Below the pieces are notes generated by a model. That model was not told the origin of the DNA, did not search any database, and saw only the letters and a list, made by a program, of their open reading frames with translations. DNA of 35,628 bases, taken from contig NZ_RAZF01000029.1 of NCBI RefSeq assembly GCF_003612555.1, positions 1 to 35,628 of the forward strand. The letters are read 5' to 3'. The DNA comes from Acutalibacter sp. 1XD8-33 (GTDB lineage: Bacteria; Bacillota; Clostridia; Oscillospirales; Acutalibacteraceae). Of this stretch, positions 1-35,628 are shown in pieces (the first letter of the stretch is position 1; the number at the start of each line of letters is the position of its first letter). Both the position numbers and the translations under genes were made by a program.

Positions 1-54
1 GCTTTTCCTCGTTGCGTAGAGTTTTTCGCTGATTTTCGGGTCCTTTCTTTTCAT
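1..54 (-). CDS. Possible 5' end of a gene cut by the left edge
   Basis: An ATG at 54 on the minus strand opens a frame that stays open for 18 codons to the window edge. The short lysine- and arginine-rich peptide is not recognisable. No convincing ribosome binding site precedes the ATG and an in-frame stop lies a few codons upstream. It may be a gene start or chance. Confidence 0.2.
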   Translation of the reverse strand, partial: MKRKDPKISEKLYATRKS

Positions 55-145
55 TTTTGCTTTACAGTGCCTGTTTTAGTAAAATATTTTCTCAAAATGT
101 AAAGGCCACCACGACGTCCATATTTTTCTCATCCAGCCTCCATAT

Positions 146-565
146 TTATTCCGGGCCATGCTCCTTTCTAAACTCGTCCATGTACTTTTTGCAGGCATAG
201 GCCTCCATCAGCTTCTCGTCCTCCCAGGTCCAGCGTTTTTCCACCTCGATCATCCGGGTGATCTCCTCTGGTCCGGGCTCCGCCGAAAAAATCCCGCAGG
301 GATAGCTTTCGCAGAATCCACAATGCTCATACCCTTTTTCCAGCACGCACCTGCGGGTTTTGCAGTTCTTATCAAAGTAAACCGCGTCCTCCCGCTGGCA
401 GGCGCAACCGTCGCAGATGATCTCCGCCGGGTCGGCGTCAAAATTCGGGTTCTGCTTCCTCCACACCGCGCAGATCTCCGTCCGGCGGTCCTCCCGTTCC
501 ACATTGGGCCGGTAGATCAGGCAGAGATCACAGCGCATCCCGCATTTCGCAAAGACTGCTCCCAT
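146..565 (-). CDS. DUF3795 cysteine-rich protein
   Basis: This small cytoplasmic protein of 139 residues has about a dozen cysteines arranged in CxxC and CxC pairs (CGMRCDLC near the N-terminus, CDGCAC in the middle, CGFCESYPC near the C-terminus). That layout is characteristic of the DUF3795 family, which probably binds zinc or an Fe-S cluster and has no established function. The ATG at 565 is chosen because GGAGGC sits five bases upstream; an ATG seven codons earlier has no such site. It follows the flavodoxin-like gene on the same strand after a 55-base gap. The family call rests on cysteine spacing alone. Confidence 0.7.
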   Translation of the reverse strand: MGAVFAKCGMRCDLCLIYRPNVEREDRRTEICAVWRKQNPNFDADPAEIICDGCACQREDAVYFDKNCKTRRCVLEKGYEHCGFCESYPCGIFSAEPGPEEITRMIEVEKRWTWEDEKLMEAYACKKYMDEFRKEHGPE

Positions 566-620
566 CGTACGCCTCCAATTATACAAAAGATTTATTATGT
601 GCTAATTATGCGCCGGTTTC

Positions 621-1178
621 TCAGTCTCCGCCGAACCATTCCGCCGTCTTTTCCCGGATGGCGGGCTTGTGCCGGTCTATGTCCTCTTTCCCCTCAATCT
701 GGCAGAAGTACAGGCTCCCGGCCATCTCCACGCCCATGTGCCCGCACCAGTGGTCGATGGTATCGATGATATGCTGGCATTCCCCCGGTCTCACGCCTGT
801 CCGCAGGGCAATGGCGTAGCAGCGCTTTTCCGGCTTTAGGGTATGCCTATGGGGGTCCGGGTTGGTGTCGCCAAAAGGCGTGCACCGGTCGATGAACACC
901 TTAAGCTGCCCCGGCACGTCCGCCCAATAGGAGGGCGCGGCGATAACCAACACGTCCGCTTCATCCATCTTGTCCAGAAGAACCGGCATGTCGTCCTGGT
1001 GGACACAGCAGCCGGACTGGTAGCACGTTTTGCAGCCCAGGCAGTACTGCACCTGATAGTCACCCAGGCAGACCAGCTCCCCGCAGGTTGCCTTTGGCAG
1101 GGCCTCCTCCACGGTCCGCAGAATCTCCTGGGTGGCACCGGTCTTTTTCGGGCTGGCGTTCAGCAGCAAAACCTTCAT
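621..1178 (-). CDS. Flavodoxin-fold NAD(P)H-dependent FMN reductase
   Basis: The protein has 185 residues and a flavodoxin-like fold. The N-terminal LLLNASPKKTGAT loop is the usual FMN-phosphate binding signature of the NADPH-dependent FMN reductase family. A ferredoxin-like CLGCKTCYQSGCC segment (residues about 45-57), typical of the iron-sulfur flavoprotein-like subgroup, and the APSYWADVPGQLKVFIDR motif follow. It probably moves electrons between NAD(P)H and a flavin or quinone-like acceptor in the cytoplasm. The start at 1178 is preceded by an AGGAGAG site; a longer frame to 1229 has none. The physiological acceptor cannot be inferred. Confidence 0.8.
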   Translation of the reverse strand: MKVLLLNASPKKTGATQEILRTVEEALPKATCGELVCLGDYQVQYCLGCKTCYQSGCCVHQDDMPVLLDKMDEADVLVIAAPSYWADVPGQLKVFIDRCTPFGDTNPDPHRHTLKPEKRCYAIALRTGVRPGECQHIIDTIDHWCGHMGVEMAGSLYFCQIEGKEDIDRHKPAIREKTAEWFGGD

Positions 1179-1242
1179 AGCCTCTCTCCTCTCGCACATT
1201 TTTCGGACGCATTCGGGAGATGTCCCCATTCTCCAATTTTCC

Positions 1243-1569
1243 TCACTTCACCCGGTACTTTTTCTCGATCCGTTTATAAATCAGCACCAGCGCCACCGCG
1301 CCGCCGCTGCCCAGTACGCACATCAGAACCGTCGCCGCCACCGGCTGCCACAGCCCCGCCACCCCGGAAATGAACCAGACCGCGCTATACCCGCCCCACA
1401 GCCTGCCCATGGCCCGGTTATAGGCAGGGATATCCGAGATGCTCTCCCTGGGGACGTCCACCCCGGACCAGAAATTCATGGGGGTCTTTTTCTTCGCGGC
1501 GTAAATTCCAAGGCCGATGAAAATGGCCCCGCAGAGCATACACGACAAAAACAGAATCATGTTTCCCAA
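1243..1569 (-). CDS. Small three-helix membrane protein of unknown function
   Basis: The product has 108 residues and three predicted membrane segments at about residues 3-22, 55-73 and 78-97, ending in a basic tail. A conserved-looking loop (KKKTPMNFWSG, then ISDIPAYNRAMG) lies between helices 1 and 2; I have seen this type of loop in uncharacterised Firmicutes membrane proteins but cannot name the family. The start is taken as the TTG at 1569 because an AGGAGG site lies about seven bases upstream; the first ATG (1560) is too far from it. It sits 12 bases behind the next membrane-anchored gene, suggesting co-transcription. Confidence 0.6.
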   Translation of the reverse strand: MGNMILFLSCMLCGAIFIGLGIYAAKKKTPMNFWSGVDVPRESISDIPAYNRAMGRLWGGYSAVWFISGVAGLWQPVAATVLMCVLGSGGAVALVLIYKRIEKKYRVK

Positions 1570-1581
1570 AAGGATCGCCTC

Positions 1582-2028
1582 CTATGAGTGGGCGTATTGT
1601 TTGATGGAGTTGTACTCGTCCCCGGAGATCTCATAGATCCCGTTGTAGGGCTGCTCGATGAAGTATTCCCCCTCCCGGGAGGGCTTCTGGTAGACAAAGA
1701 GGGTGCTGGTCCCCGCCTTATGAAAGCGCAGGTCTATCTTGATCCAGTCCTCCACGTTCACCGGCGCGTCCTGGACGCTCTCGGTTCTGGTGCTGCGGCC
1801 CTGCCCCTTGAGGATAAAGAGCACGTCCTCCCCATAAGCGTCCATAAGGTGGATCTCCTCCCCTCCCTTCTGGGTCAGAGCCACCCCCTTCAGATCGCCG
1901 AAGTCCGGCAGATGGAGCTCATAGCTCCTCATGCCGGAAAGCCAGAAATGAACCGCCGCCAGAAGCAGCACTGCCCCAACACAGCAGCAGGAAAGAACGA
2001 TCACAAATATTTTTTGCCTTTTCGTCAT
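1582..2028 (-). CDS. Membrane-anchored extracytoplasmic protein, unknown
   Basis: The protein has 148 residues. A short basic N-terminus (MTKRQK) is followed by one hydrophobic segment at about residues 8-30 and a polar remainder, so it is either a signal-anchored or an exported protein facing outward. The hydrophobic stretch contains two adjacent cysteines but not a clean lipobox. The outer part has no motif I recognise. AGGAGGCGG precedes the ATG. It is 29 bases behind miaB and probably shares its transcript with the small membrane protein downstream. No function is proposed. Confidence 0.6.
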   Translation of the reverse strand: MTKRQKIFVIVLSCCCVGAVLLLAAVHFWLSGMRSYELHLPDFGDLKGVALTQKGGEEIHLMDAYGEDVLFILKGQGRSTRTESVQDAPVNVEDWIKIDLRFHKAGTSTLFVYQKPSREGEYFIEQPYNGIYEISGDEYNSIKQYAHS

Positions 2029-2057
2029 CCAAACCGCCTCCTATTGTTTTATACCAA

Positions 2058-3437
2058 TTATACCAACCTGCCCCGCAGGCTGACGCCCCGGGCCTCGGTG
2101 ACCTCCACCGCGGCAAACTCCCCGATCAGGCCGTCCTCTCCGGGGAACATCACCGTCAGACTGCTGGCCGTCCTGCCGGAGAGCAGGCCGGTTTTTCCGT
2201 CCCGGTCCTCCACCAGCACCCGCTGGCGGCTCCCCACCAGCCTCTGGCCGATTTTCCCGGCAACCTCTTCCTGTACCTTCAGGAGTTCCGCGAACCACCG
2301 GGTCTTTTCCTCGTGGGAGATCGGGTCAGGCATCTCCGCCGCCCGCGTGCCCGGCCTGGGTGAGTAGATAAAGGTAAATAGATTCACGAACTCCACCTCC
2401 CGGATCAAAGAGAAGGTGTCCTGGAATTCCTCATAGGTCTCTCCGGGGAAGCCCACGATCACGTCGGAGGTAAAGCTCACGTCCGGCATCGCCTCCCTAG
2501 CGCAGCGGATGAGGGCAAGGTATTTTTCCCTGGTATACCGGCGGTTCATCTCCTGGAGCACCCGGTCGTTTCCCGACTGAAAGGGCAGGTGGATGTGGTG
2601 GGGAATGTGCCGGCTCTCCGCCATCACATCAAAGAGCTCCTGGGAAGCGTCCTTGGGGTGGGAGGTCATGAAGCGCAGGCGAAAGTCCCCCGGAAGGCCG
2701 TCCAGCCGCCGCAGCAGCTCCGCGAAGTTCACCGGCTCCTCCAGGCCCTTGCCGTAGGAGTTGACGTTCTGGCCCAGCAGGGTGATCTCCTTATATCCTG
2801 CCTCCACCAGACCCTGGCACTCCCGATAGATCTCCTCCGGCCGGCGGCTTTTTTCCCGCCCGCGCACATAAGGCACGATGCAGTAGGAGCAGAAGTTGTC
2901 GCAGCCGTACATGGCCGTCACCCAGGCACGGGACCTGCCGTCCCGGCGGATGGGGATGTCCTCCCGGATGGTGGTTTCCTCCTGGCCCAGCAGCAGCACC
3001 CGCTGGGAATTCGCCAGCACCTGATGGAGCATTTCCGGCAGGCGGTGCAGCACATGGGTGCCGAAGATCAGGTCGATAAAGGGGAAGGTTTTCCCCAAGC
3101 GCTCCGCCACCGGACGCTGCTCGGTCATGCAGCCGCAAACCCCGATGATCACCCCGGGCTTTCTGCGCTTGAGGCTTTTCAGGGCCCCTACGTTGCCGAA
3201 TACCCGGTCCTCCGCGTGCTCCCGAACCGCACAGGTGTTGAAGAGGATGAGGTCGGCCTCCTCCGCGGATCCGGCGAAGCCGAAACCCAGCTCCCCCAGA
3301 ATTCCCTTGATCTTCTCCCCGTCGGCCACGTTCTGCTGGCAGCCGTAGGTGCGCACAAAGGCCAGAGGCTGGCCTGCCGTCCGCTCCGTCATCAGCCTTT
3401 GAATCTCCGCCGCGTATGCGGAAAAGCCTGTATCCAA
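2058..3437 (-). CDS. miaB: tRNA-2-methylthio-N6-dimethylallyladenosine synthase MiaB
   Basis: This radical-SAM methylthiotransferase adds a methylthio group to i6A37 of tRNAs reading UNN codons. At 459 residues it has the usual family length. The N-terminal UPF0004 domain carries the three cluster ligands C33 (RTYGCQQN), C69 (NTCAVRE) and C103 (GVCGC). The radical-SAM CX3CX2C motif is C179/C183/C186, and a TRAM domain ends the protein from about residue 385. The start is a TTG at 3437, supported by GGGAGGGGG a few bases upstream; no ATG fits better. It lies downstream of hydF but behind a terminator, so it is probably expressed separately. Confidence 0.95.
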   Translation of the reverse strand: MDTGFSAYAAEIQRLMTERTAGQPLAFVRTYGCQQNVADGEKIKGILGELGFGFAGSAEEADLILFNTCAVREHAEDRVFGNVGALKSLKRRKPGVIIGVCGCMTEQRPVAERLGKTFPFIDLIFGTHVLHRLPEMLHQVLANSQRVLLLGQEETTIREDIPIRRDGRSRAWVTAMYGCDNFCSYCIVPYVRGREKSRRPEEIYRECQGLVEAGYKEITLLGQNVNSYGKGLEEPVNFAELLRRLDGLPGDFRLRFMTSHPKDASQELFDVMAESRHIPHHIHLPFQSGNDRVLQEMNRRYTREKYLALIRCAREAMPDVSFTSDVIVGFPGETYEEFQDTFSLIREVEFVNLFTFIYSPRPGTRAAEMPDPISHEEKTRWFAELLKVQEEVAGKIGQRLVGSRQRVLVEDRDGKTGLLSGRTASSLTVMFPGEDGLIGEFAAVEVTEARGVSLRGRLV

Positions 3438-3559
3438 GCCGCTTCCCCCTCCCGGTAAATTCGTCGCAAAAACTCATTTTCCCAATATTGTATCACAAAC
3501 TCCTGAAAACTGCAAGCCGCTTTCCCAAGGGAAGCCAGGAAAAGCCCCGGCGGAAACGA

Positions 3560-3602
3560 AAAAACGCCCCGGCTCCCGTTTTGGGGGCAGGGCGCGCTTT
3601 TT
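3560..3602 (-). terminator. Intrinsic terminator after hydF
   Basis: On the minus strand the hydF stop codon is followed at once by a GC-rich hairpin with CGCCC/GGGCG outer arms (3566-3570 and 3591-3595) and a T6 run. The plus strand also carries a T6 run on the other side, so it could work in both directions. Confidence 0.6.
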
Positions 3603-4808
3603 TCAGGCATCCAGCAAGCGCAGAATCTCCGGGAAGGCCTCCAGACTTCTTTGGAGGATTCCGTGCATCTGGGCGATGGCAATGCCGTAGTTGACGATGG
3701 GCACGCCGGCCTTTTTGGCCCGGCCCACCCGGCTCTTCATCTCCGCCTCGTTGAGCATGCAGCCGCCGCAGTGCACCACCAGCCGGTATCCTTCCAGATT
3801 CTCGGGGAATTCCCCGCCGGAGGTGAAGGTGTAGCTGGGCTTTGACTGGGTGTAGTTCTCGATCCAGCCGGGCAGCTTCACCGTGCCGATGTCCCCGCAC
3901 TGGCGGTGGTGGGTGCAGCCCTCGGAGATCAGCACCCGGTCGCCGTCCTTCAGTTTGGCCAGCTGGGCCGCCCCCTGGACCAGAGTGGGTAGGCTCCCCT
4001 TGTACCGGGCGAAGAGGATGGAAAAGGAGGTGAGGAGAACGTCCGGCGGGGTTGCCTCCGCCACCCGCCCGAAGGCCTGAGAGTCGGTGATGACGATTTT
4101 GGGCTTCACCGCCAGCAGCTTCAGGGTCTGGGCCAATTCCTCCGTCTGGCAGGTGACAAAGGCGCAATGGGCGTCCAGGATGTCCCGCATGGTCTGCTGC
4201 TGGGGGAGGATCATCCGGCCTTTGGGCGCAGCGGCGTCGATGGGCGTGACCAGCACCGCCAGGTCACCCGGCTCCAGCAGGTCCGCCACGATTTTCCGGG
4301 GATTCACCGCCTTTCCCGTAAAGGCTGCCAGCTTGTCTTTTAGCTGGGCAATTCCCTCTCCCGTATGGGCGCTCACATAGATACTGCTGCCGTCAAGCTC
4401 TAGCCTTCCAGCAAGGAGATCCGCTTTACTATAAGCAACCACATGGGGAATCTCTCGCTCCTGGAACAGGGCCAGCAGTTCCCGGTCCTGCCGGCCAAGT
4501 CCCTGGGCCCCGTCCACCACCAGAACGGCGATGTCCGTCTTGGCCAGTATTTCTCGGGTTTTTTGCACCCGGAGCTCCCCCAACTCCCCCTCGTCGTCCA
4601 GACCGGGAGTATCGATAATCACCACCGGGCCCATGGGCAGCAGCTCCATAGCCTTTTTCACCGGGTCGGTGGTGGTGCCCTTGACGTCGGACACCACTGC
4701 CAGTTGCTGGCCGGTCACTGCATTCACCAAGCTGGACTTTCCCGCGTTGCGCAGACCAAAAAAGGCGATGTGGGGGCGCTCGGCGGAAACCACTTCATTC
4801 AGGCTCAT
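3603..4808 (-). CDS. hydF: [FeFe]-hydrogenase H-cluster maturation GTPase HydF
   Basis: HydF is the scaffold on which the 2Fe subcluster is assembled before transfer to the hydrogenase. The N-terminal Era-like GTPase domain shows the P-loop GLRNAGKSS (residues 18-26), DTPGLDD (switch II/G3) and SKAD (G4). The C-terminal cluster-binding domain has the family's CxH...HCxxC ligand set (CTHH, then HCGGC about 50 residues later). It has 401 residues, normal for the family. Its first 14 bases overlap the end of the CrtO-like gene, implying translational coupling. hydG and hydE lie upstream on the same strand, so all three maturases are present within about 9 kb. Confidence 0.97.
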   Translation of the reverse strand: MSLNEVVSAERPHIAFFGLRNAGKSSLVNAVTGQQLAVVSDVKGTTTDPVKKAMELLPMGPVVIIDTPGLDDEGELGELRVQKTREILAKTDIAVLVVDGAQGLGRQDRELLALFQEREIPHVVAYSKADLLAGRLELDGSSIYVSAHTGEGIAQLKDKLAAFTGKAVNPRKIVADLLEPGDLAVLVTPIDAAAPKGRMILPQQQTMRDILDAHCAFVTCQTEELAQTLKLLAVKPKIVITDSQAFGRVAEATPPDVLLTSFSILFARYKGSLPTLVQGAAQLAKLKDGDRVLISEGCTHHRQCGDIGTVKLPGWIENYTQSKPSYTFTSGGEFPENLEGYRLVVHCGGCMLNEAEMKSRVGRAKKAGVPIVNYGIAIAQMHGILQRSLEAFPEILRLLDA

Positions 4809-5334
4809 ATTCGTTCTCCTCTCGTTTCTTTTGATGATGTACCAGTTGAAGAATTCTTGGCCGGTTGAACCTCTGGACGATCACAAACAGCAGGTCGAGG
4901 GCCGCCCCAAGAGTGGATGTAATCAGAAAAACCGGAAAATCTCCAAACCAAATTGACGCGGCCAGCGGGCAGAAACTAAGAACCGCATTCACCTCATGCA
5001 CCAGCTCGGAGCGGCACATGGCCCGGGCAATCTCCTCCCAACTGTGCAGCCAGGGCGAAAAGCTCTCCGGAGAATACGTGGGTAGGGCATTCTTCCAGGC
5101 CTTGACATTCAGCTTTTTATAGAACGTTTCCTCCCAGGGGCGAAGGCGGTACCAGAGCCTTGCGGGGTCATGGCGAGGGTCAGTCCAAGTAAAAATGGCG
5201 CCGACCAGAAGCCGGACCCCAAAATGGTATCCCGCCGTGCCGCAGGTAATGACGGCTGTCAGCAGCACACCGGAAGGGAAAGCCCTGTACAGGCAGACCA
5301 AAACCGCCGTCGTCGCCTTCATCCCTTTCGCCAT
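4795..5334 (-). CDS. CrtO-family (glycosyl-diaponeurosporenoate acyltransferase-like) membrane protein
   Basis: The protein has 179 residues, with hydrophobic segments near residues 10-45 and 125-155. From memory it resembles Staphylococcus CrtO, the acyltransferase of the last staphyloxanthin step. Shared features in the same order are an FYKKLNVKAWKNALP-type basic/aromatic motif, an S/A-E-L-V/I-H motif, and an IVQRFNRPRILQL-type C-terminus. No carotenoid gene occurs in the window, so the name reflects family membership only, and a lipid or glycolipid acylation role is an inference. The ATG at 5334 has AGAAGGG upstream. It overlaps hydF by 14 bases and lies 15 bases behind the broken VOC gene. 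Confidence 0.65.
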   Translation of the reverse strand: MAKGMKATTAVLVCLYRAFPSGVLLTAVITCGTAGYHFGVRLLVGAIFTWTDPRHDPARLWYRLRPWEETFYKKLNVKAWKNALPTYSPESFSPWLHSWEEIARAMCRSELVHEVNAVLSFCPLAASIWFGDFPVFLITSTLGAALDLLFVIVQRFNRPRILQLVHHQKKREENEYEPE

Positions 5335-5349
5335 GGGAAACCACCCTTC

Positions 5350-5754
5350 TTACTCAAAAATACGGATGGTATATCCATCAATGGTGGTAACGCGGCAGAC
5401 CTTTCCGCCCCATGGCTGGGTTTCCACCGGGGTGACTTAGTTCCACCCCTTCTCCCGCACAAATTCATAGAGTAGCTGGATGCCCTCCACCTGCATGAAG
5501 GAGAGCTCGTGCCCCGCCGGATCCCCCGAAAACAGCTGAAAGCCCGTAAAGGGCGCCAGATGGGCGGCCTCCACCTCTGGCGGGACATCGAACACCACGC
5601 CGTACAGGCCCCTTTCCTGGCCGTCCCGCTCCACAATGTTCCCGTACCAGCCCAACACGTCCTCAAACCAGCGGACGGTCCTGTCCATGTCTTGGGTGAG
5701 ATAGATGGGGGCGTTTTCCCTGACAATATACCCCTTTTCGCTGAATCTGCTCAT
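5350..5754 (-). pseudogene. VOC/glyoxalase-fold protein interrupted by an in-frame TAA
   Basis: The first 105 codons encode a vicinal-oxygen-chelate type domain (APIYLTQDMDRTVRWFEDVLGW at its start). Translation then meets a TAA at 5437-5439. Reading on in the same frame gives 29 further codons, including VTPVETQPWGGKVCRV and DGYTIRIFE, a typical C-terminal beta strand of this superfamily, and ends at a second TAA (5350-5352). The gene therefore looks like a full 134-residue protein with one sense-to-stop change at codon 106; GAA or CAA to TAA would need one base. The ATG at 5754 has AAAGGAG eight bases upstream. Recent mutation, a sequencing error or a tolerated truncation are all possible. 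Confidence 0.75.
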
Positions 5755-5829
5755 GGTCAATTCTCCTTTTGTGTCATTTTGGGGTCCTGTTCATAATACA
5801 CAACGAAACATGACAACGGTCTGTCAGGC

Positions 5830-6315
5830 TCACTTCCAAAATTCCAACAGCTTTTCGTCAATGGGCGCGATCTCTTCGCCGCCCTTGATCTCGCCATAGA
5901 AGGCCAGCCTTCCGATCTCCTCCCGGTCGACGCGGCGTTTCTCTATGGCCTCCAGGCTCTCCGCCGGCAGGGAGACACCGTAGAGTCCGCCGTATTCCTC
6001 GTGCCATTCCGGGTTGAAGTAGCCGGGGGTCAATTTCAGGCGCATGAGCCCCAGAAAGGTCCAGTTCAGGCCGGAAAGGCCCAGCTCCTCCCGGCACTCC
6101 CGCTCCATGCAGGCTCTCAGGGGTTCCCCCTCCTCCCGGCAGCCGCCGAAAATCTCCCAGTCCCAGCGGTATTGGTTCCAGCCCAGCAGATAGCGGTCTC
6201 CCAGCTTCACCACCCCAAGGCAGTGGGTGATGGGGCTGAAAAGTTCGTCCGCCCGGCCTTCCTCCACGGAAATGATCTCCAAGAACTCGTTGCCCTTGGC
6301 GTCCCGAATCAGCAT
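5830..6315 (-). CDS. Nudix hydrolase
   Basis: The protein has 161 residues and a full Nudix box (G-x5-E-x7-RE-x2-EE-x-G) in the segment GCREEGE...RECREELGL, which binds the catalytic divalent metal. Members hydrolyse nucleoside diphosphates linked to another moiety; the substrate cannot be read from the sequence. An N-terminal strand set (LFSPITHCLGVVKLGDRYLL) and a C-terminal helix complete the fold. The ATG at 6315 is preceded by AAAGGAGG. A longer frame runs up to 6459, but it would cover the zinc-ribbon gene and has no ribosome site. It follows the zinc-ribbon stop by four bases, so the two are co-translated. Confidence 0.88.
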   Translation of the reverse strand: MLIRDAKGNEFLEIISVEEGRADELFSPITHCLGVVKLGDRYLLGWNQYRWDWEIFGGCREEGEPLRACMERECREELGLSGLNWTFLGLMRLKLTPGYFNPEWHEEYGGLYGVSLPAESLEAIEKRRVDREEIGRLAFYGEIKGGEEIAPIDEKLLEFWK

Positions 6316-6319
6316 CGCC

Positions 6320-6511
6320 CTATGCCTCCTTTTCCAGCTCCACATAGAGTTCCACATGGCCGCACTGGAGGCACACGGCGCAGCGCAGCTTTCCTTGCAT
6401 TTTAGGAAAAAATCTCTTTTCTTTCCCCACCAGTACCTGGCCGTGAAAGGACTCGTCATACAGGGCGTAGTCCTCTTGCATTTCCGTTTTGCATCTCAGG
6501 CATTTTCGCAT
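6320..6511 (-). CDS. Small zinc-ribbon protein
   Basis: The product has 63 residues with two CxxC pairs (CLRC near the N-terminus and CLQC near the C-terminus) about 40 residues apart, which would form one zinc ribbon. Similar tiny proteins are common in Firmicutes and are annotated as nucleic-acid-binding zinc ribbons without proven function. AAAGGAG lies upstream of the ATG. It is 12 bases behind the DMT transporter and 4 bases ahead of the Nudix gene, giving a tight three-gene block. Confidence 0.7.
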   Translation of the reverse strand: MRKCLRCKTEMQEDYALYDESFHGQVLVGKEKRFFPKMQGKLRCAVCLQCGHVELYVELEKEA

Positions 6512-6523
6512 GGTGATTCTCCT

Positions 6524-6937
6524 TTACAATGCCATCAGCAGGGTTCCCGCGCCGATGAGCGCGCAGCCGATGGCGGATTTCACGGTAATCTTCTCGTGCA
6601 GGAACACGAACGCCAGCAGCAGGGTGATCACCACGCTCATCTTGTCGATGGGCACCACCTTGCTGGCCTCCCCCACCTGCAAAGCGTAGTAGTAGCACAG
6701 CCAGGAGGCCCCGGTAGCCAGGCCGGACAGAATCAAAAACACCCAGCTTTTGGGGGTGATAGAGGAGATCCCGCCCTGGGCGCTGGTGACGAACACCATA
6801 CCCCAGGCCATGATCAGTACCACCAACGTGCGGATGGCCGTTGCCAGGGTGGAGTTCACCCCCTCGATGCCCACCTTGGCCAGAATGGAGGTCAGCGCCG
6901 CGAACACAGATGACAGTACCGCAAATAGCAGCCACAT
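6524..6937 (-). CDS. Half-size DMT/EamA-family membrane transporter
   Basis: The protein has 137 residues and five predicted membrane helices, equal to one EamA repeat rather than the usual two. Such half-size members act as dimers; the substrate is unknown. Its KVVPIDKMSVVITLLLAFVFLHEK stretch is the typical end of an EamA repeat. The start is ambiguous: the ATG at 6937 has GAGGAG seven bases upstream and gives the usual membrane N-terminus, whereas an ATG at 6970 overlaps the upstream stop (ATGA) and has GAGGTG. I chose 6937 by length compared with the family. Confidence 0.8.
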   Translation of the reverse strand: MWLLFAVLSSVFAALTSILAKVGIEGVNSTLATAIRTLVVLIMAWGMVFVTSAQGGISSITPKSWVFLILSGLATGASWLCYYYALQVGEASKVVPIDKMSVVITLLLAFVFLHEKITVKSAIGCALIGAGTLLMAL

Positions 6938-6966
6938 ATTTTTACTCCTCGCTTCTCTCATTTGTT

Positions 6967-7638
6967 TCACCTCAATGCCGCAAATCCTGGCGGGTTCAGA
7001 TGGGGCAGAACCTTTGCGGCGGCAATCTGCGTGTTCAGCTCTTTGGGAAAGGGCACGCTCTTTTTCACCTGATTTTCCGCAATATACCGGGCGATTTTCC
7101 GCTGCATCTCCCCTCCGGTCTGGCGGGCGAAAGCCTCCAGGCCCGGATACCCGCAGTCATAATAGAGACTGGCGCGGACGTCCTTTACGCCTGGCAGGCG
7201 CATCAGGTCACACAGGGAAAAGAGCTTTCGCACTTCTTCCTCCTCTGCGCCATAATTCCCTGCCAGCTTTCCTGGAGTACTGTTCATACACAGGAGCAAA
7301 TAGCCCCCAGAAGTTTTCACTCCGCCCAGCGCCAGGTTCTCCCGAAACGGAACACTGACGCTTTTCACATCCTTGAGCCTGCGGTTTACAAAGTCATGCA
7401 GGTGCAAAAAGCGCTCAAACAGCTGCAGAGCTTCCACATCCAGCTGTAACATGCCGGCCAATTCCGGAAGCTGGTCCGCCCAGTCCCCAAAATCGTACTT
7501 ATCTTCAATTCCCGCCGAAGGAAGGCGCTCCATCAGCACCTCCTTCATGGGAATCAGTGGATAAAATCGTTTTAAGGTGGTGTCCTCGTTGAGAAGAACG
7601 CCTAAACTGGCAACTGCTAAGTTATCAAGCTCTCTCAT
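6967..7638 (-). CDS. Conserved hypothetical with helix-hairpin-helix-like C-terminus
   Basis: The protein has 223 residues, is soluble and has no signal peptide. The C-terminal part (LCDLMRLPGVKDVRASLYYDCGYPGLEAF) resembles the helix-hairpin-helix repeats of DUF4332-like proteins, which contact DNA or proteins. The N-terminal 130 residues are unfamiliar. It begins 15 bases behind hydG with only a weak ribosome site, so its translation may depend on hydG. It overlaps the possible upstream start of the DMT gene by four bases. The HhH assignment is an inference from pattern only. Confidence 0.55.
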   Translation of the reverse strand: MRELDNLAVASLGVLLNEDTTLKRFYPLIPMKEVLMERLPSAGIEDKYDFGDWADQLPELAGMLQLDVEALQLFERFLHLHDFVNRRLKDVKSVSVPFRENLALGGVKTSGGYLLLCMNSTPGKLAGNYGAEEEEVRKLFSLCDLMRLPGVKDVRASLYYDCGYPGLEAFARQTGGEMQRKIARYIAENQVKKSVPFPKELNTQIAAAKVLPHLNPPGFAALR

Positions 7639-7653
7639 GCCGGTTGGGTCTCA

Positions 7654-9102
7654 TCAGAACCGGAAGTCCCGGCGGTTGGAGTTCTTGATGTCCCGGATGT
7701 TCTGCTCCGCGATCTCCCGGACCTTCTCCTTGGGGATGCGCTTCAGCTCCTCCTCCACCATTTTGTAGCCCACGGCTTTGGTCTCGGGGCTGGCGTAGTC
7801 CTCCAGGTATTCCGAAAGGGTCATCAGCGCGTTGGGGTGGCAGCAGTTGAGAATCTGGCCATTTTTGCACAGACTCATAAACCGGTCGCCGGTGCGGCCC
7901 TCCCGATAGCAGGCAGTGCAGAAGGACGGGATGTGCCCGTTCTCCATGAGCCAGCGGACCACCTCGTCCAGGGTGCGCTGGTCGGAGACGTCGAACTGCT
8001 CGGTGTCGTGGGGGCGCTCCTCCTGGGTGTAGCCGCCTACAGAAGTCCGGGATCCGCCGCTGACCTGGGAAATGCCCAGCCGCAGCAGCTTGGAGCGCAC
8101 GGCCTCGGTCTCCCGGGTGGAGATGATCATACCGGTATAGGGCACGGCCAGGCGGATGCAGGCGGTGATTTTGGCAAAGGTCTCGTCATCAATGCCGTTA
8201 TCGAACTGGGTGGGGTCGATGTCGTCCGCTTTTTTCAGCCGGGGCACACTAATGGTGTGGGGCCCCACGCCATGGACGGCCTCCAGGTGCTCCGCATGCA
8301 TGATGAGCCCGGCGAACTCGTACTTATAGAGCTCCAGGCCGAAGAGAACGCCCAGACCCACGTCGTCGATGCCGCCCTCCATGGCCCGGTCCATGGCCTC
8401 GGTGTGGTAGTCGTAGTTGTGCTTGGGGCCAGTGGGATGCAGCTGCTCGTAGGACTTCTTGTGGTAGGTCTCCTGGAACAGGATATAGGTGCCGATGCCC
8501 GCCTCCTTCAGCCTGCGGTAGTTTTCCACGGTGGTGGCGGCGATGTTCACGTTCACCCGGCGGATGTCGCCGTTCTTGTGGTGGACGCTATAGATGGTCT
8601 TGATACACTCCAGGATGTACTCGATGGGGTTGTTCACCGGGTCCTCGCCGGACTCGATGGCCAGCCGCTTGTGGCCCATATCCTGCAGGGCGATGACCTC
8701 GGCCCTGACCTCCTCCTGGGTGAGCTTTTTCCGGGGGATATGCTTGTTCACCGCGTGGTAGGGGCAGTAGGTGCAGCCGTTGACGCAGTAGTTGGAGAGG
8801 TACAGGGGGGCGAAGATCACAATGCGGTTGCCGTAAAAGGCCAGTTTGATCTCCTCGGCGATCTCGTACATCTTCTCGATCTTCTCCGGGATATCGCAGG
8901 CCAGCAGGACCGAAGCCTCCCGGTGGGTGAGCCCGGAGCAGACGCAGCCGGTGGCGGTCTTTTGAGGGCGGGCCTTCTCTAGAATCTGATCGATGAGCTC
9001 CACGTTGTTCTTGTTCTCCTCGGCATAGGCCAAAGTTTCGCGGATCTCCTCATCGTTGATGAATTCCTCCGCGTGGAGGGATTTGGGGTCGTACTTTGCC
9101 AT
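7654..9102 (-). CDS. hydG: [FeFe]-hydrogenase maturase HydG (radical SAM tyrosine lyase)
   Basis: HydG cleaves tyrosine to make the CO and cyanide ligands, delivered as an Fe(CO)2CN synthon for the H-cluster. The SAM-binding CX3CX2C motif is C106/C110/C113. The HydG-specific auxiliary-cluster motif CX2CX22C is visible near the C-terminus, starting at CTAC and ending at the NCC; this separates it from the related ThiH. At 482 residues it has normal length. The ATG is preceded by AAGGAGT. It lies between hydE, four genes upstream, and hydF, seven genes downstream. Confidence 0.97.
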   Translation of the reverse strand: MAKYDPKSLHAEEFINDEEIRETLAYAEENKNNVELIDQILEKARPQKTATGCVCSGLTHREASVLLACDIPEKIEKMYEIAEEIKLAFYGNRIVIFAPLYLSNYCVNGCTYCPYHAVNKHIPRKKLTQEEVRAEVIALQDMGHKRLAIESGEDPVNNPIEYILECIKTIYSVHHKNGDIRRVNVNIAATTVENYRRLKEAGIGTYILFQETYHKKSYEQLHPTGPKHNYDYHTEAMDRAMEGGIDDVGLGVLFGLELYKYEFAGLIMHAEHLEAVHGVGPHTISVPRLKKADDIDPTQFDNGIDDETFAKITACIRLAVPYTGMIISTRETEAVRSKLLRLGISQVSGGSRTSVGGYTQEERPHDTEQFDVSDQRTLDEVVRWLMENGHIPSFCTACYREGRTGDRFMSLCKNGQILNCCHPNALMTLSEYLEDYASPETKAVGYKMVEEELKRIPKEKVREIAEQNIRDIKNSNRRDFRF

Positions 9103-9151
9103 TTTACATTACTCCTTTTCTTTGGGGCAGATTTCTCTTTGCCTCAGATTT

Positions 9152-9179
9152 ATTATATCGTGATACAACTTATTTTCAG
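9152..9179 (-). promoter_or_regulatory. Possible hydG promoter
   Basis: On the minus strand a perfect TATAAT (9152-9157) lies 16 bases after a weaker CTGAAA (9174-9179), about 50 bases ahead of hydG. It would allow hydG to be transcribed apart from the upstream genes. The -35 match is only four of six. Confidence 0.4.
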
Positions 9180-9655
9180 CCTATACGGCATGAATAGACG
9201 AGCCGCTTTTCCTTTGATTTCAGCCGGATCTCCGGGAATTTTCCCAGCAAACTGACGCTGTCAATGTTTTCCTGGTCAACGTCAAACTGTACTTCCTTGA
9301 TATGAATCTCCCGCAGATATTCCAGCATCGCTCCCATAGAAGCCCGGGCAATACCCTTCCGGCGGTAACGGGAAGAAACCCAATAGTACATGAAAATGGA
9401 GGATTCCTCCTTATTATAGTCATAAAGCCCGACTCTCCCGCAGGGAGCGCCCCGAAACAATATGACAATGGCGTCGTCATAGGGAGGCTTTCTGATTTCC
9501 AGATACCGGTAATCGTTTTCAATACTATAGTCCACATCAAAGCCGAACCAGCGGTTCAGTTCCGCGATATCCTCCATAAACAGGGGATAAAGCGCTTCTG
9601 TGGAGGACTTTGTGATGGATTCCAGGCAGATCTCATTGTTAACGATGCGATTCAT
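9176..9655 (-). CDS. GNAT-family N-acetyltransferase
   Basis: The protein has 159 residues and a GNAT fold. The acetyl-CoA pyrophosphate loop is RYRRKGIARASM at about residues 96-107, preceded by the beta-4 strand IFMYYWVSSRYR. Substrate is unknown. The ATG has AAGGAGG upstream. Its first 17 bases overlap the end of the methyltransferase gene, so the pair is translationally coupled. Confidence 0.82.
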   Translation of the reverse strand: MNRIVNNEICLESITKSSTEALYPLFMEDIAELNRWFGFDVDYSIENDYRYLEIRKPPYDDAIVILFRGAPCGRVGLYDYNKEESSIFMYYWVSSRYRRKGIARASMGAMLEYLREIHIKEVQFDVDQENIDSVSLLGKFPEIRLKSKEKRLVYSCRIG

Positions 9656-10424
9656 CTCGGCCTCCTTGGTTTTTCCTTCCTATCACACAGTACCAGTCAG
9701 CGTCCTCCGGTGGTATTTTTTGAAACTGGGATGGGTAGTTCAGAATCTGTATATCACCGTAGCGCATCGCTTTCAATTTGTCCAGCATAACCGCCCTGCC
9801 AATCGGCTGATAGTGTTCCTCAAAGACCTCTTTTTGAAAAATGCGGTTGTCTTTTTCGAAGGTATAGAGGAGATTAAAGGTCATGCTGCCGTCCTGATGA
9901 TAGTCCCAGACCTGGACCAGATTGATCCGGGTATCTCTATCGAAAAAGGGAGAGTATAGATAGAATCGTTGCTTTTCCCGGAGGATCTTGTCCCAGTTGC
10001 GGATTTCAAAATAGAGATAGCCGCTGGGCTTTACCAACGAATCCATCTGTTCCAGTGTCTTTAATACATCGTCGTTACTTACATAGGGCAGGGAGTTCCC
10101 TGTGCTGGCCACGCAGTCAAAGGGGCCGGAGAAATGCTCCCCCACGGTCCGGAAGTCGCAGCGCTTCAAGTCCACGGAGAGCCCCCGCGCCGCCGCTTTC
10201 CCGCCGCATTTTTCCAGCATGTCTCCGCTCAGGTCTGAGCCGGACAGCCGGACCCCCAGTTCTGCCAGCTGTAAGGTCGCGCTGCCGGAGCCAATGCTTA
10301 CGTCCAGCAGTGTTTCGATGTCCCGGCCCCGCAGGATATTCTCCCAGTGGGTTTTGAATAAGTTCCACCGGCTCTCGCTTTCGATGAGATCATAGATATC
10401 TGCTCTGTCATAGAGGCTTGCCAT
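9639..10424 (-). CDS. Class I SAM-dependent methyltransferase
   Basis: The protein has 261 residues. Motif I is LLDVSIGSGSATLQLAELG (about residues 39-57), followed by the acidic GSDLS that binds the ribose of SAM, then FDCVASTGNSLPYV and LVKPSGYLYFEIRNW. This is the Methyltransf_25-type core, and the substrate is not predictable. AAAGGAAAAG precedes the ATG. It lies 23 bases behind the frameshifted HExxH gene and overlaps the acetyltransferase. Confidence 0.82.
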   Translation of the reverse strand: MASLYDRADIYDLIESESRWNLFKTHWENILRGRDIETLLDVSIGSGSATLQLAELGVRLSGSDLSGDMLEKCGGKAAARGLSVDLKRCDFRTVGEHFSGPFDCVASTGNSLPYVSNDDVLKTLEQMDSLVKPSGYLYFEIRNWDKILREKQRFYLYSPFFDRDTRINLVQVWDYHQDGSMTFNLLYTFEKDNRIFQKEVFEEHYQPIGRAVMLDKLKAMRYGDIQILNYPSQFQKIPPEDADWYCVIGRKNQGGRDESHR

Positions 10425-10447
10425 ACCATCTTTTCCTTTCCGTAATA

Positions 10448-11237
10448 CTATCGTAGGGACGGCTTTGAAAATCCGGATTTCACCAGAAAATCATAGGCTT
10501 TCTGCAAAAAAACCGGAATATCCTCTCCTTGGCCGTAAATTTTCTCAATTTGTTCCGGCAGGGGAATTCCGTCTACCAGAGTTTCCTCCAGAGATTGATA
10601 CGCGCTATGCCGGACCAACACAATTTTCTGGATGCGCTGGTCATTCAGCGTGGGGACAACGGCCAACTCCTCCAGATACCAGAGGGTATCTGGAAATTCA
10701 GGTTCTCTGTGCCGTTCTCCGCCGTGCGTCGCGCACCATTTGTCATACAAAATCATATGATTGATCTCATGCAGAGAGGCCCGCAGAAAAACCGCGTCGG
10801 AGACGTCGTAGTGCAGGCAATATTCTTTTTTCAGAACGCTGCGGGGAAAGGGATTATAGAGCCCCAGCCAGCAGGTGAATCTCTGGGGAGCGGAATAGTG
10901 GAGCTGAAACATTCCCAGCATTTCCCACACCCCTTCTGCCAGAGCTCCCCCAGGCAAGCTCTTGGAAGCGGCGGGTCTGCTCCTGAATACGCTGCCGGCC
11001 GGCCTGCTTCTTCTCGCGGATCAGATCTTCCACAATAGGAAGAATTGTTTCACGCTCCATTTCCGGACTGACCGGAGAGGGAATTTCCGGGAACATTTTC
11101 ACCACTCTGTCCAGATAGGGGAGCATATTGTTCTCTCTGTCAAAAGCCAGCAGGATGGTATCTGTCACAGCCTCCGCGTTTTCCCTGTCGGAGGCTGTCC
11201 TAACCTCAATCAAAAAGCTGTTCTTCTGCCCTCTCAT
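10448..11237 (-). pseudogene. Frameshifted HExxH-motif (zincin-like) protein
   Basis: The ATG at 11237 overlaps the hydE stop as ATGA. The frame is sensible through residue 97 and then runs into unrelated sequence. A second frame carrying GALAEGVWEMLGMFQLHY continues the protein to 10448. The switch falls on a run of five G (plus-strand CCCCC at 10947-10951); four G would restore one protein of about 263 residues. The second half contains LHEINH, an HExxH motif, with an acidic stretch (LWYLEEL) downstream that could supply a third metal ligand, so the intact protein could be a zinc-dependent hydrolase. I do not recognise the family. Mutation, phase-variable slippage or a base-calling error are all possible. 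Confidence 0.72.
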
Positions 11238-12283
11238 TTCTTCACATCCCCCCGGTCTGTGACGATCTCATACCCCACCGAGCGCATCCGGGCACTCAGG
11301 CAGTCCTTGCACTGGGCGGATTCCTCCCCGGTACAGATTTTGTTGTCGTAGAGCTCGTATTTTTTCCGGGTGGCGACCGGGGACAGGTTGGGCATGACCA
11401 CGTTGGCTCCGGCTAGGATTCCCAGCTCCCGGCCCTCTGGGTGGATAGTGCCCAAGGCCGTAGTGGCAGGCAGAAGCACAGGAGGATAAATCAGCCGGAT
11501 AATGGACAACAGAAAACAGGTGAGTTCTACCGTTCCCGCTGGGCAGTCTCGAAACGGCGTATCTTTGTGGGGCACGAAGGGGCCGATGCCGCACATATCC
11601 GGCTTAAACTCCTCAACGAACTTCAAGTCCTTGGCCAGTGTGGCGCTGGTCTGATAGGGCGAGCCCACCATAAACCCACAGCCCACCTGATATCCCAACT
11701 CCCGCAGCTCCTGCAAACAGCGCATCCGGTCGTCGAAAGACATCTCAGGAGGATGCAGCCTTCCATAATGTGCCCGGTCGGCTGTCTCATGCCGGAGAAG
11801 ATAGCGGTCCGCTCCCGCCTCCCGTAGCCTCTGATAGCTGTCCCTGGAGCGCTCCCCCATAGAAAGGGTCACCGCGCAATCGGGATGACGGCACTTGATA
11901 TCGTGGACCAGACCGCACAACACCTCATCGGTAAAGTGTGGGTCCTCTCCCCCTTGGAGGACGAATGTACGGAATCCCAGCCCGTAGCCCTCTTCAACGC
12001 ACTCCATAATCTGTTTGGGCGTCAGGCGGTAGCGGTCGCAATGAGGGTTCCCCCTGCGGATGCCACAGTACAGGCAATCGTTCTTGCAGATATTGCTGAT
12101 TTCAATCAGCCCCCGCACATAAACCGCGTTGCCATAAATATTCTTGCGCTCTGCCACGGCCCTCTCCGCCAGAGCCTGAGCCGTCTCCGGATTGCGGCTG
12201 TCTATCAGCTCCTGGTATTCTTCCAGGATCAGGCGGCGGGTTTGAGCGAGACCGTTGATCAGCCGGGAAACGCGCTCAGTCAT
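11234..12283 (-). CDS. hydE: [FeFe]-hydrogenase maturase HydE (radical SAM)
   Basis: HydE acts after HydG in building the 2Fe subcluster; structural and biochemical work shows it processes the Fe(CO)2CN-cysteine product. The radical-SAM motif is C66/C70/C73 (CKNDCLYC). The optional second-cluster ligands CX7CX2C are also present near residue 320 (CTGEESAQCKDC). At 349 residues it is typical. It overlaps the TM1266-family gene upstream by eight bases and the frameshifted gene downstream by four, so all three are translationally coupled. Confidence 0.96.
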   Translation of the reverse strand: MTERVSRLINGLAQTRRLILEEYQELIDSRNPETAQALAERAVAERKNIYGNAVYVRGLIEISNICKNDCLYCGIRRGNPHCDRYRLTPKQIMECVEEGYGLGFRTFVLQGGEDPHFTDEVLCGLVHDIKCRHPDCAVTLSMGERSRDSYQRLREAGADRYLLRHETADRAHYGRLHPPEMSFDDRMRCLQELRELGYQVGCGFMVGSPYQTSATLAKDLKFVEEFKPDMCGIGPFVPHKDTPFRDCPAGTVELTCFLLSIIRLIYPPVLLPATTALGTIHPEGRELGILAGANVVMPNLSPVATRKKYELYDNKICTGEESAQCKDCLSARMRSVGYEIVTDRGDVKK

Positions 12284-12533
12284 GGCTGGAAACCCCGGAA
12301 AGGGCGGTTTTCACACTAATTCCCGGTAAATTGCCGATTTTTCCCGCCAAAGTCGAAATGATATCCTGGGGCGCGTCAATCGCGATGCTGATGATATTGA
12401 TGTTTCTTGACCGGTAAGGAATTCCCATGCGGCCGATGATATATTCCCCATATTCATGGAGCATGGCATTCAATCTTTCTACCGTGCCCCCTTCTTCTAC
12501 GATAATGCTCATAACCGCTACTTTCGTTTCCAT
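12276..12533 (-). CDS. TM1266-family hydrogenase-system ACT-domain regulator
   Basis: The protein has 85 residues consisting of a single ACT-like fold, matching the TM1266 family that is repeatedly found beside hydE and called a putative iron-only hydrogenase system regulator. The pattern (EEGGTVERLNAMLHEYGEYIIGRMGIPY, then ISIAIDAP, then LPGISVKTALS) is characteristic. It has no DNA-binding domain, so any regulation would be through ligand or protein binding. AAGGGG precedes the ATG. It is the first gene after a strong promoter and an attenuator-like leader. Confidence 0.88.
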   Translation of the reverse strand: METKVAVMSIIVEEGGTVERLNAMLHEYGEYIIGRMGIPYRSRNINIISIAIDAPQDIISTLAGKIGNLPGISVKTALSGVSSHD

Positions 12534-12565
12534 ACGGTAAATACCCCTTTCAATTCAATTTTTCC

Positions 12566-12661
12566 AAAAAGCAACGCCGTACCAAAAAAGGCACGGCGTA
12601 AAAATCTGTTCAAAACCGTGCCTTTCACGCAGGAAAATGCTTTACCCTTAGTGTCAGGCGC
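12566..12661 (-). promoter_or_regulatory. Attenuator or riboswitch-like leader before the TM1266-hydE genes
   Basis: Three mutually exclusive elements lie between the promoter and the first gene (minus strand). A terminator hairpin has 10-bp arms (12574-12583 and 12590-12599, with one G-T pair) and a T5 run. Upstream, AAAGGCACGG (complement of 12616-12625) is a perfect 10-base complement of the terminator's 5' side and preceding-loop bases (12587-12596), so pairing there would block the terminator. Still further upstream, an imperfect hairpin (12618-12661; helices CCT/AGG, CAC/GTG and AGG/CCT separated by 2x2 internal loops) would sequester the antiterminator strand. That is riboswitch logic. 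No known aptamer class is recognised. Confidence 0.65.
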
Positions 12662-12675
12662 TTCTCTTATTTTTA

Positions 12676-12704
12676 ATTATATCAGGCAAGGCGCAAAAAG
12701 TCAA
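12676..12704 (-). promoter_or_regulatory. Sigma-A promoter of the TM1266-hydE genes
   Basis: On the minus strand TTGACT (12699-12704) is followed after exactly 17 bases by a perfect TATAAT (12676-12681). Transcription would start near 12669, giving a leader of about 135 bases. Confidence 0.85.
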
Positions 12705-12711
12705 TGGCGAT

Positions 12712-13347
12712 CTATGGCTGTACCGACTTTGCGGGATAGCAATAAAATCGGGTAGAAGTATCCCAAGTTTTGTCACGAAACTCGCTTTTCAGTTGAAATC
12801 CCGCACGGTCGAAAAGTTCCCCATAAACTGGGTGATAATAGACCGCCCAGATCTCTCGATTTCTCCGTTCTTGGCTATCTTGAATCTTATTTATGACTTG
12901 TTGAAAAATCGTCTCTCCAAAAGGATTGTAAAAATAGAACACGTCAAATTCGTCATACCGGTCAAACTCCACGGCGTTCACACAAATACATTCCGCATCC
13001 ATTTTTAATCTTGACAAATTCCTCCGGGCAATTTGCAGCAAATGCTCGTCTAAGTCCAAACCCGCAACCTTTTGATATCCGCTTTCTATCGCACATTTCA
13101 GACACATCCCCTTCCCACACCCTACGTCCAAAAAAGCGGATTTGCTGGAATCTACCGGCACGGCTTCCAACATGCGCCTCATATCTCCAGCATCCGTCAT
13201 ACTGTATCCGTGAAATTCATTTACCGACTCTTGAAGCTCCCCCACATATACCATACTAAAATCCAGTCCACTGTGTTTTTCCCTAAGATAATTAAATAAA
13301 AATTTCGCCCATCTTTTGGTTCTCACACCGATACTATAATTGCTCAT
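12712..13347 (-). CDS. SAM-dependent methyltransferase
   Basis: The protein has 211 residues. Motif I is FLDVGCGKGMCLKCA (about residues 71-85), followed by AGLDLDEHLLQIARRNL and a YNPF motif (FYFYNPFG), which occupies the position of the NPPF/DPPY-type motif IV. The substrate is unknown. The start at 13347 is fixed by AAGGAGGG eight bases upstream; the longer open frame to 13509 runs across non-coding AT-rich DNA. It stops just before the TM1266 promoter and is probably a single-gene unit. Confidence 0.8.
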   Translation of the reverse strand: MSNYSIGVRTKRWAKFLFNYLREKHSGLDFSMVYVGELQESVNEFHGYSMTDAGDMRRMLEAVPVDSSKSAFLDVGCGKGMCLKCAIESGYQKVAGLDLDEHLLQIARRNLSRLKMDAECICVNAVEFDRYDEFDVFYFYNPFGETIFQQVINKIQDSQERRNREIWAVYYHPVYGELFDRAGFQLKSEFRDKTWDTSTRFYCYPAKSVQP

Positions 13348-13381
13348 ATCAAACTCCCTCCTTAAATAGATAATATCCTCT

Positions 13382-13394
13382 CGTCTATTAGACG
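13382..13394. promoter_or_regulatory. Palindrome upstream of the methyltransferase gene
   Basis: CGTCTATTAGACG is a palindrome with 6-base arms around one central base, 35 bases ahead of the methyltransferase start. It could be an operator. No matching regulator gene is adjacent. Confidence 0.35.
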
Positions 13395-13436
13395 GAGTAC
13401 GTATACAAAAGGTAAGAAAAAATTTTTTTGAAATAT

Positions 13437-13465
13437 AATAGGCGGCCTGCACAGGACCGCCTATT
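13437..13465 (-). terminator. Hairpin terminator after the DUF3892 gene
   Basis: The arms AATAGGCGG and CCGCCTATT, with a bulged inner CC/GG extension, form a strong stem about 85 bases past the DUF3892 stop. AT-rich sequence follows on the minus strand. Confidence 0.55.
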
Positions 13466-13550
13466 TCTCTGATATTTCGTGTACTTGTTGAAAGGAAGTG
13501 GCTTTGCACACCTGTCTTTCAGAAAATAGAACGGCTGTGGTTCCTACGTC

Positions 13551-13859
13551 TCACGTAAACCCGTGGGGAGCACTGGGCAGATCACCTAGATTGTTGCTCT
13601 CATCTCCGTCAGGCAGTGAGCGCAGGTATTCGTTTCCATTCCTGCTGGCAATAGCTACGCCGCGAATCCCTCCCTGTTTTGCAAGAGCCACCCCCTCTCT
13701 TTTGGAGAGCACCCGGCCGTCAGAAAGCTCATAGCCAGAGATCTTTCCATTCTGGCGTACCAGCTTGATAATAGATTTGGCGTCTTTATTGGGCACTGGA
13801 TTCATAATGTTAATGTTCGCCGGAAGATTTCCGATTCTGCCGCCTTTTTCCTGCTTCAT
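13551..13859 (-). CDS. DUF3892 domain protein
   Basis: The protein has 102 residues. The core (IIKLVRQNGKISGYELSDG, then LSKREGVALAKQGGIRGVAIA, then EYLRSLPDGDESNNLGDLP) is the DUF3892 pattern, a small domain of unknown function often found alone in Firmicutes. It is polar, with no membrane or signal segment. The ATG is preceded by AAGGAGAA. It faces away from yifB. Confidence 0.78.
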   Translation of the reverse strand: MKQEKGGRIGNLPANINIMNPVPNKDAKSIIKLVRQNGKISGYELSDGRVLSKREGVALAKQGGIRGVAIASRNGNEYLRSLPDGDESNNLGDLPSAPHGFT

Positions 13860-14027
13860 TTGCGATTCTCCTTTTCTATGGACGCGCCGAATGGCGTACC
13901 AATATAGATACGGAGATAGTGTGCCGCTATCGAAAAGTAAATATGCGGAGATGGAGACGCTTTATCGGAATTTTGCCTGTATCCTTTTAAAAGCCTTGGA
14001 ATAGCGGCAAATATATCCTGTGGATTC

Positions 14028-14056
14028 TTGACGAAACACGGAAATTGTTCTATTAT
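14028..14056 (+). promoter_or_regulatory. Promoter of yifB
   Basis: TTGACG (14028-14033) and TATTAT (14051-14056) are separated by 17 bases, about 20 bases ahead of the yifB start codon. Confidence 0.65.
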
Positions 14057-14077
14057 TGTAAAGAGGAGGGGGATTTT

Positions 14078-15601
14078 ATGGTTGCAAAGATATACAGTAT
14101 GGGCACCTATGGATTGGAGGCCTTTCCAGTAGAGGTAGAAACCGATCTCTCCTCAGGGCTTCCTGTATTTGAAGTGGTAGGCCTGCCAGGAACCGCTGTC
14201 AAAGAGTCTCGGGACAGGGTGCGCGCCGCCATGAAAAACTGTGGGTTTGATTTTCCTGTCAGCCGCATTACCATGAATCTGGCCCCTGCGGATAAGCGCA
14301 AGGAGGGTCCTATTTACGACTTGCCCCTGTTGCTCTCTCTTTTAAAATCCTCCGATCAGCTCCGCTGCCCTACCGATGACGCCATATTTTTAGGCGAGCT
14401 TTCCCTTTCAGGTGAAGTCCGTCGGATTAAAGGCGTATTGGCTATGGCGGCTAAAGCAGCTGAATCCGGATTTCGCCGGCTTTTTGTTCCAGCAGCCAAC
14501 GCGAAAGAAGGCGCTGTTATCAAGGAATTGGCCGTATACCCGGTGGAGAATCTTATGCAGCTTTTGAACCATCTTACCGGAAAAAAGCCCATTGCACCCG
14601 CCAAGCCGTGCCCGCAACAGGAAGAACTGGATCCACTTCTGGATTTTGCCGATGTGATGGGACAATCCGGCGTAAAACGGGCATTGGAAATCGCTGCAAG
14701 CGGAGGCCATAGCGTCATTATGCTGGGCTCGCCCGGGTCAGGCAAAAGTATGCTGGCCAAACGGCTGCCCTCCATTCTTCCGGAAATGACCTTTCATGAG
14801 GCTCTGGAAACAACTATGATCCACTCTGTGGCTGGGCTATTGCCGAGCGGCGCCTCCCTGTTAACCAGCAGGCCCTTCCGCTCTCCCCACCATACCATTT
14901 CTTCCGCCGGGCTTTCCGGCGGGGGAACGTCTCCAAAACCAGGGGAAATTTCTCTTGCCCACAACGGCGTGCTCTTTCTGGACGAACTGCCGGAGTTTTC
15001 CCGAACCGCCATGGAGGTGCTTCGCCAGCCTATGGAGGACGGCTTGGTTACCATCTCACGGGTAGGCGGCAACGCCACTTTTCCCTGCAAGTTTATGTTA
15101 GTGGCGGCAATGAATCCCTGCCCCTGCGGATACTTTGGCCACCCCAGCAGACCCTGTACCTGTTCTCCCCATACGGTGGAACGATATCTTTCTCGAATTT
15201 CCGGTCCGCTTTTAGACCGGATGGATCTGCACATTGAGGTGCTCCCGGTAGAATTTCACCAGCTTTCCAGCAAAAAGAAGGAAGAGTCCTCTAAGATAAT
15301 TCGCCAGAGAGTAAACGCCGCCCGCAAACTTCAAATCGAACGTTATGCTGGGCGAGGGTATGTCTGCAATGGCGATATCCCCGCGTCCCAGCTTCAAGAG
15401 ATATGTAAGACCACACCAAAGGCAGAGCAGCTCTTAAGCCAGGCCTTTGAAAAGTTCGGGTTCTCCGCCCGAAGCTACAGCCGGGTGCTAAAGGTCGCAC
15501 GTACTATCGCCGATCTTGCGGGCAGCGATTCCGTAGATGTGCCTCATGTGGCTGAGGCGGTACAATACCGCTCCTTGGATCGGAAATTCTGGCAGCGGTA
15601 A
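14078..15601 (+). CDS. YifB/ComM-family Mg-chelatase-like AAA+ ATPase
   Basis: The protein has 507 residues. An N-terminal ChlI-like domain (about 1-170) is followed by the AAA+ core with Walker A GSPGSGKS (about residue 217) and Walker B VLFLDELPEF. The C-terminal Mg_chelatase_C region carries the cysteine cluster CPCGYFGHPSRPCTCS. The family member ComM is a branch-migration helicase in natural transformation; the Firmicutes proteins are presumed similar but not proven. The start at 14078 has GGAGGGGG upstream; a frame 11 codons longer lacks it. The usual neighbour dprA is absent. Confidence 0.92.
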   Translation: MVAKIYSMGTYGLEAFPVEVETDLSSGLPVFEVVGLPGTAVKESRDRVRAAMKNCGFDFPVSRITMNLAPADKRKEGPIYDLPLLLSLLKSSDQLRCPTDDAIFLGELSLSGEVRRIKGVLAMAAKAAESGFRRLFVPAANAKEGAVIKELAVYPVENLMQLLNHLTGKKPIAPAKPCPQQEELDPLLDFADVMGQSGVKRALEIAASGGHSVIMLGSPGSGKSMLAKRLPSILPEMTFHEALETTMIHSVAGLLPSGASLLTSRPFRSPHHTISSAGLSGGGTSPKPGEISLAHNGVLFLDELPEFSRTAMEVLRQPMEDGLVTISRVGGNATFPCKFMLVAAMNPCPCGYFGHPSRPCTCSPHTVERYLSRISGPLLDRMDLHIEVLPVEFHQLSSKKKEESSKIIRQRVNAARKLQIERYAGRGYVCNGDIPASQLQEICKTTPKAEQLLSQAFEKFGFSARSYSRVLKVARTIADLAGSDSVDVPHVAEAVQYRSLDRKFWQR

Positions 15602-15881
15602 AAACAGACCGGAATCCGTTTTAGACAGATTTCGATCTGCTTTTTGTAGACGTAAGGGGGAATCATTGCCGGAATTTTCCTATAGAGAGGGGTTTGAAAG
15701 CATATCTGCCATTCTCCTCCAGGCCGAGAGAAACCGGCGCTTTCACCCGAAGGCCGCTTTTTCTGTGAAACGATAGGTAGTCCGGTCTCCGCGCATCCCC
15801 CCGTTAGCCAAGTTCAGTTTCTCTTGATAAATGTCAGGAGCCGCCTGGGAAAGTCAAATTGTGCTAAATAGGAGCCATATT
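15602..15881 (+). other. Intergenic region between yifB and sfsA
   Basis: Right after yifB there is a short stem CAGAT/ATCTG with a TTCG loop (15626-15639) followed by T5 (15641-15645), probably a weak terminator. Farther on, a 36-codon frame (15667-15776) starts at a TTG behind AAGGGGG; its sequence is not recognisable and it may be chance. GGAG at 15871-15874 is the ribosome site of sfsA. Nothing else is evident. Confidence 0.4.
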
Positions 15882-16562
15882 ATGAGGTATCAAAAAATCG
15901 TACCAGGAATCTTCCGTCTGCGTCCTAACCGCTTTATCGCCCATGTGGAAACTTCTGAAGGGCTGGTAATCTGCCACGTAAAAAATACTGGGCGATGCCA
16001 AGAATTGCTGATTGATGGGGCAAAAGTCTATTTGGAGGAAAGCAAAAACCCCGCCCGCAAAACGAAATTTGATCTGGTAGCAGTGGAAAAAGGCAGTTTG
16101 CTTATCAATATGGATAGTCAGGCTCCAAATAAAGCGGCGGCAGAATATCTCCCCACCCTGCTTCCCGATCTTACACTACTGCGTCCGGAAACCCGTTTTG
16201 GAAACTCTCGATTTGATTTCTACGCCGAGGCAGCAGGAGAACGGTGGTTTATCGAAGTAAAAGGCGTCACACTGGAACGGGAAGGCGTGGCCCTCTTCCC
16301 CGACGCCCCTACGCTGCGGGGGACAAAGCATTTACGGGAGCTGTGCCAATGCTTAGACCAGGGATATCGCGCTTGCATTCTATTTATAATACAGATGACA
16401 GGAGTGGATTATTTTTCCCCTAATACCGAAACCGACCCCGATTTTAGCGCCGCCTTGAAAGAAGCCGCTGAACGAGGCGTTCAGTTAGCGGCGATGGATT
16501 GCCTGGTAACACCCTGTAGTATGACGGTTCGAAAAGAAATTGCGATTCACTTGCATAATTGA
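15882..16562 (+). CDS. sfsA: Sugar fermentation stimulation protein SfsA
   Basis: The protein has 226 residues, the usual family length. An N-terminal OB-like part (RFIAHVETSEGLVICHVKNTGRCQELL) precedes the nuclease-like core with RFGNSRFDFYAE and FIEVKGVTLE, the D...ExK arrangement of restriction-endonuclease folds. SfsA binds DNA in E. coli and was linked to maltose metabolism; its real role is unclear. The ATG at 15882 has GGAG eight bases upstream. Confidence 0.93.
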   Translation: MRYQKIVPGIFRLRPNRFIAHVETSEGLVICHVKNTGRCQELLIDGAKVYLEESKNPARKTKFDLVAVEKGSLLINMDSQAPNKAAAEYLPTLLPDLTLLRPETRFGNSRFDFYAEAAGERWFIEVKGVTLEREGVALFPDAPTLRGTKHLRELCQCLDQGYRACILFIIQMTGVDYFSPNTETDPDFSAALKEAAERGVQLAAMDCLVTPCSMTVRKEIAIHLHN

Positions 16563-16601
16563 AGAAAAATTTTAAAAAAGAAGAAAAAAACTTTCAAAAA
16601 T

Positions 16602-16653
16602 TCAATTATAATTCTCAAAGTGAATTGACTTTTCAATAAAACGCTTCTATGAT
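16602..16653 (+). promoter_or_regulatory. Promoter and possible operator of the BlaI-family gene
   Basis: TTGACT (16625-16630) and TATGAT (16648-16653) are spaced by 17 bases. An inverted repeat TCAATT/AATTGA (16602-16607 and 16623-16628) overlaps the -35 box, so a dimeric repressor bound there could block transcription. It does not match the TACA/TGTA sites known for BlaI or CopY. Confidence 0.6.
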
Positions 16654-16707
16654 TAGTTTAAGTTGTATTGTTCGTTATTTTTTAGTGATGGGGAGGTAAT
16701 CGGCACG

Positions 16708-17112
16708 ATGAAAAACTCAAAACCACGTTACTTCAGATTAACCAAGTCAGAAAACGAGATTATGGAGTTAATGTGGAAAGAGGGCCATCCGCTTTCACGG
16801 TCTGAGATTATTGAGTTAACTCCGGAACGTACGTGGAAGCCTTCTTCCATCCACATACTCCTGAACTCCATGCTGGATAAGAACGCCATCGAAGTGGCGG
16901 GCTTTGTCCAAAGCACCAAAAACTACGCACGTACTTTCATGCCTTGCGTTTCAGCTGACAATTATGCCGTTATGCAGATTAAAAACAGCCCCGTTTTTAC
17001 CCAACAGTCTGTCCCCAATTTACTTTCTGCCCTAGTAGAGGACGTGACCGCGCCGGCTATTTTAGATCAGCTGGAGCAGATTGTACAGTCCCGCAAACAG
17101 GAATTGGCCTGA
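16708..17112 (+). CDS. BlaI/MecI/CopY-family winged-helix repressor
   Basis: The protein has 134 residues. The N-terminal winged helix (FRLTKSENEIMELMWKEGHPLSRSEII, then WKPSSIHILLNSMLDKNAI) is the Penicillinase_R fold, and the remaining helix bundle probably dimerises. Relatives repress beta-lactamase or copper genes and are released by BlaR1 proteolysis or metal. No blaR1, beta-lactamase or copper gene is in the window, so the target is unknown. The ATG at 16708 has GGGGAGG upstream. It is flanked by its own promoter and terminator and is thus monocistronic. Confidence 0.85.
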   Translation: MKNSKPRYFRLTKSENEIMELMWKEGHPLSRSEIIELTPERTWKPSSIHILLNSMLDKNAIEVAGFVQSTKNYARTFMPCVSADNYAVMQIKNSPVFTQQSVPNLLSALVEDVTAPAILDQLEQIVQSRKQELA

Positions 17113-17137
17113 TTATGCTGCGTAAGGTTACATAGAT

Positions 17138-17175
17138 CCGGTTGCCACATTATCTTTGGCAGCCGGGTTTTCTTT
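17138..17175 (+). terminator. Terminator of the BlaI-family gene
   Basis: A 10-bp stem (17138-17147 with 17157-17166, one T-G pair) is followed by GTTTTCTTTT, 26 bases after the stop codon. Confidence 0.75.
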
Positions 17176-17190
17176 TCTTAGAAATCACAG

Positions 17191-17231
17191 AAAAAAACAG
17201 CAGCAACTCTATCGAGCTACTGCTGTTTTCC
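17191..17231 (-). terminator. Terminator of the group B hydrogenase gene (bidirectional)
   Basis: AACAGCAG (17196-17203) and CTGCTGTT (17220-17227) form an 8-bp stem with inner CTC/GAG pairing. T7 follows on the minus strand and a T-rich stretch on the plus strand. It begins about 12 bases after the hydrogenase stop. Confidence 0.8.
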
Positions 17232-17239
17232 TTTTCAAA

Positions 17240-18679
17240 TCATTTCAGAATGGATACCGCATCACCGATGGTCTTTTCCATAGCCTCCCGGCCGTACTTA
17301 TCCACCTCGGCCTTGTTCTTCTCCCCGTGGGTCAGACAACCCGCGCCGCCAATGCAGCCGCCGGTGCAGGCCATACCCTCGATGAAGTTCCCCGCCAGGG
17401 CGTTCTTGGACTTCTTCAGCAGAGCCATCCGGCAGGCCTCGATGCCATCGCAGGGCACGGGCTTCAGGTCAAACTCAATCCCCTGCTCCTTCATGGCCTG
17501 GGCCACCGCGTCGGACACGCCGCCGGACCGGGCAAAGATCCGCCCATAGTAGGAGGCGTTGTCCAGCACGTCCTCCGGCAGGGTGGTGATGTCCAGATCC
17601 AGGCTGTCGAACAGGGCCTGGAGCTCCTCGAAGGTGAGCACCGCGTCGATCAGCGGGCGCACCCGTTCCTGGCGAGCCTCGGCCTTCTTCGCCGTGCAGG
17701 GCCCGATGAACACCACTTTCGCGGTGGGATCAGTCTCCTTTAAGTACTTGGCAAGCCGGGCCATAGGCGACAGATTGTGGGAGATATGCTCCTGTAATTC
17801 CGGAAACGCCGACTTGATGTAGGCCACAAAACCCGGGCAGCAGGAGCTGGTCAAAAAGCCCTTCTCCGCCAGCTCCTGAGACTCCTCCATGGCGACCATG
17901 TCCGCGCCCAGAGCGGCCTCCACCACGGTGAAAAAGCCCATCTCCTTCAGGCCAGTAATGACCTGCCCCAGATTGGCATAGACAAACTGGCTGGAGATGG
18001 AAGGGGCCACCACTGCGTATACCTTATATTTGGTGTTGCCCTCGCTCTTCTTCAGCATGTCGATCACATTGAGCATAAAGGACTTGTCCGTCACCGCGCC
18101 AAATGGGCACATATACACGCAGGCGCCGCATTGGATGCACTTGCTGTCGTCGATGGCAGCGGCCTTGTCCTCGTTGATGGTGATGGCCTTCACCTTGCAG
18201 GCCACCTGACAGGGGCGCTTCCGGTCCACAATGGCGGAATAGGGGCATACCTTGGCGCACTGACCGCACTCCACGCACTTGGTCTTGTCGATATGGGCCA
18301 CGTGGTTGTGGTCAAAGGAAATGGCGCCCCGCTTGCACACGTCCTCGCAGCGGTGGGCAAGACAGCCCCGGCAGGAGTCGGTGACCTCGTAGCCCGCGGC
18401 GGGACACTCGTCGCAGGCGATATCGATGACCTCGATGATGTTGGGGTTGTCCGCGTGGCCGCCCATGGCCATTTTCACCCGCTCCGCCAGGATCGCCCTC
18501 TCCTTGTACACGCAGCAGCGCATGGTGGGCTCCTTGCCGGGGACGATGATCTTGGGAATGTCCATCATATTTTCCAGGAGCTTATCCTGCCAGGCCATCC
18601 GGGCGGTTTCCCGAAGGACCTTATACTTCAGGTACTGAACTTTCGTGTCAAATCTTCTCGTTTGATTTGCTTGGCTCAC
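17240..18679 (-). CDS. Group B-type [FeFe] hydrogenase
   Basis: The protein has 479 residues. Four cysteine blocks precede the catalytic domain: 103-115, CVECGQCAKVCP (135-146), 157-161 and CIQCGACVYMCP (181-192), which would hold 4Fe-4S clusters. The H-cluster motifs are TSSCCPGF (C280/C281), GPCTAKKAEA (C328) and EGMACTGGCIGGAGCL (C438/C442). Replacement of the usual MPC by GPC and of GGGQP by GGAGC marks it as the ferredoxin-linked group B rather than the well-studied group A. It may evolve or take up hydrogen; direction is unknown. The start is a GTG at 18679 with AAGGAGGT upstream. It needs HydEFG, encoded nearby. Confidence 0.92.
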   Translation of the reverse strand: MSQANQTRRFDTKVQYLKYKVLRETARMAWQDKLLENMMDIPKIIVPGKEPTMRCCVYKERAILAERVKMAMGGHADNPNIIEVIDIACDECPAAGYEVTDSCRGCLAHRCEDVCKRGAISFDHNHVAHIDKTKCVECGQCAKVCPYSAIVDRKRPCQVACKVKAITINEDKAAAIDDSKCIQCGACVYMCPFGAVTDKSFMLNVIDMLKKSEGNTKYKVYAVVAPSISSQFVYANLGQVITGLKEMGFFTVVEAALGADMVAMEESQELAEKGFLTSSCCPGFVAYIKSAFPELQEHISHNLSPMARLAKYLKETDPTAKVVFIGPCTAKKAEARQERVRPLIDAVLTFEELQALFDSLDLDITTLPEDVLDNASYYGRIFARSGGVSDAVAQAMKEQGIEFDLKPVPCDGIEACRMALLKKSKNALAGNFIEGMACTGGCIGGAGCLTHGEKNKAEVDKYGREAMEKTIGDAVSILK

Positions 18680-18720
18680 TTGGCGACCTCCTTCAATAGA
18701 ACTCTTACAAAATAATTTTT

Positions 18721-18840
18721 TGAGTGAAATAGGGCCTTCGGCGGCGCACAGACCGTCGCCTACGGCAAGACCGTGGGGCGCTGCCCCACACCCTGCAAGG
18801 GGCCAAGACTTGGCAACGCCAAGGTCTCCGCCCCTTGACC
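18721..18840. repeat. GC-rich palindromic intergenic element
   Basis: The block between the phosphatase and group B genes is far more GC-rich than the AT-rich DNA beside it. It contains a GGGGC/GCCCC hairpin (18775-18787) and a large nested hairpin with outer AAGGGGC/GCCCCTT (18797-18803 and 18830-18836) and inner AGACTTGGC/GCCAAG-TCT arms. This layout resembles dispersed palindromic elements common in Oscillospiraceae genomes, recalled by pattern only. It may end phosphatase transcription. No second copy is present here. Confidence 0.55.
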
Positions 18841-18908
18841 GCGCAATTGCCTCACATTATCTATTTTGCAAGATGTCCAATAATTGCTTTCAACTGGAGC
18901 CGGTATTG

Positions 18909-20081
18909 CTAGAAATAGCTCACCTTTACCCGTTTTCCCATCTGCTTCAGGCAGTCCACCAGCTCTTCTGCCAGACTCATCTTGATACTGAAGGTAATGG
19001 GCAGGTCCGGGTTCTGATGGGCGGGGTTGATAGCCCGGCCCACAAAGAAGTTGATATCCGTGGCCTCCTCGAACAGGAAGCGGCTGATCATGGCCGCGCC
19101 GTCCCGCTTCATGCCCCAGTCCTCGTAGCGGTCGTTGTCCTTTAAGTAGTCTCTGGCATACTCCAGCACCCGGGCCACGGTGATCACGCCTTCCGTCACC
19201 AGATCCACGCCCTCCAGCTCGGCGGTGGGCGGAAGGTCGGAGCCCTCGAAGTTCAGGCTGGGGCGCAGGGGCTTGCGCAGGAACTTGGCCGCGATGGTGG
19301 ACGTTGTGCCGCCGCAGACAATGTGCTTGCCCTCTTTGGAGAAGAACAGGCTCATCATCCGGTCGCAGTCGTCCCGGTTAGAGGGCGGGCCGAAGAGCAT
19401 GTTCATGGGCTCCCGCTTGCGGATCTTCACCACGCAGGAGGTCACATCGTCCTGGGGTTGGCCCCCATAGAGCTTGTAGCACTCGTCCACCAGCATAGTG
19501 GACAGGGTTTTGGCCGTGTAGCCCGCCAGGGCGATGGTCTCCATGAAGCTGGTAATGTCCTCGATGGCCCAGCCGAAGTTGTACTCAATGCCGATTCCCG
19601 CGTGAGGGCAGCCATCGCTCATGGCGATGAAAATATCGTCCTCCCGAAGGGGAATAGAAGATTTAAAAATCTGCTTGCCGCCAATGCTCATCTCCGTTTT
19701 GGGATAGTCGTAATTCGCCCCGTCCCGCAGGAGAATCACATGGGGGTTGTCATATTGGATCAGCTCGGCGGTCTGGTTGCGCAGCAGATGGATAATGGTA
19801 AAGGTGGAATAGGCCACGCCGTGCTCGGAGCTGACGGGAAGCGTGGCAGCCACAGCGGCCACACACTCCTCTAGGGGCATCCCGGCGGCCATCATGGTGG
19901 AGATGATCTTGGAGGTCAGCGTGGAGAGGATGCTGGCCTTCACCCCGCTACCCAGGCCGTCGGCCAGCACCACCACCGTGGAGGAATCCCCCTGCTCAAT
20001 CACGTCCACATGGTCGCCGCAGAGCTGCTCGCCGTAATGGTTGATGCTCTTGTATCCGATATCCGCGCACAGATCATTCAT
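18909..20081 (-). CDS. SpoIIE-like PP2C serine/threonine phosphatase of the hydrogen-sensor locus
   Basis: The protein has 390 residues and is soluble. The first 220 residues are a SpoIIE/PP2C domain with the metal-binding motifs ADGLGSG (D41), MSDG (D156) and QPQDDVTS (D211/D212). The remaining 165 residues have no motif I recognise. PP2C genes beside group C [FeFe] hydrogenases are a known association, so the probable role is to pass the sensor's state to a phosphoprotein. The substrate is unknown. Its start overlaps the end of the sensory hydrogenase by eight bases, so the two are made together. Confidence 0.85.
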   Translation of the reverse strand: MNDLCADIGYKSINHYGEQLCGDHVDVIEQGDSSTVVVLADGLGSGVKASILSTLTSKIISTMMAAGMPLEECVAAVAATLPVSSEHGVAYSTFTIIHLLRNQTAELIQYDNPHVILLRDGANYDYPKTEMSIGGKQIFKSSIPLREDDIFIAMSDGCPHAGIGIEYNFGWAIEDITSFMETIALAGYTAKTLSTMLVDECYKLYGGQPQDDVTSCVVKIRKREPMNMLFGPPSNRDDCDRMMSLFFSKEGKHIVCGGTTSTIAAKFLRKPLRPSLNFEGSDLPPTAELEGVDLVTEGVITVARVLEYARDYLKDNDRYEDWGMKRDGAAMISRFLFEEATDINFFVGRAINPAHQNPDLPITFSIKMSLAEELVDCLKQMGKRVKVSYF

Positions 20082-21744
20082 CGGTTATCGACTCCTTCAG
20101 CTTTGTCAGCGCAATCTTGGTTTCGGCAGCGGTTTCGCCCAGCAGCGAGGCAATGTCCTGTACAATGCGCATCTGCTTCTCCACCACCTTGTCGGCGACC
20201 TCCACGGTCTGCCGGCTGATGTCCTCCTTCTTCTCCCGCTCCATCTGTTCATCCGTAATATCGCGGAGAATACCGATGAGAATATGCAGATCCCGGTCGT
20301 AGATCACGCTCTGCTCCACATAGCACTTATATTCAGCCAAGTATACGCGCTGGTCCCGCACGTCCCGCTTGGTGTTCAACACGTTGAGGAACACGGTGGG
20401 ATCCAAAATCCGCACCACCGGCTCGCCCAGCACGTCGGAGGCTGCCCGGATGTTCATAATCTTCCGGGCAGTGGTGTTGATCTGCTGGACCTCCAGATCC
20501 TCGTTCAATACGATGAGGCCGTTGGGGGTGTTGTTCACAATGGCGTCGGAGAAACTCTCCGCCTTGTCTTTGAGGAAAGGCAGGCACATGGAGATCTCCG
20601 CCTTGCCCTGGCAGACCGCGATGGCTTTTTCTCTGCAGGTGTTGTAGCCGCAGGAACCGCAGTTTAGCTCTTGAGAAGGCTTGAACTTGCCCATCTGGCG
20701 GAGCACGGTATTGATCTCTTCTTCACTGGGCTGCTTGTTCTGCATCTCCAGATAGGGGAAGTTTTTGCGCATGGATTTGGGGTCCGGCTGCTTGACCTCA
20801 AAGTCCCGTTCACCGGCAAAATTGGATACAGCCACATAGTCCCGCACAGGAGAACGGTTTTCCATCACCGGACCGCCCACGCAGCTGCCGGCGCAGATGG
20901 ACATCTCGATGAAGCAGTGGTGGAGCTTGCCGTCCAGGATATCCTTCAGGGCGGCGATGCAGTTCTCCGCGCCATCCAGGGCAAAATAAGCATAGCCGGG
21001 CTCGTTCAGCTCCATGGTCTTTAAAATACCTCCGGTAGTGGGGAAAAACCGCGCCCGGCTGCACTCCTCGGAGTCCATCTCTTTCTCCAGCTTTACCCCG
21101 GCGCTTTCCAGCCACTGGGAGAGCTCTTCAAAGGTAAGTACACTGTCTACAATACCCTCATACCGGTTGGCCTCGTCCTTTTTGGCTACGCAGGGCCCGA
21201 TAAACACGGTCTTTGCCCCCGGGATGCGCCGCTTGATATCCTTGCAGTGGGCCATCATGGGAGAATCGATGTCCGCCAGAAATTCCAACGCTGCCGGGAA
21301 ATGCTTTTGAATCAGCAGGTTCACGGAATGGCAGCAGGAGCTGATCACCACATCCCGTTTATCCTCCCGGAGCATCCGCTCATACTCGGATTTCACCATG
21401 GTGGCGCCTAAGGCAGTCTCCTCCACATCGAAGAAGCCCAGCTGCTTGAGAGCTTTGCGCATAGCGCCGATGCCTGCCCCAGAAAAGTTCGCCACAAAGG
21501 AGGGGGCCAAGCTGACGATCACCGGGTCGCCGCTTTGCAGTAGCACCTTCACTTTTTCCGTCTCGTCCACAATTTCCTTGGCGTTTTGGGGGCAGACCAC
21601 AAAGCATTGGCCGCATAGAATACATTCATCGCTGATAATGTGGGCCTGGCTGCCCGAAAAGCGAATTGCCTTTACAGGGCAGTGGCGGATACATTTATAA
21701 CAGTTCTTGCAGTTGGATTTTTTAAGCCGCAGACAGTCCGGCAT
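20074..21744 (-). CDS. hydS: Sensory (group C-type) [FeFe] hydrogenase with FeS and PAS domains
   Basis: The protein has 556 residues. Two 4Fe-4S motifs (C12-C22 and CILCGQCFVVCP, 41-52) precede a divergent H-cluster domain with SSCCHSVN (C137/C138), GPCVAKKDEA (C185) and EMSICAGSCVGGP (C284/C288). A FeS domain (CGSCGYNTC...C...C, 362-387), a PAS domain (about 397-500) and a coiled-coil tail (500-550) follow. The replacements in the motifs and the PAS output fit the HydS group, thought to sense hydrogen rather than turn it over quickly. It lacks a kinase domain, so output is probably through the overlapping phosphatase. AAAGGAG precedes the ATG. Confidence 0.92.
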   Translation of the reverse strand: MPDCLRLKKSNCKNCYKCIRHCPVKAIRFSGSQAHIISDECILCGQCFVVCPQNAKEIVDETEKVKVLLQSGDPVIVSLAPSFVANFSGAGIGAMRKALKQLGFFDVEETALGATMVKSEYERMLREDKRDVVISSCCHSVNLLIQKHFPAALEFLADIDSPMMAHCKDIKRRIPGAKTVFIGPCVAKKDEANRYEGIVDSVLTFEELSQWLESAGVKLEKEMDSEECSRARFFPTTGGILKTMELNEPGYAYFALDGAENCIAALKDILDGKLHHCFIEMSICAGSCVGGPVMENRSPVRDYVAVSNFAGERDFEVKQPDPKSMRKNFPYLEMQNKQPSEEEINTVLRQMGKFKPSQELNCGSCGYNTCREKAIAVCQGKAEISMCLPFLKDKAESFSDAIVNNTPNGLIVLNEDLEVQQINTTARKIMNIRAASDVLGEPVVRILDPTVFLNVLNTKRDVRDQRVYLAEYKCYVEQSVIYDRDLHILIGILRDITDEQMEREKKEDISRQTVEVADKVVEKQMRIVQDIASLLGETAAETKIALTKLKESITDE

Positions 21745-21781
21745 AGTCCCAGTCTCCTTTCCGCGTCAATGGCCGAAGGGC

Positions 21782-22021
21782 TCAGACCTTGGCCTTAATA
21801 TTCGTCTCAAAAAATTCTTCGGTGGTTTCCGGAGAGACAGAGTGGAACTCGCCGTCCACAGTGACACAGACGCCCTGCTGGCACTTGCCCATACAGAAGG
21901 TTCCGCCCAGATCCACCTTTTCCTTCAGGCCGTTGTCGGCAATCAGCTGTTGCAGCTGCTCAACTACCTGGCGGGAGCCCTTTATATGGCAGGAACTGCC
22001 GATGCATACGGTAACTTTCAT
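21782..22021 (-). CDS. Thioredoxin-like [2Fe-2S] ferredoxin (NuoE-like, small)
   Basis: The protein has 79 residues and is the thioredoxin-like 2Fe-2S fold found in NuoE. The four expected ligands are C6 and C11 (CIGSSC) plus the CMGKC pair near residue 45. It is shorter than NuoE, lacking its helical N-terminus. As first gene of the operon it would carry electrons to or from the sensory hydrogenase, which starts 37 bases downstream. AGGAGG lies eight bases before the ATG. Confidence 0.88.
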   Translation of the reverse strand: MKVTVCIGSSCHIKGSRQVVEQLQQLIADNGLKEKVDLGGTFCMGKCQQGVCVTVDGEFHSVSPETTEEFFETNIKAKV

Positions 22022-22066
22022 GAGAATGACCTCCTAAATAAAATATATAGTGGAATCTCCGCTATT

Positions 22067-22095
22067 ATTCTAACATTATTCGTGGTTTTTTGCAA
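22067..22095 (-). promoter_or_regulatory. Promoter of the ferredoxin-hydS-phosphatase operon
   Basis: TTGCAA (22090-22095) and TAGAAT (minus strand, 22067-22072) are separated by 17 bases, about 45 bases before the first gene. Confidence 0.6.
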
Positions 22096-22122
22096 TTATT
22101 ATTTTTTGATATTAGCACAATT

Positions 22123-22149
22123 GTTATCGATAACTATTTATCGATAAAT
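22123..22149. promoter_or_regulatory. Tandem palindromes, candidate operator for the divergent promoters
   Basis: GTTATCGATAAC (22123-22134) and ATTTATCGATAAAT (22136-22149) are perfect palindromes sharing the core TTATCGATAA, with centres 14 bases apart. They lie between the hydS-operon promoter and the MATE promoter, roughly 30-55 bases behind each -35 box. The binding protein is unknown; the site is not a Rex consensus. Confidence 0.55.
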
Positions 22150-22205
22150 TGAGGAAGAAAACAGTCCATTCTGCTCAATCACGACGCCTGCTTTTCTGCC
22201 AGGTG

Positions 22206-22234
22206 TTGCTTTTTCTTACCAAAAGGCGTATAAT
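22206..22234 (+). promoter_or_regulatory. Promoter of the MATE gene
   Basis: TTGCTT (22206-22211) is followed after 17 bases by a perfect TATAAT (22229-22234), about 50 bases ahead of the start codon. Confidence 0.7.
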
Positions 22235-22286
22235 AATTGCATTGACAACTATTTTGCCTTGCGCGTCTGAGAGGGAGAGTGGAAAA

Positions 22287-23675
22287 ATGCAGTTAATCAA
22301 TGTCCCAAGGATTTGTAAAGGAATGGAAATTGGGGATGTGCCCCCAAACGGCCAGATCATTCGAGATGCCCTAAATGTGGCGTGGCCTTCCGTCCTGGAA
22401 TCGTTTTTTGTCTGCCTGGCGGGGCTGGTGGACACTATCATGGTTGGTTCCCTTGGATCTTATGCGATAGCCGCTGTAGGCCTGACTACACAGCCAAAAT
22501 TTTTGGGCCTGGCCATCTTTTTGTCCCTGAATGTAGCGGTTTCAGCTATTGTGGCCAGAAGAAAAGGCGCCGGAGATCAGGACAGCGCTAACCGTATGGT
22601 ACGCATGGCATTGCTGATCACCTTGATTCTTACCGTCTTAATAAGTACAATTTTTGTGATTTTTGCAAGCCCAATTGTAAAAATGGTGGGCTCACAGCCG
22701 GATACACATCAGCACGCAGTAGAATACTTACAAATCATTATGGGCGGCATCGGTTTCTCCACTGTCTCCCTCATGCTTAACGCGGCCCAGCGGGGCGCTG
22801 GAAATACCCGCATTGCCATGCTCACCAATGTGATTTCCAATACAGTAAACGTTATTTTTAACTATCTTCTGATCGGCGGCAATTTTGGTTTTCCCGCTTT
22901 GGGAATCCGCGGCGCGGCACTGGCTACGGTAATCGGCACCATATGCGCCTGTGCTCTCAGCCTGGCTTCTGTGATGCGGAAAAGCGGTTTCATCTGCCTG
23001 CGTTCTGTAAAGGGCTGGGTTGCTGACCGGATGAGCGTTAAGTCTTTGCTGAACGTGGGTTCCAGCGCCTTTGTGGAGCAGATCTGTCTACGGGTAGGCT
23101 TTCTGCTGTTCGCCATGACGGTGGCCCACCTGGGCACCACGCAGATGGCCGCCCATCAGATCGGCATGAACATGATGAGCATGTCCTTCTCCTTTGGTGA
23201 TGGCCTCTCCATTGCTTCCGTGACACTGATCGGCCAGAGCCTGGGACGGAAGCGTCCGGACATGGCAAAGATTTACGGCAATGTCTGCCAAAAAATCGGT
23301 TTGCTGTGCGCTTGTCTGGTAGCTACGGTATATTTTCTCTTTGGCAAACAGATCTATATGCTCTTTTCGCAGGAAGCCGTTATTTTAGACTATGGCACAA
23401 GCATCATGCGCATTCTTAGTATCACACTGTTTTTCCAGATTGAACAAGTGGTGCTTTTTGGTTGCCTGCGAGGCGCGGGAGATACCAAATTCACCGCGCT
23501 GGTATCCCTTATCAGCGTTACCTGCATCCGTCCCGGCATGAGCTGGCTGTTGTGTTATCCCCTGGGTATCGGACTGATCGGCGCATGGCTGGGCACTTTT
23601 TGCGACCAGGCGCTGCGATTTGTCCTTACTTTCCTGCGGTTCCGCAAAGGCCAGTGGACAAAGATCCGCCTATAA
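22287..23675 (+). CDS. MATE-family efflux transporter
   Basis: The protein has 462 residues and about twelve membrane helices in two homologous halves. Family signatures are seen at the start of the core (AWPSVLESFFVCLAGLVDTIMVGSLG), in the QRGAGNTRIAM loop of the first half, and in LRGAGDTKF at the matching place of the second half. It would export cationic organic compounds using a sodium or proton gradient; the substrate is unknown. The ATG at 22287 is preceded by GGGAGAG. A longer frame reaches 22149 but would cover the promoter. The methyltransferase gene follows after 42 bases and may be co-transcribed. Confidence 0.9.
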   Translation: MQLINVPRICKGMEIGDVPPNGQIIRDALNVAWPSVLESFFVCLAGLVDTIMVGSLGSYAIAAVGLTTQPKFLGLAIFLSLNVAVSAIVARRKGAGDQDSANRMVRMALLITLILTVLISTIFVIFASPIVKMVGSQPDTHQHAVEYLQIIMGGIGFSTVSLMLNAAQRGAGNTRIAMLTNVISNTVNVIFNYLLIGGNFGFPALGIRGAALATVIGTICACALSLASVMRKSGFICLRSVKGWVADRMSVKSLLNVGSSAFVEQICLRVGFLLFAMTVAHLGTTQMAAHQIGMNMMSMSFSFGDGLSIASVTLIGQSLGRKRPDMAKIYGNVCQKIGLLCACLVATVYFLFGKQIYMLFSQEAVILDYGTSIMRILSITLFFQIEQVVLFGCLRGAGDTKFTALVSLISVTCIRPGMSWLLCYPLGIGLIGAWLGTFCDQALRFVLTFLRFRKGQWTKIRL

Positions 23676-23717
23676 TTTCTCTTGCCTCTAAAAATATATA
23701 AAGAAGGAATGATGAAT

Positions 23718-24491
23718 ATGTCAGAATGGAACGCTCGGCAATACTTGAAATTCCAGAAGGAGCGTACGCAGCCCGCTTTCGATTTGGCCGCGCGTTTGGA
23801 ACTGGAAGCGCCAGCCAAAGCTCTGGACATTGGCTGCGGCCCTGGCAATAGTACCGCTGTGTTAAAGGCCCGGTTTCCCAAAGCGCAGGTAATTGGCGCG
23901 GACTCCTCAAAAAACATGGTGGAAACCGCCCGAAAGGATCATCCTGGGTTGGAGTTTTTAGAATGGGACGTTACTACGGAACTGGAGGCTCTCCCCCACG
24001 ACTTTGACGTGGTATTTTCCAACGCCTGCCTCCAATGGGTGCCGGACCACCCCTCCCTTCTCCCCCGTCTCATGAGCTTTTTAAAGCCCGGTGGGCTTCT
24101 GGCGGTACAGATTCCCATGAATTATCAAGAACCTATCCATCAAATTATTGAGCACACAGTTACCCGCAGCCCCTGGACCGAAAAGATCCCCTATATGCGG
24201 CTGTTTTACACCCTGAGCCAGGAGGGATACTTTGACATTCTCTCCGGCATTTCCAGCGATTTTACCCTCTGGCAGACCACCTATCTGCACCGTATACCCT
24301 CCCACCAGTCCATCATGGATTGGTACAGCTCCACCGGCCTACGCCCTTATTTGGATGCCGCTGTAGATCCCACGGCACGGGATGAATTCTACCAGGAAAT
24401 CTTCCGCCAGGTACGAGAGGCCTATCCGATACGAAAAAACGGCGAAATCATTTTTCGATTCCCCCGCTTCTTCTTCATCGCGCAAAAATAA
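23718..24491 (+). CDS. tam: Trans-aconitate 2-methyltransferase-like SAM methyltransferase
   Basis: The protein has 257 residues, close to E. coli Tam (252). Motif I is LDIGCGPGNST (about 36-46), followed by GADSSKNMVETA, and VVFSNACLQWVPDH is the distinctive Tam/UbiE-type post-II motif. The C-terminal half with YFDILSGI...LWQTTYLH fits Tam better than generic methyltransferases. It would methylate trans-aconitate, an inhibitor of aconitase, though a different acid substrate is possible. The start chosen has AAGGAA about eight bases upstream; nearby ATGs at 23709 and 23712 are alternatives. Confidence 0.75.
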   Translation: MSEWNARQYLKFQKERTQPAFDLAARLELEAPAKALDIGCGPGNSTAVLKARFPKAQVIGADSSKNMVETARKDHPGLEFLEWDVTTELEALPHDFDVVFSNACLQWVPDHPSLLPRLMSFLKPGGLLAVQIPMNYQEPIHQIIEHTVTRSPWTEKIPYMRLFYTLSQEGYFDILSGISSDFTLWQTTYLHRIPSHQSIMDWYSSTGLRPYLDAAVDPTARDEFYQEIFRQVREAYPIRKNGEIIFRFPRFFFIAQK

Positions 24492-24500
24492 CCGGTTTTA

Positions 24501-24541
24501 CACAAATTCCCAGGATACCCGCTGTATCCTGGGAATTTGTG
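24501..24541. terminator. Bidirectional terminator between tam and dnaJ
   Basis: A perfect 18-bp stem (24501-24518 with 24524-24541) around a 5-base loop lies between two convergent genes. It lacks a T-run of note, so it may act as a transcription barrier or RNA-stabilising hairpin for both messages. Confidence 0.75.
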
Positions 24542-24548
24542 CTGTTTA

Positions 24549-25694
24549 TCAATCTCCAAACAAGTCTTTGAGCTTAGAGAAAAAGGTTTTGCGCTTTTGA
24601 TAATTCTTATCGTCTGTATTGTTGTCCAGCTCGGCCAGAATCTCCTTTTGGCGCTTATTTAAATTCTTGGGCACCTCCACCGTCACCTGGACGTATTGGT
24701 CGCCCCGGGCCCGGGAGTGGAGGCTCTGGATGCCCTTGCCCTTCAGCCGGAAAACGTCCCCCGGCTGGGTGCCCTCGTGGACGTGGTAGCTGACCTTTCC
24801 GTCCAGGGTGGGCACCTCCACATCCGCGCCCAAAGCCGCCTGGGTAAAGGTGACAGGCATCTCGCACCACACGTCGTTGCCCCGGCGCTGGAAGATGGGA
24901 TGGGGCCGCACGGAGATATACACATGCAGGTCGCCGTTGGGACCGCCGTTCATTCCGGCGTTGCCCTTGCCGCTGACGTTCAGGATCTGCTCGTCGTCGA
25001 TGCCCGCCGGGACGGTCACCTCCACGGTTTTCCTGCGGCGGACCTTGCCCTTGCCGTCGCAGGTGTGGCAGGGGCTCTCGATGATCTTCCCCGTGCCCCG
25101 GCAGCGGTCGCAGGTCTGGGTGGACTGCATCACTCCGAAGGGCGTACGCTGGCTCACCCGCACCTGACCCGTGCCGTTGCAGTTGGGGCAGGTTTTGGGA
25201 GAGGTCCCCGGCGCCGCGCCGGTCCCGTGGCAGTCCGCGCAGTTTTCGATCTGCTGGTAGTCCACATTCTTTTTGCAGCCTTTGGCGGCCTCCTCAAAAT
25301 CGATGGCGAGGTTGGCCTGCACGTCGCCGCCCTGGCGGGGGGCGTTGGGATTCCCCCGGCGGGTCCCGCCGCCAAAGCCGCCGAAAAAGCTGTCGAAAAT
25401 ATCGCTGATATCGAAGCCCGCCCCTTGGAAGGGGTTCCCCCCTCCCGCGCCGCCGCCAAAATTGGGATCCACCCCGGCGTGGCCGAACTGGTCGTAGCGG
25501 GCCCGCTTGCCGCTGTCAGAGAGCACCTCGTATGCCTCATTGACCTCTTTGAACTTGGCCTCCGCGTTCTTGTCGCCGGGATTCAAGTCCGGGTGGTACT
25601 GCTTTGCCAGCTTGCGGTAGGCTTTTTTGATCTCGTCCTCAGAGGCGGACTTCTGTATGCCCAGCACCTCATAGTAGTCTCTCTTGTCTGCCAC
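24549..25694 (-). CDS. dnaJ: Chaperone DnaJ
   Basis: The protein has 381 residues with the classic type I layout: J domain with HPD at 34-36, a Gly/Phe-rich linker (about 70-115, FGGGAGGG and [11 protein letters not shown]), and four CxxCxGxG zinc repeats ([32 protein letters not shown]). The C-terminal substrate-binding domain ends the protein. It stimulates DnaK ATP hydrolysis and delivers substrates. The start is GTG with CAGGAG upstream. It is the last gene of the heat-shock operon. Confidence 0.97.
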
Positions 25695-25733
25695 TCAAAT
25701 CAACTCCTGAAATCCTCTGCCCTGGGGGCGCGA

Positions 25734-27569
25734 TTAGTCAACGTCCTTGAAATCCGCGTCGTAGACATTGCCGTCGCCGCCGGGATTGCCGGGGTTGCCG
25801 CCCTGGTCCTGAGGACCGCCGGGATTCCCCTGGGGCGCCGCCTGCTGGTAGAGCTTCTCGCTGACCGCGTACACCGCCTTCTGGAGTTCGTCCATGCCGG
25901 ACTTCAGCTCCTCCACCGTGCCGGTCTGGAGCTTATCCCGGAGGGCGGCGACCTTCACGTTGATCTCGTTCTTGTCGGCATCCTGGAGCTTATCGCCGTT
26001 GTCGGCCACCAACTTTTCGGCGGAGTAGCACAGGTTCTCGGCGTTGTTCCTGGTGTCCACCTCTTCCCGGCGCTTCTTATCCTCCTCGGCGAACTGCTCG
26101 GCGGCCTTCACGGCCCGGTCGATGTCCTCCTTGCTCATGTTGGAGCTGGAACTGATGGTGATATGCTGCTCCTTGCCGGTGCCCAGATCCTTGGCGGAGA
26201 CGTTCACAATGCCGTTGGCGTCGATGTCGAAGGTGACCTCGATCTGAGGGATCCCACGGGGGGCGGGAGCGATGCCGTCCAGTTTGAAGAGGCCCAGCTG
26301 CTTGTTGTCACGGGCGAATTCCCGCTCGCCCTGGAGCACGTTCACCTCTACCTGGGTCTGGCCGTCGGCGGCGGTGGAGAAGATCTGGCTCTTCTTGGTG
26401 GGGATGGTGGTGTTGCGGTCGATGATCTTGGTCATTACGCCGCCCATGGTCTCCACGCCCAGGGACAGGGGGGTCACGTCCAGCAGCAGCAGGCCCTGGA
26501 CCTCGCCGCCCAGCACGCCGGCCTGGATGGCCGCGCCGATGGCCACGCACTCGTCGGGGTTGATGCCCTTGAAGGGGTCCTTGCCGATGAAATTCTTCAC
26601 GGCGTCCTGCACGGTGGGAATCCGGGAGGAGCCGCCCACCAGCAGAACCTTGCTGATCTCGTTGATGGAGAGGCCGCTGTCCTGGAGGGCCTGACGCACG
26701 GGGCCCATGGTCTTTTCCACCAGATCGGCGGTGAGCTCGTTGAACTTGGCCCGGGAGAGGGTCATGTCCAAATGCTTGGGGCCGGAGGCGTCGGCGGTGA
26801 TAAAGGGCAGGTTGATGGCGGCGCTGGTCACGCCGGAGAGCTCGATCTTGGCCTTCTCGGCGGCCTCCTTGATGCGCTGCATAGCCATTTTATCCGCGGA
26901 GAGGTCCACGCCCTGCTCCACCTTGAAGCTGCCCACGATCCAGTCGATCACCCGCTGGTCGAAGTCGTCGCCGCCCAGGCGGTTGTTGCCAGCGGTAGCC
27001 AGAACCTCCTGGACGCCGTCGCCCATCTCAATGATGGACACGTCAAAGGTGCCGCCGCCCAGGTCGTACACCATGACCTTCTGGTCGTTGTCCTTGTCTA
27101 CGCCGTAGGAAAGGGCCGCGGCGGTGGGCTCGTTGATGATGCGCTTGACCTCCAGGCCGGCGATTTTGCCCGCGTCCTTGGTGGCCTGCCGCTGGGCGTC
27201 GGTGAAGTAGGCGGGCACGGTGATCACCGCGCTGGTGACGGTCTCGCCCAGATAGGCCTCGGCGTCCGCCTTCAGCTTCTGCAGAATCATAGCGCTGATC
27301 TCCTGGGGGGTATAGCTCTTGTCGTCAATGCTCACCTTGTAGGCGGTGCCCATCTCCCGCTTGATGGAGGAGACGGTGCGATCCGGGTTGGTGATGGCCT
27401 GGCGCTTTGCCACCTGGCCCACCATGCGCTCGCCGGTCTTGCTGAACGCCACCACGGAGGGGGTGGTGCGGGCGCCCTCGGCGTTGGCGATGACAACAGG
27501 CTCGCCGCCCTCGATGACCGCCACACAGGAATTTGTTGTGCCCAAATCAATACCAATCGTCTTTGCCAT
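25734..27569 (-). CDS. dnaK: Chaperone DnaK (Hsp70)
   Basis: The protein has 611 residues. The actin-like ATPase domain begins with [11 protein letters not shown] and contains [13 protein letters not shown], and LVGGSSRIP marks its end. The linker leads into the beta-sandwich domain ([14 protein letters not shown]) and a helical lid, with a Gly/Asn/Pro-rich tail. As usual in Firmicutes it lacks the 24-residue insert of Gram-negative DnaK. GAGGTAA precedes the ATG. No CIRCE lies directly before it, so it relies on the hrcA promoter. Confidence 0.97.
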
Positions 27570-27632
27570 TGTTGATTACCTCGCTTATCATTGAGTTATC
27601 TATCTTAAAATTTTATTGCTTGGCTGAGTTTT

Positions 27633-27962
27633 CTACACGCCTCTGGATTTCAGATAGTCGTCCTCATCTTCTCTTGCTTCCATAAATGCTTTTTCCAAAT
27701 CAATCTGATAATAATCTGCCAGCCGCATCACCTGGGCGATTACATCGGCCATCTCGTTACCCAAACGCTCATCGATTTCTGCTTGGTCGCCATCCCAGGC
27801 ATAATAATGCTCCTTGAGCATCACCTGCTTTGCCAGTTCGCCGGTCTGCTTTGTCAGCTCGATCATCGCCCCCTGAGCCTGCCAGGGCCGCAGTTCAATC
27901 TGATTGAACCGCCGGACAATATCCCGATACATTTCCTGCATTTCAGCAAAACTTTTTCCCAT
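27633..27962 (-). CDS. MazG-like nucleotide pyrophosphohydrolase
   Basis: The protein has 109 residues and is all-helical. The MazG metal-binding pattern is visible as E-x-x-K...GELAKQ followed about 30 residues later by NEMADVIAQVMRLAD. Family members cleave (d)NTPs to monophosphates, and some lower (p)ppGpp. It sits between grpE and dnaK, where heat-shock operons do not usually carry such a gene, 12 bases behind grpE. AGAAGGGAG precedes the ATG. Its substrate is unknown. Confidence 0.78.
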   Translation of the reverse strand: MGKSFAEMQEMYRDIVRRFNQIELRPWQAQGAMIELTKQTGELAKQVMLKEHYYAWDGDQAEIDERLGNEMADVIAQVMRLADYYQIDLEKAFMEAREDEDDYLKSRGV

Positions 27963-27974
27963 CGCCGCTCCCTT

Positions 27975-28499
27975 CTAATTCGCCACCTGCACCATGGCGT
28001 GACGGACCACCCGACCACCCAAGGTATAACCCTTCTGGAACACGGCGGAGATCACGTTCTCTCCCAGGTCCTCATCCTCAATATGGGCCACGGCGTTATG
28101 CAGATTAGGATCAAAGGTCTCCCCCACGGCTCCGGTTTCCGCAATGCCCATCTTCTCGAAAGCCGCCTTAATCTGGGCCTCGATCATCTCCACGCCCTTG
28201 CGCATATCTTCTCCGGAGGCGTTCTCCTGATTCAGCGCCAGGCCAATATTGTCCGCGATGGGCAAAATCGCCTGCACCGTATCGGAAACCGCATTATTGT
28301 AAATAGCCGTTTTTTCTGCCGCCGTGCGCTTGCGGAAATTGTCGTACTCTGCCAGCACCCGCAGATGCTGCTGCTTGTACTCATCGAACTCTGCCCGCAG
28401 TTGCTCCAGCTCATTCGTTTGTTCCTCTGCTGTTTCGGCTTCGTTTTCTTCCAAAGGAATCTGCTCTTCTGGAGGCTTCTTTTCTTCTTTGTCTTTCAT
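27975..28499 (-). CDS. grpE: Nucleotide exchange factor GrpE
   Basis: The protein has 174 residues. An acidic Glu-rich N-terminus (about 1-35) leads into a long coiled coil (ELEQLRAEFDEYKQQHLRVLAEYDNFRKRT), then a beta domain with VGETFDPNLHNAVAHIEDEDLGENVISAVFQKGY, the strongest GrpE signature. It releases ADP from DnaK. AAAGGAG precedes the ATG. Confidence 0.95.
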   Translation of the reverse strand: MKDKEEKKPPEEQIPLEENEAETAEEQTNELEQLRAEFDEYKQQHLRVLAEYDNFRKRTAAEKTAIYNNAVSDTVQAILPIADNIGLALNQENASGEDMRKGVEMIEAQIKAAFEKMGIAETGAVGETFDPNLHNAVAHIEDEDLGENVISAVFQKGYTLGGRVVRHAMVQVAN

Positions 28500-28546
28500 G
28501 TTCCTAACTCCTTTCTAAAAAGATACTCCATTTCTGACTTCTTAAA

Positions 28547-29572
28547 TTAATCCTCTCTCGCCAACACGGTCAACTGTCCGCTTACTTTTTTAGAAAGATA
28601 TATTAAGATTGCCGTTAAATGTGGATAATCCATGCGCATGGGGCCCGCCACAGCAATAGCGCCGGCATCTTGCCCGTCTATAGAATACCGGGATACCAGA
28701 AGAGAAGCCGCATCCAACTCTGAATAGCCGCACTCCCGCCCGATTAAGGCTGTTACCCTACCGGGCTTTTGACAGAGTAACTGGGCAAATAGCTCCTGAC
28801 GCTCCAAAAAGCCCAGCATCCGATGCATTCCAGCGGCCTCCAGCTCCGGATAGAAAAACAAATTCATCTGACCGCTGAGAATCATTTCGGTACGGGCAAT
28901 ATCCCGAGCCGCTTCCAACAACGCCCACATGGGAGCTCCAACCATGGAATACATTTCTCCTAAAGAGGCTCCCAAGCTCTGCAAAAACGCCGGGGTGATT
29001 TCCGCAACACACTTTCCGGCGACATTCTCGTTAAATATCCGAAAGAAAATTCGCAGGATATCATTGGTCAAATCATAGTCGCAACGGAACATATGACTTT
29101 TCATTGTACCGGCAGAGCTCATCAGCAGAAGCATGGCGGTTCTCCGGCTGGTCTGAGCCAGCTGTATAGCCTTTACCTTTGTTCCCGCTCCTCCAGGAGT
29201 TGTCACAGCTGCCACACAGCGGCTTACTTTTGCGGTCAGTTGGGCAGTATGCGACAGCAATTGTTCTGGGTCATACATACCGGGCGCCAAACGGGAATCT
29301 ATCCAGCGCTTTTCCCAGACATCCAGCTCCGGCACCTGCATCAACCGGTCCACAAACACCCGATATCCTTTTGGGGAAGGAACCCGCCCTGCCGAAGTAT
29401 GAGGCTGTTCCAAAAGCCCCAGTTCCGTAAGGCTGGCCATCTCGTTACGCACCGTGGCCGAGGATACTCCGATCTCTTCGGCAATCACCTTGCTGCCCAC
29501 TGGCTCTCCGCCCTGGATATATCCCTGTATCACCGAAGCCAACACTCTCTCTTTCCGCAGGGTAAGCTCCAT
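28547..29572 (-). CDS. hrcA: Heat-inducible repressor HrcA
   Basis: The protein has 341 residues. The N-terminal winged helix (VGSKVIAEEIGVSSATVRNEMASLTELGLLEQPHTSAGRVPSPKGYRVFVD region) is diagnostic for HrcA, followed by the dimerisation and inserted domains. HrcA binds CIRCE and needs GroEL to stay folded, so heat titrates it. The start is taken at 29572, where AAGGATGG precedes the ATG; longer frames would run into the CIRCE element itself. Confidence 0.95.
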   Translation of the reverse strand: MELTLRKERVLASVIQGYIQGGEPVGSKVIAEEIGVSSATVRNEMASLTELGLLEQPHTSAGRVPSPKGYRVFVDRLMQVPELDVWEKRWIDSRLAPGMYDPEQLLSHTAQLTAKVSRCVAAVTTPGGAGTKVKAIQLAQTSRRTAMLLLMSSAGTMKSHMFRCDYDLTNDILRIFFRIFNENVAGKCVAEITPAFLQSLGASLGEMYSMVGAPMWALLEAARDIARTEMILSGQMNLFFYPELEAAGMHRMLGFLERQELFAQLLCQKPGRVTALIGRECGYSELDAASLLVSRYSIDGQDAGAIAVAGPMRMDYPHLTAILIYLSKKVSGQLTVLARED

Positions 29573-29601
29573 AGGATCCGCCATCCTTTCTGCGGGATAA
29601 T

Positions 29602-29628
29602 TTAGCACTCCAATTCTTTGAGTGCTAA
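29602..29628. promoter_or_regulatory. CIRCE operator
   Basis: TTAGCACTC and GAGTGCTAA are perfect arms separated by nine bases, exactly the CIRCE consensus that HrcA binds. It lies 30 bases before hrcA and downstream of the promoter, so bound HrcA would block the whole chaperone operon. Confidence 0.97.
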
Positions 29629-29640
29629 ATTCTATCTATA

Positions 29641-29669
29641 AGAGTACCACTATGGTCAGAAAAAGTCAA
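29641..29669 (-). promoter_or_regulatory. Promoter of the hrcA operon
   Basis: On the minus strand TTGACT (29664-29669) precedes TACTCT (29641-29646) by 17 bases, directly upstream of CIRCE. Confidence 0.65.
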
Positions 29670-29930
29670 TACGGTAATTTGTAAATTGTTTATGAATTGC
29701 CAGGTAAATTTCCAAATTATCGTTTCATATGTATTCCTCTGTGGTTTTCTTTGTCACCTCTATGGCCTGTTCTATGCTGATTTCAAAGATATTTTTACCT
29801 TATCGCTTATTGCTTTTTCCTCCAATTCAAAGACTTAGAGGCTGTGAGGCTTCTTTAGGCTATACAAACCGATCAATTTTGTGTAACCCAATTGTAATGC
29901 TTACAAGATGAAAAGATTTTTGGAAAGGGA
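29670..29930. other. AT-rich intergenic region between hrcA and the tRNA genes
   Basis: No gene is supported here. A 60-codon frame on the plus strand (29729-29911) lacks a ribosome site and recognisable sequence. Short AATTT/AAATT repeats at 29673-29720 are compatible with composition alone. Confidence 0.5.
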
Positions 29931-29960
29931 TTGACAAATTGGGCCAGATTGTGCTATACT
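29931..29960 (+). promoter_or_regulatory. Promoter of the serine tRNA genes
   Basis: A perfect TTGACA (29931-29936) and TATACT (29955-29960) with an 18-base spacer lie 31 bases upstream of the first tRNA. Confidence 0.85.
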
Positions 29961-29991
29961 TACAGCGTAAATTTTTGAAAGTGCAAGGCAA

Positions 29992-30080
29992 GGAGAGGTG
30001 TCCGAGTGGTTTAAGGAGCTAGTCTTGAAAACTAGTGATCCCGTAAGGGACCAAGAGTTCGAATCTCTTCCTCTCCGCCA
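29992..30080 (+). tRNA. tRNA-Ser(TGA)
   Basis: The acceptor stem GGAGAGG pairs with CCTCTCC, and the encoded gene ends in GCCA. The anticodon loop CTTGAAA within CTAGT/ACTAG arms reads TGA, and the long variable arm (ATCCCGTAAGGGA) is typical of serine tRNAs. TTCGAAT is the T-loop. It reads UCN codons. Confidence 0.97.
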
Positions 30081-30126
30081 ATTTGAATTTATATCTGTTA
30101 AGCAATAAGTTTTGATATTTGTATTT

Positions 30127-30216
30127 GGAGAAGTACCCAAGTGGTGAAGGGGCTCCCCTGCTAAGGGAGTAGGTCGGGAAACCGGTGCATGGGTTCAAAT
30201 CCCATCTTCTCCGCCA
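30127..30216 (+). tRNA. tRNA-Ser(GCT)
   Basis: The acceptor GGAGAAG pairs with CTTCTCC, with an encoded CCA. The anticodon arm CTCCC/GGGAG presents GCT, reading AGC and AGU. A long variable arm (GTCGGGAAACCGG region) and the TTCAAAT T-loop are present. It is co-transcribed with the preceding tRNA-Ser. Confidence 0.97.
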
Positions 30217-30245
30217 TTCTAGGAAAACCAAAAAGATATTTGAGC

Positions 30246-30273
30246 AAAAAACCGCGTAATCACGCGGTTTTTT
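30246..30273 (+). terminator. Terminator of the tRNA operon
   Basis: A 12-bp perfect stem (30246-30257 with 30262-30273) around AATC has an A6 stretch on the left and a T6 stretch on the right. It lies 30 bases after the second tRNA. Confidence 0.9.
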
Positions 30274-30390
30274 GCATCTCAAAAGCCTGGATAAAAAAAG
30301 GCAAAAACGTAGATGAAAGTAAACGAAAAATAGAAACGAACCCTCGTAATAGAAAAACAAGAGCGATTCTCAAGAAGGGAAGTGCATCAA

Positions 30391-31067
30391 ATGATTAAAG
30401 CAAGAATCACCAATCGGTCAGGACAATCCTTGGACTGGAATCTCCCTGGCAACATTCATGAACTGCATCATGCCCTACTTGAAATGGGCATCCGAAAAAC
30501 ACCCCTGAGCATCCTGCTCCAAAATGACAATGCCGCTGACGTAAAGTTATCGGCTGACAATGAGATCGGCAACCGCCTGCTGCGGGTGTTCGGTAAGAAC
30601 GATACATCGTCCACAACCAGTATCTGACCAAAGAAATGCTCCTGGATGATATTCGGAGCATGACCCAGGCCGCCGGGCCGGTCAAGCTAACATTCTACTG
30701 CCCTCTGGTGGGCCAGCTGGACGATGGAGAGTGTGACGAATATATCGACATAGGTAGCGGATTCCTTGCGGCGTACCAGGATCAGATCGAGCAGGCCATC
30801 GCCAATGAACAAGTTCCCGAAATGGGCGATATGACACAGTACCTGGGCGATGATCCCGGCGTGGCTGAAAAACTCATGTCCGCTGTGTGGATAGTTGAGG
30901 ACATGGATGGTAAGCTGTTCGGTAGGATCGACTGTCACCTGAAAGAACCACTCACGGACACGGAGCTTGCCTCGCTGCGGGACGAAGTCCTTGGGCAGTG
31001 CCCAGATGGGCTTAGAGAGGGTTTCGAGCAGCAGCCCATCGAAACGGATGATACTGTTGCACATTAG
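30391..31067 (+). pseudogene. Frameshifted mobile-element accessory gene
   Basis: A gene starts at 30391 with AGAAGGGAA upstream and reads sensibly for about 70 codons (NIHELHHALLEMGI...LRVFGKN). It stops at 30627. A second frame is open from 30597 (YIVHNQYLTKEMLLDDIRSM) and continues to 31067 with sequence of the same character. One lost base, or two gained, between about 30597 and 30624 would explain the break; the intact protein would have about 226 residues. The C-terminal part (VWIVEDMDGKLFGRIDCHLKEPLTD, then DGLREGFEQ) resembles uncharacterised proteins carried by Firmicutes conjugative elements. I cannot assign a function. Confidence 0.6.
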
Positions 31068-31236
31068 CCGATGCAATAAATGTGCCAAAAACATTTATAA
31101 AACTAAGAGATTTCGTTCAGGTTATAAATCGTATGACTGCGGCTCATTTGTGGTGAATAGGACTTGCGGTTGTAGGAAAGGAACGAAAAATCCGTATCGT
31201 ATTATCGGTAGCCGCTACCGAAAACTTCTGAAATGA
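31048..31236 (+). CDS. Possible small cysteine-rich protein
   Basis: A 62-codon frame has CNKC in its first half and a second cysteine group (C, then CGC) about 30 residues on, with many lysines and arginines. This could form a small zinc site. There is no good ribosome site and the frame overlaps the broken gene, so it could equally be decayed sequence. Confidence 0.25.
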   Translation: MILLHISRCNKCAKNIYKTKRFRSGYKSYDCGSFVVNRTCGCRKGTKNPYRIIGSRYRKLLK

Positions 31237-31248
31237 CGGAGGAACGCT

Positions 31249-31635
31249 ATGAACGAATTAAAGACGAACATCCATGACGAGGCGAATGGTCTTGATTATG
31301 TCCTGGTCGGGGACTACTACATCCCGGCTGTCGAGCTGCCGGAGGGTGATGACCGCCCCATCGGGAAGTGGGGGCGGATGCACCGGGCGTATCTGGAAGA
31401 AACGAATTCGCTTCTGCTGAATCATCTGATTTTGACGGGCAAGCTGCACAACTACCTTGCCGACCTGGACGAACAGGCAAAGGAACGCTGTCGGGTACTC
31501 ATTCAGCAGATGGCTATCGCCGAAGGCGTGACTGAGGATTTGAAGCGCCAGTCACAGTGGGAATGGGTCAAGGTCATGAACAGTATTGTGAACCGCGCCG
31601 AGGAAAGCATCAAGCATGAGCTGATCTATACATGA
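31249..31635 (+). CDS. tnpV: Transposon-encoded protein TnpV
   Basis: The protein has 128 residues and matches the TnpV family carried by Tn4451-type elements and related Firmicutes transposons: an LDYVLVGDYYIPAVELPE start, a GRMHRAYLEE segment and a C-terminal helical part (MAIAEGVTEDLKRQSQWEWVKVMN). TnpV is not required for transposition as far as is known and its job is unclear. GGAGGAA precedes the ATG. A strong terminator follows, separating it from tnpW. Confidence 0.88.
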   Translation: MNELKTNIHDEANGLDYVLVGDYYIPAVELPEGDDRPIGKWGRMHRAYLEETNSLLLNHLILTGKLHNYLADLDEQAKERCRVLIQQMAIAEGVTEDLKRQSQWEWVKVMNSIVNRAEESIKHELIYT

Positions 31636-31675
31636 CCGGCGCCCCGGCATTTGCACCAGCGCAAAAGCGTACAGG

Positions 31676-31720
31676 CTTCCGCAAGGCTCCCTCTATGGGC
31701 GGAACCTTGCGGGAGTTTTT
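31676..31720 (+). terminator. Terminator of tnpV
   Basis: Arms at 31676-31686 and 31705-31715 (11 bp with one T-G pair) are followed by T5 (31716-31720). Confidence 0.8.
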
Positions 31721-31787
31721 CGTTTGCATTTGTACCATCGCTGACCGCCTGTCCGCCGCTTCCCTCAAAAATTTTCTTCGGCAGGGC

Positions 31788-31816
31788 TTGACAAGAACGT
31801 GCGTTCCACCTATAAT
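31788..31816 (+). promoter_or_regulatory. Consensus promoter of tnpW-tnpX
   Basis: TTGACA (31788-31793) and TATAAT (31811-31816) are both perfect, with a 17-base spacer. It is the strongest promoter in the window and is followed by a 340-base leader. Confidence 0.9.
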
Positions 31817-31863
31817 GATTTTATAATTGAACTGAATAACTACGTTTATATATTTCAATTTTT

Positions 31864-31923
31864 GGCAGATACATAACCGACTGCGGAGACATCCCGTGGG
31901 CGGTTTTTTGTATCTGCCTTTTT
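31864..31923 (+). terminator. Leader terminator (attenuator) before tnpW-tnpX
   Basis: GGCAGATACA (31864-31873) and TGTATCTGCC (31909-31918) pair perfectly over 10 bp, and a T5 run follows. Inner AACCG/CGGTT arms can extend it. It lies about 40 bases after the predicted transcription start and 240 bases before tnpW, so it would stop most transcripts unless relieved. No leader peptide with a start codon is visible ahead of it. Confidence 0.7.
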
Positions 31924-31980
31924 CTTTCTCATACATAATCAAAAAACTAGGAACAGAAAGGTGGCGAAACTGACAACTGA

Positions 31981-32139
31981 ATGACCGTCCGAGCAGCTAT
32001 CACGCCGGGGAAGTATGCCATGACCGAAAGCGAGCGTACCAAGGGTGAGATACAACGGCACAGCACCAGCAAAGGGATATGCCTGCCAGGAACTGCTTCG
32101 GGGGAAACGGCTTCCCATATCAGAAATTTCTGTTTTTGA
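31981..32139 (+). CDS. Possible 52-residue leader-region peptide
   Basis: An ATG-initiated frame of 52 codons lies between the leader terminator and tnpW. AAAGGTGG is about 16 bases upstream, too far for a good ribosome site; a second ATG at 32020 has none. The sequence is not recognised and it may be a remnant. Confidence 0.25.
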   Translation: MTVRAAITPGKYAMTESERTKGEIQRHSTSKGICLPGTASGETASHIRNFCF

Positions 32140-32165
32140 ATTTCCATGATATGAGAAAGGACACC

Positions 32166-32384
32166 ATGACGAAAAACAACGACAATCAGAACTGCCGGTA
32201 TATGACCCGGCGCATCGGTTCTACCACCTACAAGGTGAAGGTAGTCTTTTCCGACAACGGCGGCGAGACGATGGAAGAAAAAATTTTGCGGATGATCCGC
32301 AATGAGGGGCTGCAAAACGTTGGAGAACGTGGTATGATGGATGCACCACAAATGAGCCGTCAGTCTGAAAGGAGCGCGTCATGA
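32166..32384 (+). CDS. tnpW: Transposon-encoded protein TnpW
   Basis: The protein has 72 residues and belongs to the TnpW family, recognised by YMTRRIGSTTYKVKVVFS followed by ETMEEKILRMIRNE. In Tn4451-type elements TnpW accompanies the recombinase; its function is not established. AGAAAGGA lies six bases before the ATG. Its stop overlaps the recombinase start as ATGA, so the two are translationally coupled. Confidence 0.82.
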   Translation: MTKNNDNQNCRYMTRRIGSTTYKVKVVFSDNGGETMEEKILRMIRNEGLQNVGERGMMDAPQMSRQSERSAS

Positions 32385-34393
32385 GCGCAAGACAGGCTGA
32401 GGAAAAAATAACGGCTTTATACGAGAGGCTCTCTCGTGACGATGAATCCGCTGGGGACAGTAATTCGATCGTGAATCAGAAAAAGTACCTGGAGGGCTAC
32501 GCCGCCCAGCATAGCTTTTCCAATATCGTCCATTACACCGATGACGGATGGTCGGGCGGTAACTTTGACAGGCCGGCTTGGAAACGGCTGGTGGCCGACA
32601 TCGAGGCCGGGAAAGTGGCTCTGGTACTCACCAAGGACATGAGCAGAATCGGGAGAGATTATCTTCAAACCGGATTCTATACGGAAGTCCTCTTTCGCAA
32701 ATTTGGAGTGCGCTTCATCGCCATAGGAAACAGCATTGACAGTGCCGACCCCAATTCCAGTGAGTTTGCGCCTTTTGTCAACATCATGTCGGAGTGGTAT
32801 CTGAGGGACCTGAGCCGCAAGCAGCGCACTGCCATTCGGGTCAAGGGCGAGTCCGGCAAACCCACCACCAACTGTGCTATCTACGGCTATCGGAAAGACC
32901 CCAACGACAAATACCACTGGCTGATTGACGAGGAAGCGGCGGCGGTCGTGCGGCGTATCTTCCAACTTACCATTGAGGGCTGCGGCCCCTATGAGATCGC
33001 CACGATGCTCTGCGAGGCGAAGGTCGAGACGCCTGCCGCATACTTTGCAAGGCAGGGGCGGGGTGTCTGGAAAAGCAGAGAGGACATCCCCCGGCCTTAT
33101 AGCTGGAACGGCTTCGCGGTGGGGCAGATTCTCTCCAAGCCGGAGTATATGGGCCATACGGTCAACTTCCGCTCTCACAAGGAATCCTACAAGGACAAGC
33201 GGGCTGTTGTCCACTCGCCGGAGGACTGGCTGATTTTTGAGAACACCCACGAGGCCATCGTGGATAAGGAGACTTGGGAACTTGCCCAGAAGCTGAGAAA
33301 GACGCCCCGCCGCCACGACACCATTGGCGAGGCCAATCCCCTGACCGGGCTTCTCTACTGCGCCGACTGCGGCGCAAAGCTGTATAACCATCGGTCGAGA
33401 GGAAACGCTGCCAAGCCCTACCCGTCGGACTGGTTCGACTGCTCCACCTACACGCTGGCCCGGCAATCTCACGACAGTGCTTGCAGTAATCACCACATCT
33501 CCACCAAGGCTCTGCGGACACTGATTCTGGAGACCATCCGTTACGCCAGTGCCTACGCCATTTCCAACGAGGCCGAGTTTATCCAGAAGGTACGGGCGGC
33601 GTCCGAAGTCCGGCAGGCGCAGGCGGCAAAGGAACTGAAACGCAAGCTGAACAAGGACAAGCGGCGGTGTGAGGAACTGGACACCATCATCAAGAAGCTG
33701 TACGAATCCTATGCGGTGGGGCGCATCGGCGAGGAACGCTTTGATACTTTGCTTGCCGGGTATGAACAGGAACAGACTGCGCTCCGGCAGTCCGTCATGG
33801 AGGCGGAATCAGCGTTGGACAGCTTCGAGCAGGACACCGCCAATGTGGAACGGTTCCTCGCCCTGGCGAAGAAGTACACGGATTTTTCGGAACTGACCAC
33901 TCCTATGATTAACGAATTTATTGATAAAATCATCGTCCATGCCCCGGAAAAGATTGACGGTGACCGGACGCAGCAAGTGGACATCTATCTGAAATTCATC
34001 GGGCGGTTTGAACTCCCGGCCCCGGAACTGACGCCGGAGGAAGAAAAGCGGCAGGCTTCCCTCCACAGGCATCGGGTCAAAAGCCGCGAACGCTATCAGA
34101 TGATCAAGGCCGGCGAACACGCGGTCGGCCAGCCGTTCAAGCTGACCTGTAAATGCTGCGGAGAAGAATTTGAGTCCACGCGGTCAAACACTCTGTTCTG
34201 CGGTCCGAACTGCCGGGCGAAATTCTACCGGCAGGAAGCAGCGGCGAGTCGAAGCCGTGAATGTGTCTGTGGAAACTGCGGGAAAGCATTTACCACCACC
34301 AGAAACGATGTGAAATACTGCTGTGAGGCTTGTCAGCGGAAAGCGCACAGCAAAATGCGGTATCGGCAGAAGCAGGAAGCAGAAACCGTATAA
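32381..34393 (+). CDS. tnpX: Large serine recombinase (TnpX type)
   Basis: The protein has 670 residues. The N-terminal resolvase domain contains the catalytic serine S18 in YERLSRDDE and the DMSRIGRDYL motif. The recombinase domain (about 170-290) and the zinc ribbon (CADCGAKLYNHRS, near 325) follow, then a coiled coil and a distinctive C-terminus with two further zinc-finger-like CxxCG...C...C repeats after residue 585. It would excise and insert the element at short GA-centred sites by serine recombination, as Tn4451 TnpX does (established for that family). Coupled to tnpW. Slightly shorter than the 707-residue Tn4451 protein. Confidence 0.93.
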   Translation: MSARQAEEKITALYERLSRDDESAGDSNSIVNQKKYLEGYAAQHSFSNIVHYTDDGWSGGNFDRPAWKRLVADIEAGKVALVLTKDMSRIGRDYLQTGFYTEVLFRKFGVRFIAIGNSIDSADPNSSEFAPFVNIMSEWYLRDLSRKQRTAIRVKGESGKPTTNCAIYGYRKDPNDKYHWLIDEEAAAVVRRIFQLTIEGCGPYEIATMLCEAKVETPAAYFARQGRGVWKSREDIPRPYSWNGFAVGQILSKPEYMGHTVNFRSHKESYKDKRAVVHSPEDWLIFENTHEAIVDKETWELAQKLRKTPRRHDTIGEANPLTGLLYCADCGAKLYNHRSRGNAAKPYPSDWFDCSTYTLARQSHDSACSNHHISTKALRTLILETIRYASAYAISNEAEFIQKVRAASEVRQAQAAKELKRKLNKDKRRCEELDTIIKKLYESYAVGRIGEERFDTLLAGYEQEQTALRQSVMEAESALDSFEQDTANVERFLALAKKYTDFSELTTPMINEFIDKIIVHAPEKIDGDRTQQVDIYLKFIGRFELPAPELTPEEEKRQASLHRHRVKSRERYQMIKAGEHAVGQPFKLTCKCCGEEFESTRSNTLFCGPNCRAKFYRQEAAASRSRECVCGNCGKAFTTTRNDVKYCCEACQRKAHSKMRYRQKQEAETV

Positions 34394-34457
34394 AAACGGA
34401 ATGGGCGGGTCAGGTATACTTGGCCCGCCCTGACCTATGGAAAGAAGGGAATATTCC

Positions 34458-34832
34458 ATGTGGAACTGCGATTGGGAATATGAAAATCAGGAAACGCTGA
34501 AGCAATGGTATGAAGAAAAGCTCACCGGGATAAGGCCGTACTCGGCTGTTCGGAAAATCATCTGCAAGGCCTGTGGTCGGGTCTTCTACACACAGATCAG
34601 TACCAAGAAATATTGCTATTACCATCTGTGCGGGAACCGGGGCTATCAGAAAGATTTGAAACAGCGGCGGCTGGAAAAACGACAGAACCGGGTCTGCAAA
34701 GGATGCGGAAAAACCTTCACCCCCAAGCGGTCGGATGCGGTCTACTGCTGCAACGCCTGCCGCCAGCGGGCGTATCGCCAGAGCGTTACGGATAAGGTGA
34801 GTGGTCAAATTGACCCCTTACCTCAATCGTAA
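34458..34832 (+). CDS. Zinc-finger protein of the mobile element
   Basis: The protein has 124 residues with two zinc-finger-like units: CKACGRVF...KYCYYHLC and CKGCGKTF...YCCNAC. They closely resemble the two units at the C-terminus of the adjacent recombinase, so it probably arose from, or cooperates with, that domain as a DNA-binding accessory protein. AGAAGGGA lies about eight bases before the ATG. Its last codons and stop lie inside the first unit of a dyad array. Confidence 0.7.
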   Translation: MWNCDWEYENQETLKQWYEEKLTGIRPYSAVRKIICKACGRVFYTQISTKKYCYYHLCGNRGYQKDLKQRRLEKRQNRVCKGCGKTFTPKRSDAVYCCNACRQRAYRQSVTDKVSGQIDPLPQS

Positions 34833-34960
34833 CGAATTTACGCATGGTGTTACGAATAATCAAGTGGTCAAAAGTACCACTTGATTATCTGTAACGGTTA
34901 GAATGAAATGCGTTACGGCTGTTGGTGGTGTCAAAATATGTCACCACCACTAACCGTAAC
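34785..34960. repeat. Array of three long dyads with GTTAC/GTAAC boxes
   Basis: Three units, 34785-34833, 34849-34895 and 34912-34960, each begin with GTTAC and end with GTAAC. Each has an internal stem and a TCAAA-containing centre: AGGTGAG/CTTACCT plus GGTCAA/TTGACC in unit 1, a perfect 12 bp (34856-34867 with 34877-34888) in unit 2, and TGGTGGTG/CACCACCA in unit 3. The period is 63-64 bases. The inner stems differ in sequence but all stay paired. The spacers between units are 15 and 16 bases. Confidence 0.8.
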
Positions 34961-35095
34961 AGAAACACGGAATATGTGCTGGACATGGGAATCTGCCTCC
35001 TGTGTCCGGCCATTTTTTGAAAATCTGATTTGCGGCACGATATCGGAAATCAAAAACGGCTTGATTTTATTTGCGAGGGGAGGAGCCAAAAAGCA

Positions 35096-35428
35096 ATGAG
35101 CAACCGAACCGAAGAACTGAAAATCCGCATCTCGCCGGAGGACAAGGAGCGGATAAAGCTCAAAATGGAGGACGCCGGAATTCTGACTATGAGCGCCTAT
35201 GTCCGCAAGATGGCGCTGGACGGAATTTGTATCCAGCTGGACCTGAAGGATGTGCGCCAGCTTGTTTCCATGCTCCAGCGGTGTACGAATAATCTGAACC
35301 AGTACGCCAAGCGGGCAAACGAAGCCGGGAGCATCTATGCGGCGGACATTGAAGATTTACAGAACCGCCTGGACGAGATTTGGGAATTATCCAGACAGAC
35401 CCTCGCCAGTCTTGCCGCCATTCGATGA
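35096..35428 (+). CDS. mobC: Plasmid mobilization relaxosome protein MobC-like
   Basis: The protein has 110 residues. The N-terminal ribbon-helix-helix-like segment (ELKIRISPEDKERIKLKMEDAGILTMSAYVRKMAL) and the conserved NNLNQYAKRANEAG motif are those of MobC-family accessory proteins, which open oriT and help the relaxase nick. The ATG at 35096 has GGGGAGGAG about 12 bases upstream. A relaxase gene would be expected just beyond the window's right edge. Confidence 0.85.
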   Translation: MSNRTEELKIRISPEDKERIKLKMEDAGILTMSAYVRKMALDGICIQLDLKDVRQLVSMLQRCTNNLNQYAKRANEAGSIYAADIEDLQNRLDEIWELSRQTLASLAAIR

Positions 35429-35469
35429 CAGCAGCAAGGGGCAGGACTGCCATTTTTTCGTTTCGGAAG

Positions 35470-35623
35470 GGGGCGCAAGCCCCGCCTGTCCCTGGGTCGC
35501 AGGGACAACAGCGTTCGGGAACCGAATGCGCAGCCAGCCCCGGCCACGGGGCTGTTCAAGGGGTTTGGGGTGCTACCCCAACAAGCAGAGAAACAGATTT
35601 TCGGCGTAACCGCCGAAAATCTG
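35470..35623. repeat. Six consecutive hairpins after mobC, candidate oriT region
   Basis: In order: GGGGC-GCAA-GCCCC (35470-35483), TGTCCCTG/CAGGGACA (35487-35507), GCGTTCGG/CCGAATGC (35511-35529), CAGCCCCG/CGGGGCTG (35535-35554), TTGGGGT/ACCCCAA (35565-35581), and a perfect 13-bp stem (35594-35606 with 35611-35623) followed by CTTTT. The last stem's top contains GTAAC, the outer box of the dyad array. No protein frame is convincing here. Confidence 0.65.
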
Positions 35624-35628
35624 CTTTT

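Follow-up and report, generated by a model that had tools for sequence, protein, structure and literature searches.

The stretch of DNA analysed here, referred to as the window, comprises 35,628 nt of contig NZ_RAZF01000029.1 from Acutalibacter sp. 1XD8-33. It carries a recombinase gene, a small zinc-finger gene, an array of three tandem hairpins and a mobC gene, all on the forward strand:

32381..34393, + strand: large serine recombinase, TnpX-like (Resolvase, Recombinase, Zn_ribbon_recom, DUF4368); context
34458..34832, + strand: zinc-finger gene, 124 aa, two Cys4 zinc fingers; the open reading frame can also start at 34437
34785..34833, + strand: hairpin unit 1, 49 nt; overlaps the last codons of the zinc-finger gene, with the TAA stop contained in the right box GTAAC
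34849..34895, + strand: hairpin unit 2, 47 nt
34912..34960, + strand: hairpin unit 3, 49 nt
34978..35010, + strand: terminator-like hairpin and T run, directly 3′ of the array; pattern match only
35096..35428, + strand: mobC / NikA-like gene; context

The hairpin array and the zinc-finger gene

Each unit is bounded by a pair of 5-nt boxes, and re-reading the sequence confirms their positions as given in an earlier, sequence-only reading: GTTAC stands at 34785, 34849 and 34912 and GTAAC at 34829, 34891 and 34956. The reported box-to-box distances of 44, 20, 42, 21 and 44 follow from these positions, and TCAAA is present in each of the three unit centres. The pattern GTTAC-N(35–40)-GTAAC occurs three times in the window, always within the array, against a mean of 0.01 in 100 shuffled sequences, none of which held three. 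As RNA, positions 34775–34975 fold far below 200 shuffles (z −8.0); as DNA, either strand folds below its shuffles (z −8.5 and −8.9). The terminator-like pattern 3′ of the array was found once where shuffles lead one to expect 1.0, and terminator-like sequences were also seen by eye in three other loci (L003, L028 and L031) and in relatives of type A (below). The boxes had been thought to lie near whole helical turns. This is not borne out by relatives: of 38 unit-to-unit intervals, 34 measure 63–68 and the other four 75 or 95, and the spacing in L073 and L074 is irregular; units held on whole helical turns are therefore rejected.

The zinc-finger gene is, from its substitution pattern in 18 sequences, evidently under purifying selection, with a pN/pS of 0.12 over codons 1–107 (mean pS 0.40) and of 0.38 over codons 110–122 inside hairpin 1 (mean pS 0.36). 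The protein of the window matches no Pfam family over cut-off. Its weak PHROG matches are to the finger parts of HNH endonucleases and NinG (DNA endonucleases), and one weak NCBIfam match falls below cut-off. An AlphaFold model has a mean pLDDT of 80 and a pTM of 0.45 (low global confidence); a structure search with this model gave no PDB match at E ≤ 0.001, and a search of solved structures with the protein gave weak matches only. The C-terminal tail of the neighbouring recombinase (34170–34390) carries two extra zinc fingers like those of the small protein, and a recombinase finger matches the small protein at 45% over 33 residues. The recombinase of L033 has one C-terminal zinc finger.

Stem covariation and unit turnover

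Covariation was measured in 35 distinct 49-nt units chosen from the window and related loci, with units of 46, 47, 48 and 51 nt left out. In this set, 83.4% of cells are paired, and cells changed on both sides number 90 against 44.7 ± 4.8 in shuffles (0 of 500 shuffles as high), a count that is inflated by relatedness, as the set includes paralogues. With partners slid by 1–3 columns, at most 31 doubly changed cells are seen; counted by pairs, double changes reach 11, which does not exceed the 11.6 of the shuffles. The first units are the same site by position, since they lie at the same codon of the zinc-finger gene, and in the 20 distinct 49-nt first units the signal is weaker, with 18 doubly changed cells against 9.2 ± 2.4 (1 of 500 shuffles as high). 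Compensating changes had been read from the three units of the window, which are paralogous and cannot show them alone, but they hold in the 35 units and in the 20 first units, and both shuffle tests support the constant architecture with covarying stems that had been proposed.

The feet of the hairpins read GTTACGG and CCGTAAC. Across the 35 units, 10 of the 49 columns are invariant (G1, T2, T3, C5, T9, A41, G45, A47, A48 and C49), and conservation is concentrated in the paired foot, not in the loop. The boxes hardly vary, although synonymous sites of the zinc-finger gene differ by 0.40 on average. A mismatch is usual at pair 8/42, the eighth from the foot: it is seen in 31 of the 35 49-nt units and in all 20 of the 49-nt first units; by eye, the 47-nt unit 2 of the window and the 47-nt first unit of L067 are paired at the mismatch position.

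Pairing is not kept throughout. The window and L011 form a close pair, and their unit 1 differs by one uncompensated change; some units have lost pairing, such as the single unit of L024, a hybrid whose left half is unit 1 and whose right half is unit 2 of L016. This hybrid scores 48.7 bits with the covariance model, while the L016 units reach 64.1 and 63.6; a hybrid of like kind occurs in L020. Both hybrids are what deletion between shared centres would give; slippage fits, and no recombinase is needed. In L030 (2646–4178), unit 1 is broken off and two units stand about 1.5 kb on, with a transposase-like coding sequence between them by eye, which looks like the entry of an insertion sequence into the hairpin.

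Distribution of the hairpins and their partner gene

Related loci and genomes (L and G numbers) were collected by several routes. A scan of one genome per species (genome_contigs) with the zinc-finger protein gave 29 loci, and a covariance model (R1) was built from the 35 distinct 49-nt units. In 26 of the 29 loci, R1 finds at least one unit 3′ of the zinc-finger gene at E below 1e-3, with 1–4 units each; the search of related elements that had been proposed as a check thus shows that the module recurs. L030 is among the 26, its units lying about 1.5 kb further on. The three remaining loci are L032, which reads N at this place (partial match, E 0.02), and L038 and L039, which match only a finger. 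Among 28 tabulated loci, one unit is found in 5, two in 10, three in 11 and four in 2. The genome of the window itself yielded five hairpins, all after its two copies of the zinc-finger gene, when 150 of 438 candidates were scored.

Scans of many genomes scored 15 candidates per genome under strict filters, so units can be missed. At the level of the class (391 genomes, own genome included), two other genomes have hairpins at E ≤ 1e-5, and they are the two with the zinc-finger gene at E ≤ 1e-6. At the level of the order (394 genomes), five other genomes have a hairpin at E ≤ 1e-5, and a full-length zinc-finger gene overlaps the hairpin in four of the five; one genome, G189, is the same place as L028 and is not independent. 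The fifth, G229, shows no more than a finger, within a frame of 684 aa that is taken to be a recombinase and lies 58 kb from one of its hairpins; its loci L068 and L069 each hold a full-length hairpin without an adjacent zinc-finger gene, in surroundings like those of type C. No hairpin was found near the second zinc-finger gene of L067. Ten further genomes of the order scan gave weaker, mostly stem-only matches (E 1e-4 to 1e-3), of which G293 has a finger only and G341 no finger. Weak finger-only matches also occur in G083 and G116, neither of which the order scan lists with hairpins.

Relatives of the two flanking genes were examined with about 1.5 kb of flank at each locus. For mobC, 30 loci of 52 matches were taken, the window included, and the other 29 are 26–59% identical; for the recombinase, 30 loci were taken from 108 tabulated matches (at most 8 scored per genome), again with the window, and the other 29 are 37–66% identical. 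The other mobC loci have hairpins in 0 of 29 and the zinc-finger motif in 0 of 29, and the other recombinase loci have hairpins in 0 of 29 and a separate zinc-finger gene, by motif search, in 0 of 29; the L133 recombinase carries one such finger. Neither mobC nor the recombinase is the partner of the hairpins, because their relatives without the zinc-finger gene have no hairpins, and these comparisons show that the partner is the zinc-finger gene. Of the three adjacent genes that the sequence-only reading had named as candidate binders, the zinc-finger gene therefore stands as the partner (26 of 29 loci; four of five order-scan genomes), and the link to mobC and TnpX falls away (0 of 29 and 0 of 29). 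An oriT that goes with mobC genes is rejected by the same 29 loci (26–59% identical; 30 of 52 matches), and the array as an att site of the serine recombinase is rejected because the apparent element ends lie elsewhere and 0 of 29 other recombinase loci have hairpins.

Elements that carry the array

The genes around the module differ between elements, and their names (parM-like, sigma-like, relaxase, mobilisation genes) are in part what we take them to be. In type A (the window, L011–L027 and L029) the order is recombinase, zinc-finger gene, hairpins and mobC. DNA similarity extends through mobC in all 18 relatives; the whole recombinase gene is not in all. In L011 the similarity breaks off shortly past mobC, ahead of a restriction-like gene on the opposite strand, and no relaxase was seen there. 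In type B (L003, L031, L033, L035 and L067) a parM-like gene with a PHROG partition protein match follows, with another gene between it and the array in L067; a relaxase lies further on in L033, L035 and L067. The two genes between recombinase and zinc-finger gene in L067 (7349–9074) presumably resemble an AbiEi/AbiEii pair. A ParMRC centromere does not fit: the parM-like gene follows in these five loci, but mobC does so in the window and 18 type A relatives.

Type C comprises L073 (phage record MT836903) and L074 (IMG/VR), whose zinc-finger protein is about 40% identical to that of the window and which have hairpins on both sides of the gene. At the chosen score they hold 14 and 15 stems, where 15 crude shuffles of each gave means under 0.3 per region; GTAAC lies at most 16 nt after 7 of the 14 and 7 of the 15 stems, and GTTAC lies before one stem in each. 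In L073 a relaxase and a recombinase follow. In type D (L071, L080 and L081) a sigma-like gene stands after the hairpins. At one further place (L028, which is also L070), a single hairpin comes with a terminator-like sequence and a mobC-like gene in convergent orientation, and L072 has a hairpin and then NikA-like genes. Mobility genes thus lie near the hairpins in several families. A tie to mobC and TnpX, suggested by the position of the array in the window, is not supported by this comparison, since in other elements the gene that the array precedes is parM-like, sigma-like or a relaxase.

Searches of plasmids gave no match in one case and one finger-only match in another. A search of phage DNA gave two matches, in the mobC part only, and a viral scan with the zinc-finger protein of the window gave two finger-only loci (L040 and L041) without hairpins; viral scans by box pattern and by mobC gave nothing useful. 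A conserved leader of about 110 nt is shared by L068, L069, L073, L074 and L075 and is followed by different genes, which we take to be a relaxase remnant, a primase-like gene, the zinc-finger gene with hairpins and a ParB-like gene. Except for a tRNA at another place in L069, Rfam has no match in L069, L073, L074 and L075.

The apparent right end of the element in the window (35567–35628) carries a hairpin whose stem varies among relatives yet pairs by eye; the window stops inside it. In L011 (7164–7270), L013, L015 and L018, the right-end hairpin and a second hairpin are enclosed by complementary outer words such as CAAGCAG and CTGCTTG. The right-end hairpin is possibly an oriT or an end structure. 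At the other side (31072–31132), the eight relatives listed share sequence immediately to the left of the point where similarity to the window starts, which the window does not have; its copy may have a different or lost left end.

Folded DNA, RNA or duplex sites

The array is real, recurrent and structurally constrained, and it belongs to the small zinc-finger gene. An RNA fold tolerates G-U more than A-C, so the two mismatches bear on the nucleic acid in which the structure forms. The 35 units have 43 G-T and 51 A-C among 770 cells (45.8 and 59.5 in shuffles), and the 28 type C hairpins have more G-T (19) than A-C (10) among 357 cells, a balance that was read without a known RNA as a positive control. 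Selection for structure had been suggested in single-stranded DNA or RNA; the mismatch balance of the 35 units does not favour RNA, and DNA fits better. The lack of a G-T excess, the conserved paired foot and the type C hairpins upstream of the gene together favour DNA. Taken alone, this evidence for DNA fits a selected cruciform and palindromes maintained by arm copying alike; here the usual 8/42 mismatch argues for selection.

These observations suggest that the hairpins are a structured binding array of a kind not described before, and not an ordinary transfer origin. The reading that we prefer, with somewhat less than an even chance of being right, is that a two-finger zinc protein and its cognate folded-DNA (hairpin or cruciform) array form a module for the transfer, establishment or upkeep of the element. 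The protein would bind each hairpin foot (GTTACGG/CCGTAAC) once the DNA has folded, be it into a cruciform or on the single strand present in conjugative transfer or rolling-circle copying; the repeated units would allow cooperative binding. The bound array would in turn govern a step of the element's transfer, establishment or upkeep, and might also control the zinc-finger gene itself. Several observations run counter to this module: in the window and some relatives an mRNA of the zinc-finger gene would carry the hairpins in its 3′ UTR, followed by a terminator-like hairpin; G229 has hairpins without the gene; the second gene of L067 has no hairpin; and the mismatch is not universal.

Two of the alternatives concern RNA and duplex DNA. 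As an RNA element, which we consider unlikely, the tandem hairpins would lie in the 3′ UTR of the zinc-finger mRNA and either be bound by its own protein (feedback) or shield the message from exonucleases. The place of the window array between the stop codon and a terminator-like hairpin (similar by eye in L003, L028 and L031), the RNA fold (z −8) and the surplus of G-T over A-C in the 28 L073/L074 hairpins fit an RNA; yet the surplus is absent from the 35 units, the conserved bases are those of the paired foot and not the loop, hairpins of L073/L074 are also found upstream of the gene, and no Rfam family reaches cut-off in the hairpins. A duplex operator is a fairly unlikely reading in which protein would bind linear GTTACGG boxes, and template switching, by copying arm to arm, would produce palindromic stems whose fold is unselected. 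Near-equal G-T and A-C fit such a two-strand process, the units are recombinogenic, with hybrids in L020 and L024, and L073 has two box-only mini units with almost no stem (816–832 and 1597–1613; weak model matches). Symmetrising should, however, also erase the 8/42 mismatch, yet all 20 of the 49-nt first units have it (some 47-nt units pair), and the single change between unit 1 of the window and that of L011 is uncompensated.

Two others look to recombination and transfer. The attC sites of integrons are hairpins that combine constant feet (core consensus RYYYAAC and GTTRRRY) with stems that vary, and unpaired bases give them polarity; the hairpins of the array could be sites of that kind, between which genes would be exchanged as cassettes. 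The fixed feet, variable stems and polar mismatch are alike, and different genes follow one conserved leader in L069, L073, L074 and L075. Such sites are nevertheless very improbable here: the feet do not fit the core, the own genome has no integron integrase over the curated cut-off (28 matches, 0 over it) and no dispersed copies were found there (150 of 438 candidates scored), and the hairpins lie away from the apparent element ends. It is just as improbable that the array is part of an oriT bound by MobC or a relaxase. It does stand upstream of mobC in the window, and relaxase or mobilisation genes, as we in part presume them to be, are near in several families; against this, hairpins are found in 0 of 29 other mobC loci examined, the next gene is sigma-like in some elements, and the mobC-like gene of L070 is convergent.

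Returning to the folded-DNA module, a bolder form of it, which we hold to be doubtful, would make it a new class: a small bacterial zinc-finger protein reading folded DNA through an expandable array (1 to about 15 units) with fixed feet, free self-complementary stems and a usual mismatch giving polarity, acting on the single-stranded transfer form and controlling establishment in the recipient. Through these findings, a zinc-finger gene family that has no name, from mobile elements of gut Firmicutes, is linked to a structured site that is specific and can be searched for, and the module offers a direct test case of whether small zinc-finger proteins recognise folded DNA. If the preferred reading is true, a control module of protein plus hairpin array is added to the mobilizable elements that move genes among gut bacteria.

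Comparison with known systems

With Rfam (release 15), only tRNAs were found at the gathering cut-off, and permissive searches give matches far below cut-off in the hairpins. One of the candidates, SNORA3, scores 26.5 bits against a cut-off of 51 (E 0.0099) and was taken as chance similarity to tandem hairpins. No description of this element was found in open-licence papers either, so the view that no element of this form had been described agrees with both searches.

Among known hairpin families, the units resemble attC in their fixed feet, variable stems and polarity from unpaired bases. They differ in that the feet read CCGTAAC and GTTACGG, the own genome has no integrase over cut-off and the recombinase is of the serine type; the core mismatch and the lack of an integrase over the curated cut-off led us to reject attC. 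REP/BIME sequences, which are scattered through a genome in many copies, are short tandem hairpins with a conserved foot. The window hairpins are likewise short and tandem with a conserved foot, but the own genome yielded only five, all of them following its two zinc-finger genes (150 of 438 candidates scored), and dispersed REP/BIME were rejected.

Single-stranded DNA structures offer further parallels. The STAXI motif, for which its authors consider single-stranded DNA, consists of pseudoknots with frequent UUCG loops (PMC2864571), unlike the window hairpins, in which no Rfam family reaches cut-off. Frpo and ssi single-stranded promoters are formed by folded single-stranded DNA of transferred elements and carry −35/−10 sequences (PMC11541004). 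The proposed array would share with them folded single-stranded DNA in transferred elements. A scan of the linear sequence by consensus found no promoter-like (−35/−10) site in the array region, and the array as linear sigma-70 promoters is rejected.

A parallel in gene arrangement is StbA of plasmid R388, a small DNA-binding protein whose gene adjoins a repeated site array near transfer genes. According to the sections consulted (PMC3098194), StbA bound the stbDRs, two sets of five 9-bp direct repeats around the stb promoter, in vitro, and affected stability and conjugation. The stbDRs are direct repeats, and the same sections make no mention of hairpins with covarying stems. The module of the window is similar in that a small-protein gene adjoins a repeated site array near transfer genes; its array adjoins the zinc-finger gene, whose product would, as StbA does for the stbDRs, be the protein that binds it.
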